The notes under the pieces are model-generated. The model searched no databases and was not told where the DNA came from. It was given only the letters and a program-made list of their open reading frames with translations. This document shows positions 1 to 64,000 of a stretch of DNA of 64,000 nt, in pieces. Origin of the DNA: Sphingorhabdus sp. M41 (GTDB lineage Bacteria; Pseudomonadota; Alphaproteobacteria; Sphingomonadales; Sphingomonadaceae); assembly GCF_001586275.1 (NCBI RefSeq), contig NZ_CP014545.1, forward strand, positions 2,506,501-2,570,500. The letters run 5' to 3'. The position numbers and the translations under genes are program-made. The stretch's first letter is position 1. Each line of letters begins with the position of its first letter.

Positions 1-2
1 CG

Positions 3-371
3 CTGGACAAACGGCAAAAGGACTTTGCCTATCAACCCGCTGGAGCCGTACTCGATGGTCGCGACATCGGCACGGTCATCGCGCCCGATGCGGACGTAAA
101 ATTATTCGTGACAGCCTCATCCGAGGCGCGTGCGGTGCGACGTTTTGAGGAAATGAAGCGGCGCGGCGAACCAGTCAATTTCGATGATATCCTCGCCGAC
201 ATATTGAAACGAGACGAACGCGATCAAAATCGCGCAGCGGCACCGCTCAAGCCCGCTGCAGATGCATACTTGCTTGATACCACCAATTTGACTATAGACG
301 CCGCCATTCAGCAGGCGATTGCCTTGGTGAATGCGAAGATAAGCAGCCGGCGCGACAAAGATCCGGCATAG
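3..371 (+). CDS. cmk: Cytidylate kinase, C-terminal part (5' end outside window)
   Basis: This is the C-terminal ~122 residues of (d)CMP kinase, which phosphorylates CMP and dCMP with ATP in the cytoplasm. The frame is open from base 3, before the first ATG at 108. It shows the family signature GRDIGTVIAPDADVK, followed by the lid-type region with RxxRRFEEMKRRGE and the ILKRDERDQNR helix that carries conserved arginine and aspartate residues. The order cmk-rpsA is conserved in many proteobacteria and supports the call. The true start lies outside the window. Confidence 0.93.
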   Translation: MDKRQKDFAYQPAGAVLDGRDIGTVIAPDADVKLFVTASSEARAVRRFEEMKRRGEPVNFDDILADILKRDERDQNRAAAPLKPAADAYLLDTTNLTIDAAIQQAIALVNAKISSRRDKDPA

Positions 372-579
372 CAAACAAATGGTGCGCAAGACGGGCTGGT
401 AATCAACCGGACCGGCTTTGGCGCAGCTTTTGGTATTTGTGCTTGGCCTCGCATCCACCAAATATTGGTAGTTTTCTGCAGGATGCTGTGGTCACATGAG
501 GTGGCTGTGGCAATTTTGGTCCAAGACCGGCGGAACCAACCGCCTGGCCAGAAAAATTGACTATCAAGGATTAAACCAT

Positions 580-2283
<1,704 letters not shown>

Positions 2284-2309
2284 TTCTTCAACCACAGGAC
2301 TGAATTACA

Positions 2310-2346
2310 AAAAAAGCCCGCCCCTTAAACGGGGTGGGCTTTTTCT
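2310..2346 (+). terminator. Rho-independent terminator after rpsA
   Basis: An AAAAAGCCCGCCCC arm pairs with GGGGTGGGCTTTTT across a TTAAAC loop, with one G-U pair, and is followed by a T run. It lies 27 nt after the rpsA stop. The A tract on the other side would let it act on both strands. Confidence 0.93.
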
Positions 2347-2512
2347 TTGCCACGCGCCATTTCACATCAGTTTTTCACAAATCTGCCAAGACCATTGAAA
2401 ACAGACGTAATTTCTGGCATCTAAGAGCTCTAAAAAATAACAGACTGCACGATTCTTGGAATCTCCAACAAGGGAATCCACTATATCAACCGGGAATCGG
2501 AAAGGCGCACCG

Positions 2513-2794
2513 ATGATACGTTCTGAACTATTAGAAAAACTGGCTGAAGAAAATCCGGAACTGAAACCGGATGAAATCGAAAAAATGGTGGACTTGTTTT
2601 TCAACCAGATCAGCCAGAAACTGGCCGAAGGTGGTCGTGTTGAACTTCGTGGATTTGGAGCTTTCTCGACCCGCCAGCGGAAACCGCGCACCGGTCGCAA
2701 CCCGCGCACAGGGGAATCGGTAGAGGTCCCGGCTAAACGAGTACCCTATTTCAAGCCCGGCAAGGAAATTCGTGAGCGGTTGAACAAAAGCTGA
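2513..2794 (+). CDS. ihfB: Integration host factor beta subunit
   Basis: IHF-beta pairs with IHF-alpha to form the nucleoid protein that bends DNA at specific sites. The 93-residue protein spans the whole HU/IHF fold. The arm region FGAFSTRQRKPRTGRNPRTG includes the proline that intercalates into DNA. The ATG at 2513 has GGAAAGG 7 nt upstream and gives the standard N-terminus MIRSELLEKLA; an in-frame start at 2456 would add 19 non-conserved residues. rpsA followed by ihfB is a conserved proteobacterial order, but here the rpsA terminator separates them, so ihfB probably has its own promoter in 2347-2500. IHF would also be the architectural partner for any sigma-54 promoter in this genome. Confidence 0.95.
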   Translation: MIRSELLEKLAEENPELKPDEIEKMVDLFFNQISQKLAEGGRVELRGFGAFSTRQRKPRTGRNPRTGESVEVPAKRVPYFKPGKEIRERLNKS

Positions 2795-2890
2795 TTGCTG
2801 AAATTTCCAGATTTAATTTGCCTACCCACTTGACCACAGGCCCGCAATAATGCTTGTCGCTAGGCTCCGGCGAAAGTTGGTCCTACCGGT

Positions 2891-2977
2891 GCGGACGTGG
2901 CGAAATGGTAGACGCAGCAGACTTAAAATCTGCTATCCGAAATGGGTGTGCGGGTTCGAGTCCCGCCGTCCGCACCA
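2891..2977 (+). tRNA. tRNA-Leu (UAA)
   Basis: An 87-nt cloverleaf: acceptor arms GCGGACG/CGTCCGC followed by encoded CCA, D-arm TGGCGAAATGGTAGACGC, anticodon stem GCAGA/TCTGC with loop CTTAAAA (anticodon TAA), a long class-II variable arm, and T-arm GCGGGTTCGAGTCCCGC. The long variable arm and the UAA anticodon identify leucine. Confidence 0.97.
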
Positions 2978-3074
2978 GTTTTAGAATCTCGGCCCTCTCA
3001 CCGACGAATTTGACCAAACTTCCCGGACGGCTGCGACGCACTATCCCGTCAAAACCATCATCGAGGCAAAATCC

Positions 3075-3548
3075 ATGCTTAGTCCTGTCATTATCGCAGC
3101 AGTCCTCTGGGCCATCATCCTCGCCGGTGCAGGCGGACTGTTAACCGACATCGGGCCTTGGTACCGGGAGCTCAAAAAACCCGCATGGCAACCGCCGGAC
3201 TGGCTGTTTGGACCGGCCTGGATGACGATACTAGGACTAGCGGCCTGGGCAGCTATCCTGTCATGGGAGCAAGCCGGCAGCGAATCCGAGCAAGCCCTGC
3301 TGATCGCCGCCTATGGAACAAATTTCCTGTTTCACCTGCTCTGGTCGCCGCTGTTTTTCAAATATCAGCGACCCGATTGGGCGTTGGTCGAGGTTGTATT
3401 TCTGTGGCTTTCGGTCACCGCAATGCTGGCTTTGACATGGAGCCTCGACTCGCTGGCGGGCATCCTGATCCTGCCCTATTTCCTGTGGGTCTCCTTTGCC
3501 GCCTTGCTCAATGCAAAGATTGTGCAGCTAAACCGTCCCTTTGGCTAG
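3075..3548 (+). CDS. tspO: TspO/MBR family tryptophan-rich sensory protein
   Basis: TspO proteins are five-helix membrane proteins that bind porphyrins and cholesterol-like ligands; in alphaproteobacteria they modulate tetrapyrrole and oxygen responses. This 157-residue protein has the usual length, about five hydrophobic segments, and the conserved region KKPAWQPPDWLFGPAW after the first helix. The later NFLFHLLWSPLFF segment and the ALVEV stretch also fit the family. It stands alone between the tRNA and a convergent flavoprotein gene. Family membership is clear; the ligand is not known from sequence. Confidence 0.9.
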   Translation: MLSPVIIAAVLWAIILAGAGGLLTDIGPWYRELKKPAWQPPDWLFGPAWMTILGLAAWAAILSWEQAGSESEQALLIAAYGTNFLFHLLWSPLFFKYQRPDWALVEVVFLWLSVTAMLALTWSLDSLAGILILPYFLWVSFAALLNAKIVQLNRPFG

Positions 3549-3551
3549 TCG

Positions 3552-4733
3552 CTACAACATCGCCATATCCACTGGCTGGTCCAGCAGAACCCGACCAGCC
3601 AGTTCGAACACTGCCGGCGCGGTAGCGATATGCTGAGTGGCAACATGGGCATCGCGGAAACGGCGTTGCAGGCTATTGTCCGAATAGACCGCGCTGCCGC
3701 CGCCCAATGTATAGGCGGTCTTGCAGGTTTCAGCAGATATTTCGGTGGCATGGGCACAAGCCAGACGCAGATTGGCACGGCCTTTGGCGGAGATTTCTCC
3801 GGAACCCTGGGCTTCTTCCCAGCATTTGCTGACGGCATTTTCCAGAAAGCTGAAAGCGCCTCCCAGCAGTGCCGTCGCGCGCGCCAGTTCGGCCTGTACG
3901 GTCGCCCGCTGCGCCATTGATCGACCGCCGCCGGGTGTTTTCTTGTTGATCGCGATCATCCTGATTTCTTCGAGCGCGGCCCAGGCATTGCCCAGGGCAA
4001 CCGAAGATACGCCGAGCGCGAGCAAGCCAAAGAGCGGGAATTTATACAAAGCGCCCGGATCGCGCGGCTGGTCGCCAACAAAAGACACGCTACGGTCCTT
4101 GGGAACTTTCAAATTCTCGACCGAAAAATCTCCGGAACCCGTGCCTTTCAGCCCTGCAACATGCCAGCTGTCGATGAATGACACGTCTTTCGCCGGGAAG
4201 AACAGCATCCGGTGATAAGGGGCACCATTGTCGAATTTCTGCAGCTCGCCATTCTTGAAGATCATCGCACCGCCGCCGAGCCAGGAACAATTGGCCGAGC
4301 CGGAGCCCCATTGCCACTGGCCGCTGAGCAGATAATGATCGCCCTTGTCCTCGGCCTTGCCCATCGGCGCGAAAACACCGCCGGTGACAACATCGTCCGC
4401 GCCGAAAATTTCCCGCGCAGCCGGTTCCGGCATATAGGCCGCGCCCAAGGTAGAGGTAACCGCAATCATCACGCACCAGCCAGCACTGGCATCCGCTTCG
4501 GCAGTCGTGGCGACGATTTTCATGAAGTCGAGAGGCTCCAGCTCCAACCCGCCGAGCGATGCCGGTTTCGACAGATTGAACGCCCCCGCTTCCGCCAGCT
4601 TTGCCGCTAGATCAGCGGGCAAACGCCGTGCTTTCTCGGTTTCTTCTGCTCGAGCGGCAATTTCGGGAAGCAGAGCCAGAACTCTGGGACCGACCTCACC
4701 GATCGTGGAAATATCATATTGTAAACCGGTCAT
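3552..4733 (-). CDS. Acyl-CoA dehydrogenase superfamily flavoprotein (monooxygenase-like)
   Basis: This 393-residue protein has the three-domain acyl-CoA dehydrogenase fold: an N-terminal helical domain (LPEIAARAEETEKARRLP), a central beta domain (WQWGSGSANCSWLGGGA; VAGLKGTGSGDFSVENL) and a C-terminal helical domain. The C-terminal part resembles the class that includes DszC, HsaA and HpaB-type FMNH2-dependent oxygenases rather than true dehydrogenases. The start at 4733 (MTGLQYDIS) was preferred over 4799 because GAGGAG lies 8 nt upstream. It converges on tspO with a 3-nt gap. The substrate cannot be told. No partner flavin reductase gene is nearby. Confidence 0.75.
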   Translation of the reverse strand: MTGLQYDISTIGEVGPRVLALLPEIAARAEETEKARRLPADLAAKLAEAGAFNLSKPASLGGLELEPLDFMKIVATTAEADASAGWCVMIAVTSTLGAAYMPEPAAREIFGADDVVTGGVFAPMGKAEDKGDHYLLSGQWQWGSGSANCSWLGGGAMIFKNGELQKFDNGAPYHRMLFFPAKDVSFIDSWHVAGLKGTGSGDFSVENLKVPKDRSVSFVGDQPRDPGALYKFPLFGLLALGVSSVALGNAWAALEEIRMIAINKKTPGGGRSMAQRATVQAELARATALLGGAFSFLENAVSKCWEEAQGSGEISAKGRANLRLACAHATEISAETCKTAYTLGGGSAVYSDNSLQRRFRDAHVATQHIATAPAVFELAGRVLLDQPVDMAML

Positions 4734-4812
4734 CCAGAAATTCTCCTCAGCAAAGGAAACAAGCACACGAGTTCCCCTTTGTCGAGCCAGCAAAAACATC
4801 TAGACGAGGGAC

Positions 4813-6354
4813 ATGCGTTATCCCGTTCTTCTTTCCGCGATCCTGATGCTGCTATCCTGCACCAACGATCCGGCTATTGATACGGTACCTGGCCCGGCGC
4901 AAATCGTCCGCCTTTCCGATTCGGAGATAAAGGGACTGGACCCGCAAAAAGTCTCCGATCTCTCTTCGCTCCGCGTGGCCGCTGACCAGTTCGAGGGCCT
5001 GACCCGGCTCGATGCCAAAGGGAATGCGGAGCCAGGGCTGGCCCATGACTGGAAAATCTCGTCCGACGGACTGATCTGGACTTTTGCCTTACGGAATGAT
5101 TTGCGCTTCTCCGATGGCACAGCTTTTGATGCGACGCTATTCCCCGCCCTGCTGGACCGTTTGCGCGCGCTGGAAACCGCTGCGGCCGCAAAGGCTCTGT
5201 TCGGCAATATTGTGACTGTAGAAGCGCCCAGCGGGAATAGCGTGATCATCACCCTCGCCTCTCCCGACCCGTCCCTGCCCGCCTTGCTGGCGCATCCGGC
5301 AATGGCTGCCCTTCCGCTCCACCGGATCAGCGAAGCCGGCGACAAATGGACCTCCGACAGGCCGATGATTGTGAGCGGACCTTATCGATTGTCCGAATGG
5401 AAACTGAACGATCACGCCCGGCTGGACCGCAATCCCGCGTGGCACGACGAAGCGGCACCAACCAAGACCGTCATCTGGAAACCGATGGATGAAAGTCTCT
5501 CGGCAATGCGCCTGTTCCTGTCCGGTGGTGCTGATATCGCCGCGGATTATCCCGCAAGCCGCCATCAATGGCTGAAACAGAACCACCCGGATCTCGCACA
5601 TAGCGTGCCCTATCTCGGCAGCTATTATTTTGCCTTCAACACCCGCACCCCTCCCTTTGACGACCGCAGGGTCCGGACAGCCCTGTCCATGGCGGTCGAA
5701 CGCGAGTGGATCGCCGACAAGGTGATTGGCATTGGCAATATCCCGGCATGGGGGTTGCTGCCGCCAGGACTGGCTGGCCCGGCATCGGCAAAGCCCGAAT
5801 GGGCGGACTGGCCCCGGGACAAGCGCCTGCAAAGCGCGCGCGCATTGCTCGAAGCCGCCGGCTATGACGCAAAACATCCCTTGCGGTTCGAAATCCGGTT
5901 CAACAGTTCCGCCGAACATCGCCGGGTGGCCGTTGCAATGGCCGCAATGTGGAAACCGCTGGCGGTGGAAGCCAGCCTGTTCAACAGCGAGGCCGCATTG
6001 CATTTTGCCGCCCTGCGTCAGCATGAATTTGCATTGTCCCGCTCCGGCTGGATTGCCGATCTGCCGACACCGGAAAATTTCCTGCTGGTCCACCAGCAGG
6101 CCAATGGCGGCGGAAATTATTCAGGCCATGACAATCCGGACTATGACCGGGTTTTAGCGCGCGCAATCGCCGAGCCCGACCCTGCCAAACGCCAGATATT
6201 GATGCGGCAGGCGGAAGCGATCCTGATCGCCGACATGCCAATCCTGCCCCTCTATTTTTACGTTACCCGCAGCCTGGTGGCGAAGCGCATTGCCGGATGG
6301 GAAGATAATATTTCCAATGTGCATCCCAGTCGCACTCTGCGTATAAGGCCGTGA
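4813..6354 (+). CDS. Peptide-type ABC transporter solute-binding lipoprotein (SBP family 5)
   Basis: A 513-residue family 5 extracellular solute-binding protein, related to DppA/OppA. The N-terminus is a lipoprotein signal ending in LLSC with the lipidated cysteine at residue 16. Family features include LSDSEIKGLDPQ near the N-terminus, GLAHDWKISSDGLIWTFALR, and FDDRRVRTALSMAVERE. Such proteins normally deliver peptides or similar solutes to a permease in the inner membrane. No permease or ATPase genes adjoin it; the only partner is the paralogue-like gene that overlaps its stop codon. Cargo is unknown. Confidence 0.85.
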   Translation: MRYPVLLSAILMLLSCTNDPAIDTVPGPAQIVRLSDSEIKGLDPQKVSDLSSLRVAADQFEGLTRLDAKGNAEPGLAHDWKISSDGLIWTFALRNDLRFSDGTAFDATLFPALLDRLRALETAAAAKALFGNIVTVEAPSGNSVIITLASPDPSLPALLAHPAMAALPLHRISEAGDKWTSDRPMIVSGPYRLSEWKLNDHARLDRNPAWHDEAAPTKTVIWKPMDESLSAMRLFLSGGADIAADYPASRHQWLKQNHPDLAHSVPYLGSYYFAFNTRTPPFDDRRVRTALSMAVEREWIADKVIGIGNIPAWGLLPPGLAGPASAKPEWADWPRDKRLQSARALLEAAGYDAKHPLRFEIRFNSSAEHRRVAVAMAAMWKPLAVEASLFNSEAALHFAALRQHEFALSRSGWIADLPTPENFLLVHQQANGGGNYSGHDNPDYDRVLARAIAEPDPAKRQILMRQAEAILIADMPILPLYFYVTRSLVAKRIAGWEDNISNVHPSRTLRIRP

Positions 6355-7838
6355 TGAATTTTCGCTCGACATTCTGGCTGAACAGCTTTTCCGCAGCTTT
6401 TGCCGTGACGATGCTGGGAGCCTGCGGCTTTGCCGGCAACGAGGATCAGGTGCGAGTCACTGTGGTCGAAGACGGCGATGCCCGGATCAATCCGATCGGG
6501 ACGCGGCTGAACTTCGCATCTTCGACCATGCGCGCGGCAATGGCCAAGGGTCTGGTCGGGCTCGATGAAGAAGGCCGGGTGGTACCTGCGCTCGCCGCTC
6601 GCTGGATCGTCACCGATGACGGTCTGAGCTATATTTTCCGTCTTTTCGATACCAAATGGGATGATGGCAGACAGGTAACCGCCGAACGGGTGGTGCGCTT
6701 GCTCCGCGAGCGCTTTTCCGAGCTGCGCAACAGCCGTTTGCGCTATGATGTCACGGCGGTAGATGAGGTCGTCTCAATGACCGGTCGGGTGATCGAGATC
6801 AAACTGGACGCCCCGCACCCCAATTTCCTGCAGCTGCTCGCCCAGCCGGAAATGGGTCTTTTCCGAGCCGGTCACGGAGCCGGGCCGATGCGCCTGCTGA
6901 ACGAGGAGAATGGCATCAAACTCGGTCGGTTTGACGAGCTATCACCGGACGAACAGGAAACGGCAGAGGAAGATGACCGCTGGGTGTCACTGCGCAGCGA
7001 ACCCGCAGCATTTGCCATCGCTCGCTATCGGGCCGGTGGCGCCCAGATCGTGTTGAACGGCAAATATCATCACCTCCCGCTGATCGAAGCAGCCGGTATC
7101 AGCAGCGGCGACTTGCGGCTCGATCCGGTTGCCGGACTGTTTGGACTGCGGTTCATCCGCGCCAATGGTTTCTGGGCGGTTCCGGCGAACCGGGAAATAT
7201 TGGCGATGGCGATCAATCGTCCGGCTCTGCTCACTTCATTTCCCGGGGTCAGCGCCTGGCAGAGCCGCCTCAAGATCATCCCCGAAGCGCTCGATGTCGC
7301 CGGGATCAACACTTATCCGGACTGGGCCAGCATGACGATGGAGGCACGGATAGTTTTTGCCAAAAATCATGTAAGCCGATGGAAAGCTTCGGAAGGGCCA
7401 GTCGTCCCGCTGACCATCGCGCTGCCCGAGGCAGCCGGGGCCGACATCCTGTTCAAGCGTATCCAGTCTGATCTCAGAAGAGTGGGACTGGATGCAAGGA
7501 AGGTCAGCAGAAACGAGGATGCCGACGTCCAGTTGATGGACGAGATAGCCCCTTATGACAGCGCCCCGTGGTTTCTGAAACAGTTCACCTGCGTCAAAAC
7601 CACGGTCTGCCTGAACGATGCCGATTCAAAAATTGCCGAGGCCGATACGGCAACCAATTTGCAAATCAAGGCCCGACTCTATGCCGAGGTGGAGGAAATG
7701 CTGGTCGATCACTATAATTTCATCCCGATCGCGGTTCCGATCCGCTGGTCGATTGCACGGCAGGGCCAGCGTGGCTTTGCCGTCAACCCGCGCGGATGGC
7801 ATCCATTGAACCCGTTGATCGGGATACCCATATCCTGA
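6354..7838 (+). CDS. Second, divergent family 5 solute-binding lipoprotein
   Basis: This product (494 residues from the ATG at 6354) keeps the family 5 pattern GLVGLDEEGRVVPALAARW-(V)TDDGLSYIFRL but is much diverged from its neighbour in the second half. It has a lipoprotein signal ending LGAC with the cysteine at residue 24. Its ATG overlaps the previous gene's TGA (TGATG), so the two are translationally coupled; a GTG one codon upstream is the alternative start. The region that normally contacts the ligand is poorly conserved, so it may not bind peptide. It could be a second receptor or an accessory to the first. No transporter genes are close. Confidence 0.75.
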   Translation: MNFRSTFWLNSFSAAFAVTMLGACGFAGNEDQVRVTVVEDGDARINPIGTRLNFASSTMRAAMAKGLVGLDEEGRVVPALAARWIVTDDGLSYIFRLFDTKWDDGRQVTAERVVRLLRERFSELRNSRLRYDVTAVDEVVSMTGRVIEIKLDAPHPNFLQLLAQPEMGLFRAGHGAGPMRLLNEENGIKLGRFDELSPDEQETAEEDDRWVSLRSEPAAFAIARYRAGGAQIVLNGKYHHLPLIEAAGISSGDLRLDPVAGLFGLRFIRANGFWAVPANREILAMAINRPALLTSFPGVSAWQSRLKIIPEALDVAGINTYPDWASMTMEARIVFAKNHVSRWKASEGPVVPLTIALPEAAGADILFKRIQSDLRRVGLDARKVSRNEDADVQLMDEIAPYDSAPWFLKQFTCVKTTVCLNDADSKIAEADTATNLQIKARLYAEVEEMLVDHYNFIPIAVPIRWSIARQGQRGFAVNPRGWHPLNPLIGIPIS

Positions 7839-7869
7839 TTATATTAGTAGCGTATGATAGGGAGGTCCC

Positions 7870-8292
7870 ATGGCTATTTCCGAAGAACAGTTAAAACGTC
7901 TGGCCGAACAATTGCCCGACGTCAGCCGCGATCCGCAAGCGGTGAGAACCCGCGTAGAGGCGATGGAGAAAGTGCTCGAACGGGCATTTGTGATCCCCGG
8001 AATCAATCGACCAATAGGACTGGATTCGCTGGTCGGCCTGATCCCGGTAGTGGGTGATATCGCCACCGCACTCATGGGCGCCTATATCGTCTGGGAAGCG
8101 CGCAATCTGGGCATGTCCAAGCTGCAACTGACGCGCATGGCAGCCAATGTCGGCATTGATACCGCACTTGGCGCGATACCGCTGGCCGGCGATCTGTTCG
8201 ACTTTATCTGGCGCTCAAACAGCAAGAATCTCAAGATCATCACGAAGCATCTCGACAAGCATCATCCGGGAACACGGACGCTGGACGGTTAG
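7870..8292 (+). CDS. DUF4112 family membrane protein
   Basis: The 140-residue protein matches the DUF4112 family: an amphipathic N-terminal part followed by the IPGINRPIGLDSLVGLIPVVGDI segment, two hydrophobic hairpins, and the ALGAIPLAGDLFDFIWRSN motif near the C-terminus. The ATG at 7870 follows GGGAGG by 5 nt. These proteins are common in alphaproteobacteria, probably in the inner membrane, and have no known function. It lies 31 nt after the second solute-binding protein on the same strand and could be co-transcribed with it. Confidence 0.82.
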   Translation: MAISEEQLKRLAEQLPDVSRDPQAVRTRVEAMEKVLERAFVIPGINRPIGLDSLVGLIPVVGDIATALMGAYIVWEARNLGMSKLQLTRMAANVGIDTALGAIPLAGDLFDFIWRSNSKNLKIITKHLDKHHPGTRTLDG

Positions 8293-8372
8293 GCATATGC
8301 TACCCACCCTATGCGGAGCCCTGATTTCACCATTGCTTCTTGCCGGCAGACCTTCGCCCGGAGCAGGATATT

Positions 8373-9080
8373 CTAGCCCCCGCGCCAGATTTTGACCGGC
8401 ATATCGTCCTTCACCGACCGCATATAGGCCGGACAGCGCTGCGGCCGGAAACTCTTGCCGAGACAGAGCTTCACCTCCTGTAACCAACCGCGCTGGTTGA
8501 TTTTCAGCCGCAACATGTCAGGCCGCAGCCCTTCATTCGCCGCTGCAAAGGCATTGCGAAACTGGCCCGCTGTCAAAGGCTTGCGAGACAGTCTATCCAT
8601 ATCCGGAAAGCGCACCGCATCAAACATGATCCGCGACACCCGGAAATAGGTTTCCGGCCGCTTGGTCATGCAAGTGCCATGCTTCACCCATTCATGCGCC
8701 ATCATCCGGGTCGACGGCATCATGCAGAAATTGCGCTCCACCACGACCGGCGGCAGCGCCTTGGTCGGCGCGCAATATTGCGGATAGGCGGGACCGCGTG
8801 TGTCGGGCCACAGACCGTGGAGAATGAAGGCGAAACTGCCATCCTCCCCGCTGCACTGGGTCTTGTCGCGACGGCTGTCCTTGCGAGTCCGGCAATATTC
8901 CGGCGACCAGCTGAGTGCCAGCGTATAGCTAGTGATGGGCTTGATGCGGCGCGGTTCGAACGCCGGCTTGCGTTCGGCAGGGGCACTGAGGCCGGATGGG
9001 GGGCGGCATTGGTAGGGTTGGGCGTTGGCGGGGGTTGCTGCCATTGTCAATAATATGAAGAGAGCCAAAGGTCGCCGCAG
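8373..9080 (-). CDS. RNase T2 family endoribonuclease, exported
   Basis: RNase T2 enzymes cut single-stranded RNA through a 2',3'-cyclic phosphate, usually in the periplasm. Both catalytic motifs are visible: CAS I FILHGLWPD and CAS II HEWVKHGTC, with the usual cysteines. An export signal (RRPLALFILLTMAATPANA) precedes the mature chain. The start is uncertain. The open frame reaches a TTG at 9173, but residues before the signal peptide are encoded by a palindromic repeat (9071-9155) and look like readthrough. A CTG at 9080 gives a clean signal peptide, whereas the first ATG (9044) would remove it. nadC lies just upstream on the same strand. Confidence 0.85.
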   Translation of the reverse strand: MRRPLALFILLTMAATPANAQPYQCRPPSGLSAPAERKPAFEPRRIKPITSYTLALSWSPEYCRTRKDSRRDKTQCSGEDGSFAFILHGLWPDTRGPAYPQYCAPTKALPPVVVERNFCMMPSTRMMAHEWVKHGTCMTKRPETYFRVSRIMFDAVRFPDMDRLSRKPLTAGQFRNAFAAANEGLRPDMLRLKINQRGWLQEVKLCLGKSFRPQRCPAYMRSVKDDMPVKIWRGG

Positions 9081-9155
9081 CGAAGGCTGGGGCCTAACCC
9101 GAGTTTCACGTAGCTCAGACGATTGGCATGGATCCCAGCCTTCGCTGGGATGACG
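9071..9155. repeat. Composite palindromic repeat, family B (copy 1)
   Basis: Two hairpin halves of the same sequence, GCAGCGAAGGCTGGGG at 9077-9092 and ATCCCAGCCTTCGCTGGGAT around 9132-9151, face each other across ~40 bp. The closest match is the element at 58750-58837, which has the same two-hairpin layout. This copy starts 5 bp past the nadC stop and runs into the 5' end of the RNase T2 gene. Confidence 0.8.
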
Positions 9156-9159
9156 ATTT

Positions 9160-10020
9160 CTAAACCTGTTCAAAGTCCAGCCCGATATCCGCAGCCGGTG
9201 CCGATTGTGTCAAACGCCCCACCGAAATAAAATCCACCCCGGTCTCCGCCTTGTCGCGGATCGTCTCCAGCGTCACGCCGCCGCTTGCCTCCGTCGGCAC
9301 GCGCCCGCCAATCAAAGTCACCGCGCCGCGCAGGGTCGCCGGTTCCATATTGTCGAGCAGCAGATGCGTTGCTCCCGCCGCCAGTGCCGGTTCGATCTGG
9401 TCGACCCGGTCGACTTCACAGATAATGTTTTCGACTCCGGCTTCCTTGGCGCGCCGGACCGCTTCGCCGACAGAACCGGCAACCGCGACATGATTATCCT
9501 TGATCATCGCCGCGTCCCACAGGCCCATGCGATGGTTCTGCGCCCCGCCCATCCGCGTCGCATATTTCTCCAGCACCCGAAGGCCCGGTATCGTCTTGCG
9601 CGTGTCGAGCAAGGTACAGCCCGTCCCCGCGATGCTCCGGACATATTCGTTGGTCATGGTCGCGATGCCGGTCAGATGCTGCACCGTATTGAGCGCGCTC
9701 CGCTCGGCGGTCAGCATCGCGCGGCCCCTGCCTTTCAGCCGCATGATATCGGTACCAGCTACAACAGCTTCGCCCTCCGCGACCAGAATTTCAATCTCGA
9801 CATCCGGATCAAGATAGCGGAAAAATGCCTCCGCAATTGACAGCCCGGCGATCACCGCATCATCGCGGCTATCCATCACACCGGAGAATATCGCATCGGC
9901 GGGGATCACCGCCTCAGATGTCACGTCGCGGCCTCCTTCCCCATAAGGCGCGCCGAGGTCTTCGGTGAGGGTGGAAGCGACGAAAGCGTCGAGGTCGAAG
10001 CGGTCTAGGGTGAAGGTCAT
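9160..10020 (-). CDS. nadC: Nicotinate-nucleotide pyrophosphorylase (carboxylating)
   Basis: NadC turns quinolinate and PRPP into nicotinate mononucleotide with loss of CO2, the third step of de novo NAD synthesis. The 286-residue product has the family landmarks: EDLGAPYGEGGRDVTSEAV, the ERSALNTVQHLTGIAT helix, DTRKTIPGLRVLEKYA, and MGLWDAAMIKDNH, followed by VTLIGGRVPTEASGGV and FISVGRLTQSAPAADIGLD. The ATG at 10020 matches the usual N-terminus; an upstream extension to 10080 has no support. nadA lies ~1 kb away on the same strand, separated by a toxin-antitoxin pair and repeats, so the two are not one operon. No nadB is in the window. Confidence 0.95.
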   Translation of the reverse strand: MTFTLDRFDLDAFVASTLTEDLGAPYGEGGRDVTSEAVIPADAIFSGVMDSRDDAVIAGLSIAEAFFRYLDPDVEIEILVAEGEAVVAGTDIMRLKGRGRAMLTAERSALNTVQHLTGIATMTNEYVRSIAGTGCTLLDTRKTIPGLRVLEKYATRMGGAQNHRMGLWDAAMIKDNHVAVAGSVGEAVRRAKEAGVENIICEVDRVDQIEPALAAGATHLLLDNMEPATLRGAVTLIGGRVPTEASGGVTLETIRDKAETGVDFISVGRLTQSAPAADIGLDFEQV

Positions 10021-10067
10021 GACTATCGACCTAACCCAATCGACTGTCTGGTGAAAGCTCGAATCTG

Positions 10068-10089
10068 CCTTCTCCCTCACGGGTGAAGG
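10068..10089. repeat. Isolated hairpin identical in type to the right end of repeat family A
   Basis: CCTTCTCCCTCACGGGTGAAGG is a near-perfect palindrome that matches the right-hand hairpin of the ~190 bp repeats at 10.7, 36.4, 38.8 and 40.0 kb. Here it stands alone upstream of the nadC start. Confidence 0.6.
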
Positions 10090-10135
10090 AGCAAAGCATT
10101 GGCCGAAACTGTCATGGCTTGTCGCAGTGCATCGC

Positions 10136-10164
10136 TTGTGATAACTATGTGTTTCACATATATA
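10136..10164 (+). promoter_or_regulatory. Promoter with operator palindrome for the brnT pair
   Basis: TTGTGA (10136-10141) and TATATA (10159-10164) are 17 bp apart, a good sigma-70 match. Between and over the -10 lies the palindrome TATGTGTTTCACATA (10146-10160), a likely binding site for the HTH antitoxin. The -10 ends 5 bp before the toxin ATG, which implies a leaderless transcript. Confidence 0.6.
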
Positions 10165-10169
10165 GCGGC

Positions 10170-10445
10170 ATGGATTTCGAATTTGATCCAGGCAAGGATG
10201 CGATCAACCGGGCGAAGCATCATCTGCCGCTGTCGTTCGGCCAGCGGATTTTTGATGATCCATTTGTCGAGATTCTGCCTTCCTTCAGACCGATCGACGG
10301 CGAAGACAGGTACAAGGCGATTGGTCTGGTTTACGGCAAGCTTTTTACCGCAATCTATGTAGAGCGCGGCGCGGCAACAAGATTGATTTCAGTTAGGAGG
10401 AGCAATGGCCGGGAACAAAGAGACTATGATCGCAATCCCCGCTGA
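10170..10445 (+). CDS. brnT: BrnT family ribonuclease toxin
   Basis: BrnT (DUF497) toxins are small RelE-fold ribonucleases that block translation. The 91-residue product shows the family layout: FEFDPGKDAINRAKHHLPLSFGQ with the conserved N-x-x-K-H, then DDPF, then the core strand RYKAIGLVYGKLFTAIYVER and the C-terminal LISVRRSNGREQRDY. The ATG at 10170 gives the canonical MDFEFDPGK start. No Shine-Dalgarno is present; the promoter -10 is only 5 bp upstream, so the mRNA may be leaderless. The gene overlaps the next one by 41 bp. Instead of a BrnA-type partner the downstream gene encodes an HTH protein. Confidence 0.85.
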   Translation: MDFEFDPGKDAINRAKHHLPLSFGQRIFDDPFVEILPSFRPIDGEDRYKAIGLVYGKLFTAIYVERGAATRLISVRRSNGREQRDYDRNPR

Positions 10446-10695
10446 TCCGAATGATCCGGAGGACTTCGACGTCAGCGTCGCGGGTCTGGAACGCGCCCAT
10501 ATGGGCCGCTTTATCCGGGTGCTCCGATACGACCTCGGCATGACGCAGGAGGAATTCGCCAAAACCTACGGCATCCCGCTCGCCAATATCCGCCAATATG
10601 AAATCGGCCGCCACATGCCCCCACCCGCAGTCCGCGCCTATCTCAAGGTGATCCGCGCCGAACCCGAACTGGTGAAGCGGGTGATGGCTGGGTAA
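10405..10695 (+). CDS. HTH (XRE-type) antitoxin of the BrnT pair
   Basis: The 96-residue protein has an acidic N-terminal part and a C-terminal helix-turn-helix: GRFIRVLRYDLGMTQEEFAKTYGIPLANIRQYEIGRH shows the MTQEEFA helix and the recognition helix IPLANIRQYE (quoted in pieces). It starts at 10405 with a strong AGGAGG 5 nt upstream, inside the end of the toxin gene. By position it is the antitoxin that neutralises BrnT and represses the shared promoter. The swap of a BrnA antitoxin for an XRE-like one is known in other BrnT loci. The function is inferred from context. Confidence 0.8.
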   Translation: MAGNKETMIAIPADPNDPEDFDVSVAGLERAHMGRFIRVLRYDLGMTQEEFAKTYGIPLANIRQYEIGRHMPPPAVRAYLKVIRAEPELVKRVMAG

Positions 10696-10701
10696 GCGAC
10701 T

Positions 10702-10861
10702 CCCTCTCCCTCAAGGGAGAGGGTTGCGCAGACTTGGCAGCTTGCTCCCTAGTCGTAGCTGGGAGAGGGTGCACTGCTCTCGCTAGTGAGGAACACCCTC
10801 ATCCAACTCCGCCTAATCCTGCGGATAAGGCTTCATATCCTTCTCCCTCACGGGAGAAGGG
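10702..10861. repeat. Structured repeat family A, copy 1
   Basis: The copy begins with the hairpin CCCTCTCCC-tcaa-GGGAGAGGG and ends with CCTTCTCCC-tcac-GGGAGAAGG. The core includes GCAGACTTGGCAGCTTGCT and an ACACCCTCATCC segment able to pair with the upstream GGGAGAGGGTG. It starts 7 bp after the antitoxin stop. It is shorter than the other copies because the central loop is reduced. The other copies are at 36397, 37473, 38834 and 40032, all in the same orientation. Confidence 0.85.
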
Positions 10862-10900
10862 ACAAGGACTGCCCAAAAGTGACAATCCGTTCCACCACCG

Positions 10901-10930
10901 TGTCATTCCCGCGCAGGCGGGAACCCAGTT
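10901..10930. repeat. Palindromic half-element, family B type
   Basis: TGTCATTCCCGCGCAGGCGG followed by GAACCCAGTT forms a hairpin with CCCGC/GCGGG arms and the flanks TCAT...GGAACCCAG typical of the TCATCCC-GGGATCC family seen at 9132, 58751 and 61158. The remaining sequence up to 11041 holds no gene that I can support. Confidence 0.6.
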
Positions 10931-11041
10931 TGCACAATTCATGATAGCCGAGCTGTTCGTTCCCAAGCTTGTGGTATGGAAACCGCAAAACATGTTCCAT
11001 GAGGCCATTGATCCGCTGAATCGCGACCTTGATTTTTTTCC

Positions 11042-12055
11042 CTACCCCTCATGTGCCAGATCAGTCGGCCCCAGGTCCCCCTGCCCGACCGTCGCACTCG
11101 CCATTTCCATCATGCGGTCGATCGACTTGCGGGCCTGCAGGCGCAGTTCCTCGTCCATCTCGATGCGCGGCTCGAGATCGCGCAGCGCGACGTAGAGTTT
11201 CTCCATCGTGTTGAGCGCCATATAGGGGCAGATATTGCAATTGCAGTTGCCGTCCGCGCCGGGGGCGCCGATGAAATTCTTTTCCGGCACCGCTTTTTCC
11301 ATCTGGTGGATGATATGCGGTTCGGTGGCTATGATGATCGTATCACCTTCGAATGACTTGGCATATTTCAGGATCGCGCTGGTCGAACCGACCATGTCGG
11401 CGTGATCGAGAATATAGGCGGGGCATTCGGGATGCGCGGCGACCGGTGCATCGGGATGCTGCGTCTTCAGCTTCAGCAGCTCGGTCTCGCTAAACGCCTC
11501 GTGAACGATACAGACGCCGGGCCAGAGCAGCATGTCGCGGCCGGTTTTCTTGGCGATATAGCCGCCGAGATGCTTGTCGGGGCCAAAGATGATCTTCTGG
11601 TCGAGCGGGATTTGCGAGAGAATATGTTCCGCCGACGAACTGGTCACGATGATGTCGCTGAGCGCCTTCACCTCGGCCGAGCAGTTGATATAGGTCAGCG
11701 CGATATGATCGGGATGCTCGTCGCGGAACGCCTTGAACTTGTCCGGCGGACAGCTGTCTTCGAGGCTGCAGCCGGCATCCATGTCCGGCAGCACGACAAT
11801 CTTCTCCGGCGACAGGATTTTCGCGGTTTCAGCCATGAACTTCACGCCGCAAAAGGCGATTACGTCGGCATCGGTCTCCGCCGCCATTTTGGAAAGCTCG
11901 AGACTGTCACCGACAAAATCGGCAATATCCTGGATTTCCGGCTTCTGGTAATAATGGGCGAGGATGATCGCGTTGCGCTCCTTGCGCAGCTTGTTGATTT
12001 CCTCAACAATATCGACGCCTGCCAAGCTGCCACCAATTCCACCACGTGCGTCCAT
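11042..12055 (-). CDS. nadA: Quinolinate synthase
   Basis: NadA condenses iminoaspartate with dihydroxyacetone phosphate to give quinolinate and uses a [4Fe-4S] cluster. The 337-residue protein contains the three cluster cysteines in FCGVKFM, in the HPECP region and in CNCNICPYM. It also has the substrate motifs LAHYYQKPEIQDIADFVGDS and MDAGCSLEDSCP. The ATG at 12055 has GGAGTGG upstream. It works directly before NadC (9160-10020). L-aspartate oxidase (NadB) or an aspartate dehydrogenase must be encoded elsewhere. Confidence 0.96.
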   Translation of the reverse strand: MDARGGIGGSLAGVDIVEEINKLRKERNAIILAHYYQKPEIQDIADFVGDSLELSKMAAETDADVIAFCGVKFMAETAKILSPEKIVVLPDMDAGCSLEDSCPPDKFKAFRDEHPDHIALTYINCSAEVKALSDIIVTSSSAEHILSQIPLDQKIIFGPDKHLGGYIAKKTGRDMLLWPGVCIVHEAFSETELLKLKTQHPDAPVAAHPECPAYILDHADMVGSTSAILKYAKSFEGDTIIIATEPHIIHQMEKAVPEKNFIGAPGADGNCNCNICPYMALNTMEKLYVALRDLEPRIEMDEELRLQARKSIDRMMEMASATVGQGDLGPTDLAHEG

Positions 12056-12187
12056 TATTCCACTCCTCTAACATGCGTGCCCGCTCCATATAGGAAGCGA
12101 AAAGCCATTTGTCTTGTGCGGAACGCCGGTCCCTGCGTAAAATGATCTTCACGGTCCCAAGCAACCCCGGACGAGAATGTCTCCGCT

Positions 12188-12934
12188 CTAGCCGGCAGCC
12201 GCAATCGATTCCGCTATCCGCTGAAACGGTGGAAAGAGCGACAGGCCGGTAATCACCACATGCACAGCCGTCACGATGGCCCCCGACGCCAGTGTCGCGG
12301 GATGGATATGTCCGGCAATTTTGCGATCATGCCGCGCCATCACGGCAACAAAGACCAGCTGACAGACAAGAATGAGCCACTCGCCCCAGTCCCCGAGCAA
12401 CGGCATCGGCAACAGCCGGCCAAATGCCGGTTCCAGAGCGATGATGGTGGCACCGAACATGATCCGGCGATGCCACTGGGTCTGTCGCCGGAGCATGATT
12501 GCCCAGACCACCATGACGGCAAAAACCAGCATCTCGACTAGTACAAGCGCCAGAAAATAGGAATTGGTGAAAAATGGCGGAAAGCGCTGCAGCTGAACCG
12601 CCATATATCCGGTGTAGAGACCGGTCACGCATATGATCAGGGCCAGTCCACCACCGAGCCAGCCGAGTTTTCTGTGAAGGGCAATATTGGAGCGCTGGAT
12701 CAGGAGATTCTGCGTAACCAACAGTCCCAGCCACCCCAGCATCAGGATAGCGTGTAGATGCACCCATTTGGGCACCGCCGGCAAATCCACCATTCCGCGC
12801 GCGGCAAATTGCGCGAAGCCTAAAATGATGACTACTGCCATGATGATGGAAAACCGCACAAAAAAGCGCTGATCCAGCGCATAGCCCGATCCCGGGCTCA
12901 TCCCCCGGTTACCGATATTCCGTTCTGCTCCCAC
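12188..12934 (-). CDS. Multi-pass membrane protein, function unknown
   Basis: The protein has about seven hydrophobic segments, including FSIIMAVVIILGFAQFAAR, HAILMLGWLGLLVTQNLLI, LALIICVTGLYTGYMA, LALVLVEMLVFAVMVVWAIM and LILVCQLVFVAVMA. A short histidine-containing pattern, HLHAILMLGW...HRKLGW...WHRRIMFGA, recurs between helices and resembles heme-binding or DUF2306-like membrane proteins, but the match is not firm. I chose the GTG at 12934 because GGGGGAGAT lies 6 nt upstream; the open frame extends to a TTG at 13006. It stands alone. Confidence 0.6.
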   Translation of the reverse strand: MGAERNIGNRGMSPGSGYALDQRFFVRFSIIMAVVIILGFAQFAARGMVDLPAVPKWVHLHAILMLGWLGLLVTQNLLIQRSNIALHRKLGWLGGGLALIICVTGLYTGYMAVQLQRFPPFFTNSYFLALVLVEMLVFAVMVVWAIMLRRQTQWHRRIMFGATIIALEPAFGRLLPMPLLGDWGEWLILVCQLVFVAVMARHDRKIAGHIHPATLASGAIVTAVHVVITGLSLFPPFQRIAESIAAAG

Positions 12935-13041
12935 GATTTCATCTCCCCCGAAATTTCTCCCGAAGCGACCCTCGTCCTGTCCAGACCGGTTGGAAATATA
13001 GTGCAAAAGCCCCGCAAATGTCCATTGCGGGTTCTACAGGT

Positions 13042-14121
13042 TCACTGGCTGATGCGGAATTTGACGATCCGGTCGATCACCTTCTGCTCTGCATCCATGC
13101 CGCCAAGAATATAATAATTGCTGCCTGCCTTGGCGAGAGCGCGGTGATCCATGCTCGGCTCGGCCAGCCGCCCCAATTCGATCCATCGGTCGCTTTTCAG
13201 ATCATAGGCGAAGAAACCGCCCGAAGGCTTTGCCGGCACCCCGTCATAGCCAATGCCGTCATAATTATAGGGATTGTCGCCGCCTCCAGCAAAGATGATC
13301 CGCTGACCGGCCTCGTCGCCAATTGCTGCCATTCGATATTGGGCGGTACCGGCATGGGCATTGACCCCGCGCCAACTGATCTGCGTCGGGTTTTTCGGGT
13401 CGATATCTCCGCGCCAGGTCAGCTTCGCCGCGACAAATTTCCGTTTCCCGTCAGCAAAAACAGAGGCCACCCCGTCGCTGACGATGATGCTATCGCCCGC
13501 GATCCCGCCGCTATGGCCAAAGACCGGAGTCCCGGGAAAAGGTGTCGCCTCGGTCCATGCTCCGGTCTGCGTATCGAACATCTGCACGATGCTGACATTG
13601 CCTTCGTCGTGCCAGCCGGAAATCAGATAGATGAAGCGGTTCTGATAGGGCACGGCAAGCGCATCATCGACCGGCGTCGGCATATCGGCCTTTTGTTCAT
13701 AGCGCCCGGTTGCCGGATCAAAGGCGAAGACTTCCGGCGTGGAAAGCTCATCGCCATTGGGTGCGACAGTGTAACCGCCAAAAATATAGATTTTCCCGGC
13801 CACGGTAACCGCCGCACTGGCCAGCCGCCCTTCGGGCACCGGCACAGAAGCTATGGTCTTGCAGGATTCCGTTGCAATCACGCAGGCAAAAGCCGCGTTG
13901 CTGGTGTCCTTCCAGGCCTTGCCCGCTTTTAGGCCATTGAAACTGTAGAGGGTCGGGCCTTCCGGTCCGTCAGCGACCGCCACCGCATTATTGCTGATCG
14001 GTTCCGGCAGGACAAAGCCGGCGATCGTCGATAACGGTTCCGGCTGCGGGCTGCGTTCGCACCCACTCAGGCCCAGTCCGGCCAGAGCTATCGCTGCAAT
14101 GGCGCTATTCGGCAATTTCAT
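13042..14121 (-). CDS. Kelch-repeat lipoprotein
   Basis: The 359-residue product begins with a lipoprotein signal ending in LSGC (cysteine at residue 21), so it is anchored in a membrane facing the periplasm. The rest is a beta-propeller of Kelch motifs, such as VAGKIYIFGGYTV, YQNRFIYLISGW, GQRIIFAGGGD and GSNYYILGGMD, each with the GG pair followed by aromatic residues. Some relatives are sialic acid epimerases; no catalytic signature proves that here. The start ATG overlaps the stop of the DUF4230 gene by 4 nt, so it is the last gene of a three-gene coupled set. Confidence 0.8.
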   Translation of the reverse strand: MKLPNSAIAAIALAGLGLSGCERSPQPEPLSTIAGFVLPEPISNNAVAVADGPEGPTLYSFNGLKAGKAWKDTSNAAFACVIATESCKTIASVPVPEGRLASAAVTVAGKIYIFGGYTVAPNGDELSTPEVFAFDPATGRYEQKADMPTPVDDALAVPYQNRFIYLISGWHDEGNVSIVQMFDTQTGAWTEATPFPGTPVFGHSGGIAGDSIIVSDGVASVFADGKRKFVAAKLTWRGDIDPKNPTQISWRGVNAHAGTAQYRMAAIGDEAGQRIIFAGGGDNPYNYDGIGYDGVPAKPSGGFFAYDLKSDRWIELGRLAEPSMDHRALAKAGSNYYILGGMDAEQKVIDRIVKFRISQ

Positions 14122-14834
14122 TTCGCCTCTTCCCTCTTCTGCTGCTGTTCCGCCAGCACCGCCCGGATCGGCCGCGAATAGTCCCACCGCTCCTTGTAGC
14201 GGCTGCGCTCATAAGGGAAAAAGGCGTCAATTTTCGCTTCGACGCCAGCGGCCTGCAGCGGCACGGCGAAATTATGGCGGACCGCTCGCCGCGCAGCCTC
14301 CCGCGCCAGCCGGACCTGCACCGGGTTTTGCGCCTGTTTAGCCAGTTCCGCGACACCCTTCTTGCGATTGGCCTGATCGAGGACATTTTCCGCATCGGTC
14401 AGGGCCATCAATATGCCGCCGTCATCATAGGTCTGGATCTGCTCGATATGGACCTCGGGCCGGGCAATCTCGATCGCCGGAATTTCGACATAGAGCGTGT
14501 CATCGCGGGCATCCCAGCGGACATTTTCCGCGCCAAGCTTGGACAGATCGAGTTCGTAGCGCACCGTGCCGGGCATGATCAAAGTCTTGCGCGCCGACAG
14601 GCCGAGCTTGGTCAGCGTGGTGGTGACTGTGGCATTATAGCTCGCCGAGAATACGGTAAGCCGGTTCTGTTCCTGCATATGGGTGAGACTGGCATTGGCG
14701 ATCGAGACCGGGTCGGGACTGATGCTGCTTTCGACGCGTGAGAAAAGCATCCACGCAAGCGCAATGGTCAGAATGAGAAACCCACAGATTATAGCAACCG
14801 GGGCCCACAGGCGCCAAGACGACCGGATATTCAT
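14118..14834 (-). CDS. DUF4230 family membrane-anchored protein
   Basis: A 238-residue protein with one N-terminal membrane helix (APVAIICGFLILTIALAWML) and a soluble domain that fits DUF4230: SLTHMQEQNRLTVFSASY, LIMPGTVRYELDLSKL, and a C-terminal part with FPYERSRYKERWDYS-type basic and aromatic residues. The function of the family is unknown; the domain would lie in the periplasm. It overlaps the hydrolase gene upstream by 4 nt and the Kelch gene downstream by 4 nt, so expression of the three is coupled. Confidence 0.82.
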   Translation of the reverse strand: MNIRSSWRLWAPVAIICGFLILTIALAWMLFSRVESSISPDPVSIANASLTHMQEQNRLTVFSASYNATVTTTLTKLGLSARKTLIMPGTVRYELDLSKLGAENVRWDARDDTLYVEIPAIEIARPEVHIEQIQTYDDGGILMALTDAENVLDQANRKKGVAELAKQAQNPVQVRLAREAARRAVRHNFAVPLQAAGVEAKIDAFFPYERSRYKERWDYSRPIRAVLAEQQQKREEAK

Positions 14835-15703
14835 CCCGCCATCGCCCAGACTTCACCCGACTGCGTCACCCGCCCCTTGTTCTGCAGGTCGATCAGATGG
14901 GCGCGTACCGATTGCCCTGCGGCGCCGTTCAGCCGCGGGTCCAGCCCCTTGTACATGCGCGGCACCATATCGGTGATCAGCGCCGGGCCTTCTTCCAGCA
15001 GCTTCAATATCTGCCGCTCGCGCTGCTTGCGATGTCCCATCATCCCGCGCACCAACTGGCGCGTATTGGTGATTTTCTTGCCATGGGCGGGATAATAGAC
15101 CTTGTCCTCGCGCTCATAAAGCTTCTGCAGGCTGGCCATATAGTCGGCCATATCTCCATCGGGCGGAACAATGACGCTGGTCGACCAGGCCATGACATGG
15201 TCGCCGGTAAACATCGCGCCGGATTCCCGAACCGCGAGACACAGATGGTTGGACGTGTGGCCCGGCGTCGCCACCGCTTCGATGGTCCAGCCGTCACCGG
15301 ACACCGTTTCGCCATCGGCGAGCACCCGGTCGGGCTTGTAATCCTTGTCAAAACTCTCGTCGGCGCGCGGGCCGTCGTCTGCCAGCACCAGAGGCGCACA
15401 ACCGATAATCGGGGCGCCGGTACGCGCAGCCAGCGGCGCAGCGGCCGGGCTGTGATCGCGGTGGGTATGGGTGCACATGATCGCGCTAATCCGTGCGTCG
15501 CCTACCGCTGCCAATATCGCATCGATATGCGCATCTATTGCCGGACCGGGGTCGATCACCGCTCGATCGGTCTTGTTGCCGACAATATAGGTTTGCGTGC
15601 CGGTGTAGGTATAGGGGCTGGGATTGCCGGCCAGTACGCGGGCGACCAGCGGCTCCATCTGTTCGCACAGACCGGTGGGATAATTTGAGGGGTCAAAGTC
15701 CAT
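14831..15703 (-). CDS. Metallo-beta-lactamase-fold hydrolase (LACTB2/GloB-like)
   Basis: The 290-residue protein carries the MBL-fold motif THTHRDHS, the later metal ligands GHTSNH and FTGDHVM, and PAHGKK near the end of the domain. The C-terminal ~80 residues form a winged-helix part (HRKQRERQILKLLEEGP... VRAHLIDLQNKGRV) as in LACTB2-type hydrolases, which in eukaryotes act as endoribonucleases. The ATG at 15703 (MDFDPSNY) was preferred to 15775. It is first in the coupled set with DUF4230 and Kelch genes. Confidence 0.85.
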   Translation of the reverse strand: MDFDPSNYPTGLCEQMEPLVARVLAGNPSPYTYTGTQTYIVGNKTDRAVIDPGPAIDAHIDAILAAVGDARISAIMCTHTHRDHSPAAAPLAARTGAPIIGCAPLVLADDGPRADESFDKDYKPDRVLADGETVSGDGWTIEAVATPGHTSNHLCLAVRESGAMFTGDHVMAWSTSVIVPPDGDMADYMASLQKLYEREDKVYYPAHGKKITNTRQLVRGMMGHRKQRERQILKLLEEGPALITDMVPRMYKGLDPRLNGAAGQSVRAHLIDLQNKGRVTQSGEVWAMAG

Positions 15704-15742
15704 GGACCTGATGTGGCATATCCCGCCCATAAAACAACCACG

Positions 15743-15772
15743 AAAAAGGGCGGTCCGCAAAACGAACCGCCC
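15743..15772 (-). terminator. Rho-independent terminator of the blaI-blaR1 pair
   Basis: Read on the minus strand, GGGCGGT pairs with ACCGCCC across an 11-nt loop and runs into TTTTT. It lies 31 nt after the blaR1 stop. Confidence 0.9.
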
Positions 15773-15802
15773 CAATGCCCCGTCAAAAACGGTTTCCCCG
15801 GC

Positions 15803-17671
15803 TTAAGTCATCGAGAGCTGCGCCTTCACTTTGGCAATGCTGCGATCAATTTCCTTGATTTTTCTGGCCTTATCAACATTGCTATCCTTGCATTTTACGG
15901 TGTCGGCGCGCTCTTTTTTCAGCCCTTGCAACGCTGCATCGAGTATCGCCGTCTTGTCGATCTTGACTTCAAAACCGCCGCAGCCTGCGACAACAGCCCA
16001 AGCCTGTCCGGCGAGGCCTTTTTCACCACCCATGGCGATCTGCCTGTTCATTGCGGTGCAATCGGGGCCACTGACCTTGTCACTGCGAGAACTGGATCTA
16101 TTCCGACCAGTTTGGGTTGCTGCGTTGGATGTAGCGTTGGAGATTGATTTTTGGACAGTATAGAATATCGAGGATATGCGCGCTGCTGGCTCAGCTTCCT
16201 CTGCCGCTTCGCGCTGCACTTGCCACGCTTCTCGCTGCGCCTCTCTGGCCTCGGCCATAGCCTCCCGCTTGGCTTGACGGGCTTCCTGCAGCGCCTCGCG
16301 AACTTCTTGATCCGCTTCCCGCAGCTCTTGCTTCATTTCCCGCTCGGCCTGAGCAAGTTCCCGTTCAACTTCGCGCATGGTCGAATGCCTGTCTTTGCGA
16401 TCCAGTCCACTTTCACGCAGCGCCCGATCCGCCTCGAGACGTGATTTTTCGGCTTCGGCAACCAGTTTGCGAATTTCTTTTTCGCTCAGCTTCTTGTCCG
16501 TGCGCAGAATGACGGTTCTGCCATCATGCTTTATCTTGTGCACATAATCTTTCGACAGATCGGCATTCTTGCGACCGTTGAGCATCGTAATGTTAATCTC
16601 GTCGCTTTCCGGGATCGGGGGAACCGGAGCGAGCGGCACGGAAGGAGCAGCCGCTGCGGACACCGCTGTCGGCGGAAGCGGTGCAAGCGGCGGCGAGGGA
16701 GCCACAGGCGCGAGCGGCGCTGACAGGTCCAGCGGATCGACTGCCTCGGCATAGGTGATCGTCGCAGTGAGCGGCAAGGTGACGACCGTACCGACGGCAA
16801 CCAGTCCCGCTCCCAATTTCCGGCGCAGTGAAGATTTCTCCGATCGTCCGAGCATTTTGAGACGCCCCTTGATCTTGTCTTTCTGGTTCAGCGGGCTCGC
16901 AAGCCCCAGCCGGTGGCCGGAGGCAGACTTGGCGATTGTCCGGCCATAGACGGCCCGGACTTCGCGGCCGCTTTGCGCCAATATACGCGCATCGCATGCG
17001 GTTTCCTGATCCTGCCGAAACGAGATCCACGCGAACCAGGCAACCGGATTGAACCAGTGGAGGGATAATATGGTAAGTCCGACAAAATTGGCGGCCAGAT
17101 CACCCGCTTCATGATGCGCGATCTCGTGTTGCAACGCCAGTTCCCGTTCCCGCGGCGCATAGTCGCGGAAGAAATTGGTCGGAACGGCAATATATTTTTC
17201 GAACAATCCGAACGCAAGCGGACCAGCAACGGCTGCGGTTTCCAGTATCTTGATGTTCCCGTGGCGACCGATCAGCCGACCGTCCGCGACAATATCTTCC
17301 CGGAATTGCAGATAGGAAGCAAGTTTGCTGATGAATAGCAGACCCGCTCCACCAAGCCAGAGGATGATCGCGATCATTGTCCAGTCAAGGGACGCCAGTG
17401 CGCTGAATGTGGTGGATTGTACCGGCACGGCAGCCACCATGTCCGAACCAAGCGCCATGGGCGCAAAGCTGGCGACGGGTTCGGTCACGGCGGGTGCCTC
17501 GAGGGTAAGCGTCGGCATGAACAGGCGCGCCAGCGGCAATATCCAGAGCAGATAGGCAATGCGCGCGCCGAAAAAATGGCTGACCGGTTTGCGGATCATC
17601 AACACCAGCACCATCAACAGGGTCATTGAGAACATGGTATCCCAAATCCATTGGTTCAATTCGCCGCTCAT
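15803..17671 (-). CDS. blaR1: BlaR1/MecR1-type M56 zinc metallopeptidase with long coiled-coil tail
   Basis: The 622-residue protein starts with four predicted membrane segments and an M56 peptidase domain with the zinc motif HEIAHHE (H182, E183, H186) and the further ligand region in the helix that follows. M56 peptidases cleave or inactivate a BlaI-type repressor after a signal. Beyond residue ~290 there is no penicillin-binding sensor domain. Instead there is one more membrane helix, a Pro/Ala-rich stretch (residues ~325-355) and a long charged coiled coil rich in Glu, Arg, Ala and Gln (~425-495), then a small C-terminal domain with two cysteines. It overlaps blaI by 4 nt. The signal is probably not a beta-lactam. 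Confidence 0.85.
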   Translation of the reverse strand: MSGELNQWIWDTMFSMTLLMVLVLMIRKPVSHFFGARIAYLLWILPLARLFMPTLTLEAPAVTEPVASFAPMALGSDMVAAVPVQSTTFSALASLDWTMIAIILWLGGAGLLFISKLASYLQFREDIVADGRLIGRHGNIKILETAAVAGPLAFGLFEKYIAVPTNFFRDYAPRERELALQHEIAHHEAGDLAANFVGLTILSLHWFNPVAWFAWISFRQDQETACDARILAQSGREVRAVYGRTIAKSASGHRLGLASPLNQKDKIKGRLKMLGRSEKSSLRRKLGAGLVAVGTVVTLPLTATITYAEAVDPLDLSAPLAPVAPSPPLAPLPPTAVSAAAAPSVPLAPVPPIPESDEINITMLNGRKNADLSKDYVHKIKHDGRTVILRTDKKLSEKEIRKLVAEAEKSRLEADRALRESGLDRKDRHSTMREVERELAQAEREMKQELREADQEVREALQEARQAKREAMAEAREAQREAWQVQREAAEEAEPAARISSIFYTVQKSISNATSNAATQTGRNRSSSRSDKVSGPDCTAMNRQIAMGGEKGLAGQAWAVVAGCGGFEVKIDKTAILDAALQGLKKERADTVKCKDSNVDKARKIKEIDRSIAKVKAQLSMT

Positions 17672-18036
17672 TTTTTCAACTCCCTCAAAAGCTCTTCGAT
17701 TTCGCGGATGTCATCGGCGCTCAATTCGTCGGCTTCAGCCAGATGAGCGACCAATGGCATGACTTTTCCCCCGAAAAGTCGATCCACAAAATTTCGTGAC
17801 ACGCCGGTGAGATAGGCATCCCGTTCGACCAGCGGAGAATAGAGAAAACGACGACCATCGCGCTCGGTGCCCACAACCGCCTTGGCGGCCAGCCGGGACA
17901 ACAGGGTCTTGACTGTCTGTAAAGACCAGTCCTTTTCCTCAACCACCTGATCCGCCACTTCTGTGGCGGTCATGGGGGCGCGTTTCCAGAGGACTTCCAT
18001 GACGGCATGTTCGGCGTCGCTAATGCGCTCGGTCAC
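17668..18036 (-). CDS. blaI: BlaI/MecI family transcriptional repressor
   Basis: The 122-residue protein has the winged helix of BlaI/MecI: ISDAEHAVMEVLWKRAPMTA, then TVKTLLSRLAAKAVVGTERDGRRFLYSPLV, and a C-terminal dimer domain ending EIEELLRELKK. The peptidase-sensitive region lies between the two. The start is GTG at 18036 with GAGGGA 9 nt upstream. It overlaps blaR1. Two TACA-N2-TGTA-type operators over its own promoter (18069-18103) show autorepression. No beta-lactamase gene is adjacent. Confidence 0.93.
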   Translation of the reverse strand: MTERISDAEHAVMEVLWKRAPMTATEVADQVVEEKDWSLQTVKTLLSRLAAKAVVGTERDGRRFLYSPLVERDAYLTGVSRNFVDRLFGGKVMPLVAHLAEADELSADDIREIEELLRELKK

Positions 18037-18068
18037 GGTAATCGTCCCTCCATTCAGAATCGTCAGTG

Positions 18069-18103
18069 ACTACACCTGTAGTTGCATTGACTACGAATGT
18101 AAA
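18069..18103 (-). promoter_or_regulatory. blaI promoter with two BlaI operators
   Basis: ACTACACCTGTAGT (18069-18082) is a perfect BlaI-type palindrome and ACTACGAATGTAAA (18090-18103) a near copy 21 bp away, two helical turns. On the minus strand TTTACA (18103-18098) and TACAGG (18080-18075) stand 17 bp apart, so the operators cover the -35 and the -10. Confidence 0.85.
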
Positions 18104-18248
18104 CAATCAATCCGGCGATCAATGTCGTTGGTGGACGGACAGCTGCGGTTTGTCGAAAAGCCGGCGATTGTCGAATTATCTTACAATTTTACAATCGTTA
18201 ACGGCAGTGAAACTATCCAAGCAATTGTAATAGAAGGATTTTGAAAAA

Positions 18249-18265
18249 CTGGCACAGTCGATGCA
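18249..18265 (+). promoter_or_regulatory. Probable sigma-54 promoter of an intergenic RNA
   Basis: CTGGCACAGTCGATGCA matches the -24/-12 consensus YTGGCACGRNNNTTGCW at all defined positions except two. The invariant GG (18251-18252) and GC (18263-18264) are exactly 10 bp apart. The direct repeats TTGTCGAA at 18150 and 18168 lie ~80-100 bp upstream, where an enhancer-binding activator would bind. Confidence 0.55.
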
Positions 18266-18276
18266 GACTATTGGGG

Positions 18277-18425
18277 GTAATTGACGTTTCACGCCCAACC
18301 CCTCCTTTCAGGAGGTATCAATGAGAGGGACAACCTACTGGTCTTCGTTGTTCCTCCTCATTAAAAGTTTAGACAACGCTTACCCAAAATAAAACGGCTC
18401 GGTCCTCCTAGACCGAGCCGTTTTT
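18277..18425 (+). ncRNA. Candidate small RNA with CCUCC motifs
   Basis: The interval between the sigma-54-like promoter and the terminator folds into three hairpins. H1 is CCTCCT-ttc-AGGAGG (18301-18315). H2 pairs AATGAGAGGGACAAC (18320-18334) with GTTGTTCCTCCTCATT (18347-18362), with one bulged C and a 12-nt loop. H3 is the terminator at 18395-18425, with loop CTCCTA. CCUCC anti-Shine-Dalgarno motifs occur in H1, H2 and H3, as in several alphaproteobacterial regulatory RNAs. A 23-codon frame also exists (ATG at 18321, AGGAGG 5 nt upstream), but its SD is in H1 and its ATG in H2. The 5' end is placed ~12 nt after the -12 element and is an estimate. Confidence 0.55.
18395..18425. terminator. 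Bidirectional terminator between the candidate RNA and grxD
   Basis: CGGCTCGGTC pairs with GACCGAGCCG across CTCCTA, followed by TTTTT on the plus strand and preceded by AAAA, which gives a T run for grxD on the minus strand. Confidence 0.93.
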
Positions 18426-18460
18426 CATTTTCAAAGTCAGATATTGTAGCAGGCAGGCGT

Positions 18461-18793
18461 TCAGGCCTCGGCGGGAGCAACCTTTTTCTCGGCCATCAAT
18501 TCACCGAGTTCGCCAGCCTCGTACATTTCCATCATGATATCGCTGCCGCCAACAAATTCGCCTTTGACATAAAGCTGCGGGATGGTGGGCCAATCGGAAT
18601 ATTCCTTGATCCCCTGCCGCACTTCCATATCCTGCAACACATCGAAGGAGTCAAAGCCAACCCCCAGATGCTCGAGGATGGCAATCGCACGGCTTGAAAA
18701 TCCGCATTGCGGAAAAAGCGGCGTGCCCTTCATGAACAGCACCACGTCATTGCTGTTCACCACGGCTTCGATTTTTGCTTTTACATCGCTCAT
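18461..18793 (-). CDS. grxD: Monothiol glutaredoxin, Grx4/GrxD type
   Basis: GrxD is the CGFS-type glutaredoxin that carries and transfers [2Fe-2S] clusters, often as a complex with BolA. The 110-residue protein has the active-site CGFS at residues 30-33, preceded by FMKGTP, and the glutathione-binding WPTIPQLYVKGEFVGGSDI. The ATG at 18793 is 10 nt from the bolA stop, so bolA-grxD is an operon. This matches the known partnership. The product acts in the cytoplasm. Confidence 0.96.
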   Translation of the reverse strand: MSDVKAKIEAVVNSNDVVLFMKGTPLFPQCGFSSRAIAILEHLGVGFDSFDVLQDMEVRQGIKEYSDWPTIPQLYVKGEFVGGSDIMMEMYEAGELGELMAEKKVAPAEA

Positions 18794-18803
18794 ATATATT
18801 CTC

Positions 18804-19031
18804 CTAGTCGGGAAGCGCGGTGGTCAGTTGCAGCGCGTGCAGTTCACCACCCATTTTTCCCTTTAGTGCAGCGTAAACCGCCTGATGCTGTTTAACCCGG
18901 TTCATACCCGCGAACATAGCGGATGTAACCTTCGCGGCATAATGATCACCGTCACCGGCCAGATCGGTAATCTCGACCGAAGCATCCGGAAAGGCTGCCA
19001 GTATCATCGCCTCGATATCTGCACTTGCCAT
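18804..19031 (-). CDS. bolA: BolA family protein
   Basis: A 75-residue BolA/IbaG-type protein. It shows the class signature DLAGDGDHYAAKVTSAMFAGMNRVKQHQAVYAAL in outline, including the histidine-containing loop (GDHY) and the helix with R-x-x-Q-H. BolA binds GrxD through a shared [2Fe-2S] cluster and influences cell shape and stress. The start at 19031 (MASADIEAM) is preferred because AGG is 9 nt away; an ATG two codons upstream (19037) is possible. It lies between DUF1476 and grxD on the same strand, spaced by ~10 nt on each side. Confidence 0.92.
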   Translation of the reverse strand: MASADIEAMILAAFPDASVEITDLAGDGDHYAAKVTSAMFAGMNRVKQHQAVYAALKGKMGGELHALQLTTALPD

Positions 19032-19041
19032 CGGCATCTGC

Positions 19042-19368
19042 CTAGCTGGCTTCTTCGATAAATTGACGCCTGGCTTCCACCATCTTGTCGGACAGAGCCG
19101 TGCGGATACCGGCATCGTCCATCTCGACACCAGCCGAGGTCAGATCGCCAAGAAGCTTGCGAATAACATCTTCGTCACCGGCTTCTTCAAAATCAGCCGC
19201 CACGACCTCTTTCGCATAGGCGTCGGTTTCCTCGGGTGTCAGCCCCATTTTTTCTGCCGCCCATTGGCCGAGCAGGCGATTGCGCCGCGCGGTAACCCTG
19301 AACAGCATCTCTTCATCGCGCGCAAATTTCGCTTCAAACGCGTGTTCGCGATCCTTAAAACTTGTCAT
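19042..19368 (-). CDS. DUF1476 protein, ATPase inhibitor zeta-type
   Basis: The 108-residue protein matches the alphaproteobacterial DUF1476 family, whose Paracoccus member (zeta subunit) inhibits the F1-ATPase. Seen here are FKDREHAFEAKFARDEEMLFRV near the N-terminus, the GQWAAEKMGL segment, and a four-helix pattern rich in charged residues. The N-terminal stretch is the inhibitory region in Paracoccus; whether it inhibits here is not certain. The ATG at 19368 has AGGGA upstream. It precedes bolA and grxD in a likely three-gene operon. Confidence 0.88.
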   Translation of the reverse strand: MTSFKDREHAFEAKFARDEEMLFRVTARRNRLLGQWAAEKMGLTPEETDAYAKEVVAADFEEAGDEDVIRKLLGDLTSAGVEMDDAGIRTALSDKMVEARRQFIEEAS

Positions 19369-19438
19369 GAGCATCCCTTGATCTGAGTTGATATAAAAAT
19401 AGGCATCACCGACGCGTCCTGCAAGTGGCGCAGGTTAA

Positions 19439-20440
19439 TCAGTCGGCGACTTTGACGACCAATTTGCCAATGGCACCACGATCTGCCATTTTCTGAATGG
19501 CTTGGCCGGCATCTTCAAAAGCGAAAACTTCCGACACACGGGGTTGAATCTTGCCCTGTTCCCAGAGCGAGAACAGCCGGTTGATATGCGCCCGATTCGC
19601 TTCCGGTTCGCGCATTGCAAAAGCGCCCCAGAACACTCCGCAGACATCACAGGATTTGAGCAGGGTCAGGTTGAGTGGCAATTTTGCGATACCAGCCGGA
19701 AATCCGACCACCAGAAAGCGGCCTTCCCAGGCAATCGACCGGACCGCCGGTTCGCTATAGTCGCCGCCGACAGCATCATAGATGACATCCGCGCCACCCG
19801 GGCCAACAGCAGCCTTGAACTGGCCTGCCAGCGCCTTCGATTGATCCTTGTCAAACGGAGCCCGTTCATAAATCACGGTTTCGTCAGCACCCGCAGCTTT
19901 TGCAAATGCCGCTTTTTCTTCGGAGGACACAGCCGCAACGACGCGCGCGCCAAAAGCCTTGCCCAGTTCGACGGCCGCGATACCGACGCCGCCGGAGGCA
20001 CCGAGCACCAGCAGGGTGTCCCCTTCCTTGATATGGCCGCGATCAACCAAGGCATGGATCGATGTACCGTAGGTCAGCAGCAGGGCCGACGCATCTTCGA
20101 AGCTGACGCTGTCGGGAATTTTGAAAACGCTATTCTGGTCAGCAATGATCTTCTCGACCAGACCGCCATGGCCGGTGGTGGAAGCGACCCGGTCGCCAAC
20201 GTTCAAATCGGTAACGCCTTCGCCGACAGCTGCGATAATGCCGGAAACTTCTCCGCCTGGCGCGAATGGCCGTGGCGGCTTGAACTGGTACATGTCCTGA
20301 ATGATCAGCACATCGGGATAGTTGATCGAGCAAGCTTTGACATCGATAAGGACCTGGCCCTTGCCCGCCACCGGATCGGCGACATCCAGCATCTCCAGCG
20401 TGTCCGGTCCGCCCACTTTCGTTGACATCAAAGCCTTCAT
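19439..20440 (-). CDS. NADPH:quinone oxidoreductase family protein (zinc-independent MDR)
   Basis: A 333-residue medium-chain dehydrogenase/reductase. It has a GroES-like N-terminal domain and the nucleotide-binding fold with LVLGASGGVGIAAVELGKAFGARVVA, a quinone oxidoreductase form of the glycine motif (given in outline). The catalytic zinc cysteines of alcohol dehydrogenases are absent. The family passes electrons from NADPH to quinones or enoyl compounds in the cytoplasm. The ATG at 20440 lies 30 nt after the leuD stop on the same strand, so it may be the last gene of that transcript. Confidence 0.88.
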   Translation of the reverse strand: MKALMSTKVGGPDTLEMLDVADPVAGKGQVLIDVKACSINYPDVLIIQDMYQFKPPRPFAPGGEVSGIIAAVGEGVTDLNVGDRVASTTGHGGLVEKIIADQNSVFKIPDSVSFEDASALLLTYGTSIHALVDRGHIKEGDTLLVLGASGGVGIAAVELGKAFGARVVAAVSSEEKAAFAKAAGADETVIYERAPFDKDQSKALAGQFKAAVGPGGADVIYDAVGGDYSEPAVRSIAWEGRFLVVGFPAGIAKLPLNLTLLKSCDVCGVFWGAFAMREPEANRAHINRLFSLWEQGKIQPRVSEVFAFEDAGQAIQKMADRGAIGKLVVKVAD

Positions 20441-20470
20441 TTTATTTCCCCTCTGGAATATGGTTCGGAT

Positions 20471-21064
20471 CTATGCCGCGACCGGCGTTAGCCAGGGCTG
20501 GGCAGAATCACTGTTTTTCTCGTGCCGCTCTATGGCATCCGATTTGGCCATTGTCAGGTCTATTTCGTCCAGCCCCTCGACCAGGCACTGGCGCCGGAAG
20601 GGATCCATCTCGAATGCGAACCGGTCCTGAAAAGGCGTGGTCACGCTCATGCTTTCCATGTCGATGGTGATCGGATCGGTTCTGGCGACCTCCATCAACC
20701 GGTCGATCGCTTCCTGCGGTACGGCGATCGCGAGCAAGCCGTTCTTGAAAGCATTGCCGGAGAAAATATCGGAGAAGCTCGGTGCAATAACAGCTGTGAT
20801 ACCCAGATCGGCCAATGCCCAAGCGGCATGTTCGCGGCTCGAACCGCAGCCGAAATTATCGCCCGCTATCAGAATATTGGCACCGGCATATTCCGGATCA
20901 TCGAAAATATTGCCTTCCTGCGCGCGGATCGCCTCGAAAGCGCCCTCGCCCAAACCTTCGCGAGATATGGTTTTCAGCCATTTCGCCGGGATGATGACAT
21001 CGGTATCGACATTTTTCTGACCAAAAGGGATGGCGCGACCTTCAACGCGAGTGACGGGCTTCAT
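20471..21064 (-). CDS. leuD: 3-isopropylmalate dehydratase small subunit
   Basis: LeuD pairs with LeuC to convert 2-isopropylmalate to 3-isopropylmalate in leucine synthesis. The 197-residue protein has the swivel-domain motifs [39 protein letters not shown] and FKNGLLAI. Its ATG overlaps the stop of the small gene upstream by one base (TAATG), so they are translationally coupled. leuC is further upstream, beyond that small gene. Confidence 0.96.
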
Positions 21065-21402
21065 TATTCTTCCTCGTCGGCGCCATAAACATCGTCGGCC
21101 AGATCGTCGTCATCCTCATCAAAAACAGGCTCATTTTCAAAGCGCGTCGTCGGAGTTGTTTTGGCAGCCTTGAAATCATCATGCTTTTTCATCTGGTGCC
21201 GGCCAGCGTAGATCAGCGCAGCAGCGATCGCAGCGGAACCGACGGCCGCCCCCACTTTTGCGCCGGTGGACCAGTCACCTTTTTCATCTTTCACGGCGCC
21301 GCGGACAGCCTCGCTCGCATCGCTTGCTGCTGATTTTGCCTTTTCTCTGGCCTTTTCGCCCAGTTCCTTGGCGGCTTGGGTAAGCTTCTCTTTATCCGTC
21401 AT
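21064..21402 (-). CDS. Small single-pass membrane protein between leuC and leuD
   Basis: This 112-residue protein has a basic, Ala/Lys/Glu-rich amphipathic N-terminus ([20 protein letters not shown]), one hydrophobic segment ([17 protein letters not shown]) and a very acidic tail ([19 protein letters not shown]). I do not recognise a family. It starts 3 nt after the leuC stop and its stop overlaps the leuD start, so it is part of the leu transcript. A role in leucine synthesis is not implied; a structural or stress role (LEA/YtxH-like) would fit the composition. Confidence 0.8.
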
Positions 21403-21405
21403 TTT

Positions 21406-22842
21406 CTAGTCCTGTTTTTGCAGTTCGCGTACATCTGTAAGCCTGCCGGTAACGGCCGCTGCCGCAGCCATTGCGGGTGACATCAGATGCGTTCTAGCAC
21501 CTGGGCCCTGCCGGCCAACAAAATTGCGATTGGAAGTGGATGCACAGCGTTCGCCTGCGGGCACCTTGTCCGGATTCATGCCGAGACAGGCCGAACAGCC
21601 CGGCTCGCGCCATTCAAAACCGGCGTCGGTGAATATCCGATCGAGTCCTTCGGCCTCGGCCTGCGCCTTGACCAGCCCGGACCCCGGTACGACAATCGCC
21701 CATTTGACATTGCCGGCCTTCTTGCGGCCTGCCAGTATCGAAGCGGCGGCCCGCAAATCCTCGATCCGGCTGTTGGTGCAACTTCCAATGAAGATATTTT
21801 CCACTGCCACATCGCGCAGCGCCTGCCCCGCTTCGAGCCCCATATAATCCAGCGACTTGCGCGCGGCATCCTGTTTGGACGGGTCGGCAAAGCTTTCCGG
21901 CGACGGTACAACGCCGTTTACCGGGACAACATCCTCCGGACTGGTTCCCCAGGTCACGGTCGGCGACACATCGGCGGCGTTGATGGTGACGCTCTTGTCA
22001 AATATCGCGCCTTCGTCGGTCGGCAGCGTCTTCCAATAGGCCACGGCCGCATCCCAGTCGGCACCTTTGGGTGCCATCGGACGGCCTTTCAGATAGGAAA
22101 ATGTCTTTTCATCCGGCGCGATCAGGCCAGCGCGCGCGCCACCCTCGATCGACATGTTGGATACAGTCAGGCGTCCCTCGATCGACATTTCCTCAAACAC
22201 CTTGCCGCGATATTCGATGACATGGCCGGTGCCGCCCGCCGTACCGATCACGCCGATGATATGGAGGATCAGGTCTTTCGGGCTGATGCCAGGACCAAGA
22301 TCACCCTCGACCCGGATTTCCATCGATTTCGAGCGGGTCAGCTGCAGCGTCTGGGTAGCCAGCACATGTTCAACTTCGCTGGTGCCGATGCCAAAGGCCA
22401 ACGCGCCCAAGGCGCCGTGGGCGGCGGTATGGCTGTCGCCGCAGACCAGAGTCGTGCCCGGCAGGGTAAAGCCCTGCTCAGGCCCGATGACATGGACAAT
22501 GCCCTGATTGATATCGCTGGCACCGATATATTTGATGCCGAAGGCGGGTGCATTGGCTTCCAGCGCTTCCAGCTGCGCCGCGCTCTGCGGGTCGGCGATC
22601 GGGATCTTGTTGCCCTGCGCATCGAGCCGCGCCGTGGTTGGCAGATTGTGATCGGGAACCGCCAGAGTCAGATCGGGGCGTCGCACCTTGCGGCCCGCAT
22701 TGCGCAGCCCTTCAAAGGCTTGCGGGCTGGTCACTTCATGCACCAGATGCCGGTCGATATAGATCAGCGCCGTGCCGTCGTCGCGCTGATCGACGACATG
22801 CGCGTCCCAGATTTTCTCGTAGAGGGTTCTTGCTGTGGTCAT
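21406..22842 (-). CDS. leuC: 3-isopropylmalate dehydratase large subunit
   Basis: LeuC holds the [4Fe-4S] cluster of isopropylmalate isomerase. The 478-residue protein has the aconitase-family motifs [22 protein letters not shown] and the cluster cysteines in GSCTNSR and GCSACLGMN. The ATG at 22842 has AGGAAC just upstream. It leads a transcript leuC - small membrane gene - leuD, with the quinone oxidoreductase possibly following. The gene diverges from crtZ across ~100 bp. Confidence 0.97.
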
Positions 22843-22945
22843 AAGTTCCTGTTTTCCCGATATGGGGTTTCGTTTAACCAGATCAATTGTCGGCGCAAGT
22901 CAGAACTGGCTTCAAAAGCCCGTCGATAACGCCTATCTTCGCACT

Positions 22946-23461
22946 ATGAGCATATTTGCGATCCTGGCCACTATCATTGCGTCCGTCATCGCGATGGAAT
23001 TCATCGCCTGGGCGAGCCACAAATATATCATGCACGGCTTCGGCTGGGGCTGGCACCGCGACCATCACGAGCCGCATGACAAGGCTCTGGAGAAAAACGA
23101 TCTCTACGGCATCGTCGGCGCAGTGATGAGCATCTCGATGTTCGCCATCGGCAGCCCTATGATCATGGGCGCGAGCGCGTGGGAGCCGGGCACATGGGTT
23201 GGCCTCGGCATCCTGTTCTACGGCATCATCTACACGCTGATCCACGACGGCCTGGTGCATCAGAGATATTTCAAATATGTGCCGAAGCGCGGCTATGCCA
23301 AGCGTCTGGTGCAGGCGCACAAGCTGCACCATGCGACGATCGGCAAGCATGGCGGGGTCAGCTTCGGCTTTGTCTTTGCCCGCGATCCGGCGAAGCTGAA
23401 GGCGGAGTTGAAGCAGCAGCGCGAGGCCGGGGTTGCGGTTGTTCGGGATGCGGTTGGTTAG
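22946..23461 (+). CDS. crtZ: Beta-carotene hydroxylase (CrtZ type)
   Basis: CrtZ is a membrane di-iron enzyme that adds 3-hydroxyl groups to the rings of beta-carotene to give zeaxanthin. The 171-residue protein has about four membrane segments and the family's histidine clusters: HKYIMH, HRDHHEPH, HDGLVHQR and HKLHHA. The ATG at 22946 gives the standard short N-terminus; the open frame extends further upstream without support. No other carotenoid gene is in the window. Its presence predicts yellow or orange hydroxylated carotenoids, as expected for sphingomonads. Confidence 0.95.
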   Translation: MSIFAILATIIASVIAMEFIAWASHKYIMHGFGWGWHRDHHEPHDKALEKNDLYGIVGAVMSISMFAIGSPMIMGASAWEPGTWVGLGILFYGIIYTLIHDGLVHQRYFKYVPKRGYAKRLVQAHKLHHATIGKHGGVSFGFVFARDPAKLKAELKQQREAGVAVVRDAVG

Positions 23462-24324
23462 GAGCTGCCGGTTCTGATCGACGCCCAACTGGTCAATCCG
23501 ATACCGGCAAAGATTATCAGTCCCCCGATCATCAGTCGCGCCGTCAATATTTCGCCCAGCAACAGCACGCCCCCGAAAGCGGCAATCGCCGGAACCGAAA
23601 GCTGCGATACGGCGGCGCTGGTGATCGATATCCGGGCCAGCATATTATACCACAGGACATAGCCCAGAGCCGACGTCACGCCGCCCGAAATCACCGCCAT
23701 GACGACACCCGTCCCAGTGAACATCGACCAGTCGACCAGCGGAAACAGCAGCAATGTCAGCAGGCTCGCACCTACAAAATAGCGAGCCGTGGTCCGCGAA
23801 GGGTCCGCAACCGTCTTTCCGGCCCAGCTCGAAACACCCCACGCCACTCCTGCGCAGATCATTGCCACGGTGCTCAGCAGCGGTGGTGCCGTCGCGCCTG
23901 GGAACATCAGATAGACCAGACCGATCAGGGCGATAGCCGCTCCGGCCAATTGCCCCTTCGATGGCACAATTTGCCGTGTGAGACCGATGACCTGCATGGT
24001 AATCTGCCCGGCAGGAAACAGGATCAGCGCACCAATCCCCGCCTCCAGACCGATATAGGCGCAGGAAAAAGCTGCGGCATAGACGAATAGGGACAACGCG
24101 CCGACCAGATCGCGGCGCTGCGGCAGGACTGACTGGCGTTTCTGTGCTCCGATCAGGAGCGATAGGACAATGGCACCCGCTGCAAGCCGAACAATTGTGT
24201 AGCCAGCCCAGTCGATTTGTCCGTCTGCCAGAGCAGCACGCGCCAGCAGCGAATTGCCGGCAAAGGCGGACAGAGTAATGGCCAGCAGGCAGCCTGTTGC
24301 CAGCCTGCCTTCAAATTTCACCAC
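23458..24324 (-). CDS. EamA/DMT family exporter
   Basis: A 288-residue membrane protein with ten hydrophobic segments in two EamA repeats, the usual layout of drug/metabolite transporters. Visible landmarks are ARAALADGQIDWAGYTIVRL at the start of the first repeat and YLMFPGATAPPLLSTVAMIC at the second. Substrates in the family range from amino acids to purines and cannot be predicted here. Start is GTG at 24324, 3 nt after the GST stop, so the two form a small operon. Its stop overlaps the crtZ stop tail to tail. Confidence 0.85.
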   Translation of the reverse strand: MVKFEGRLATGCLLAITLSAFAGNSLLARAALADGQIDWAGYTIVRLAAGAIVLSLLIGAQKRQSVLPQRRDLVGALSLFVYAAAFSCAYIGLEAGIGALILFPAGQITMQVIGLTRQIVPSKGQLAGAAIALIGLVYLMFPGATAPPLLSTVAMICAGVAWGVSSWAGKTVADPSRTTARYFVGASLLTLLLFPLVDWSMFTGTGVVMAVISGGVTSALGYVLWYNMLARISITSAAVSQLSVPAIAAFGGVLLLGEILTARLMIGGLIIFAGIGLTSWASIRTGSS

Positions 24325-24327
24325 GGT

Positions 24328-24960
24328 TCAGCTAGGCTTGGCCAACAACACTGTCCCGCCCAGTTCAACCGTCTTGTGATAGCCCGGCCGCGCCACCAGC
24401 GCCTCGAAATAGCGCGCGCAATTCGGACGGCCGTCGAGCTGCCCCAGAGCCGCGCGCCCTTCGAGCATATAATGCAGATTGATATCCGCGCCGGTAAATT
24501 TATCCGCGACGAGGAAATCCTTGCCCTCCAGTTCAATCTCGAGATGGTCGAGCAGCTTGTCGACTTCGGCCTGCAGAAAGCCCTTCATGATATCGGGCAG
24601 CCCGCCGAGCATCGGCGCGATGCCGGTTATGATGAAGCTCATGCCCATCGTGCCTTCGGCGAAATGCAGCCATTCGAGATATTTGGCCCGTTCGGGATGA
24701 TCGACCGCCACGCCGAGCGCGCCATCGCTGTGCCGCTCGATCAGATATTCGATGATCGCGCCGGATTCGACCATTACATGGCCGTCCACCTCGACCGTAG
24801 GCGCCTTGGCCAGCCGATGCACCTCACCCAGTTCCGGCGGCGCGCGCCGGGTCTTGGGGTCCCGGTGATAGGTCACCATCTCATATTCGATCCCGCCCTC
24901 TTCGCAGAGCCAGATGATACGGGACGAGCGGGAATAGTCGAGATGGTGCAGCTTGATCAT
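24328..24960 (-). CDS. Glutathione S-transferase family protein
   Basis: A 210-residue GST. The N-terminal thioredoxin-like domain has HHLDYSRSSRIIWLCEE with the catalytic-type Ser/Tyr region, then KAPTVEVDGHVMVESGAIIEYL, the glutathione-binding cis-Pro and ES motif. The C-terminal helical domain has the N-capping FTGADINLHYML. The ATG at 24960 follows AGGAGA by 7 nt. Its substrate is unknown. It lies upstream of the EamA gene on the same strand. Confidence 0.9.
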   Translation of the reverse strand: MIKLHHLDYSRSSRIIWLCEEGGIEYEMVTYHRDPKTRRAPPELGEVHRLAKAPTVEVDGHVMVESGAIIEYLIERHSDGALGVAVDHPERAKYLEWLHFAEGTMGMSFIITGIAPMLGGLPDIMKGFLQAEVDKLLDHLEIELEGKDFLVADKFTGADINLHYMLEGRAALGQLDGRPNCARYFEALVARPGYHKTVELGGTVLLAKPS

Positions 24961-24988
24961 GGGAAATTCTCCTTTGCGGCCACCTATA

Positions 24989-25060
24989 CCGTTCGTCCTG
25001 AGCTTGTCGAAGGACAAATTGCACCCACTCACCGTGCTTCGACAGGCGCAGCACGAACGG
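24989..25060. repeat. Dispersed palindromic repeat, family C
   Basis: CCGTTCGTCCTGAGCTTGTC and its partial complement GACAGGCGCAGCACGAACGG face each other over 72 bp, with CTTGTCGAAGGAC and GTGCTTCGACAGG as inner arms. This is a common sphingomonad-type intergenic element. It lies upstream of the GST start. Confidence 0.75.
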
Positions 25061-25066
25061 AGTCCT

Positions 25067-25146
25067 GTGCTCCGCACTTGATGCGGAGCTCCGGCGTCTG
25101 CAAATGGCAGGCTGGCGCAAGGCTCCGCATCAGGTGCGGAGCACCG
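25067..25146. repeat. Two-hairpin repeat, family D, copy 1
   Basis: GCTCCGCACTTGATGCGGAGC and GCTCCGCATCAGGTGCGGAGC (each an imperfect palindrome) flank ~30 bp. The copy ends 2 bp from the sulP stop codon. The second copy is at 26730-26809. Confidence 0.8.
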
Positions 25147-25148
25147 AC

Positions 25149-26636
25149 CTAATGCCCGACCACGCCCAGACTCTCGAACGGCTTGTCATTCTCGCTATAT
25201 TTCTCGACCAGCGTCGCACTCGCCTGATTGAGGCCGATGACCTCGACCGACTTGCCCTCATTCTTGAGGCGTTCGACGATCTTGTCCAGGATGCCGGTCG
25301 CGCTGATGTCCCAGAAATGCGCGTCATGGACATCGATGATCACGCTGTCGATGCCTTCCTCGTTGAACTCCATCGCCTCGTAGAGCATGTCGACAGAGCC
25401 GAAGAAGATCTGGCCGCCGAAGACATAGCGGTGAGTCGTCACCTCGACGAAATCCTGAATCGTGACCAGTTGACGGACTTTCCAGGCGAAGAATATGCCC
25501 GAGAGCAAGACGCCGGAGAGCACGCCAATCGACAGATCATGGGTGGCCACAACCATCACCACGGTGGCGATCATAACGACATTGGACGGCCATGGGTGAT
25601 GGGTGATTTCGGTAAAGCTCTTCCAGCGGAAGGTGGAAATCGAGACAAAGATCATCACCGCGACCAGCGCCGGCATCGGGATCTGCGCGACCCACTGGCC
25701 GAGACCGACGATCAGCACCAGCAGCATCACACCCGCGACAAAGGTCGACAACCGCCGCCGGCCGCCGGATTTTATATTGATCACTGATTGCCCGATCATT
25801 GCGCAGCCACCCATGCCGCCGATCCAGCCGGTGACAAAATTGGCAAGGCCCTGACCATAGGTTTCGCGCTTCTTGTCGCTGCGCGTTTCAGTCATGTCAT
25901 CAACAATAGAGGCGGTCAGCAGGGATTCGAGCAGCCCGACCGCAGCCATCGCCAGCGAATAGGGCGCGATGATCTGCAAGGTTTCCCAGCTGATCGGGAT
26001 TTGCGGGATATGGAGCCACGGCAGACTGTCAGGCAGTTCGCCCATGTCGCCGACGGTAAACACATCGGCCCGGAAATACATGCTGACACCCGCGAGCACG
26101 ATGATGGCCGCGAGCGGCGATGGCACCAATGTGGTAATTTTGGGAAGACCGTAAATGATCGCCAAACCGGCGGCGATCATTGCATAGGTTTCCCAGGTAA
26201 AGGCTTCACCGCTCATCTGCGGAATCTGCGCCATGAAGATCAGGATCGCCAATGCGTTGACGAAGCCGGTAATCACCGAGCGCGACACGAAACGCATCAA
26301 CAGATCGAGCCGCAGCAAGGCCGCTATCGCCTGGAATATCCCCATCAATATGGTGGCGGCAAACAGATATTCGACGCCATGATCGCGCACCAGCGGCACC
26401 ACGAGCACCGCCACCGCAGCGGTAGCCGCGCTGATCATCCCCGGACGTCCGCCGACCATCGAGATGATGACGGCGATCGAGAAGCTGGCATAAAGTCCGA
26501 CCCGTGGATCAACTCCGGCGATGATCGCAAAACCGATGGCTTCCGGAATCAGCGCCAGTGCAACGACCAGCCCGGCCAGAAATTCGGTTTTGGGATTCGA
26601 CAGCCAGTCGCGCCGAAAATCACTGTGAATCGCCAT
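25149..26636 (-). CDS. SulP/SLC26 family anion transporter with STAS domain
   Basis: A 495-residue inner-membrane protein with ten or more hydrophobic segments, starting with the family stretch [21 protein letters not shown] and the [12 protein letters not shown] motif. The C-terminal ~90 residues form a STAS domain ([18 protein letters not shown]). SulP proteins move sulfate, bicarbonate or other anions; the ion cannot be fixed here. The ATG at 26636 is used. The gene sits between two copies of repeat D. Confidence 0.92.
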
Positions 26637-26729
26637 GGGCAGGCTCCATCATTAGAAAAAATGCTGCGCCGCAACATTGGAAAAACGTGCCTTTGCCGGA
26701 AGGGCTGGATTCAGTCAAGTTCAGCGGCC

Positions 26730-26809
26730 GTGCTTCGCAACGATGCGGAGCATATGCCGCCACAACACTGCCTCCAGCCTCCAAAGCTCCGCATCAGGTG
26801 CGGAGCACA
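26730..26809. repeat. Two-hairpin repeat, family D, copy 2
   Basis: GTGCTTCGCAACGATGCGGA and GCTCCGCATCAGGTGCGGAG bound this copy, in the same orientation as copy 1. It ends 3 bp from the stop codon of the GST gene at 26813. Nothing else is seen in 26637-26729. Confidence 0.8.
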
Positions 26810-26812
26810 GGA

Positions 26813-27496
26813 TCAGCCAGCCCGAAAATCTGCCGTCACGGTGGCTACCGCGATGATCTCCTGCTCGTGACCGATTTCGCGCTGCGGCTCGGCCAGCGCT
26901 TGGCGCTGCCATTCCTGCATAGCCGGATGGGATATGATATGATCCACCCACGCCCGACCTGCAGCACCGATATCGAGGTCAAAACTGCGCACCCGAAAGG
27001 CAACCGGCGCATAAAAGGCGTCGACGATCGTGAACCGGTCCCCTGCCAGCCATGGCCCGCCAAAATCATCCAGCCCCTGCGCAAACAGTTCGCCGATCCG
27101 GTCAATATTCCGCTGCAGGCCGGGCTCGACCGCGTGCAGTGTCGCCCGCACGCCGACATTCATCGGACAGGTATTCCGCAGCGGCGCAAACCCGCCGTGC
27201 ATTTCCGCCGCCGCGCAACGCGCCCAGGTCCGCGCCTTTTCGTCTTCCGGCCAGCATCCCGGATGCCGCTCCGCGAGATATTCCATGATGGCGAGCGAAT
27301 CCCAGATGGTTTCGTCACCATCCTTCAGGCAGGGTACCTGCCCGTTGGGCGCGAACTTGCGAAACCGCTCATAATTATCTTCTTCGAAATAGATAATCTG
27401 CTCCGCAAACGGAATATCGAGCGCCTTCATCAATATCCACGGGCGCAGCGACCAGCTGGAATAGTTGCGGTTGGCGGTGATCAGGGTGTAGGTCAT
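26813..27496 (-). CDS. Glutathione S-transferase family protein
   Basis: A 227-residue GST of a different subgroup from the one at 24328. It starts YTLITANRNYSSWSLRPWIL, with the serine pair typical of the active site in this subgroup (maleylacetoacetate-isomerase/zeta-like or YfcF-like). It continues with NGQVPCLKDGDETIWDSLAIMEYL, the cis-Pro and the D-S glutathione contact. The C-terminal domain has FTIVDAFYAPVAFRV. Role unknown. The ATG at 27496 diverges from the PhoX-like gene. Confidence 0.88.
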   Translation of the reverse strand: MTYTLITANRNYSSWSLRPWILMKALDIPFAEQIIYFEEDNYERFRKFAPNGQVPCLKDGDETIWDSLAIMEYLAERHPGCWPEDEKARTWARCAAAEMHGGFAPLRNTCPMNVGVRATLHAVEPGLQRNIDRIGELFAQGLDDFGGPWLAGDRFTIVDAFYAPVAFRVRSFDLDIGAAGRAWVDHIISHPAMQEWQRQALAEPQREIGHEQEIIAVATVTADFRAG

Positions 27497-27576
27497 AAAT
27501 CTGTTTTCTTTTATGAGTAGGGGCCAGAATCATTCGAACCGGGCTATGCTAGCACCGACAACGGGAAGATTGAACA

Positions 27577-28986
27577 ATGACATTATCCAGAAGAGATTTT
27601 ATCCGCTCAGCTCAAGCCGTGGGCCTATTCTATGCTTCCGTGTCAATCGCAGGATGCGCCCGCGCACATAGTGCCAATCGCTCCTTCGCCCTGATTCCCG
27701 ACCCCGCCAAACGTCTCGATCTGCCGGAAGGTTTCTCCTATACGTTGGTCAGCGAGACCGGCGGCATAATGTCCGACGGCTTTTTCCGCCCCGGCCGGCC
27801 CGATGGCATGGCCTGTTTCGCGTATCCGGATGATGCCGACAAATGCATATTGATGCGCAATCATGAAAATTGGAACAGCGTCCCTCTTGGCAGTCCGTTC
27901 GGCAAGGACAATGAACTGCTCGACCGGGTTTCCGATAGCCAGCTCTATGATCGCAAGAAAGACGGCTCGCCCTTTTTCGGCGGCGTGACCAAACTGGTTT
28001 ATGATCTCAAACACAAACGCATGGAACGGGATTTCCTGGTGCTTACCGGCACCGCGGCCAATTGCGCTGGTGGATCGACCCCCTGGGGAAGCTGGCTCAG
28101 CTGTGAAGAGGAAATGCTCACGCCGGAAGAAGGTCCGGGAAAATATCACGGATTCGTCTTCGAAACCCCGTCCAGCGCGACCGGCCTGATTGACGCCATA
28201 CCGCTGACAGCCATGGGCCGCTTCACACACGAAGCTGCCTCTGTCGATCCGAAAACCGGCATCGTCTACATGACCGAAGATTCCCGGACCGGATTATTTT
28301 ACCGGTTCATCCCGAAGGTACCGGGACAATTGCATGAAGGTGGCCGCCTGCAGGCGCTTGTCCTGACCAACAGAAAAGCCGCCATTACCTCAAACTGGCC
28401 CAAAGACTGGGGCGGCAATGCAGCCGCACCATTCATCGTCGGGCAGGATCATGTAGCCCAATGGATCGACCTCGACGATGTCGAAGCGCCCGATGGAGAT
28501 CTGTCCCAGCGCGGTCATGCTGCCGGAGCCGCCATATTCATGCGCGGCGAAGGGCTCGACTATGCCGTGCGCATGGACGGAACAACTGGCGATTTCTATT
28601 TCACCTGCACCGAAGGTGGCGCGCAACGCGTCGGCCAAATATGGCGTTATACGCCCGACCATAGCCCGGACAGCGGACCGGAATCCGGCGGTACGTTGCA
28701 GCTATTCTTCGAATCCACCAGCGCCGATTCCCTCGACATGTGCGACAATCTGGTGGTTGCACCGTGGAACGACATCATCCTCTGCGAGGACGGACGCGGC
28801 GACCAATATCTGCGCGGCCTTACCCCCGACGGCAAAATCTACGACCTCGCCCGCAACGCGCACAAGGACCAGAGCGAATTCTGCGGCGCCTGCTTCTCGC
28901 CCGACGGCACGACCATGTTCGTCAATGTGCAGGAGCCGGGATATACTTATGCGATCACCGGGCCGTGGGAAACGTTGAGGGTCTGA
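27577..28986 (+). CDS. PhoX family (DUF839) secreted phosphatase-like protein
   Basis: A 469-residue protein with a twin-arginine signal (SRRDFIRSAQAVGLF) followed by IAGC, so it is exported folded and perhaps lipidated. The body fits DUF839/PhoX: RPDGMACFAYPDD, LMRNHENW, GGVTKLVYDL, CAGGSTPWGSWLSCEE, GRFTHEAASVDPKTGIVYMTED, and the C-terminal ACFSPDGTTMFVNVQEPG. PhoX enzymes are Ca/Fe-dependent phosphatases. The acidic and cysteine ligands look present, but activity on a given substrate is inferred only. The gene is alone, divergent from a GST. Confidence 0.88.
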   Translation: MTLSRRDFIRSAQAVGLFYASVSIAGCARAHSANRSFALIPDPAKRLDLPEGFSYTLVSETGGIMSDGFFRPGRPDGMACFAYPDDADKCILMRNHENWNSVPLGSPFGKDNELLDRVSDSQLYDRKKDGSPFFGGVTKLVYDLKHKRMERDFLVLTGTAANCAGGSTPWGSWLSCEEEMLTPEEGPGKYHGFVFETPSSATGLIDAIPLTAMGRFTHEAASVDPKTGIVYMTEDSRTGLFYRFIPKVPGQLHEGGRLQALVLTNRKAAITSNWPKDWGGNAAAPFIVGQDHVAQWIDLDDVEAPDGDLSQRGHAAGAAIFMRGEGLDYAVRMDGTTGDFYFTCTEGGAQRVGQIWRYTPDHSPDSGPESGGTLQLFFESTSADSLDMCDNLVVAPWNDIILCEDGRGDQYLRGLTPDGKIYDLARNAHKDQSEFCGACFSPDGTTMFVNVQEPGYTYAITGPWETLRV

Positions 28987-29011
28987 TAGTCAATAAGGGC
29001 GGCAATGGGGT

Positions 29012-29863
29012 TTACCTGATCCTTTTCCGTTCCAGGGTTTCAGTACGGCTCTCGATCGTTTTATTGCCGTCTGCATCCGTTATCACCAAAAGGCTTACCC
29101 GAACACGTTTTGAGATATTGTCGTCTGAAGCAGGGAAATAGGTCTCGGTAATCGTTCCCGCTATATCTTGCTGGCACCGCTCTTCAGTGGCATCGGCCAG
29201 AGCCACCGGCTCACCCATTATCTGGCCAACTATCACGTCGCTTTCGGCTTGATTACGGCAAACAAAATCGGGGTCGACGGAAAAATGCGCTGTTAGAACC
29301 GACTGGTCTGCTTCTGATGTTCCAGATTCAAGAATGGCCGAGTCCAATGCTCCTACCAGCGAAAGCTCTGCCCCTTCGACATATTTTGACGAATCTAATT
29401 CATAGTCCTCAAAAATGCCAATGGCGGACTGGGGATCGCAATCAACGAGAAACGCGCTCCAGGTAAAAATCCACTGCCCGCATAAATCTCGCGTCCAATT
29501 GGCTTTTTGTAGCCACGCTTCCAATCGCTCCTCCAACTCGGATTCGTTCAACAATTGCAGTGGCCCATTTTTTGGTTTGAAAATACGGGCCGGAAATCTC
29601 CATTCCCTTGCTCTGGCTTCTTCGTCCGGAAGATCAATTTCCAGTTCGACGCCTGCCGGCGTTACTGCAATCACTCTCTCTATTGCGGCTTGGCGGCCCG
29701 ATGAACTACCGGTTGATTGACCGTCGCCATTCTTACTATCGGTTTTATAGGACAGTTTCAGTTCAAATATATTGCCGGGCTGCCGCTGCGTGTCCGATGC
29801 CACGGCCGGGAGCAAAGGCAGCGAGACAAAAAACAAAAACGCGACAAGCCCTCTGAACATCAC
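29012..29863 (-). CDS. Secreted protein of unknown function
   Basis: A 283-residue protein with a clear Sec signal (MFRGLVAFLFFVSLPLLPAVAS). The mature part has alternating beta-type segments (IFELKLSYKTDS; AAIERVIAVTPAGVELEIDLPDE; RVRVSLLVITDADGNKTIES) and four cysteines that could form disulfides. I do not recognise a family. Its ATG overlaps the stop of the isovaleryl-CoA dehydrogenase gene by 4 nt, so it is translated from the same transcript, although a link to leucine breakdown is not evident. Confidence 0.75.
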   Translation of the reverse strand: MMFRGLVAFLFFVSLPLLPAVASDTQRQPGNIFELKLSYKTDSKNGDGQSTGSSSGRQAAIERVIAVTPAGVELEIDLPDEEARAREWRFPARIFKPKNGPLQLLNESELEERLEAWLQKANWTRDLCGQWIFTWSAFLVDCDPQSAIGIFEDYELDSSKYVEGAELSLVGALDSAILESGTSEADQSVLTAHFSVDPDFVCRNQAESDVIVGQIMGEPVALADATEERCQQDIAGTITETYFPASDDNISKRVRVSLLVITDADGNKTIESRTETLERKRIR

Positions 29864-31023
29864 CCCGCCCCGATCAATTCCCGGCCAATCAGCATCCGGC
29901 GAATTTCATTGGTACCGGCACCAATATCGAGCAATTTGCTATCGCGCCAGTAACGCTCGACCGGCCAGTCGGTGGTATAGCCGGCGCCGCCTAGGGCCTG
30001 GATCGACTCCTCGGCCACCCGGACACTATTCTCGCTCGCCAGCATCACCGCGCCGGCCGCATCGAAGCGCGTGGTCTGACCGGCGTCGCAGGATTTGTTG
30101 ACATTATAGACATAGCTGCGCGCGCTGTTCAGGCGGACATACATGTCGGCGATCTTGCCCTGCATCAGCTGGAAGCTGCCAATCGGCTTGCCGAACTGCT
30201 TGCGCTCGCGGACATAGGGGATGACCGTGTCGAGACAGGCCTGCATCAGCCCGAGCGGGATCGCCGCCAGCACGGCCCGTTCGTAATCGAGACCGGACAT
30301 CAAGACACCGACGCCGCCGTTGAGCGGCCCCATGACATTTTCTTCCGGTACTTCGCAATCGTCGAACACCAGCTCCGCCGTCGGACTGCCCTTCATCCCG
30401 ACTTTCTCGATCTTCTGGCCGATGGAGAAGCCCTTCATGCCCTTCTCGATCAGGAAAGCCGTGATCCCGCCCGAACCCGCATCGGGGCGGGTCTTGGCAT
30501 AGACCACCAAAGTATCGGCGCAGGTGCTGTTGGTAATCCAGAATTTCGTGCCGTTCAGGACATAGCCGCCCTGCACGGCTTCGGCCTTGAGCTTCATCGA
30601 CACCACATCGCTGCCCGCTCCGGCTTCCGACATCGCCAGCGCGCCGACATGTTCGCCGGAGATCAGCTTCGGCAGATATTTGGCTTTCTGCTCCGCATTG
30701 GCCCAGCGGCGGATCTGGTTGACGCACAGATTGCTGTGCGCACCATAGCTCAGGCCCAGCGCCGCGCTGCCACGACTGACTTCTTCAACCGCAATCGCAT
30801 GTTCGAGATAGCCGAGCCCCAGTCCGCCGTCTTCCTCGTCGACCGTAATCCCATGCAGGCCCAAATCGCCCATCTGCTCCCAAAGCTCGCGCGGGAACCA
30901 GTCCTCGCGGTCCATTTTCTGGGCCAGCGGCATGATCTTCTCTTCGGCAAAGCGGCGCGTGGTGTCGCGGATCTGGTCGGCCATTTCGCCGAGCTGGAAA
31001 TCAAATTGTGGAGTGGCAATCAT
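29860..31023 (-). CDS. ivd: Isovaleryl-CoA dehydrogenase
   Basis: The 387-residue FAD enzyme has the acyl-CoA dehydrogenase signatures ALAMSEAGAGSDVVSMKLKA and ALGGAGYTTDWPVERYWRD. The catalytic glutamate is expected in the region LDYERAVLAAIPLGLMQA, as in isovaleryl-CoA dehydrogenases, and GLSYGAHSNLCVNQIRRW is typical of that subgroup. It oxidises isovaleryl-CoA in leucine breakdown and passes electrons to ETF. The ATG at 31023 gives MIATPQFDF; the frame stays open far upstream to 31917 but that part is antisense to pyrD. It precedes the secreted-protein gene with a 4-nt overlap. Confidence 0.9.
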   Translation of the reverse strand: MIATPQFDFQLGEMADQIRDTTRRFAEEKIMPLAQKMDREDWFPRELWEQMGDLGLHGITVDEEDGGLGLGYLEHAIAVEEVSRGSAALGLSYGAHSNLCVNQIRRWANAEQKAKYLPKLISGEHVGALAMSEAGAGSDVVSMKLKAEAVQGGYVLNGTKFWITNSTCADTLVVYAKTRPDAGSGGITAFLIEKGMKGFSIGQKIEKVGMKGSPTAELVFDDCEVPEENVMGPLNGGVGVLMSGLDYERAVLAAIPLGLMQACLDTVIPYVRERKQFGKPIGSFQLMQGKIADMYVRLNSARSYVYNVNKSCDAGQTTRFDAAGAVMLASENSVRVAEESIQALGGAGYTTDWPVERYWRDSKLLDIGAGTNEIRRMLIGRELIGAG

Positions 31024-31116
31024 CGTTCGTTCCTCAATAAATCTGCCCCGCTTTAGCAGATTGCAAAGCCGTTTCCAGTGCTTGCGCGCAGCATGGTCCA
31101 ATGCCATAGCGCGGCC

Positions 31117-32154
31117 ATGCTCTATAACCTTGCAAAGCCCTTCATATTCGCGCTCGAAGCCGAACGCGCCCACGGCCTGACCATCGCCGGCCTGAAGACC
31201 CTCCCGATGGGCCCCGCGCCCAAATGCGATCCCGTTCTGGCGACCAGTGTCGCCGGTCTCGCCTTCGTCAATCCGATCGGCATGGCCCCCGGCTTCGACA
31301 AGAATGGCGAAGTACCCGACGCGCTGATCCGCATGGGCTTCGGCTTTGCCGAGGTCGGCACGCTGACCCCGCTGCCACAGGCAGGCAATCCCAAACCGCG
31401 CATCTTCCGGCTGGTTGAGGACAAGGCGGTGATCAACCGGCTCGGCTTCAACAATCGCGGCCAGCAGGAAGCCCTGCCCCGCCTCAAGAAGATGCGCGGG
31501 CGGATGGGCCAAGGCGTGCTCGGCATCAATATCGGCGCCAACAAGGACAGCACGGATCGCATCGCCGATTATGTCACCGGCGCAAAAAACATGGCGCCGC
31601 TGGCGGACTATCTGACGGTCAATATCAGCTCGCCCAACACCCCGGGGCTGCGAGCCTTGCAGGACAAGGGCGCGCTGGCGGAACTGCTGGCCGCCGTCAT
31701 GGCGGCGATGGGCAAATCGAAGACTCCGGTCTTCCTGAAAGTGGCTCCCGATCTGGAGCCTGCCGACATCGACGATATTGTCGACGTCGCGATGGACCAG
31801 AAGATCGCCGCGCTGATCATTTCCAACACCACCATCACCCGGCCCGATCTGAAATCCGATAACCAGTCCGAAACCGGCGGCCTGTCGGGCGCACCGCTGA
31901 AAGATCTGGCGCTGCAACGCCTCAAGGATTTCCGCAAGACCAGCGGCGGCAAAATCCCGCTGATCGGGGTCGGCGGCATTGCTACGGCGGAGGACGCCTA
32001 TGAGCGCATCCGCGCTGGTGCGTCATTGGTACAGCTTTATACGGCGATGATCTATGAAGGCCCGACCATAGCCGCCGCGATGAGCTGCCAGTTGGCCAAA
32101 CTGGTCAAACGGGACGGCTTCACCAATATTGCCGAGGCTGTCGGCACGGCATAA
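31117..32154 (+). CDS. pyrD: Dihydroorotate dehydrogenase (quinone), class 2
   Basis: PyrD oxidises dihydroorotate to orotate at the inner membrane and reduces quinone. The 345-residue protein has the class 2 N-terminal amphipathic helices (MLYNLAKPFIFALEAERAHG), GFNNRGQQEALPRL, the catalytic serine region NISSPNTPGLR, and the FMN-binding IGVGGIATAEDAYERIRAGA (20 residues shown in part). The ATG at 31117 was chosen by homology. It diverges from ivd and converges on ggt with 14 bp between. Confidence 0.95.
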   Translation: MLYNLAKPFIFALEAERAHGLTIAGLKTLPMGPAPKCDPVLATSVAGLAFVNPIGMAPGFDKNGEVPDALIRMGFGFAEVGTLTPLPQAGNPKPRIFRLVEDKAVINRLGFNNRGQQEALPRLKKMRGRMGQGVLGINIGANKDSTDRIADYVTGAKNMAPLADYLTVNISSPNTPGLRALQDKGALAELLAAVMAAMGKSKTPVFLKVAPDLEPADIDDIVDVAMDQKIAALIISNTTITRPDLKSDNQSETGGLSGAPLKDLALQRLKDFRKTSGGKIPLIGVGGIATAEDAYERIRAGASLVQLYTAMIYEGPTIAAAMSCQLAKLVKRDGFTNIAEAVGTA

Positions 32155-32168
32155 AGCCTGTTGTTGCG

Positions 32169-33905
32169 CTATTCGCCGGCTCCCACCAGCACTACGCCTT
32201 CGCGGCGCGGATCAAAGCCACCGTCGACCTTGCCATTGCGGATCATCACGGCATGCACGCCGCTATCTTCGCCCTGGCCCGGCTTGAGATCAATCCCGCG
32301 CGCCGCAAGCCCCTGCAGAACCGCCGGATCGAACTTGTCCAATTCACCGCCAATGGCTGCCCCCCGGGCAACAAGATTGGGCAAGGCCAGAGCCTGCTGC
32401 ATGGACAGGTTCCAGTCGATCGCACCGACCAGCGACTTTGCCACATAGGCCAATATGCTGTTGCCGCCCGCCGATCCTATAGCGCCCGCGAACTTGCCGT
32501 CGCTGTCGAGCAGGATCGCTGGCGTCATCGATGAACGGGGCCGCTTGCCCGGTGCCACCGCATTGGCCGCCGGGCGCCCCTCGGCATCAACCGGATTGAA
32601 CGAAAAATCGGTGAGCTGATTGTTCAGAAAGAAACCGTCAACCATGCGGCCGCTGCCAAAGATCGATTCAACCGTCGTCGTAATCGAAACCACATTGCCC
32701 TGCGCATCGCGGACGATGAAATGGGATGTTCCAGCGGGTTCCAATGTATGATCAGCAGCAGCCTGCACCGCTCCGCGCGGCGTTCCCGCTTCGGGTGGAG
32801 CAGCGGCTGCGGTCTCGCCGATCAGGGCCGCACGCGAGGCAACATAGGCCGGCTCCAGCAGGCCCTTAACCGGAACCGAAGCGAAGGCTGGATCGCCGAC
32901 ATATTGGTCGCGGTCCGCGTACATCAGGCGGCTGGCCTCGGCGAACAGGAACCAGGCTTGCGCATCATCGGGGCTTCGCGTGGCAATATCGGTTTGTTCC
33001 AGCATCGACAGCAATTGCAGCAAGCCGACGCCGCTCGACGGCGGTGGTGGCACGCAGACAAGATAGACGCGATAGGGATTGCACAAAGCTTCCCGCTTGA
33101 CCGGCTGGTAAGCGGCCAGATCGGCAATCGTCATCCGCCCGCCCAGCGGCGCCGAGCGGGTCTTGTCGACGATTTTCGCGGCCGTTGATCCGCTGTACAG
33201 CGCCTCGGGTCCGTTCCTCGCCAAGCGCCTCAGAAAATCGGCATATTCCGGATTGGTGATCCGATCGCCGGTGGTCTTCCGCTTGCCATCGGGGTTGCCG
33301 AAATAGGCGGCGGCATCCGGCGTATCGAGTTGCGGAAAGGAAAATCCCAGAAAACGCCCCAGCCGCGGGCTGATGACAAAGCCCTCCTCCGCCGTCCGCT
33401 CTGCCGCCGAAAACAGGCTGCTCCAGTCAAGCGCGCCATGCTCCTCATGCACCAGCGCCAGCATCCCGACCGCGCCCGGCACACCGGTGGCCCGGCCGCT
33501 GGTTACCGCCTGGCGATAGCCGAGCGGCTTGCCTTCCGGCCCGAGAAACATCGACGGACTGGCCTGTGCCGGCGCCGTTTCCCGGCCATCATAGACCGTC
33601 AGTTTTCCGGTCGTGCCGTCGAGATAGGTCAGGAACGCACCGCCGCCGAGCCCGGAACTTTGCGGCTCGACCAGCGACAGCATCGCCTGCACGGCAATCG
33701 CCGCATCAATCGCGCTGCCGCCCCGTTTCAAGACATCCTGTCCGGCCTGCGCCGCCAGCGGATTGGCCGCGATGACGAACGGCTCTTCCTGCGATGGTGC
33801 GGAAGCCGTCGGCGCTGAAACAGCAGCCGGTTCAGATAGCCCGGTCTGGGCACAGGAAGCGGTGAGCAACGCTGCCGCAGCAACGATAAGACGGGATATT
33901 TTCAT
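32169..33905 (-). CDS. ggt: Gamma-glutamyltransferase, lipoprotein form
   Basis: GGT cleaves glutathione and other gamma-glutamyl compounds in the periplasm; the proenzyme cuts itself before a conserved threonine. The 578-residue product has a lipoprotein-like signal (AAALLTASC). The Thr in EPAGTSHFIVRDAQGN is the self-cleavage nucleophile, and SAGGNSILAYVAKSL and PRSSMTPAIL carry other conserved active-site residues. Family motifs such as LGGGAFLTYLD and YDGRETAPA are intact. The gene stands alone, convergent with pyrD. Confidence 0.94.
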   Translation of the reverse strand: MKISRLIVAAAALLTASCAQTGLSEPAAVSAPTASAPSQEEPFVIAANPLAAQAGQDVLKRGGSAIDAAIAVQAMLSLVEPQSSGLGGGAFLTYLDGTTGKLTVYDGRETAPAQASPSMFLGPEGKPLGYRQAVTSGRATGVPGAVGMLALVHEEHGALDWSSLFSAAERTAEEGFVISPRLGRFLGFSFPQLDTPDAAAYFGNPDGKRKTTGDRITNPEYADFLRRLARNGPEALYSGSTAAKIVDKTRSAPLGGRMTIADLAAYQPVKREALCNPYRVYLVCVPPPPSSGVGLLQLLSMLEQTDIATRSPDDAQAWFLFAEASRLMYADRDQYVGDPAFASVPVKGLLEPAYVASRAALIGETAAAAPPEAGTPRGAVQAAADHTLEPAGTSHFIVRDAQGNVVSITTTVESIFGSGRMVDGFFLNNQLTDFSFNPVDAEGRPAANAVAPGKRPRSSMTPAILLDSDGKFAGAIGSAGGNSILAYVAKSLVGAIDWNLSMQQALALPNLVARGAAIGGELDKFDPAVLQGLAARGIDLKPGQGEDSGVHAVMIRNGKVDGGFDPRREGVVLVGAGE

Positions 33906-34089
33906 ATGGTCGAAAGCTATAGACCAGGTCGAACGGCGATGTCCATTGGCAGTGATTGTGCCGCCGCCGATCAGGAAAATGGCAACCGTTTTTACCTAAA
34001 TAATTGCCGAGCGGTTTCAACCGCGCTAGTCCATAGGCAAATGATCCAGCGCCGGTAGGATTTCCGGAGCATGAGAGAGGAAGCATCGC

Positions 34090-35910
34090 GTGGGCCAGAA
34101 AAAGCCGGAAAACCGTTATCTAGAATTCGATCAATATCCCAATCTGGTGTCGATGTTTTTCGATCGCGCCAAACAGGGCGGCAACAAGCCATTTCTGAGC
34201 GCCAAGATTGATGGCGCCTGGCAGGCCACCAGCTGGACCGAAGCGGCACGGCAAGTCGCAGCCTTTGCGAAATCGCTGAAGCGCATCGGCCTGAAAAAGG
34301 GCGACCGGGTCATGCTGGTGTCGGAAAACCGCCCCGAATGGTGCATCGCCGATCTCGGTATCATGGCGGCTGGCTGCATCACCGTGCCGACCTACACCAC
34401 CAATACCGCCTCCGATCATCAGCATATCCTGGACAATAGCGGCGCCCACGCAGTCATCGTCTCCAACAGCAAGCTGGCGCAAAATCTGCTGCCGTCGGTG
34501 ATCGGTTCTTCCGACGCCAATATCATCATCGGCATCACCGATCTGCGTATCGGCCAGTCGGGCGATTTCGACCTGTACAGCTGGGGCAAGCTTGTCCAGG
34601 GCAGCGACAAGGATGTCGCCGAAGTCACCGAACAGGTCGCCAGCATCACCCGCGACGAGACCGCCTGCATCATCTACACCAGCGGCACCGGCGGCAAGCC
34701 GCGCGGCGTGATGCAGCATCATGGCGCGATCCTGCACAATACCAAGGGCCCCGCCGAGGTTATCGAAAGCGACTTCGGCTGGGACGACGAGGTCTTCCTC
34801 TCCTTCCTGCCCTTGAGCCATGCCTATGAACATAGCGCCGGCCAGTTTTTCCCGATCGGTCTCGGCGCACAGATCTTTTATTCCGAGGGTCTCGAAAAGC
34901 TCGCCTCCAATATCGAGGAAGTGCGCCCGACGATCATGGTCGTGGTGCCGCGCCTGTTCGAAGTGCTCCGCGCCCGATTGATCAAGACGGTCGAGAAACA
35001 GGGCAAGATGCCCAATTACCTGCTCGGCAAGGCGCTCGCCATCGGAGATCGCAAGGCCGAAGGCAAAGGCCGCAAGCGCGACAAGCTGATGGACATGTTT
35101 CTCAACAAGACGCTGCGCCCGAAAGTACAGCAGCGCTTTGGCGGACGGATCAAGGCGATGGTCTCCGGCGGCGCGCCGCTCAACCCCGAAATCGGCACTT
35201 TCTTCCAGTCGCTCGGCCTGACCCTGTTGCAAGGCTATGGCCAGACCGAATCCGGCCCGATCATCGCCTGCAACCGCCCGCGCACCGGCCTGAAAATGGA
35301 CACGGTCGGCCCGCCGATGGTCGATACTGAGGTTAAGATCGCCGAGGACGGTGAAATCCTGGTCCGCGGCGAACTGGTCATGCACGGCTACTGGCGCAAC
35401 CAGGAAGAGACCGACAAGGTGCTCAAGGACGGCTGGCTGCACACCGGCGACATCGGCCATATCGACGAAGCCGGACGAGTCGCGATCACCGACCGCAAGA
35501 AGGACCTGATCGTCAACGACAAGGGCGACAATATCGCCCCGCAAAAGGTCGAGGGCATGCTTACCATCCAGCCGGAAATATTGCAGGCCATGATCACCGG
35601 CGACCGCAAACCCTATATGGTCGGCCTGATCGTCCCCGACCCCGAATGGGCGCTCGAATGGTCGCGCGAACAGGACATGCCCTATGATTTCATCGCCCTG
35701 CAGGCCAACCCGGCGTTCAAGGCGGCGGTGCGGGAAGCGGTAGACCGGGTCAACAAGGACCTCTCCGTCATCGAAAAAGTCCGCCGCTTCGAATTCGCCG
35801 ACGAGCCGTTTGCGATCGAGAATGAGGAACTGACCCCGAGCATGAAGATCCGGCGGCATGTGATTAGGGAGCGGTATCAGGAGCGGATGGACGGGTTGTA
35901 TAAGAAGTGA
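34090..35910 (+). CDS. Long-chain acyl-CoA synthetase (AMP-forming)
   Basis: A 606-residue ANL-superfamily ligase close to FadD15-type long-chain enzymes. It activates fatty acids to acyl-AMP and then acyl-CoA in the cytoplasm. The P-loop reads YTSGTGGKPRGV, a variant with Gly for the second Thr. Other motifs are GYGQTESGPI, the hinge GWLHTGDIGHIDEAGRVAIT and ITDRKKDLIV. The start is GTG at 34090 with AGAGGAAG 7 nt upstream. It stands alone. Confidence 0.9.
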   Translation: MGQKKPENRYLEFDQYPNLVSMFFDRAKQGGNKPFLSAKIDGAWQATSWTEAARQVAAFAKSLKRIGLKKGDRVMLVSENRPEWCIADLGIMAAGCITVPTYTTNTASDHQHILDNSGAHAVIVSNSKLAQNLLPSVIGSSDANIIIGITDLRIGQSGDFDLYSWGKLVQGSDKDVAEVTEQVASITRDETACIIYTSGTGGKPRGVMQHHGAILHNTKGPAEVIESDFGWDDEVFLSFLPLSHAYEHSAGQFFPIGLGAQIFYSEGLEKLASNIEEVRPTIMVVVPRLFEVLRARLIKTVEKQGKMPNYLLGKALAIGDRKAEGKGRKRDKLMDMFLNKTLRPKVQQRFGGRIKAMVSGGAPLNPEIGTFFQSLGLTLLQGYGQTESGPIIACNRPRTGLKMDTVGPPMVDTEVKIAEDGEILVRGELVMHGYWRNQEETDKVLKDGWLHTGDIGHIDEAGRVAITDRKKDLIVNDKGDNIAPQKVEGMLTIQPEILQAMITGDRKPYMVGLIVPDPEWALEWSREQDMPYDFIALQANPAFKAAVREAVDRVNKDLSVIEKVRRFEFADEPFAIENEELTPSMKIRRHVIRERYQERMDGLYKK

Positions 35911-35986
35911 GGCAGGTGGCGACAGTGAAAGAGGGACAGTTTTTTCGATGGCGTTGATGATCCGCCAGCACAATCCGGAATGAAAG

Positions 35987-36352
35987 ATGTTTAGAATTAT
36001 ATCAGCGTACAGACTTTTGAAGTCCCTCAAATACCTTCAAAAGAACGACGCCTCACAATCTCGTCAGTATCTCGATAAAGTACTCGGAGTTCACGACAAA
36101 CATTTTGATTTTATAGTCGCTTTCGACGCGATGGTTATGGGTGTTGAATCTCGTCACGACGAGTCTTTGAAGCGATTCAGAGAGGCTCGGATTCTTTGGG
36201 AAGAATATTCCGATCCTGATAGCCAATACATCGTTCTTTTTTGCCGATATTGGGAATGCATATTGGTTGAAGGCGGAAATTGCGAAAAGTTTAAGAACCA
36301 GGCTCTTGGATTGGATACTGGAAAACGTGTCAGGATGTTTTTGAGACTGTAG
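35987..36352 (+). CDS. Hypothetical protein, AT-rich orphan
   Basis: A 121-residue basic, soluble protein with no signal or membrane segment. It looks mainly helical, with a pattern (YLQKNDASQSRQYLDKVLG; DESLKRFREARILWEEY; QYIVLFCRYWECILVEGG) that resembles degenerate TPR-like helix pairs. Base composition is clearly AT-richer than the genes on either side, and GGAA lies just upstream of the ATG. I do not recognise it. It may be part of a small acquired patch with the toxin-antitoxin pair that follows. Confidence 0.55.
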   Translation: MFRIISAYRLLKSLKYLQKNDASQSRQYLDKVLGVHDKHFDFIVAFDAMVMGVESRHDESLKRFREARILWEEYSDPDSQYIVLFCRYWECILVEGGNCEKFKNQALGLDTGKRVRMFLRL

Positions 36353-36396
36353 CCTTCACGGCCGCTAACTAAAACTCGATGACAGTTGCACCAATC

Positions 36397-36586
36397 CCCT
36401 CTCCCTCAAGGGAGAGGGTTGCGCAGACTTGGCAGCTTGCTGCCTAGTCGGAGCCGGGTGAGGGTTTACCGGCCCCAAGTTGCACAGCAACCAACCAGCG
36501 GAACACCCTCATCCAACTGCGCCTAGCCGCCTTGCGCTGCCGCTTCGGTGGCAAGGCTTCGTATCCTTCTCCCTCACGGTAGAAGG
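36397..36586. repeat. Structured repeat family A, copy 2
   Basis: Full-length copy. The left hairpin is CCCTCTCCC-tcaa-GGGAGAGGG (36397-36418) and the right hairpin is CCTTCTCCCTCACGGTAGAAGG (36565-36586). The core GGGTGAGGG pairs with CCCTCATCC, leaving a loop with ACCGGCCCCAAGTTGCACAG. Nothing further is seen between it and the operators at 36684. Confidence 0.88.
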
Positions 36587-36683
36587 TGACTTGATTGAAG
36601 GGAGGATGGACCAGCTCGATCCATCGACGTTCCGTGATTCAGGCGGGCTATCTTGCTCAATCTCCGAACTATTTACTCAAAAT

Positions 36684-36728
36684 ATAGCCTCAGAGCTATT
36701 GACATCTATATAGCCTCTAAGCTATAGA
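36684..36728 (+). promoter_or_regulatory. Promoter with twin operators for the RelE/HigA-type pair
   Basis: ATAGCCTCAGAGCTAT (36684-36699) and ATAGCCTCTAAGCTAT (36710-36725) are copies of one palindrome (arms ATAGC/GCTAT) 26 bp apart. TTGACA (36699-36704) starts at the end of the first and TATAGA (36723-36728) overlaps the end of the second, 18 bp apart. The -10 ends 5 bp before the toxin ATG. Confidence 0.75.
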
Positions 36729-36733
36729 ATGCC

Positions 36734-37096
36734 ATGCCTTGGGTCGTTGAGCTTTATAGCGATTTCGAAAGCGAGTTCGCGAAGCTCGACGAGGCTGTTC
36801 AGGATGAACTGCTCGCGATGGCGGGGTTGCTGGAAATCTATGGCCCGCAGCTTGGCAGGCCTCATGCCGATACCCTCTCGGGTTCAAGACATGCCAACAT
36901 GAAAGAGTTGCGCTTTGGTGCCGCTGACGGCGTATGGCGCGTGGCATTTGCATTTGATCCAGAGCGAAAAGCCATGATTCTGGTCGCAGGAGACAAATCC
37001 GGTGGCAGCCAGAAGCGCTTTTATAAAAATCTGATCAACAAGGCGGACGAGAGATTTGACGCACATTTGGCGGCACTCGCCAAGAAGGAGAATTGA
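36734..37096 (+). CDS. RelE/ParE-superfamily toxin (HigB/Gp49-like)
   Basis: A 120-residue protein of the phage-derived Gp49-like/HigB family (DUF891). Landmarks are DFESEFAKLDEAVQDELLAM, the LGRPHADTLSGSRHANMKELRF segment (shown in outline), WRVAFAFDPERKAMILVAGDK and a basic C-terminus. Members cut mRNA at the ribosome. There is no Shine-Dalgarno; the -10 is 5 bp upstream, so the mRNA is probably leaderless. It overlaps the antitoxin gene by 4 nt, toxin first. Confidence 0.88.
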   Translation: MPWVVELYSDFESEFAKLDEAVQDELLAMAGLLEIYGPQLGRPHADTLSGSRHANMKELRFGAADGVWRVAFAFDPERKAMILVAGDKSGGSQKRFYKNLINKADERFDAHLAALAKKEN

Positions 37097-37416
37097 CGTT
37101 GGGACGGAATATCAAAACCATTCGGGATGCGTTACCGGCCGAACGGCGCCAGAAAATTGCTGCGCGCACCGAAGAACTGGTTGCCGAAGTGGAAGGGCTT
37201 AAAGCCTTTCGCAAACTGGCCAATCGCAGTCAGGTGCAAATGGCCAAGGCGCTTGGCGTTAAACAGCCATCAGTACATAAAATCGAGCATCAAACCGATC
37301 TCTATCTTTCGACATTACGCAAGTTTGTGGAAGCAGCGGGAGGCAAGCTGGAATTGCGCGTGGAAATGCCAGGCAAAGGCGTTGTAAACATCACCAATGT
37401 CGGTGACCTTGGATAG
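37093..37416 (+). CDS. XRE family antitoxin (HigA-like)
   Basis: A 107-residue protein with a helix-turn-helix in its second half: FRKLANRSQVQMAKALGVKQ followed by PSVHKIEHQTDLYLSTL. The N-terminal part is a charged helix that would wrap the toxin. The start is TTG at 37093, overlapping the toxin stop, with AAGGAG upstream. It should neutralise the toxin and bind the ATAGC-N6-GCTAT operators in front of the pair. Confidence 0.87.
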   Translation: MTLGRNIKTIRDALPAERRQKIAARTEELVAEVEGLKAFRKLANRSQVQMAKALGVKQPSVHKIEHQTDLYLSTLRKFVEAAGGKLELRVEMPGKGVVNITNVGDLG

Positions 37417-37472
37417 TGAAATTTGAGGATTGCGAGCTGCAGGAACGATGCCAGCTTGCCAAATGCACCTGT

Positions 37473-37622
37473 TCCCTCTCCCGCAAGGGAGTTTGGTCTC
37501 TGCAGACTTGACAGCTTGCTGCTTGGTCGGAGCCGGGTGAGGGTTTACCGGACCCAAGTTGCACAGCAACCCACCGGCGGAACGCCCTGATCCAACTGCG
37601 CCTAGACGCCTTCGCCAAAGCT
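37473..37622. repeat. Structured repeat family A, copy 3 (right end lost)
   Basis: The left part (CCCTCTCCCGCAAGGGAG) and the core with GCAGACTTGACAGCTTGCTG and GGGTGAGGGTTTACCGGACC are clear. The right-hand CCTTCTCCC hairpin is missing and replaced by unrelated sequence. It begins 57 bp after the antitoxin stop. Confidence 0.8.
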
Positions 37623-37691
37623 TCGGCGAGCTTTGCGCCTTCGCGGCTTCGCGTGAACCTGGTGCCCTCGCCGACACCGTGATTCCGGAGC

Positions 37692-38699
37692 CTAATTGCT
37701 ATCCGCTCCCAAATTCTGCTTGAAAAAAGCAATGATCTTGGGCCAGTTATCTTTACGGGCATCGTTATTGCCTTTCGCGGTGCCGCCCATCTCGCTCAGG
37801 CGCTCGTAATTTTCAGCGGTTTCCTCTCTGGGCTTGCCGGTGACCGAGTGCCCAGCGTCTTCATAGGCCAATAATGTGACGTCCGGCTGCCCGAATTTCT
37901 TTGCTCTCGCCTCGACCGCCCGTGCCATGTCGCAGGATGGCCAGAGATTATCCTTCTCCCCGCAGATCAGCAGCACCGGTGCTTTGGTTTTCTCGATCTT
38001 GATCACGGCATCGGGATATTCGGGCAGTTGCTTGAGGCTGTTTTTATACATTGTGACATAGGCACCCGGAGCGAACAGTTCCGGAAACCCTAATGGTATA
38101 TACGGAACATAGGTGACCGGTTTGCCGCCCAGGCTCCATGACGAGCTAAGCTTTGTGGCGTCCCAGCTCTCCCAGCTGAACCCCTGCCACACAACATTGC
38201 TGGGCATCTGCGAGACCACCGCCTTCAGTTCAGGATGCCGGGAAGCAACGAGCAATGCGGCTTCTCCGCCTTTCGATCCACCCATGATGCCAATGGCGTC
38301 CGCGTTAACATCATCGCGGGACTTCAGCCATTCCAGCGCCATGTCAAAAGTCTCCAGTGGCACCAGATTGAAGTCGGAATTGGCTTTTGATGTCCGATAA
38401 TAGCCGGGATAGAGCACCGAAAATCCTTCCGCGTTCAGCATCCGCGCCATCACGTGGTGCGCTTCCTGTAATCCGCCTTCCGAGCCGCCGAGCATCAATA
38501 TGGCGGGGCGCCTGCCCTCGCCATCGCCGTGGAAATAATGGGCAGGCCGGTCGTTGATCGTAATACGGATCCCGCCTTCTCCGGGCTCGTCGACGGTAAT
38601 CGGAAATCCCGGCATGAAATACCAGGCAGCACCGCCACCCACCACAAGCAGTGCTATCAATCCCAAACAGCCAAATCCGAAAATTTTCTTCCAGCGCAT
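37692..38699 (-). CDS. Alpha/beta hydrolase, acyl-CoA thioester hydrolase/BAAT C-terminal type
   Basis: A 335-residue protein with an N-terminal membrane anchor (GFGCLGLIALLVVGGGAAWY), followed by an alpha/beta hydrolase domain of the BAAT/dienelactone hydrolase class. The nucleophile motif is GIMGGSKGGEAALL (serine in GGSKGG), and the other triad candidates are the aspartate in CGEKDNLWPS and the histidine in DAGHSVTG. The domain probably faces the periplasm. The substrate is unknown. Confidence 0.83.
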   Translation of the reverse strand: MRWKKIFGFGCLGLIALLVVGGGAAWYFMPGFPITVDEPGEGGIRITINDRPAHYFHGDGEGRRPAILMLGGSEGGLQEAHHVMARMLNAEGFSVLYPGYYRTSKANSDFNLVPLETFDMALEWLKSRDDVNADAIGIMGGSKGGEAALLVASRHPELKAVVSQMPSNVVWQGFSWESWDATKLSSSWSLGGKPVTYVPYIPLGFPELFAPGAYVTMYKNSLKQLPEYPDAVIKIEKTKAPVLLICGEKDNLWPSCDMARAVEARAKKFGQPDVTLLAYEDAGHSVTGKPREETAENYERLSEMGGTAKGNNDARKDNWPKIIAFFKQNLGADSN

Positions 38700-38833
38700 G
38701 ATAGCCCCCCGTTATTTGCACTCTGCAGCATGTTCCAGTGATAATATGATCGAAATATTGATTTGAAACAAGAATTACGAACTACTGTGGCACAAATTAC
38801 AAAAATATTGTGACAGGTTACTAAATGTACACA

Positions 38834-39024
38834 GCCCTCTCTCTTGAGTGAGTCTGTTTCTGCAGGCTTGGCAGCTTGCTGCGTGGTTGCAGTTGAGTGA
38901 GGGTTTACCGGACCTCGGTGGCACAGCAACCAACCAGCGGAACACCCTCATCCAACTGCGCCTAGCCGCCTGCGCTATCGCTTCGGCGGCAAGGCTCCGT
39001 ATCCTTCTCCCTCACGGGAGAAGG
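38834..39024. repeat. Structured repeat family A, copy 4
   Basis: The copy has a decayed left hairpin (CCCTCTCTCTTGAGTGAG), an intact core (GGCTTGGCAGCTTGCTGC; GGGTTTACCGG; AACACCCTCATCC) and an intact right hairpin CCTTCTCCCTCACGGGAGAA. In the gap 38700-39258 I see only this repeat and, after it, a short GC-rich stretch (TTTGCGTCTTCGTGGCTTCG) that also follows copies 3 and 5. Confidence 0.85.
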
Positions 39025-39258
39025 TGAAATCACTTGGCATCTTCCGCTTTGCGTCTTCGTGGCTTCGTGTGAGCCCAATCGACCCAACGGCACGGTGAAC
39101 AGCGCAGCAGGGGAACTTTTCCCTCTCACCGCCGTTGGAACGACTATGCAACCCGAACGGAAACATAAACTCAAGTTTAAATCGATCCCCGCCCATGCTC
39201 CCAACTCGCGGTCGGGCAAGGCCAGCGCGGTCAGCTTTTTCGCTCTTCGCAAGCCACG

Positions 39259-40002
39259 GTGCCTCCAGCCATCAGCGCCACCGCAACGGGACCGCTAAGC
39301 ATCACCTTCCGGGCAATTCTTCTCATCATCCTACTGGCGCTGGCTCTGCGGACCTATGAATGGGTCGCGCATGATTACCGCATGCCGTGGACGCCGCTGT
39401 CGCTGGCCGCGCCGATCGGCCCGTTTACCACCCGCAAAATCGACGCGCTCGCCGATGATACGCCCTTTTGCCATGCACTGCTCGAAGAAGCCGCTATCGG
39501 CTACTCGCCCCTTCCCCCGGTCAGCGCCGGACCGCAATGCGGCTATGACAATGGCGTCACCCTCACCCGGGACCGGCCGCAGGCCATCGCCTACAGCCCC
39601 GCCGCCAAGACCAGCTGCCCGATGGCGGTCAGCCTGGTGCTGTGGGAAAATCAGATCGTCAACGCCGCGGCTGCGCTCCATCTCGGCACCACGGTCGAGC
39701 AGATCATCACCTATGGCAGCTATAGCTGCCGGCGGATCGGCGGCGGGCAGACGGGCAATTATAGCGAACATGCCACCGCCAACGCGATCGATATCGCCGC
39801 CTTCCGCCTTGCCGACGGGCGCACGGTCTCGGTTGCCGGACACTGGAACGCGAATGACGAGCGGTCGCGCTTTCTCAAAGAGGTGCGGGACGGCGCCTGC
39901 TCCCTGTTCGCGACCACCCTGTCGCCCGACTATAATGAGGCGCATGAGGATCATCTGCATTTGGACCAGGCACCGCGCGGTGGCTCGCAATATTGCCGGT
40001 AA
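39259..40002 (+). CDS. Extensin-like family protein
   Basis: A 247-residue protein with an N-terminal membrane helix (FRAILLIILLALALRTYEW) and the extensin-like C-terminal domain. Conserved features are the cysteines in FCHALL, CGYDNGV and TSCPMAV, the NYSEHATANAIDIAAFRL motif, and HEDHLHLD near the end. The histidine/aspartate pattern resembles D-Ala-D-Ala peptidases of the MepA/VanY type, so a cell-wall role is plausible. The start is GTG at 39259. Confidence 0.86.
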   Translation: MPPAISATATGPLSITFRAILLIILLALALRTYEWVAHDYRMPWTPLSLAAPIGPFTTRKIDALADDTPFCHALLEEAAIGYSPLPPVSAGPQCGYDNGVTLTRDRPQAIAYSPAAKTSCPMAVSLVLWENQIVNAAAALHLGTTVEQIITYGSYSCRRIGGGQTGNYSEHATANAIDIAAFRLADGRTVSVAGHWNANDERSRFLKEVRDGACSLFATTLSPDYNEAHEDHLHLDQAPRGGSQYCR

Positions 40003-40031
40003 TTTCGGATCAAAGTGACGGCCTATCAGTC

Positions 40032-40219
40032 CCCTCTCCCGTGCGGGAGAGGGTTGCGCAGACTTGGCAGCTTGCTGCCTAGGCGAAGCTGGGTGAGGGC
40101 GTACCGGACCACGATGGCAAAGCAACCAACCAGCGGAACACCCTCATCCAACTCCATCTAGTCGCCTGCGCTACGCTCCGGCGGCAAGATTGCATATCCT
40201 TCTCCCTCACGGGAGAAGG
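40032..40219. repeat. Structured repeat family A, copy 5
   Basis: Full-length copy with the left hairpin CCCTCTCCC-gtgc-GGGAGAGGG and the right hairpin CCTTCTCCCTCACGGGAGAA at 40198. It starts 29 bp after the extensin-like gene. In 40220-40355 nothing further is seen except the CTTCGTGTCTTCGCG stretch that also follows copies 3 and 4. Confidence 0.88.
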
Positions 40220-40355
40220 TTCAAAGATCACACTCGGCAACGGGCCGGGTACCAGCGAAAGCAATATATCTCCCAAAGCGCGCGCAACCGCTTCGTGTCT
40301 TCGCGCGAGACCATTGCGCCCGTTCCCTTCGCACCGGTGGACAGCTAGCGAAAAC

Positions 40356-40766
40356 TCACTCGGCATCCTTCGTATAAGGCACAAAATCACCAAAGGCACA
40401 GCTGCCGGTCGACATTTTGGTGGTATTGTCGATCAGCTGCACGGCATCACCCCGGCACAGCGTCGATGTCGGACGGCTATAGGACAATATGCTGCGGTCC
40501 GCGTTGCGGCAGCCGCCAAGAGGCTTGTTCACATAGATGGTCTTGGCGTTCCGGCGCGAGGCGAAAATCAGGATATCATCGCTGATCACCGTCATTTCGC
40601 GTTGGTCGTTGCGGTTGATGCAGGATTGCGCTTCGCCTGCAGTCCGGCCTTCCAGGCGCTTGTCGAGCTCAGCCTGCTGTTTTTCGGTCAGCTCTATTTG
40701 CTCTCCGCTGATCGCCGGTGCAGCGAGCAGCATTGCTGCCGGAATTGCAAAAATCAGTTTTCTCAT
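40356..40766 (-). CDS. Small secreted protein, DUF6491-like
   Basis: The 136-residue product has a Sec signal (MRKLIFAIPAAMLLAAPAIS) and a mature part with three cysteines (QSCIN, GGCRNAD, TLCRG and GSCAFGDF). The pattern fits small periplasmic proteins annotated as DUF6491 in sphingomonads. The function is unknown. The ATG at 40766 follows GGAGACTGGTG. It is alone, downstream of gloB on the same strand. Confidence 0.75.
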   Translation of the reverse strand: MRKLIFAIPAAMLLAAPAISGEQIELTEKQQAELDKRLEGRTAGEAQSCINRNDQREMTVISDDILIFASRRNAKTIYVNKPLGGCRNADRSILSYSRPTSTLCRGDAVQLIDNTTKMSTGSCAFGDFVPYTKDAE

Positions 40767-40850
40767 CACCAGTCTCCTCTTTCCAGTCCCTGCCGGTCAT
40801 CGCTATAGCATGAATCCGACTGAACCGGCGATGAAACCGGCAGGCGCTGG

Positions 40851-41573
40851 CTAGAAATTGTCTTTCGCTGTCCGCCGCGCACCCAGTTCCGCCGCCGACG
40901 ATGCCCGCATGAAGGGGTTGGTGGCCCGTTCCAGTCTGATCGTCGTCGGCACGGTCGCCTCGCCGCGCTCGCGCAGGGTGAGAACCTCGGCCATCCGTTC
41001 TTTCAGCGCCATATTGTCCGGCTCTGCGACCAGCGCATATTCGCCGTTGCTCTGGGTATATTCATGGGCGCAATAGATTTTCGTCGCATCCGGCAGCGCC
41101 TCGAGCTTGCGCATATTGTCATACATTTGCTCGGCCGTGCCCTCGAACAGCCGCCCGCAGCCCATGGCGAAAAGCGTATCGCCAACGAAAGCGACCTTTT
41201 CCGAAGGGATATGAAAAGCGATATGGCCAGCGGTATGGGCCGGCACGTCGATGACATCGGCGGTTATCTCGCCGAGCTTCACCGTGTCACCTTCCTTCAC
41301 AAAATGGTCGAGCGTCGGAATCCGCTCCCGCTCCGCTTCCGGACCGGTGATCCGGCAGCCGGTCGCTTGTTTGATCGCGGCGTTGCCGCCGGTGTGATCG
41401 GGGTGCCAGTGGGTGTTCCAGATCTGGGTAATTTTCCATCCGCGCCTTTCGGCTTCCGCCAGCACCGGTTCCGCCACCGCCGGATCGACGACCATCGTCT
41501 CCTGCGACTGCGGTTCATGGACCAGCCAGACATAATTGTCGGACAATACGGCTATTCGGATGATTTCTAACAT
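40851..41573 (-). CDS. gloB: Hydroxyacylglutathione hydrolase (glyoxalase II)
   Basis: GloB hydrolyses S-D-lactoylglutathione to lactate and glutathione. The 240-residue enzyme has the metal motif NTHWHPDHTGG, DVPAHTAGHIAFH, FVGDTLFAMGCGRLFEG and the C-terminal CAHEYTQSNGEYA, all typical. The ATG at 41573 gives MLEIIRI. gloA lies 2 kb away beyond a diguanylate cyclase gene. Confidence 0.95.
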   Translation of the reverse strand: MLEIIRIAVLSDNYVWLVHEPQSQETMVVDPAVAEPVLAEAERRGWKITQIWNTHWHPDHTGGNAAIKQATGCRITGPEAERERIPTLDHFVKEGDTVKLGEITADVIDVPAHTAGHIAFHIPSEKVAFVGDTLFAMGCGRLFEGTAEQMYDNMRKLEALPDATKIYCAHEYTQSNGEYALVAEPDNMALKERMAEVLTLRERGEATVPTTIRLERATNPFMRASSAAELGARRTAKDNF

Positions 41574-41684
41574 GATCGGCAAATTACTCCGCAAATTTAA
41601 TAGTGTCGATGTTTAACCGCAAAATAAGAAATTTTACCCTATCCGGTCGGGCACTGCAGCAGTGATTTTGGAAAGGGGCGTCAT

Positions 41685-43409
41685 TTGCGCTTATTTATCG
41701 CGTTTCTGGCTTATGTGTGCCTCTGTTCCCCGGCTCTCGCCGAGATTCCGATGCCGGACAGGCTGTGCACGCAAAGCAGCGCAGAAAACATTCCCATTGC
41801 AACCATATTGCAGGCTGGCCGATCCTTTGACTGCTCTAGCAACAAATATGCGGTGGAGGGGCCCAGAGTCTGGATCAAAATTCCTTTCCTCGACGATCCG
41901 CTTCCGGCCGGCGTGATAGAGGTTCAGGGCGATAATAACGGCCTGACCACAATGCAGGTCCATGCCGTTCTCGACGATGGGGAGATATTATCTTCGCTTT
42001 TCTCGGAGCGCGCAGTCCGGGAGAGCTGGCGGCCAAAAGGCTATTATGGCCTTGCCGTACCCGGCACCGAAAACCCGGAAATACGGAGCCGTATCCGGCA
42101 TGTCTATATCGCGATCGACGATCCGAAGGTGGTCAGCTCGCTATCGTTGGTTCGGCTGGCCTCCAAGGCGGAATGGGATGATCTGGAGCTGCCGCTGGCG
42201 ATCATGTTTGCGGCGCTTTGCGGGATGGCGATCATGCCGCTGCTCTATAACGTGTTCTTCTACGGCGCCCTGCGCTACAGCTTCATGCTCTGGCACAGCC
42301 TGATGATCAGCGCGACCGTCGCCTACACGTTCAGTTCGTCCGGCCTGATGTTCATTATCTTTCCCGAAGTCAGTCTGACCACGAAAATGCTGCTCAACTA
42401 CTGGACGCTGGCGATCGGCGTTGGAGCCGGCGGCTTTTTCCTCGTCCGTTTCGTCGAACCGGGGAAGATCGCGCCCTGGCTGCAAGGCCTTATAACCGTG
42501 TCCGCCATGTTACCGGTTTTCGTCACGCTGTTCGTGTTCCAGATTGACGAAGGCTATCGAATGGACGCACGCACCTATTATCACGCATCGTTTCTGCCGA
42601 TCTTTTTCATCGTGCTTTATGCCATGGTGCATGCGCTGCGCCGCGGCAGTAAGGCCATCTGGTTTCAGATCGCTGGCTGGACGCCGATTATCATGTTCGG
42701 CCTTGACCGGGTGGCCCGCGGCATGGACCTTTATATCGGCTGGCCGATACTCGATTACGGGCTCTATTTCACGCTGGTGCTGGAAACCGTCATCCTTGCG
42801 CTGGGTGTCGCCAACCGGATCTTGCGGCTGCGGCAACGGCACGAACTATCCATGCGCAAGCAGGTTGAACTGACCCTGCTCGCCGATACGGACGGATTGA
42901 CGATGATGAACAATCGTCGGTCCTTTGAGCGAGAATTCCAGGGCAACCAGCGCGAGTTTCGCTACAGTCACCTTGCCATTTTCGACATTGATTTCTTCAA
43001 GCGGGTCAATGACCGCTACGGCCACGAAATCGGTGATGAAGTCTTGCGCATTGTCGGCAAAGAGCTTGAAGCGACACGACATTTTGCAGCCCGGATCGGC
43101 GGGGAAGAATTCACCTTGCTCATGCAGAATGACAACCGCGAGGATCGCAAAAACTATCCGGCCAATGAACTGACCGAAATCTGCGAAAAGCTGATCCAGA
43201 CGGTGAATGAGCAGGTTCCGGAAATTCTGGAACCCGTGACATTCTCCGTCGGCGTCGCTTCAATCGCCAAACGCGCTTCACTGCGCAGCGTGATGGCAAC
43301 CGCTGACCGGCGCCTCTATGACGCCAAGCACAATGGCCGCAACCAGATTGTCTGGATCGATATCTCGGCGGCAAAATCGGCTACACCCGTTGGAAGTGCC
43401 TCCGTATAA
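41685..43409 (+). CDS. Diguanylate cyclase with 7TMR-DISM sensor
   Basis: A 574-residue membrane signalling protein. A Sec signal and an extracytoplasmic beta domain (~20-165) are followed by seven membrane helices (~170-385) of the 7TM diverse intracellular signalling class. A GGDEF domain follows, with FDIDFFKRVNDRYGHEIGDE and the active site RIGGEEF. No RxxD inhibitory site is seen five residues before GGEEF, so product inhibition may be absent. It makes c-di-GMP. Start is TTG at 41685 with AAAGGGG 8 nt upstream. It lies between gloB and gloA. Confidence 0.88.
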   Translation: MRLFIAFLAYVCLCSPALAEIPMPDRLCTQSSAENIPIATILQAGRSFDCSSNKYAVEGPRVWIKIPFLDDPLPAGVIEVQGDNNGLTTMQVHAVLDDGEILSSLFSERAVRESWRPKGYYGLAVPGTENPEIRSRIRHVYIAIDDPKVVSSLSLVRLASKAEWDDLELPLAIMFAALCGMAIMPLLYNVFFYGALRYSFMLWHSLMISATVAYTFSSSGLMFIIFPEVSLTTKMLLNYWTLAIGVGAGGFFLVRFVEPGKIAPWLQGLITVSAMLPVFVTLFVFQIDEGYRMDARTYYHASFLPIFFIVLYAMVHALRRGSKAIWFQIAGWTPIIMFGLDRVARGMDLYIGWPILDYGLYFTLVLETVILALGVANRILRLRQRHELSMRKQVELTLLADTDGLTMMNNRRSFEREFQGNQREFRYSHLAIFDIDFFKRVNDRYGHEIGDEVLRIVGKELEATRHFAARIGGEEFTLLMQNDNREDRKNYPANELTEICEKLIQTVNEQVPEILEPVTFSVGVASIAKRASLRSVMATADRRLYDAKHNGRNQIVWIDISAAKSATPVGSASV

Positions 43410-43423
43410 AGGCCGTCAGCCGC

Positions 43424-43867
43424 TTACCACTCGCCGATATTTTCCATGCTCGCCCAGGGTTCCCGAGCCGCCAAACTCTCGCCCTTTTGCAGCAGCTCCA
43501 CCGAAATATTGTCGGGCGAGCGAACAAAAGCCATATGGCCATCGCGCGGCGGGCGATTGATCGTGACGCCGGCATCCATCAACGTCTGGCACAAGACATA
43601 AATATCATCGACGGCATAAGCGAGATGGCCAAAATTCCGGCCGCCGTCATATTGCTCTGCCGGGCTGCCATCTTCCGCCGGCCAGTTATAGGTCAGTTCG
43701 ACCTCCGCGACATCCTTCTGGCCGGGACCAGCCAGAAAAATCAGCGTGAAACGCCCCTGCTCGCTGTCATAGCGGCGCACCTCTTCCAGACCGAGAAGCC
43801 CGAAAAATGCAACACTTGCATCCGGATCGCTGACCCTGAGCATGGTGTGCAGATATTTTATAGTCAC
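43424..43867 (-). CDS. gloA: Lactoylglutathione lyase (glyoxalase I)
   Basis: GloA isomerises the methylglyoxal-glutathione adduct to lactoylglutathione. The 147-residue vicinal-oxygen-chelate protein contains both beta-alpha-beta repeats, with metal ligands in LHTMLRV, in VAEVELTYNW, in FGHLAYAVDD and in NISVELLQKG. The ATG at 43867 has GGAAAT upstream. It works before GloB. Confidence 0.92.
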   Translation of the reverse strand: MTIKYLHTMLRVSDPDASVAFFGLLGLEEVRRYDSEQGRFTLIFLAGPGQKDVAEVELTYNWPAEDGSPAEQYDGGRNFGHLAYAVDDIYVLCQTLMDAGVTINRPPRDGHMAFVRSPDNISVELLQKGESLAAREPWASMENIGEW

Positions 43868-43976
43868 AGGAAATCTCCATTCGTCGCTATTCAGAAACAG
43901 TTCATCGCAGCTATCGCAAAACCGAACCGGGTCGTTTGAAACAGCCTATGCGGCTTTTGAACTGAGGGAAAGAGTG

Positions 43977-44696
43977 ATGAGCGAGAAATTTATCGAGAGC
44001 AAGAACAAGGTCTGGCTGGCGAGTGCCGGCCTGTTGACCATTGGCCTGATCAGCGGTGGTTATTTGCTCGGCGACGGCCTGTTGCGCGCCAAAATGGCCG
44101 ATCGCAGCGTCACCGTTCGGGGCTTGGCCGAGCGCGAGGTGACCGCCGACCTCGCCACCTGGACAATCGCCTACAGCGCCCAATCCACCGACCTGCAAAG
44201 CGCGCAGACCGATATCGATCGCGACACCACGGCCATCACGACTTTTTTCAAGGAACTGGGCTTCAAGGCCGATGCTCTCAAGCCGACCGGCGCCAACGTC
44301 AACCAATATAGCAACAACGGCATCCCTCAATATACGATCCGTCAGCGTCTCAGCCTGCGCACCGATGATATCGACAAGGCCCAGGCCGCCGTCGCCCGCC
44401 AGTTCGACCTGGTCCGTCGCGGCGTCGTGCTCGAAGACGGTTCCGGCATGAGCTACACTTTTACCAAGCTGGATGAGATCAAACCGGCAATGGTTGCGGA
44501 AGCCACCAAGGACGCCCGCAAGTCTGCCGAACAATTTGCCGAAGACAGCGGCACCGATGTCGGCGGGATCAAATCCGCCACCCAGGGCTATTTCAGCATC
44601 GACAGCCGCGACGGCGACGCCGGCGGCTATGGCGTGACCGACACGCCTTATAAAAAAGTACGCGTTGTCACGACAGTGAATTTCTACCTCGACTAA
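43977..44696 (+). CDS. SIMPL domain (DUF541) membrane-anchored protein
   Basis: A 239-residue protein with an N-terminal membrane helix (LASAGLLTIGLISGGYLLG) and a SIMPL domain: SVTVRGLAEREVTADLATW, then LKPTGANVNQY and IRQRLSLRTDDID. Family members are periplasmic or outer-surface proteins of unclear role, some linked to oxidative stress. GAGGGAAAG precedes the ATG at 43977. It converges on the peroxidase gene. Confidence 0.86.
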   Translation: MSEKFIESKNKVWLASAGLLTIGLISGGYLLGDGLLRAKMADRSVTVRGLAEREVTADLATWTIAYSAQSTDLQSAQTDIDRDTTAITTFFKELGFKADALKPTGANVNQYSNNGIPQYTIRQRLSLRTDDIDKAQAAVARQFDLVRRGVVLEDGSGMSYTFTKLDEIKPAMVAEATKDARKSAEQFAEDSGTDVGGIKSATQGYFSIDSRDGDAGGYGVTDTPYKKVRVVTTVNFYLD

Positions 44697-44704
44697 AAAC
44701 GGCA

Positions 44705-44742
44705 TGCGAACCGATCCGGCGCCCGACCGGGATCGGCTCGCA
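44705..44742. terminator. Hairpin between two convergent genes
   Basis: TGCGAACCGATCC pairs with GGATCGGCTCGCA with one mismatch and a 12-nt loop. There is no T run, so it is a weak terminator or simply a 3'-end stem shared by both convergent transcripts. Confidence 0.5.
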
Positions 44743-44751
44743 TCACGACTT

Positions 44752-46200
44752 TCAGAAAGTCAGCAGCGACAGCAGGTCTTTGACTGTGCCGAGATCATAT
44801 TCTTCGTTGGCCGGAGACCATTGGCGGTTTGATCCCAGATAGGAGCCATTATCAAGCTCGAGCAGCCCGATAATCGTCTCCGCCACGATCCGTCCACCGA
44901 CCGGCCCCAGCCCTTCACCTTGCACGAAGGTTCCGGGCGATGCCTCCTGACCAATCGCACCGGCTTCTGCCAATATGTAAAGCCACAAGGGTGTTCCCGC
45001 ATCGAGGCTCGCGGGAGGATTCGCAGCCGCTGCCAGCGCTTTGGCCACACTGGAAACCTGATCAATTTCTGTATCCGGACGTTCGCAGGCTTCCGCGATA
45101 GTTTCACCCGAGGGCAGACGAAACGCCTGTCCGCGCAAGAAATTACGGGTAGCCAGCGATTTTTCGCCATTGGTCACAAACGGCAGGTTCAGAAGATCTT
45201 TCGCCATTTTGACATCGAGCTTGTCGGCCCGGTCAACGGTCGGGTCCGACAGATCGAGCACTTGCGGCCACTGCACCACAGCATCCGCATCATTCAAGGC
45301 ACCGAAGCCGTGGCCTAGCGTGGGGCCAAACACCTCAAGCGCCGGCTTGCCAGCCTGAATCTGGATACGCTGCGGAATCATCGAATGGCCAAACCGATAG
45401 GCCGCGACGGAAAATTCGACCGGTATGTAGGGATCGGCACCAAAATGTTCGCCAAAATGGCAATCTTCCGGCCGATAAATGAAACGGCCATTGCCAAAAA
45501 TATCATCCAGCAGCGGCTGCCCGACCAGAGCGCGCAGATAGTCGTTCACCACCACCCATTGGTAATGCCAGGTAACAACCCGTCGCGCTTCTTCAAACAG
45601 ATGGTCTGCGGCCACTTTCTTCCCGTCCAGATGATCGACAACCTTGTTGTGGAAACGGATCATGCCCAGCTGCAGTTGCGAGATAATCCGGTTTTCATCG
45701 TTGCGCGGATCGCCGATAATGGCCCGATATTGCGGCGAGCGCAGCAGATCGTCTGTTTGGAAAGCGGTTGCACCCGGCATATCAGCACCGGTGAGCAGCT
45801 TCACGCCGTTAAACTTGGGTTGATCGTGGAAATACATGAACGGCGAGCCTTCCGGCCCGTCCCCGTAGATGCAATCCAGATCCAGAGTCGGCGTCCGGAA
45901 ATTGGTCGTCGCTTCCGGCCGGTCCAGTCTTGCAAAACTGCTGGTTAGGTCCAGCGTGATATCATGATCGACGAACTGGCCGAAAAAGATATGCGCTACA
46001 GGGATATTATTAGTTTTCTGTGCAGCACCGGTTGATTTCATCGGGCCATTTTTTGCCCCGATGGCCGCCAGTGCATTGGGGTCGACATAAAGCGGGGGAA
46101 GATCACCGAACATTCGTCCGAAGCGGTCACTCCTGTTTGTGCCGCTGGTGCAAAGGGCCGGTAGCCCCTTGAACTCTTTCATTCCATGATGAGTTGCCAT
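44752..46200 (-). CDS. Animal-type heme peroxidase family protein
   Basis: A 482-residue protein of the animal heme-peroxidase (peroxidase-cyclooxygenase) superfamily. It has the distal histidine in FFGQFVDHDITLD, the YGDGPEGSP and LLRSPQYRAIIGDPRNDENR (shown in outline) segments, and the proximal histidine in YRFGHSMIP. It oxidises halides or organic substrates with peroxide, by family. There is no N-terminal signal peptide, so secretion would need another route. The ATG at 46200 is the first in frame. It stands alone. Confidence 0.88.
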   Translation of the reverse strand: MATHHGMKEFKGLPALCTSGTNRSDRFGRMFGDLPPLYVDPNALAAIGAKNGPMKSTGAAQKTNNIPVAHIFFGQFVDHDITLDLTSSFARLDRPEATTNFRTPTLDLDCIYGDGPEGSPFMYFHDQPKFNGVKLLTGADMPGATAFQTDDLLRSPQYRAIIGDPRNDENRIISQLQLGMIRFHNKVVDHLDGKKVAADHLFEEARRVVTWHYQWVVVNDYLRALVGQPLLDDIFGNGRFIYRPEDCHFGEHFGADPYIPVEFSVAAYRFGHSMIPQRIQIQAGKPALEVFGPTLGHGFGALNDADAVVQWPQVLDLSDPTVDRADKLDVKMAKDLLNLPFVTNGEKSLATRNFLRGQAFRLPSGETIAEACERPDTEIDQVSSVAKALAAAANPPASLDAGTPLWLYILAEAGAIGQEASPGTFVQGEGLGPVGGRIVAETIIGLLELDNGSYLGSNRQWSPANEEYDLGTVKDLLSLLTF

Positions 46201-46392
46201 TGATTTCGCTCCATTTACTTTGAGTGATGACCTGCCATTATTGGTCTAGGTCCTGGAGCGACCCGCAAAAATTGTATCCTAGCGTTTCGATTCCCGTCAA
46301 TCTGCATCGATCTTCAGGCGCTATGGCTTTGGCGAAAAGGCAATATTTCTGTGGTTAACGGAAATTTCATCAGGAAATCTGCCATTTTTGAG

Positions 46393-46411
46393 AGCCACAG
46401 GAGTGGCTTTT
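46393..46411 (+). terminator. Small hairpin with T run in the peroxidase upstream region
   Basis: AGCCAC pairs with GTGGCT across AGGA and runs into TTTT on the plus strand. No plus-strand gene ends here, so its use is unclear. The rest of 46201-46445 shows nothing further. Confidence 0.35.
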
Positions 46412-46445
46412 CGGCGCCAGAATTGGCGCGCGCCACCCCGTATGT

Positions 46446-47294
46446 TCACTCCTGCGCGGCATCCACCAACTGCGCGAGATAGCGGGATGCTGCCTGCCCC
46501 GCGGCGCTGTCCGCATCAAATTTGACTGCCTGCTGCCAGTTGTTTCTGGCGTTCACCATATCACCAGCCTGATAGGCAATATTGCCGGCTTCCAGCGCAA
46601 TGGCGGGATCGGTGGCGACCAGTTTTGCAGCCGTTGCAATATCCGATTTGGCCTGCACGAGATCACCGGTACGTCGCGCCAGGGTAGCGGACAGCAACCA
46701 GCCCAGCGGGTCCTCGGGAGCCAGCTGGTGAACCAGGATAAATTGTTTCTTTGCCTCATCATATTGATTCAGCGCAACATATGCGCGCGCCGTATCGAGA
46801 TGCACTTCGCCCTTTAACAATCCATCAAGCGTGGCCGGTCCCAGCGCAGCCTGAAAATATTTCAACGCAACCAGCGGATCTCCGCCAGCGAGCGCCGCAT
46901 TACCGGCCTGCGACCAGAAATTGGCCGCTCGTTCGTCGCCTGCAGCTTGCGCTTTTTCGGCTGACTGGACAAATTCCGATATTGCTTTTTCCCAATTTTC
47001 CTGTTCCGCATAGGCAAAGCCCAGACAATTGCGCGCCAAATATCCGCCGCCCTCAATTTGCCATTTATTCGCTGCGAGCAAACCGGCGGCCGGATCGTCA
47101 GCCGCCTGATCAACGCATTGATCAAAGCGGATGTCGCTTGGAGTTTTTATCCGGGGAGATGGTGAACGGACCACAGACTCCGGCCTGGCTTTCGATGGCC
47201 GCAAAACGGGATCGATCGGGGAACCAAAAGGCGTAGCCGATTGCATCAACAAAGGCAGAATTAGCGAGGATATCATGAGCGGGATGTCCAACAT
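46446..47294 (-). CDS. Secreted TPR-repeat protein
   Basis: A 282-residue protein with a short hydrophobic leader (ISSLILPLLMQSATPFG) and at least five tetratricopeptide-like repeats from residue ~85 on, for example NCLGFAYAEQENWEKAISEF, AALAGGDPLVALKYFQAAL and AYVALNQYDEAKKQFIL. Such repeats form protein-binding surfaces; the partner is unknown. The start at 47294 is the first ATG; one six codons later is possible. It may be co-transcribed with the hydrolase gene upstream. Confidence 0.78.
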   Translation of the reverse strand: MLDIPLMISSLILPLLMQSATPFGSPIDPVLRPSKARPESVVRSPSPRIKTPSDIRFDQCVDQAADDPAAGLLAANKWQIEGGGYLARNCLGFAYAEQENWEKAISEFVQSAEKAQAAGDERAANFWSQAGNAALAGGDPLVALKYFQAALGPATLDGLLKGEVHLDTARAYVALNQYDEAKKQFILVHQLAPEDPLGWLLSATLARRTGDLVQAKSDIATAAKLVATDPAIALEAGNIAYQAGDMVNARNNWQQAVKFDADSAAGQAASRYLAQLVDAAQE

Positions 47295-47317
47295 TGGCTT
47301 GGGTTAAGAAGATTGGC

Positions 47318-48064
47318 TCACCCCAGTCGTGAAACCACGTCAATCAGCAAGGCGATATCCTGATCCCGGGACAGGCGGTGATCGCCATCCTTTATCAGAT
47401 GCACCTGCACATCATCTGAACGGATTTTCTTCGCCGTCTCCAGACTATATTCCCAGGGGACATCACTGTCCCTCTGCCCGTGCAACAAACGCACAGCGCC
47501 ATCAAAGGCAATTTCCTTGTGCAGCAAACGGTTGGCATCGCCCGACTGCCAGAAAGTCTGCGTGGTGACATAGGGCTCGTCGGAATATTCGCTTGCTTCC
47601 TCCAGCTTGCCGTCGCGCAGGATCGTCATTTTCTGTTCCTGGGTAAAGCCCCAGTCGGTGAAGTCAGGCGCAGCGGCAATGCCGACCAGATTTTTCACCC
47701 GCATCGGGCGCGACAATGCGACCAGCAGCATCAGCCAGCCACCCATCGACGAACCGATCAGGGTGATTGACCCCGATGTCACCTTGTCGATCAGGAACAG
47801 CACATCTTCGCGCCAGTCGATCAGACTCTGATCCTCGAAATCGCCACCGCTCGCGCCGCAGCCGGCATAGTCGAGCCGCAGCATCGCCCTGCCCTGTTGC
47901 TTTGCCCATGCGTCGAGCGCCAGCGCCTTGCTGCCTTCCATGTCCGACATATAGCCGGGCAGGAACACCAGCGTCGTCCCCTTCACGCCCGCCTTGGCCG
48001 GCGTGAAGCAATAAGCAAGCGAAGCGCCGCCGGGTCGGTCGAGGTAAATTATGTCGTCTTCCAT
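47318..48064 (-). CDS. Alpha/beta hydrolase
   Basis: A 248-residue soluble hydrolase. The oxyanion region is VFLPGYMSDMEG, the nucleophile motif LIGSSMGGWLMLL (Ser in GSSMG), the acid lies in LHGQRDSDVPW and the histidine in KDGDHRLSR. The sequence is close to bacterial palmitoyl-protein thioesterase-like (ABHD10-type) hydrolases. The ATG at 48064 was chosen over 48169 because the upstream part is not conserved in pattern. Confidence 0.84.
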   Translation of the reverse strand: MEDDIIYLDRPGGASLAYCFTPAKAGVKGTTLVFLPGYMSDMEGSKALALDAWAKQQGRAMLRLDYAGCGASGGDFEDQSLIDWREDVLFLIDKVTSGSITLIGSSMGGWLMLLVALSRPMRVKNLVGIAAAPDFTDWGFTQEQKMTILRDGKLEEASEYSDEPYVTTQTFWQSGDANRLLHKEIAFDGAVRLLHGQRDSDVPWEYSLETAKKIRSDDVQVHLIKDGDHRLSRDQDIALLIDVVSRLG

Positions 48065-48074
48065 ATTGTCACCC

Positions 48075-48236
48075 AATAAGTGCCCCCGCGACGGCGGGGG
48101 ATCATCTCTTGTCCTATAGTATAAAAACGATGGATGAGAAGGCACGTTGACGTGCGTTTGGTGGCTCAACCACCTCTGTCATTGGAATATTACCCGGAGG
48201 ATGGACATCTGCCTGCGCCGGTACACGGCAGATGTC
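48075..48236. other. Hairpin-rich intergenic region
   Basis: Four hairpins follow one another: CCCCCG/CGGGGG (48083-48100), GCACGT-TG-ACGTGC (48142-48155), GGTGG-CTCAA-CCACC (48160-48174) and GACATCTGCC/GGCAGATGTC with a 13-nt loop (48204-48236). A minus-strand 22-codon frame (MTEVVEPPNARQ...) begins at about 48182. No known RNA family is recognised. Confidence 0.45.
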
Positions 48237-48244
48237 ACCGGCGA

Positions 48245-48592
48245 TCAGCTGGCCGCCAAATAGACAATCAAAAGACAGAGAAAGGCGATGATCAACATGC
48301 CGATATTGGATAGCAGCGGCGGTTTGGCCCGGGGCAATATCGCCGCCAGCTCGGCCGGAATCTCGCCCTTGAACCCGAGCTTCCACTTCGGACGATCCTT
48401 GATACCGTCCTCGAGACCGAAGACATGGGAGTCGCCTTCCTTGCCGCGATAGACCAGATCGCCGAAAAAATAGGCTTCGCTGCGCCACTGCTGCTCGTAA
48501 AGCGCGAAGGTCTTGCCAATCACCTCGATCCGCACCCGCCGCTTCAGCGCGCTTCCGCTATCGACAAGCCAGACTTGTTGCAGATCAGACAT
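48245..48592 (-). CDS. Hypothetical C-tail-anchored protein
   Basis: A 115-residue protein with a soluble beta-rich N-terminal part (VRIEVIGKTFALYEQQWRSE) and one C-terminal membrane helix (MLIIAFLCLLIVYLAAS). No family is recognised. It is downstream of the XRE operon on the same strand, separated by 52 bp. Confidence 0.65.
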   Translation of the reverse strand: MSDLQQVWLVDSGSALKRRVRIEVIGKTFALYEQQWRSEAYFFGDLVYRGKEGDSHVFGLEDGIKDRPKWKLGFKGEIPAELAAILPRAKPPLLSNIGMLIIAFLCLLIVYLAAS

Positions 48593-48644
48593 GGGCCGAG
48601 CTTAAGGCAAGATGCGGTCGAGCGCATCACAATTCTTCGCCTCC

Positions 48645-48836
48645 TCAATCGCGCAGGAAAACCTCCTCTATTGCCATGTCGAACAGGTCCGCGATCCGGA
48701 AGGCCAGCGGTAGGGACGGATCATATTTTCCGGTTTCGATCGCGTTGACGCTCTGCCGGGAAACCTTGAGCCGGTCGGCGAGATCAGCCTGCGACCAGTC
48801 GCGCTCGGCGCGGAGTACTTTGAGCCGGTTTTTCAT
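48645..48836 (-). CDS. XRE family HTH regulator, last gene of a membrane operon
   Basis: A 63-residue Cro/C1-type regulator made up almost only of the HTH: LRAERDWSQADLADRLKVSR, then QSVNAIETGKYDPSLPLAF and IADLFDMAIEEVF. This is the short form that is often encoded next to small membrane proteins. Its ATG overlaps the preceding stop by 4 nt. Two copies of a TGTCA-N8-TGACA-type site over the operon promoter (49783-49841) are its probable operators. Confidence 0.9.
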   Translation of the reverse strand: MKNRLKVLRAERDWSQADLADRLKVSRQSVNAIETGKYDPSLPLAFRIADLFDMAIEEVFLRD

Positions 48837-49228
48837 GCTTTCCACCGGACCAGTCCACCGGCGATGCCGAACATGGCCAACCAGATGACACCGATCCACT
48901 GAGGTCCATGAAACAGTACCCCATAGACGTTGAGAAACTGCCAGACCGTCGCGATTCCCAATGTCATCGCGGTTCCGATGATAATTTGCTTGGTCATCAA
49001 CAGGCGTTGATATTCATCATCCATTTCCACCAACAGGCGGAAGATGGTCCAGAATATGCCGAGGATCGGTAGCGCCGTCAGGATGGCCAATACGGCTGCC
49101 ACCGGTTCGCCGGGAGGATTGGCGCTGTTCATCCAGCTCAGCCCACCCACCAGAATGGCGATATAGAGCGACATGAATATCGCCAGCCGGATGGAGTAGC
49201 GCTTCATATATACAGGCATCTTGCTCAT
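48833..49228 (-). CDS. Four-helix membrane protein, XRE operon
   Basis: A 131-residue protein with four hydrophobic segments (LAIFMSLYIAILVGGLSW; AVLAILTALPILGIFWTIF; IIIGTAMTLGIATVWQFL; GVIWLAMFGIAGGLV) and the charged loop VEMDDEYQRLLMTKQ between the second and third. The layout is like proteins found next to short XRE regulators in many bacteria. Function unknown. It overlaps both neighbours by 4 nt. Confidence 0.78.
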   Translation of the reverse strand: MSKMPVYMKRYSIRLAIFMSLYIAILVGGLSWMNSANPPGEPVAAVLAILTALPILGIFWTIFRLLVEMDDEYQRLLMTKQIIIGTAMTLGIATVWQFLNVYGVLFHGPQWIGVIWLAMFGIAGGLVRWKA

Positions 49229-49659
49229 TGGTTCAGCCCTCTGATGCGATAGAAAAAATAGCCAAAGCCCCACGCCGATATCAATATCGCCACGAGATTG
49301 CCCGCGCTCATCGTGCCCAGCTGCTTTTCGAAAACCAGCCAGACCATATTGGCAAAAATGGCCGAGATGATGGCGACAATCGCGCCATTGGCCATCATCT
49401 GGAAAAAATAGTCCTCGAGTTTGCGGCGGTCCAGAGCGGCTGCATAGGTCGCGACATAGGAGAGCAGCAAAACGAGCAGCGCCGCGCCGACGACCTTGGT
49501 CAGCGGCGTGACACTGCCCGGGCGGACTTCGTTCGGGTCGAATATCGAAACCGCGAGCAGGCCCATGCCGACGAGCAGGATGAAGCCGAACATCCAGTCG
49601 GGTTTCAGCAGGCGGCAGAATCGCTGCCAGATACCCGGAGAGCTGCTCCCGGTCATCAT
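49225..49659 (-). CDS. Membrane protein, XRE operon
   Basis: A 144-residue protein with four hydrophobic segments (MFGFILLVGMGLLAVSIF; VVGAALLVLLLSYVATYAA; GAIVAIISAIFANMVWLVF; LVAILISAWGFGYFFYRI) and the loop ALDRRKLEDYFFQMM. The DRRKLEDYF loop recalls the DDEYQRLL loop of the next gene, so the two may be distant relatives that act together. The ATG at 49659 overlaps the stop of the 31-codon gene upstream. Confidence 0.75.
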   Translation of the reverse strand: MMTGSSSPGIWQRFCRLLKPDWMFGFILLVGMGLLAVSIFDPNEVRPGSVTPLTKVVGAALLVLLLSYVATYAAALDRRKLEDYFFQMMANGAIVAIISAIFANMVWLVFEKQLGTMSAGNLVAILISAWGFGYFFYRIRGLNQ

Positions 49660-49751
49660 ATCACACCCAAAAACAGAATAGCGAGCGCCGCCCACATGCC
49701 GATATTTTCATTGGGCGTCATGGCCCGGCCCGAACAGCGTTTCAGTTTCAT
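49656..49751 (-). CDS. 31-residue membrane peptide, first gene of the XRE operon
   Basis: A short frame, MKLKRCSGRAMTPNENIGMW and then ten hydrophobic residues, with GGAG 7 nt upstream of the ATG at 49751. It ends in an ATGA overlap with the next gene, like every other junction in the operon. It has a basic N-terminus and a short hydrophobic C-terminal segment. The call rests on the Shine-Dalgarno and the overlap; there is no family evidence. Confidence 0.5.
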   Translation of the reverse strand: MKLKRCSGRAMTPNENIGMWAALAILFLGVI

Positions 49752-49782
49752 GATCATTCTCCATCAAGTGACATAGACAACA

Positions 49783-49841
49783 TGTCATGTTTGCTTGACT
49801 TATATGCGCGATTCGCATCTTTATGTCAAGTATACATGACA
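49783..49841 (-). promoter_or_regulatory. Promoter and twin operators of the XRE operon
   Basis: TGTCAAGTATACATGACA (49824-49841) is a near-perfect palindrome; TGTCATGTTTGCTTGACT (49783-49800) matches its reverse complement at 15 of 18 positions, 41 bp away. On the minus strand TTGACA (49829-49824) and CATATA (49806-49801) are 17 bp apart. One operator covers the -35 and the other the expected start site. Confidence 0.7.
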
Positions 49842-49995
49842 TTCTGAATAGGGTGCTTTCCTATACGATCTTGCGCCATCCCTGATTTGGTTGACTTGAA
49901 ACTCCAAAAGTCTAAGTCAAATCCAACCCGTTGATGGCTGGTTTCCCAGCCTTCACCGGCCGCAACTTTGACAAATTTTGAGATGACCAGAGCCC

Positions 49996-52002
49996 ATGAC
50001 CGAGATGATCAAGATCACCCTTCCCGACGGTAGCACGCGTGAAGTGGCCATGGGCACTACCCCCGCACAGATTGCCGCCGACATCGGGCCCGGCCTTGCC
50101 AAGGCTGCACTGGCCGCAAAGATCGACGGCGAGCTGCGCGATATCATGCGCCCGCTGGAAGAAGATACCGAGCTGGCCCTGGTCACCTCCCGCGACGAGG
50201 AAGACGCGCTGGAACTGGCGCGGCACGACTATGCCCATATATTGGCAGAGGCAGTGCAGAATATTTTCCCCGGCACGCAAATCACCTTTGGCCCGTCGAC
50301 CGACGACGGCTTCTATTATGACTTCGCCCCCGCCGGTGATCCGTTCACCGACGAGGATCTGCCGAAAATCGAAGAGGAAATGCGCCGCATCATCGCCGCC
50401 GACAAGCCGCTGCGCCGGGAAGTCTGGGAACGCGACGACCTGATCGCCCGCTGGCAGAAAGACGGCGAGACGTTCAAGGCCGAATGGGCTGCCGAACTGC
50501 CCGAGGGCGACGAGATCACCGTCTACTGGTCCGGCGACGACTGGATGGACATGTGCCGCGGACCGCATCTCGCCTCGACCGGCAAGCTCGATCCGAAAGC
50601 GTTCAAGCTGATGCGCGTGTCCGGCGCCTATTGGCGCGGCGACCAGCGCAATCCGCAGCTGTCGCGCATCTACGGCACCGGCTGGCTCAACAAGAAACAG
50701 CTGGGCGCCCATCTGCTGAGACTCGAAGAAGCGGCCAAGCGCGACCACCGCAAGCTCGGCCAGGAAATGGATCTCTATCACATCCAGTCCGAAGCGCAGG
50801 GCAGTATCTTCTGGCATCCCAAGGGCTATGTGATCTGGCAGGCGCTGGAGCAATATATGCGCCGCCGCCAGATCGAGGCCGGTTATGAAGAAGTGAAGAC
50901 GCCACAGCTGATGGACGTGCGGCAATGGGAGCAGTCCGGCCACTGGGGCAAATATAGCGAAAATATGTTCGCTGTCCCCGACGAGGTTCCCGATGCCGAA
51001 AGCGAAGGACCGGTGGTCACCGGCACCGCCGACATGATGGCGATCAAGCCGATGAACTGCCCGGCCCATGTTCTGGTCTTTCGTCAGGGGATCAAGAGCT
51101 ACCGCGACCTGCCGATCCGCATGGCCGAATTCGGCTGCTGCCACCGCAACGAGCCGCATGGCGCGCTGCACGGGCTGATGCGCGTTCGCCAATTCACGCA
51201 GGACGACGCGCATATCTTCTGCACCAGGGAGCAGCTGATCGAGGAAGTCGGCCTGTTCTGCGACATGCTCGACCGCTGCTACCGCGATCTCGGCTTCGAA
51301 AATTACGCGATCAAGCTGGCGCTGCGGCCCGAAAAACGCATTGGCAGCGACGAAATGTGGGACTGGTCCGAACAGTCGCTACGCGACGCAGTCATTGCGA
51401 CCGGACGCGATACCGAAGAATATGGCTGGGAAGAATTGCCCGGCGAAGGTGCTTTTTACGCGCCCAAGCTCGAATTCCACCTGACCGACGCGATTGGCCG
51501 GACCTGGCAGGTCGGCACGATTCAGACCGACACCGTGCTGCCAGAGCGGCTCGACGCGACCTATGTCGGCGAGGATGGCGAACGGCATCAGCCAATCATG
51601 CTCCACCGCGCGATTCTCGGATCATTCGAACGGTTTATCGGCATATTGATCGAACATTATGCCGGCAAGCTGCCGCTCTGGCTGGCGCCGACCCAGGCCG
51701 TCGTCGCCACCATCGTGACCGACGCCAATCCCTATGCGGAGCAGGTTGTTGCAAAACTGAAAGCCGCCGGCATCCGCGTCGAAGCCGATCTGCGCAACGA
51801 GAAGATCAACTATAAGGTGCGCGAACATTCAGTTGGAAAAGTGCCCAATATTCTGGTGGTTGGCATGCGCGAAGCCGAAGAAGGCAAGGTTGCGCTGCGC
51901 CGTCTTGGCCAGAAGGAGCAGGAGTTTCTGACCCTCGACGAGGTTGTTATGATGCTGAAGGAAGAGGCGCTGGCGCCGGACTTGAAATCGGCTGCAAAAT
52001 GA
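49996..52002 (+). CDS. thrS: Threonyl-tRNA synthetase
   Basis: ThrRS charges tRNA-Thr. The 668-residue class II enzyme has, in order, a TGS domain ([20 protein letters not shown]), the editing domain ([18 protein letters not shown] with the H-x-x-x-H type site), the catalytic core with [10 protein letters not shown] and the zinc ligands, motif 2 [17 protein letters not shown], motif 3 [16 protein letters not shown], and the C-terminal anticodon-binding domain. The ATG at 49996 is used. infC follows 136 nt later. Confidence 0.97.
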
Positions 52003-52138
52003 CCATATGAACAGGGAAGCTGTGGCATTCTCACCACAATTCTGATGGCTAATATGTCTTTCGCCATCAAGAAGGCTTTATTCGTATAAACTTTGCGGCT
52101 AATGAGCCAGCATAGACAACCACTCAGGAGTATTTAAC

Positions 52139-52678
52139 ATAGCTGCACCACCTCGTCGCCCCACGCCGCCTGTAAAAGGCGGCCCGCGCTTCAATGATCT
52201 GATCAATTCCGACACCGTAAGGGTTATCGACGACAAGGGCGAAAACCTTGGCGTGATGAACACGAGGGAAGCGATCGAACGAGCAGCAGAAGTTGGCCTT
52301 GACCTGGTCGAGGTTTCTCCGAACGCGCAGCCTCCGGTTGCGAAATATCTCGATGTCGGCAAATTCAAATATGAGGCCCAGAAAAAGGCCAATGCCGCAC
52401 GCAAGACGCAGAAGGTTCAGGACGTCAAGGAAATCAAGATGCGTCCGAATATCGACGATCATGATTATGACGTCAAAATGCGCAATGTGAACAAGTTCAT
52501 CGACAATGGCGACAAGGTGAAGGTCACCCTTCGCTTCCGCGGTCGTGAAATGTCGCACCAGCAACTCGGCATGGCATTGCTCGTCCGGGTGCAAAACGAC
52601 ATGAAAGAGACTGCCAAGGTCGAGGCCTATCCGAAACTGGAAGGCCGACAGATGCTGATGGTGCTCAGCCCCAAATAA
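52139..52678 (+). CDS. infC: Translation initiation factor IF-3 (AUA start)
   Basis: IF-3 keeps the ribosomal subunits apart and proof-reads start codons. The 179-residue protein has the N-domain ([20 protein letters not shown], then [17 protein letters not shown]), the lysine-rich linker and the C-domain ([36 protein letters not shown]). No ATG or GTG lies in frame before residue ~38. AGGAG at 52126 is followed after 8 nt by ATA at 52139, which opens the frame with the expected length, so the start is AUA. Non-canonical infC starts are known to let IF-3 repress itself. Confidence 0.93.
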
Positions 52679-52684
52679 TCATTC

Positions 52685-52713
52685 AGGCCCCCGGAGACGG
52701 GGGCCTTTTTTTT
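52685..52713 (+). terminator. Rho-independent terminator after infC
   Basis: AGGCCCCCG-gaga-CGGGGGCCT followed by seven more T. It lies 7 nt after the infC stop. Confidence 0.95.
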
Positions 52714-52733
52714 GATCCGCGGCTATTGGCCGA

Positions 52734-52826
52734 TCAGTCCGGTTGACTGCGAGCAAACCACAGCATGGCGATCCCCACGATCAGGGCCGCACCTGCGATC
52801 ACAATTTCAAATTCATGGTTTACCAT
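52734..52826 (-). CDS. 30-residue membrane peptide
   Basis: The frame MVNHEFEIVIAGAALIVGIA plus ten residues has GAGGAT 5 nt before its ATG at 52826. It has one membrane helix and a basic-polar tail. It is upstream of nothing else on its strand before the infC terminator. It is a plausible small gene; no family is known to me. Confidence 0.45.
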   Translation of the reverse strand: MVNHEFEIVIAGAALIVGIAMLWFARSQPD

Positions 52827-52891
52827 TTTATCCTCTGTGCTTGCCCTCATATAACAGGGCGAAGCTAACAGCGAGTTAAACGGCCCGCGTC

Positions 52892-53629
52892 TCAGGATAC
52901 GGGACTGGCCCGATAGTGAGTCGGAAAATGCCGCTTCAGATTGGCAATCTTCGGCTTGTCCCAACGGACAATATAACCCTGGTTCGGATTATTCTGGATG
53001 AAATCCTGATGATAAGCCTCGGCAGTGTAGAAGCTTTTATAGGCTTCGACCCGGGTCACGATCGGCCGTTTCCAGTAGCCGCCCTTTTCAAGCTGCGCGA
53101 TATAAGCGCGAGCCGCTTTGGCTTGCCCGGCGTTCATCGGCACCAGCGCGCTGCGATATTGTTTGCCACGATCCGGACCCTGCGCGTTGAGCATCGTCGG
53201 GTCGGCTATGACCGAGAAGAAAATCTGCATCAACTGGCCATAGCTGATCTTGCTGGGGTCATAGACCACCCGCACAGCCTCGGCGTGATCGGTCAGGCCA
53301 GCACTGACTAGCTTGTACGAAGCACTGCGCTTGCTGCCACCATGATAGCCGGAAGACGCGCTGATAACGCCCTTGGTATGTTCGAACACAGCTTCCACGC
53401 CCCAGAAACAACCACCGGCGAAAATCGCTACCGCTCGTTTTCCGGTCTCCCCTGCCCTGACACGCGGCATCGGGATGATCGTGGCTTTCTCGGCAGCATG
53501 GGCCTCCGCGACAAATGCCGGCGGATTGTCCAGATCATCGGGCAGCGCGCTCTGCACACCCGCCCAGACCACGGCGACACAGGCCAGGCTGACGCCAAAT
53601 GCGATTGTTCGGGAGAGGATCGGCCCCAC
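52892..53629 (-). CDS. msrA: Peptide-methionine (S)-S-oxide reductase, exported form
   Basis: MsrA reduces methionine-S-sulfoxide in oxidised proteins. The 245-residue protein has an N-terminal signal or anchor (SRTIAFGVSLACVAVVWAGV), so it should act in the periplasm. The catalytic cysteine lies in FAGGCFWGVEAVFEHT, with VSAGLTDHAEAVRVVYDP and SKISYGQLMQIFFSVIADPT further on. A resolving cysteine at the C-terminus is not seen. It follows a 51-residue membrane gene by 6 nt and is probably co-transcribed with it. Confidence 0.93.
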   Translation of the reverse strand: MGPILSRTIAFGVSLACVAVVWAGVQSALPDDLDNPPAFVAEAHAAEKATIIPMPRVRAGETGKRAVAIFAGGCFWGVEAVFEHTKGVISASSGYHGGSKRSASYKLVSAGLTDHAEAVRVVYDPSKISYGQLMQIFFSVIADPTMLNAQGPDRGKQYRSALVPMNAGQAKAARAYIAQLEKGGYWKRPIVTRVEAYKSFYTAEAYHQDFIQNNPNQGYIVRWDKPKIANLKRHFPTHYRASPVS

Positions 53630-53635
53630 CGGAAC

Positions 53636-53791
53636 CTAGCTCGCTATCTGCGCAGCAACGCTGACCGTGGACGACAGGTCTTGACCGATGTCGGACTGCT
53701 CTGCGGGCTGCATGAAGAATAATAGCAATGCACCAGCGACAAAGCCGCCGCCGAGGCTATAGGTCAAATCGGATTTGAAAAATTTCATCAT
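53636..53791 (-). CDS. 51-residue membrane peptide upstream of msrA
   Basis: The frame begins MMKFFKSDLTYSLGGGFVAG, continues through a hydrophobic helix (ALLLFFMQP) and ends in a polar tail. AAGGAA lies 8 nt before the first ATG at 53791, and the gene stops 6 nt before msrA. Similar small proteins are seen in sphingomonads, but I cannot name a family. Confidence 0.55.
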   Translation of the reverse strand: MMKFFKSDLTYSLGGGFVAGALLLFFMQPAEQSDIGQDLSSTVSVAAQIAS

Positions 53792-53976
53792 CGTCGGTTC
53801 CTTGGGGGTCATCTGACAATTCGAGTCGTCCCGCCTGTTGGTTACAGCAATTAATATAATAATCCTGTCGCCGCTGTGAACCTGATCACAAGGTCATATT
53901 CAGTTTGCCAGCGAGAAGATTTTCTATCGGGAGGGGTGTTTGTTGAGCCTACGGGTGCCGGGCGGGAGGGGGCCCT

Positions 53977-54266
53977 TTGTCTCACGGCAGTTCGCTGCGC
54001 TCACGCCTCCGACGGGGCGTTTTGATCAAACCTCAAGCGCCGGGCGGGCGCATCCGCGCCCTCGGCTTTCGCGCCACAAGGCGCGGCGGCCGGTCGGCCT
54101 TGCCTCGGCTGCGCCTCGGTTAGAGACCAGCTAAAATTGGGAACGCGGAACCGAGCATAGCGAGGCAAGCGCGACCGCGCGTCGGGCGTTAGCCCGCCCC
54201 GTCGGAGGCGTGAGCGCAGCGAACTGCCGCGAGACAAGGAAAATGCGCCCGCCCGGCGCTTGAGGT
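53977..54266. repeat. Interleaved inverted-repeat element abutting the aspC stop
   Basis: Three inverted pairs are present. A (53977-54019) and A' (54195-54237) are 43 bp arms with 42 matches. B (54030-54052) and B' (54244-54266) are perfect 23 bp arms. C (54099-54121) and C' (54149-54169) form an inner imperfect stem. The order A-B-C-C'-A'-B' means A/A' and B/B' are interleaved, not nested. B' ends one base before the aspC stop codon. Nothing coding is supported in 53792-54266. Confidence 0.88.
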
Positions 54267-55538
<1,272 letters not shown>

Positions 55539-55542
55539 TCAG

Positions 55543-55845
55543 TCAGGCCCGCTTTTTAACAAATTCGGCTCGCAGCACGAGACCCTTGATCCCGTCGTGC
55601 CTGCAATCGATCTCCTGCGCATCGCCCGTCAGGCGGATAGACTTGATCAGCGTCCCGCGCTTCAGCGTCTGTCCAGCGCCCTTGACCTTGAGGTCCTTGA
55701 TCAATGTGACAGCATCGCCGTCCGCCAGCACATTGCCAACCGCATCGACAACTTCCGGACCCGCCGACTGGACAGCAGCATCTTCGGGACTCAGCCACTC
55801 GCCAGTCTCTTCATCATAAACATAATCGCCAGCCGCATCGCTCAT
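55543..55845 (-). CDS. PhnA/YjdM-like protein without zinc ribbon
   Basis: A 100-residue protein. Its second half is the PhnA domain, close to E. coli YjdM: VLADGDAVTLIKDLKVKGAG and then the IRLTGDAQEIDCRHDGIKG stretch, ending in RAEFVKKRA. The N-terminal zinc ribbon of YjdM is replaced by an acidic stretch (YVYDEETGEWLSPEDAAV) with no cysteines. The function of the family is uncertain; the old link to phosphonates is weak. Its ATG overlaps the metY stop by one base. Confidence 0.82.
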   Translation of the reverse strand: MSDAAGDYVYDEETGEWLSPEDAAVQSAGPEVVDAVGNVLADGDAVTLIKDLKVKGAGQTLKRGTLIKSIRLTGDAQEIDCRHDGIKGLVLRAEFVKKRA

Positions 55846-57119
55846 CACAAGGATTCCAGCGCTTGGGCCATATCGGCGATGATATCGTCGATATGCTCGA
55901 TCCCGACCGACACCCGCACTACGTCCGGACCGGCACCCGCGGCGACCAGTTCGTCTCCGGACAACTGGCTGTGCGTGGTCGAGGCGGGATGGATGATCAG
56001 CGAGCGCGTGTCGCCGATATTGGCGAGATGGCTGAACAGCTTGACCGCCGAGACCAGCTTGGTGCCCGCTTCATATCCATCCTTCAGGCCGAATGTAAAC
56101 ACCGCGCCGCCACGGCCATCGAGATATTTCTTCGCCAGCGCATGATATTCGCTGTCGGGCAGCCCGGCATAGGAAACCCAGCTGACCTCATCGCGCGTTG
56201 TCAGCCACTGCGCCAGGGTCAGGGCATTTTCGCAATGGCGATCCATGCGCAGCGCCAGCGTTTCCATGCCGGTCAATATGTAAAAGGCGTTCTGCGGTGC
56301 CAGCGCCGGTCCGAGATCGCGCAATGACAATGCGCGCGCCGCCAGAATGAAGGCCATCTCGCCAAAGGCATCGGTAAAGACCTTGCCGTGATAAGATGGA
56401 TTCGGCTGGTTCAGGAAGGCGTATTTCGGGCTCCTGGTCCAGTCGAACTTGCCGCTGTCGATGATCAGGCCCGCAAGGCTGTTGCCATGACCACCGAGAA
56501 ATTTGGTGCCGCTCTCGACAACAATATCCGCGCCATGTTTGATCGGGCGGCAAAGCATCGGCGAGGCCATCGTATTGTCGACCACCAGCGGAATACCGGC
56601 TGCATGGGCGATATCGGCAATCGCCGCGATATCCTGCACCACGCCGCCGGGATTGGCGAGGCTCTCGATAAACACGCAGCGCGTGTCATCGGTGATCGCG
56701 CCTTTGACCTCGTCCATATTGTCGGCGTCAACAAAGGTGACATTCCAGCCGAATTTCTTCACCGAATGGGCCAGCTGGTTGAGCGAGCCGCCGTAGAGTT
56801 TCTTGGCGGCAACAATATGCGCGCCCGGGTCCATCAGCACATGAAAGACGATCAACTGCGCCGCATGGCCCGAAGCCACTGCCAGCGCGCCAACCCCGCC
56901 CTCCATAGCCGCGATCTTGCCTTCCAGCGCGCCGTTGGTCGGGTTCATGATGCGGGTATAGATATTGCCGAACGCATCGAGATTGAACAGATCGGCGGCA
57001 TGATCGACATCATCGAAAACATAGGAGGCCGTCTGGTAGATCGGCGTGATCCTGGCATTGGTCGTCGGATCCGGCTCGGTGCCGGCGTGGACGGCCATGG
57101 TTTCGAGGTTGTGGGTCAT
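55845..57119 (-). CDS. metY: O-acetylhomoserine aminocarboxypropyltransferase
   Basis: MetY makes homocysteine directly from O-acetylhomoserine and sulfide with pyridoxal phosphate. The 424-residue protein has the Cys/Met-metabolism family motifs: TPIYQTASYVFDD, YTRIMNPTNGALEGKIAAME, VASGHAAQLIVF, VVDNTMASP and the PLP lysine in VESGTKFLGGHGN. The family length (about 425) separates MetY from MetB/MetC/MetZ. The leader shares a conserved element with aspC, which points to a common methionine or sulfur signal. The PhnA-like gene follows with a one-base overlap. Confidence 0.93.
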   Translation of the reverse strand: MTHNLETMAVHAGTEPDPTTNARITPIYQTASYVFDDVDHAADLFNLDAFGNIYTRIMNPTNGALEGKIAAMEGGVGALAVASGHAAQLIVFHVLMDPGAHIVAAKKLYGGSLNQLAHSVKKFGWNVTFVDADNMDEVKGAITDDTRCVFIESLANPGGVVQDIAAIADIAHAAGIPLVVDNTMASPMLCRPIKHGADIVVESGTKFLGGHGNSLAGLIIDSGKFDWTRSPKYAFLNQPNPSYHGKVFTDAFGEMAFILAARALSLRDLGPALAPQNAFYILTGMETLALRMDRHCENALTLAQWLTTRDEVSWVSYAGLPDSEYHALAKKYLDGRGGAVFTFGLKDGYEAGTKLVSAVKLFSHLANIGDTRSLIIHPASTTHSQLSGDELVAAGAGPDVVRVSVGIEHIDDIIADMAQALESL

Positions 57120-57137
57120 GATACATCCTTGTTGGAA

Positions 57138-57177
57138 GAATAAGCCGCGTGCCTAATATCAATGCGCCTTCACCGCA
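57138..57177 (-). promoter_or_regulatory. Conserved leader element before metY
   Basis: Read on the minus strand: hairpin TGCG-GTGAAGG-CGCA (57177-57163), then GATATTAGGCA (57160-57150), then GCTTATTC (57145-57138), ending 18 nt before the ATG. The hairpin sequence differs from that of aspC but pairing is kept. It does not match the SAM-II or SAM/SAH riboswitch consensus that I know. Confidence 0.6.
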
Positions 57178-57336
57178 ACCTGGCATGTGACAGGGTAGCA
57201 CCAGTTGGATCATTCCGGGGCAGAATCCTGTCGGCGCCGTCCCGCGCACCACAATATCTCCCGAATTTTCCCGATTATTTTGAAACTTTATCCGCTCTGC
57301 GCGTTGGTTGGATGAAACAGAAAAAGGAAACCGACC

Positions 57337-57831
57337 ATGAGCAACAAAGATATGAACCAGACAAGCGACCACGACGATATCCGCGAAGAATTTTGGGAAT
57401 CCGTCGCCGACAGCCCTTTCGTGATGATCGGCCTCGACGGCGATCGTCAGCATAGCATCCCGATGCGCGCACAGCTCGACAAGGATGCCAACAGCGCGAT
57501 CTGGTTCTACACCTCGCGCGACAACCGGCTGGCCAAAGGCGGCCCGGCGATGATGCAATTTGTCTCCAAGGGCCATGATCTCTTCGCCTGCGTCTCGGGC
57601 AATCTGACCGAGGAAACCGACCCGGCGATCATCGACAAGCACTGGAGCAAGCCGGTCGAAGCCTGGTATGAACAGGGCCGGCAGGACCCGAGCCTGCTGA
57701 TGCTGCGCCTCGACCTCGCCGACGCGGAAATCTGGGAAGCCGATCCCGGCGTCGTCGGCATGTTCAAGATGATGACCGGCATGACGATGAACGGCGATGA
57801 AATGGGCGACCATGCGAAGGTCCCGCTGTAA
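57337..57831 (+). CDS. Pyridoxamine 5'-phosphate oxidase-like (general stress) protein
   Basis: A 164-residue protein of the split-barrel flavin family related to B. subtilis general stress protein 26. It has FWESVADSPFVMIGLDGD, the strand AIWFYTSRDNRLAK and the C-terminal LMLRLDLADAEIWEADPG. It may bind FMN or another flavin; activity is not known. The ATG at 57337 has AAAGGAAA upstream. It and the DUF3008 gene share a strand and end at the terminator at 58113. Confidence 0.87.
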   Translation: MSNKDMNQTSDHDDIREEFWESVADSPFVMIGLDGDRQHSIPMRAQLDKDANSAIWFYTSRDNRLAKGGPAMMQFVSKGHDLFACVSGNLTEETDPAIIDKHWSKPVEAWYEQGRQDPSLLMLRLDLADAEIWEADPGVVGMFKMMTGMTMNGDEMGDHAKVPL

Positions 57832-57879
57832 GGCGCGGCCGGTAACGTTGCTGTTGATAGAGTAAAAAAGGAGCAGGCC

Positions 57880-58071
57880 ATGCCCGCACAATCCAAAGCC
57901 CAGCAACGCGCCGCCGGCGCGGCGCTGTCCGCCAGGCGCGGCGAGACCAAGGTCGGCGACCTCAAGGGCGCGTCGAAGGACATGTATGACAGCATGAGCG
58001 AAAAGGAGCTGGAAGATTATGCCGGCACCGATCACGACGGCCTGCCCGAGAAGGTTGACGGCGACGACTAG
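57880..58071 (+). CDS. DUF3008 family small protein
   Basis: A 63-residue hydrophilic protein that matches DUF3008 nearly over its whole length: MPAQSKAQQRAAGAALSARR and then MYDSMSEKELEDYAGTDHDG (in parts). It is common in sphingomonads and rhizobia and often linked to general stress. AAAGGAG lies 7 nt before the ATG. Confidence 0.88.
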   Translation: MPAQSKAQQRAAGAALSARRGETKVGDLKGASKDMYDSMSEKELEDYAGTDHDGLPEKVDGDD

Positions 58072-58112
58072 CCGCCTCTGCCGGGCCTGAACCGGCCACA
58101 TCCACCAGGAAC

Positions 58113-58149
58113 AAAAAAGCCGGGCGAAATCACTTTCGCCCGGCTTCTT
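58113..58149. terminator. Bidirectional terminator between DUF3008 and PRC-barrel genes
   Basis: AAAAAGCCGGGCGAAA pairs with TTTCGCCCGGCTTCTT across TCAC, with an A tract on one side and a T-rich tract on the other. It serves the two convergent genes. Confidence 0.9.
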
Positions 58150-58176
58150 GCATTTAGCCTAACGGCTTGTCGCTGC

Positions 58177-58542
58177 TTACCAGTAAGGCGTCACCGTCCA
58201 ATATTCATAGACGCTGGCCTGATAGTCGCGGTCATAGGGGCGATCCGGCTCGCTGCCGCCAAAGCGCGGCGCGTCCATCAGCTGCTCCTTAGTCACGTCA
58301 ATGCAATAGCCGCCGAGGTCGGTGTCATAATCGAGTTTCGACCACGGGATGCTGTGCTTCTCGTCGCCAATGCCAAGGAAGCCGCCCGCAGAAATAATCA
58401 CGTCGGTGACATTCCCGCCGCGCTTGTCGATCAGCAGCTTGTCGACCTTGCCGATCTTCTCCTTGTCCGCGCCATAGACAGCGGTGCCGTCGACGCGGTC
58501 GCTGCCGATCACGCTGTGGTTTTTCTCGTCCTGTAACATCAT
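58177..58542 (-). CDS. PRC-barrel domain protein
   Basis: A 121-residue soluble protein with a PRC-barrel: DRVDGTAVYGADKEKIGKVD and then LLIDKRGGNVTDVIISAGGF, IPWSKLDYD. Such proteins are common in alphaproteobacterial stress regulons. GAGGAG lies 8 nt before the ATG at 58542; the next codon is also ATG. A GGAAC-N16-CGTA site at 58640-58664 suggests control by the general stress sigma factor. Confidence 0.9.
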   Translation of the reverse strand: MMLQDEKNHSVIGSDRVDGTAVYGADKEKIGKVDKLLIDKRGGNVTDVIISAGGFLGIGDEKHSIPWSKLDYDTDLGGYCIDVTKEQLMDAPRFGGSEPDRPYDRDYQASVYEYWTVTPYW

Positions 58543-58639
58543 TTTTTTCTCCTCTAGCTTTCAGGGCCCTTTGTCAGGGATAGCCCCACGGCGGCCCGTA
58601 GAAAGGGGGAAGGCCAATGCCCTGTGGCTACAAGGAATC

Positions 58640-58664
58640 TACGGACGCGCGCGCGGATTGTTCC
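58640..58664 (-). promoter_or_regulatory. Possible EcfG-type general stress promoter
   Basis: On the minus strand GGAAC (58664-58660) and CGTA (58643-58640) are 16 bp apart. The EcfG consensus in alphaproteobacteria is GGAAC-N16/17-CGTT. The start of the PRC-barrel gene is ~95 bp downstream. Confidence 0.45.
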
Positions 58665-58749
58665 GGATATTTTCGGAAATTTTTTGAGGGTGGGGAGAAG
58701 CCCAAGGATGCTGCACCTGCTTGCTTAATTTGCTTGGCCTACCCAAACT

Positions 58750-58837
58750 GTCATCCCAGCGTAGGCTGGGATCCAAACCAATCAGCGGTGTGCGAAAACT
58801 AGAGCGGTTTAGGTCCCAGCCTACGCTGGGACGACGA
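58750..58837. repeat. Composite palindromic repeat, family B (complete copy)
   Basis: TCATCCCAGCGTAGGCTGGG and GTCCCAGCCTACGCTGGGAC are two hairpins facing each other across ~35 bp. The copy ends 24 bp from the topoisomerase stop. Between 58543 and 58861 there is otherwise only the promoter at 58640. Confidence 0.85.
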
Positions 58838-58861
58838 TCTTAACAGCCGAGAGCAACGCCC

Positions 58862-59869
58862 TCAACGTCCCCCACCGATCAACCCGACAAACCGGTTCTC
58901 TCCCACCCGCAAGCCGGTAATATTCGCGCTCTTGCCTTCAATCATAGCCAGCCGCTCACCGGCCTCCATCTCGATCAGGTCGAACACCGCCGGATGGACA
59001 TAGCTCTTGCGGCAAATCGCCGGCGTGTTGCGCAGGGTCGCGGCGGCGGCTTCGCAGGCCTGCTTGATCGTCGGGTTTTCCTCGGAAGCGATCGCGTCCA
59101 TCGCGGCAACACTGCCGTGCCAGGTGCGGAACATCTTGGCGCTGAGGCTGTCCATGCCCGACGCTTCCTTCAGCCAGTCGTTGACGTCGCCGCTGTCGAG
59201 CGGATGCACCGCGTCGTCGCTGCCGACATATTGGAACAGTCGCTTGCCGGGCAGATCGTCGATCTGCTCCAATATCTTCTGCAGCCGCGTGTCCCGCAGG
59301 CTGCAGCTCACTTTCTTCCCGCCCTTGGCGCGATAGCGCAGGCGCATCAGATCTTCGCCATAGGTCACATTGCGATTGTCGAGCGTGGTCGCCCCCTTAC
59401 TCATCTTGGATGTCCCGCCAACCCGGATCGCGGTCCGGTCAATCAGCCGGACCAGCGCCGCAATCGCCACATCCTTGCTCAGCACATCGGCCGCCCCCTC
59501 GGGCCTGAGCAGTTCATTCACCTTGCGCCGGATCCGCGGCAGCGTCGTCGCAAATTCGGAAAGCGACTCAAATTTCTGCTGATCGCGATAGACGCGCCAC
59601 TGGTCATGATAGCGATATTGCTTGCGCGTCGCCGCATCGAAACCGGTCGCCTGAATATGGCCATTGGCCTTCACGCAAATCCACACGTCGGTATAAGCGG
59701 GCGGCACGCCCAGCTTCCTGATCCGCGCCAGTTCGACGCTGCATTTCAGCGGGCTCCTGTCGGGCAGCAGATATTGAAACCCCCGCCCCCGCCGCACCCG
59801 CGAGATGCCGGGCTCATCGTCGCTGGTATAGACCAGGCTGGGGATACGGAGTGAAGAATCATGGATCAT
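58862..59869 (-). CDS. DNA topoisomerase IB (poxvirus type)
   Basis: A 335-residue type IB topoisomerase, which relaxes supercoils through a 3'-phosphotyrosine. The N-terminal domain has GISRVRRGRGFQYLLPDRSP. The catalytic domain has AIRVGGTSKMSKGATTLDNR (Arg and Lys of the active site), LFQYVGSDDAVHPLDSGDVN, RTWHGSVAAM and the tyrosine in CRKSYVHPAVFDL. The ATG at 59869 is used. Such enzymes are frequent next to stress genes in sphingomonads. Confidence 0.93.
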   Translation of the reverse strand: MIHDSSLRIPSLVYTSDDEPGISRVRRGRGFQYLLPDRSPLKCSVELARIRKLGVPPAYTDVWICVKANGHIQATGFDAATRKQYRYHDQWRVYRDQQKFESLSEFATTLPRIRRKVNELLRPEGAADVLSKDVAIAALVRLIDRTAIRVGGTSKMSKGATTLDNRNVTYGEDLMRLRYRAKGGKKVSCSLRDTRLQKILEQIDDLPGKRLFQYVGSDDAVHPLDSGDVNDWLKEASGMDSLSAKMFRTWHGSVAAMDAIASEENPTIKQACEAAAATLRNTPAICRKSYVHPAVFDLIEMEAGERLAMIEGKSANITGLRVGENRFVGLIGGGR

Positions 59870-59983
59870 GAGCGAAAAACTCTGGCCGCGATATTCGGTT
59901 CCCGGAGGGATGGTGAATTATCGACATCCAGATCCGGCTTCGCGGTGCGAAATCGAGGCGGGTCAGGCCGCCCGCCGCACCGC

Positions 59984-60946
59984 TCAATAAACCCAGTTCA
60001 GCACAATCAGATAAACCGCCGACAGCACAATCCAGGTCCCGTCCAGCGTCTTGAGCTTTCTCGCGCCCAGCCACAGCGCGATCGGACGGGCCAGAAAGCC
60101 GCCCAGCACCGCACCCGGCCCTGCCAGCAGCACGATCTCCCACGATATTGTCCCGATCTGAATATGCCAGATGCTGCCCACCAGCACGCTAACCGATGAA
60201 ATGACGCAGGCGGTGCCGGTGCACAGCAGCACCGGATAGTGGCGGATGAACAAATAGAGCGCGACCAGCTCGCCGATGCCGACCGAGAAGAGCGCGGTGA
60301 GCGCGCCGCCGGGGATCGCGATGAGCAGCAGGACCACTATGTCGACCTTCTCCAGCCGCGCGCGTTCCGGCCGGTTGTGATTGATCGTCCAGGTGGTGAT
60401 GATCAGCGCGAGGCCGAGAAAAATGGAAAAAATCTTGTAGCCAAGCAGGACAAGATGCCCGTCGACCATGGTCAGCCGCTGCATCGCCAGCATCGCCGGC
60501 AGTGACACAGCGAGCACGGCCCCGATGACCATGGCAAAATCGCGCGGCCGGACCCGGACATAGCCCGCGCCAGCCGCGCCAGCGACCGCCGCAACCGGCT
60601 GGTGCAGCAGGCGATCGGTCCAGCGCAGCCCGCCCATGGTCATGCCGAAACATTGAATGGCCATCGACGCGGCGGTAACCCGCAGCGGATCGAGCGCCAT
60701 GACCCCGTGCTCGCGCAGCCCGTTGAACACCGGCACAAACACCACCCCGCCCCCGGTCCCCGACGTATTGGCAATCACCGCCGCCAGCGCCCCGATGCCG
60801 GGCAGAAACCAGAGCTGACCCAGCAGAGCGGGATCATAAGAGGCAAACAGCAAGATGCCGGCATAAAGCGCGAGCAGGACGGCAGCGCCCCAGATTACGA
60901 GACGGCCTTGCGCCGGTGCTGTGAATCGACGGGGGGGATTGGTCAT
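59984..60946 (-). CDS. TauE/SafE family permease
   Basis: A 320-residue membrane protein with eight to nine hydrophobic segments. The first repeat has GIGALAAVIANTSGTGGGVVFVP and the second AIPGGALTALFSVGIGELVALYLF, the usual TauE/SafE duplicated pattern (here in outline). The family exports sulfite, sulfoacetate or other organosulfur anions. Substrate unknown. It stands alone. Confidence 0.88.
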   Translation of the reverse strand: MTNPPRRFTAPAQGRLVIWGAAVLLALYAGILLFASYDPALLGQLWFLPGIGALAAVIANTSGTGGGVVFVPVFNGLREHGVMALDPLRVTAASMAIQCFGMTMGGLRWTDRLLHQPVAAVAGAAGAGYVRVRPRDFAMVIGAVLAVSLPAMLAMQRLTMVDGHLVLLGYKIFSIFLGLALIITTWTINHNRPERARLEKVDIVVLLLIAIPGGALTALFSVGIGELVALYLFIRHYPVLLCTGTACVISSVSVLVGSIWHIQIGTISWEIVLLAGPGAVLGGFLARPIALWLGARKLKTLDGTWIVLSAVYLIVLNWVY

Positions 60947-61371
60947 GATTTTCCGTTGGCCAAAGGCGGGGTGCGATGCAAGAGGTAATCGGGTGGGGGT
61001 GGAGAGGTTTCCCGATTAGGAACAGTGGGTTGTGGGGTTTTTGGGGACGGGCTTTCCCGTTATTTTTCTGGGGGACTGCAAGCCGGTGACAGCGCGCCAT
61101 CAAAATCCGGCCCTTCACCTACTCTCATTCATTAGACTCGCACACCAACAAAACCGTCATCCCGGCGAAGGCCGGGATCCAGACCACATTTCCGTTTGCG
61201 AAGTACGCCGGGTTAGGTTGTTCGACTTAAGAACGCACTCGTGAAGATGTCAAAACCTCTGACATGCGCCAGAGTGACTGGATAATGGAGAGAGGTTGAA
61301 ATTGCGTGCAGTGTCGCTGTAATCCTTCCTTATCGATAACAATATTGTTGTAACTCTTTAGTTCTGGACTA
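60947..61371. other. Gene-free boundary before the ham genes
   Basis: Apart from a palindromic half-element at 61155-61183, I see no gene here. After ~61250 the sequence becomes AT-richer, which marks the left edge of the block that carries hamA and hamB. No tRNA or att-like direct repeat is visible. Confidence 0.6.
61155..61183. repeat. Palindromic half-element, family B
   Basis: CGTCATCCCGGCGAAGGCCG followed by GGATCCAGA forms one hairpin of the family; a decayed second half (CGCCGGGTTAGG) lies ~25 bp further. Confidence 0.75.
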
Positions 61372-62346
61372 ATGTCCCTATACATCAATGGAGATCGTTC
61401 CCTGCCTGAATTTACGTCAGATGATTTAGAGGGCGTCCTGTCGGGCGATCCAGATGAGCTTGACGTTCATTTGGTTGCAATTGACCAAGATATTGAAATC
61501 GACGGGTTGGCAATCAAAATTCACTGCCATTGCTTAACGGTGGACGGGAATAGCCGCATCCGCGTCGAACGTTTGATAGAATTCATGCGCCACGCAATTG
61601 TCGACTATGCGATTCCAAAAAGTAAACTCAAAGAAGCGCAAGAGAGGGACGCAAAGTACAATTCTGGAAGCGCGGTAGCTGCGCTTCATCATCAAGCAAT
61701 GGGCACATTTACAGACTTGAATAATACCGGAGAAGGTGGAGAAATGCTTCTTTTCCTCCTTGCAGAACGGTTTCTAAAACTACCGCAAGTGCTCTCCAAA
61801 ATGGATTTAAAGACGGATTCTCGCGTTCATTATCACGGCGCAGATGGTGTCTATGCAGGTGTTGATGACGATGGTCTTTTGAAACTGTATTGGGGTGAAT
61901 CCAAAGTTTATGGTGGGGCCTCAGACGCTATCCGCGATTGCCTTGCATCTTTGGCCCTTTTCTTGACAGAAACTGATCATGAAGGTTCCTCCAGAGAGCG
62001 TGATTTGGTGCTGTTAAGTGACAAAGCTGATCTGAATGACCCAGCACTGACTGCTGCATTTAAAAAGTATTTTGATAAAACGACCGCGCTTTCAAATCGG
62101 GTTCAATATTGTGGGGTTGCACTTGTCGGATTTGACGCAGGCTTTTATCCTGCAAACGACACAAAAGCTGTTGCTGAGGAAATTTCTAACGCTGCCAAGG
62201 CGGAAATAGAAAACTGGGTCAAACAAATCAGAAATCGAATATCGGTCGAGAAATTAGAAAGATTTCATATTGAATTTTTCTGTGTGCCCATCCCATCGGC
62301 AGATGGTTTCCGATCTGCACTATTAAAAGCATTGGGACACCGCTGA
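61372..62346 (+). CDS. hamA: Hachiman anti-phage system protein HamA (DUF1837 nuclease)
   Basis: A 324-residue DUF1837 protein, the HamA component of Hachiman. HamA is a PD-(D/E)xK-type DNase that is held by HamB and released when HamB senses damaged or phage DNA. Candidate active-site residues are E121/E124 in NTGEGGEMLLFLLAERF, D158 in YHGADGVYAG and E176-x-K178 in LYWGESKVYGG. The stop overlaps the hamB ATG (TGATG), so both are co-translated. Codon use and AT content differ from the core genes. The start ATG at 61372 has no strong Shine-Dalgarno. Confidence 0.85.
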   Translation: MSLYINGDRSLPEFTSDDLEGVLSGDPDELDVHLVAIDQDIEIDGLAIKIHCHCLTVDGNSRIRVERLIEFMRHAIVDYAIPKSKLKEAQERDAKYNSGSAVAALHHQAMGTFTDLNNTGEGGEMLLFLLAERFLKLPQVLSKMDLKTDSRVHYHGADGVYAGVDDDGLLKLYWGESKVYGGASDAIRDCLASLALFLTETDHEGSSRERDLVLLSDKADLNDPALTAAFKKYFDKTTALSNRVQYCGVALVGFDAGFYPANDTKAVAEEISNAAKAEIENWVKQIRNRISVEKLERFHIEFFCVPIPSADGFRSALLKALGHR

Positions 62347-64000
62347 TGTCGCTGCCAGATTTACAAAATTGGTTGGTCAACGAAGGCATCAACGCTGATT
62401 TGATCAAACTCATAAAAATGACTGCCGCTGCTGAGCTAGACAATGTGAATACGGAATTCGACATTGCCGCTGAAACCAACAACGTTGATTGGCAGCAGCT
62501 ACTACTAGCTAGTAGCATTTTAGCACGTTCAGAGAAACGTGATCAACAAGAAGCCGCGCTGCGCATCGCGACCGCTGCCATGACTCTGGAAACGCCACCT
62601 CAGATCCGCGATGCAGCGGCGGTAGTGTTTGAGAAATTATCGAATCGACGTGCAGTACAGCTTGCCGAACAACGAGGATATTTGGAACCAAACCTAGAGG
62701 ACAGACTGGGAGTATCGATGAGATTAGAGGCATCCCGCCGCGATGCAACACAAGCGATATTGGTTCAATCGGCGGGAGAATGGCTGCCGGTGAATGACTT
62801 TCAAAGCGAGTTCTGGGAAAAAGCAGGCCAGAAGGGTAGCTGGCTCTCTGCATCTGCTCCTACAGCGTCCGGCAAGACTTTCCTAGTACTGCAGTGGGTC
62901 GTTGATCAAATGCGTGTCGGTCTAGCGCAGATCACAATTTATTTAGCACCAACTCGAGCGCTGGTGACGGAAATTGAAGATAGCTTGCGGGAAATCCTCT
63001 CGCAGTCAGATAACATTGAAATAACTTCACTCCCCTTGGCTGATAAATATACTGCCGCGATAAAAGAAGGCCGCAAACTAATTTTTGTTTTCACTCAAGA
63101 GAGACTTCATCTTTTAGCAAATATGCTTGAGAATAAATTGACGTTAGACTTGTTAGTGGTGGACGAGGCTCATAAAATCGGAGACCATCAAAGAGGGGTC
63201 ATTCTACAAGACGCAATAGAAAGAGTTTCAAGAAATAATCTCGAATTGAAGATTGTATTTGTTAGTCCAGCAACTCAGAATCCCGGTGAACTTTTAGACG
63301 ATGCGCCTGCAAACATCACTCCGCTATCAGTTGATAGCGACAAGCCAATGGTTTTGCAGAACATTATTGTAGCAGAGCAAGTTCCTCGGAAGCCAAAAGA
63401 ATGGAATCTGACACTTCGGACGGGTCACAAAGAGCATGATATTGGAAGACTTCAACTAGGTAGCTCTCCTGCAGGCTTGCGCAAGCGGTTGGCTTTTATT
63501 GCTGCTGCTGCGGGACAAAGAGGCGGCACCTTAGTTTATACTAACGGTGCAGCAGAAGCAGAACAGGTCGCAATGCTGGTGAAACAAGTCTTGCCGAAAG
63601 AAAGCGAGATTGACCCAGAATTAGCCGCACTAGCAGACTTGGCCCGAAAAGGAGTTCACCGCAAGTATCAGCTCGCTCCTTTAGTAGAAAGTGGAGTTGC
63701 GTTCCACTATGGTAACATGCCATCGTTAATACGGATGGAAATAGAACGCCTATTTAGAATGGGGAAAATTCGATTTCTTGTATGTACTTCGACTCTAATC
63801 GAAGGTGTCAATCTTTCGTGTCGTACAATCGTACTTCGTGGTCCACGAAAAGGGCGAGGAAAACCGATGGAACCGCACGACTTCTGGAATCTAGCTGGTC
63901 GTGCTGGCCGCTGGGGAAATGAATTCCAAGGTAATATTTTGTGCATAGATCCAATTGACAAAACCGCTTGGCCTAGTGGTGTACCCGCCCGCGCAAGATA
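62346..64000 (+). CDS. hamB: Hachiman helicase HamB, 5' part (runs off the window)
   Basis: The frame is open from the ATG at 62346 to the window end, 551 codons. It encodes a superfamily 2 helicase. Walker A is SAPTASGKTF (Lys ~177), motif Ia YLAPTRALV, motif II VVDEAHKIG (DEAH, ~273-276), a motif III-like SPAT, motif IV TLVYTNGAAEAEQ, motif V VCTSTLIEGVNLSCRTIVLR and motif VI NLAGRAGRWG. Motifs V and VI are of the Ski2-like kind found in HamB. The first ~160 residues form a helical domain. Coupling to hamA (one-base overlap) supports the assignment. The C-terminal part is missing from the window. Confidence 0.88.
   Translation, partial: MSLPDLQNWLVNEGINADLIKLIKMTAAAELDNVNTEFDIAAETNNVDWQQLLLASSILARSEKRDQQEAALRIATAAMTLETPPQIRDAAAVVFEKLSNRRAVQLAEQRGYLEPNLEDRLGVSMRLEASRRDATQAILVQSAGEWLPVNDFQSEFWEKAGQKGSWLSASAPTASGKTFLVLQWVVDQMRVGLAQITIYLAPTRALVTEIEDSLREILSQSDNIEITSLPLADKYTAAIKEGRKLIFVFTQERLHLLANMLENKLTLDLLVVDEAHKIGDHQRGVILQDAIERVSRNNLELKIVFVSPATQNPGELLDDAPANITPLSVDSDKPMVLQNIIVAEQVPRKPKEWNLTLRTGHKEHDIGRLQLGSSPAGLRKRLAFIAAAAGQRGGTLVYTNGAAEAEQVAMLVKQVLPKESEIDPELAALADLARKGVHRKYQLAPLVESGVAFHYGNMPSLIRMEIERLFRMGKIRFLVCTSTLIEGVNLSCRTIVLRGPRKGRGKPMEPHDFWNLAGRAGRWGNEFQGNILCIDPIDKTAWPSGVPARAR

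Follow-up and report, generated by a model that had tools for sequence, protein, structure and literature searches.

In Escherichia coli ECOR31, the Hachiman pair HamAB has been shown to act as a surveillance complex in which HamB surveys double-stranded DNA and restrains HamA, until a free 3' single strand leads to ATP hydrolysis and HamA becomes active and clears all DNA (main text of PMC12278908). The authors of PADLOC assigned HamAB accompanied by a DUF3223 gene, upstream or downstream, to Hachiman type II, which makes up about 3.8% of Hachiman systems, and the type II system of Sphingopyxis witflariensis DSM 14551 lowers phage plating in E. coli (both PMC8565338). The Hachiman structural work consulted deals with HamAB only (PMC12278908), and a search of its main text returned no mention of HamC or DUF3223. 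HamC has been named since 2021, though no function for it was found in the literature searched.

The DNA analyzed here, referred to as the window, is a 64-kb stretch of Sphingorhabdus sp. M41 corresponding to positions 2506501-2570500 of a single closed contig of 3,339,521 bases (3.34 Mb). Around its right edge the gene order is topoIB (-), tauE (-), hamA-hamB-hamC (+) and pabB (-), with the third ham gene lying outside the window, so that it is invisible from the window letters. The locus is almost certainly a complete Hachiman type II (hamABC) antiphage operon, horizontally acquired, at a chromosomal tauE-pabB site, and was assigned to type II because hamAB is accompanied by the DUF3223 gene hamC. 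As a locus it is ordinary, a further example of a published and plaque-tested subtype, and its interest lies in HamC more than in the operon itself.

The three genes of the operon

From the window letters, the first-pass annotation had called a Hachiman HamAB locus composed of a DUF1837 protein with nuclease-like residues and a Ski2-like DEAH helicase overlapping it by one base. PADLOC and Pfam family matches, intact frames and a match in fold between HamA and solved HamA all bear out this call, and on reading the sequence all three ham frames are full length with catalytic motifs present.

The first gene, hamA (61372-62346, + strand), encodes a 324-aa predicted effector nuclease with the putative active site D158...GE176-S-K178. 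Its single Pfam domain matches HamA (PF08878, formerly DUF1837) with an E-value of 1.2e-62 and 212 bits against a cut-off of 25 bits, and the PADLOC models HamA1 and HamA2 score 475.6 and 472.1 bits. The D-GExK residues D158 and G175-E176-S177-K178 (here D-GESK) were invariant in 34 of 34 aligned HamA sequences, and D-GEXK is named as required for HamA activity in PMC12799240. Searching the PDB by sequence with this HamA gave no match, and a HamA family profile did not recover the solved HamA chains there, returning only chance-level matches to transcription factors. The AlphaFold model (mean pLDDT 74.5) matched solved HamA with Z scores of 18.4 (8zue_A) and 13.6 (8vx9_A), the next unrelated chain scoring 4.9, and the structural alignment with solved E. 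coli HamA showed an identity of about 10-11%. The structural comparison settled the identification of HamA with the solved chains.

The stop codon of hamA and the start codon of hamB share one base (62346) in the junction TGATG. The first 551 codons of hamB, which encodes a Ski2-like SF2 helicase, lie in the window (62346-64000, + strand), where the 3' end is open, and the gene continues to the equivalent of 64949. Followed rightward into the genome, the frame reaches 867 aa with no stop or frameshift, and the PADLOC HamB2 model covers the C-terminus (1348.4 bits over 1-861 of 865 model positions), so neither the broken frame nor the foreign helicase C-terminus considered at first pass was found. 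The motifs SAPTASGKT, DEAH (residues 273-276) and AGRAGRWG were recognized in HamB by sequence. As a separate observation, the best PDB sequence match of HamB was 9wh1_B, an 853-aa chain named DNA polymerase theta (helicase domain only); the match spans the helicase core (1e-39), and the chain may be a wrongly named HamB-like protein from a bacterium.

The third gene, hamC, starts 28 nt past the hamB stop on the + strand, at the equivalent of 64978-65286 (L002:8978-9286, where window position equals L002 position + 56000), and encodes a 102-aa DUF3223 protein. It matches PF11523 (DUF3223) with an E-value of 5.7e-21 and PADLOC HamC2 with 139.2 bits, and consists of DUF3223 alone, with no C-terminal HNH-like domain. 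Sequence searches matched Rhodospirillum rubrum 2K0M (4e-30), and a structural model of the S. witflariensis HamC matched the same structure with a TM score of 0.85. A plain sequence search also matched HamC to the C-terminal domain of the largest subunit of plant RNA polymerase IV (3e-10), which ties a protein of bacterial phage defence to the polymerases of plant silencing.

The tauE-pabB site in this and related genomes

The insert between tauE and pabB measures 4.4 kb and has a GC content of 44.7%, compared with fractions of 0.526-0.625 in 2 kb windows covering 1-60000, in agreement with the shift in base composition noted at first pass. The low GC starts in the left flank (60947-61371), between the start of tauE (59984-60946, - strand) and hamA. 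Among 32 genomes from the genus, HamA was found in the present one alone and not in its 31 congeners. Because of this restriction the hamABC insert was probably acquired recently, and the base composition and the restriction together support acquisition.

A palindrome-bearing repeat, GTCATCCCGGCGAAGGCCGGGATCCA (61156-61181, + strand), lies about 190 bp before hamA and occurs at six places genome-wide at two mismatches or fewer, compared with none for the reversed control. A similar element seems present at the corresponding junction of the congener G022 (L061). Other repeats of the region were short chance-like pairs, no target-site duplication was identified at the insertion boundaries inspected, and the region around the operon (L002) held no tRNA.

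To the right, hamC is followed by pabB, then by a gene for a member of the prolyl-oligopeptidase family and, as judged by reading, genes of metabolism and housekeeping. The first-pass annotation had expected defence genes to cluster beyond the right edge. In the present genome this did not hold, since 40 kb further right contained no defence gene among open reading frames judged by reading alone; the idea survives in a weaker form for the congeners, whose tauE, pabB and topoIB junctions hold other defence-like or toxin-antitoxin cassettes. The tauE/pabB site looks like a small hotspot across strains and not an island in this genome. Five of the seven congeners viewed in detail have tauE as the neighbor of pabB, separated from it by 0.7 to 3.6 kb, and the other two (G022 and G002) have no tauE at the pabB junction.

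At the site of the Hachiman operon, the congener G019 carries a 3.6 kb insert of 42.2% GC (L060:3204-6467) that encodes a D12-class DNA methyltransferase together with a protein of 783 aa that resembles DndB/DpdB and weakly matches HEPN_Swt1, and this cassette looks like an undescribed modification-linked defence pair. In G016, of the same genus, three genes lie between tauE and topoIB, beside this hotspot (L064:5197-7365): one similar to SocA-Panacea antitoxins, one of unknown kind (231 aa) and a Fic gene. The G022 junction carries a HicB-like antitoxin.

DUF3223 proteins in Hachiman and other operons

A DUF3223 gene lies directly downstream of hamB and on the same strand in 48 of 48 loci with complete hamA and hamB, and as these loci were gathered through HamA similarity, the fixation speaks for relatives of the present HamA only. 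The count became 42 of 42 on removal of the present locus, the duplicate L066 and the rows found through HamC or DUF3223 (L123, L131, L144 and L146). A complete hamA-hamB pair was lacking in 12 of 47 relative loci. Contig ends lie at or near the limits of L087, L092, L116 and L119, and L120-L122 are fragments. The hamC gene is kept despite a broken or partial hamB in L081, L093 and L115; L098 and L099 have a truncated hamB and no hamC, and G448 and G778 carry a split hamB. Of 392 genomes across the order, 17 had HamA; HamC turned up in 7 of 396, and 3 genomes had both. Values of dN/dS for hamC lay between 0.00 and 0.14 in 11 of 12 close pairs, the remaining pair being without synonymous change, and this purifying selection is comparable to that on hamA and hamB.

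Two pairs of relatives were alike: a Sphingorhabdus MAG shares identical HamA and HamB with a Marinibacterium MAG (L104/L105), and those of a cyanobacterial MAG are close to those of Pseudomonas (L095/L091), a likeness that reflects either recent transfer or MAG contamination. On Agrobacterium/Rhizobium plasmids, an MBL-fold hydrolase gene was seen directly before a type II hamA of ordinary length (L157:1234-5889 and L131:663-2246). L157 also has a patatin-like gene before hamA, and neither locus showed an obvious protease fusion.

HamC is short, consisting of the DUF3223 domain alone, in 39 of the 48 loci, and long, about 245 aa with a C-terminal extension, in the remaining 9, which belong to Rhizobiaceae and Bartonella. 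In a tree of 80 DUF3223 domains, long HamC clusters with the long DUF3223 proteins found in other operons (support 97/81) and apart from the main body of short HamC. A single origin of all 53 Hachiman-linked DUF3223 domains was rejected (AU p 9.9e-62), and in the HamAB tree the long-form rows fall in two groups. Judged from these trees, HamC is replaced in place by a DUF3223 protein of another lineage; the DUF3223 alignment is short (98 columns) and several branches are long, so that the tree does not fix the exact number of swaps.

The long forms share the motif C-x2-[TS]-[GDN] ... x-x-D-H ... H, which we take to be HNH-like, an assignment made by eye. Pfam reported no HNH model in 10 of 10 long DUF3223 proteins, and a PDB profile search with the long forms gave a significant match to the DUF3223 part only. 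Of the 14 long forms that are not helicase-linked, 9 retain an intact D-H pair, against 0 of 11 helicase-linked ones (Fisher p 0.001, for rows that are related and not independent). Among the latter 11, nine are Hachiman proteins with D changed to N, S or C and two are PDC-M23B-linked with H changed to Y, so that the catalytic aspartate of the putative HNH motif is lost in all nine long HamC rows, L109 and L162 included. The long-form alignment comprised 18 forms, the degenerate L127, L154, L156, L148 and L128 having been kept out of it; these were restored in the D-H count, which excludes L164 (DUF3223 domain identical to that of L074) and L167 (frame not clean). The broken HNH-like part fits a putative effector made superfluous where HamA already cuts DNA.

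The domain also occurs behind other defence genes. In 14 other genomes obtained from DUF3223 searches, six loci were Hachiman, two of them with a broken hamB, and three had a known or candidate defence gene directly upstream: PDC-S06 in G236, an SMC/AAA ATPase in G1028 whose best PADLOC match was LmuB (88 bits), and IetAS in G377, where the DUF3223 match is weak. An AAA-like ATPase is divergent to the DUF3223 gene in G338, and the remaining four genomes show none. Among 21 plasmid records with DUF3223, seven were Hachiman (five of them assigned from where the two matches lie), two have the DUF3223 gene after an LmuB-like ATPase in an operon called, where annotated, ABC-three component, three have it after an SMC-like ATPase (near copies), and nine have no known defence gene directly upstream. 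Searches with the long forms added one pair with PDC-S06 and two loci in which a PDC-M23B helicase comes first, the second of these helicases being recognized by the HamB profile only. All of these neighbor counts are raw counts, not set against random genes. They suggest that the third protein may be a part common to other defence systems, and in the set of papers searched, PMC8565338 was the only source linking DUF3223 to defence.

Two of these arrangements are worth recording. ABC-three-component/LmuB-like operons on Ensifer and Agrobacterium plasmids (L124 and L125, about 2955-6300) have a short DUF3223 gene, close to HamC, as their last gene. On Rhizobiaceae plasmids (L165:982-5741 and L168), an unknown 286-aa protein is followed in a three-gene operon by a HamB-like PDC-M23B helicase of 1050 aa and a long DUF3223 protein in which tyrosine replaces the histidine of the HNH-like motif, a layout that resembles Hachiman type II with an unrecognized first gene. 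A viral origin was considered and rejected, as viral contigs yielded no relative of HamA or of the long DUF3223 protein L129, and a phage-borne source was not supported by the single DUF3223-bearing record among 50,697 phage records.

Proposed role of HamC and comparison with known systems

On the basis of homology and intact active sites, the E. coli HamAB mechanism would most likely hold for the present locus, a transfer that spans a wide distance, given the low identity of HamA and a family profile that misses the solved chains by sequence. HamB, as a Ski2-like helicase, would keep the nuclease HamA switched off as long as it surveys intact DNA. The trigger would be a free 3' end of single-stranded DNA, arising from phage replication, recombination or damage; this would drive ATP hydrolysis and activate HamA, which would then destroy phage and host DNA in an abortive infection. 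HamC would be a third, obligate-looking subunit, a DUF3223 adaptor docking on the sensor helicase or its DNA and setting the threshold or specificity of HamA activation. We infer that HamC is an adaptor that tunes activation and not a second nuclease. HamC could also be dispensable for defence, since the published mechanism needs only HamAB.

In its general form, the adaptor reading is one that we put forward tentatively, as possible rather than probable. DUF3223 may be an interchangeable antiphage adaptor behind unrelated DNA-sensing ATPases, namely the Ski2 helicases HamB and PDC-M23B, Lamassu-type SMC proteins, PDC-S06 (AAA_13), SbcC-like proteins and possibly IetAS. Its intact form would carry its own C-terminal HNH-like effector, which would be broken or gone where, as in Hachiman, the operon already has a nuclease, leaving the adaptor alone. 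A relative of the domain ends the largest subunits of the plant silencing polymerases Pol IV/V.

Somewhat less likely still is that HamC acts as a brake or immunity factor that holds the HamA nuclease off in uninfected cells. Such a role would explain why every clade locus retains HamC, and it agrees with the strict co-occurrence (48/48), with purifying selection on hamC and with the mild toxicity of ectopic HamAB in E. coli (main text of PMC12278908). The absence of hamC next to the truncated hamB of L098 and L099 is also expected if hamC is useless alone, but L081, L093 and L115 retain hamC with a broken or partial hamB. Moreover, type I systems manage without HamC, and DUF3223 genes accompany systems that have no HamA, which makes an antitoxin specific to HamA unlikely.

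It is improbable that HamC is a passenger with no defence role, moved by frequent horizontal transfer of one successful cassette. Identical or near-identical operons in distant hosts (L104/L105 and L095/L091) and a published mechanism that requires HamAB only (PMC12278908, main text) would agree with a passenger, but purifying selection on hamC is as strong as on hamA and hamB, and the refilling of its slot by DUF3223 of another lineage would be needless. That the locus is an inactive remnant at a chromosomal site is very improbable, for although some relatives carry an evidently damaged hamB (a split gene in G448 and G778, a truncated one in L098 and L099), the hamABC frames here are all full length with catalytic motifs.

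Returning to HamC as an adaptor, its fixation, its in-place swap and the occurrence of DUF3223 behind other ATPases together raise the question of whether DUF3223 binds the sensor ATPase and times the nuclease. If this is true, a part of several defence systems would be explained at once, and a domain also used by plants would gain a function.

Among known systems, S. witflariensis offers the nearest comparison. Its contig NZ_NISJ01000011.1 was recovered as a relative (L085) with a HamA 63% identical to the present one, and it has the same three genes in the same order, but the HamAB described here forms a branch outside the clade to which the tested system belongs. By sequence, the present locus appears close enough to this plaque-tested system to be trusted as Hachiman type II. 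E. coli HamAB (PDB 8vx9/8vxy and 8zue; PMC12278908) shares the HamA fold (Z 12-18), the D-GExK motif and the Ski2-like helicase, whereas the HamB described here has DEAH where the text of PMC12278908 gives DEGH, and is 867 aa long compared with 1174 for chain 8vx9_B.

Repeated acquisition of a common effector pair, accompanied by loss of the active site of HamA, has been reported for Hachiman and other systems (PMC12799240). In the Hachiman-like AbpAB, an extra N-terminal nuclease domain accompanies a dead HamA site, unlike the single-domain HamA of 324 aa with an intact D-GExK found here. In the nuclease-protease Hachiman HamMAB, a trypsin-like protease is fused to HamA, D-GExK is lost and an MBL nuclease lies upstream, whereas the present HamA has no protease and an intact D-GExK, and the gene before hamA is tauE on the opposite strand. 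Finally, HamC resembles R. rubrum 2K0M and the DUF3223/DeCL domain of plant Pol IV subunit 1 in sequence, and the S. witflariensis HamC model resembles 2K0M in fold, but the plant DeCL domain of Pol IV/V forms the C-terminal part of a large polymerase subunit, unlike the stand-alone HamC.
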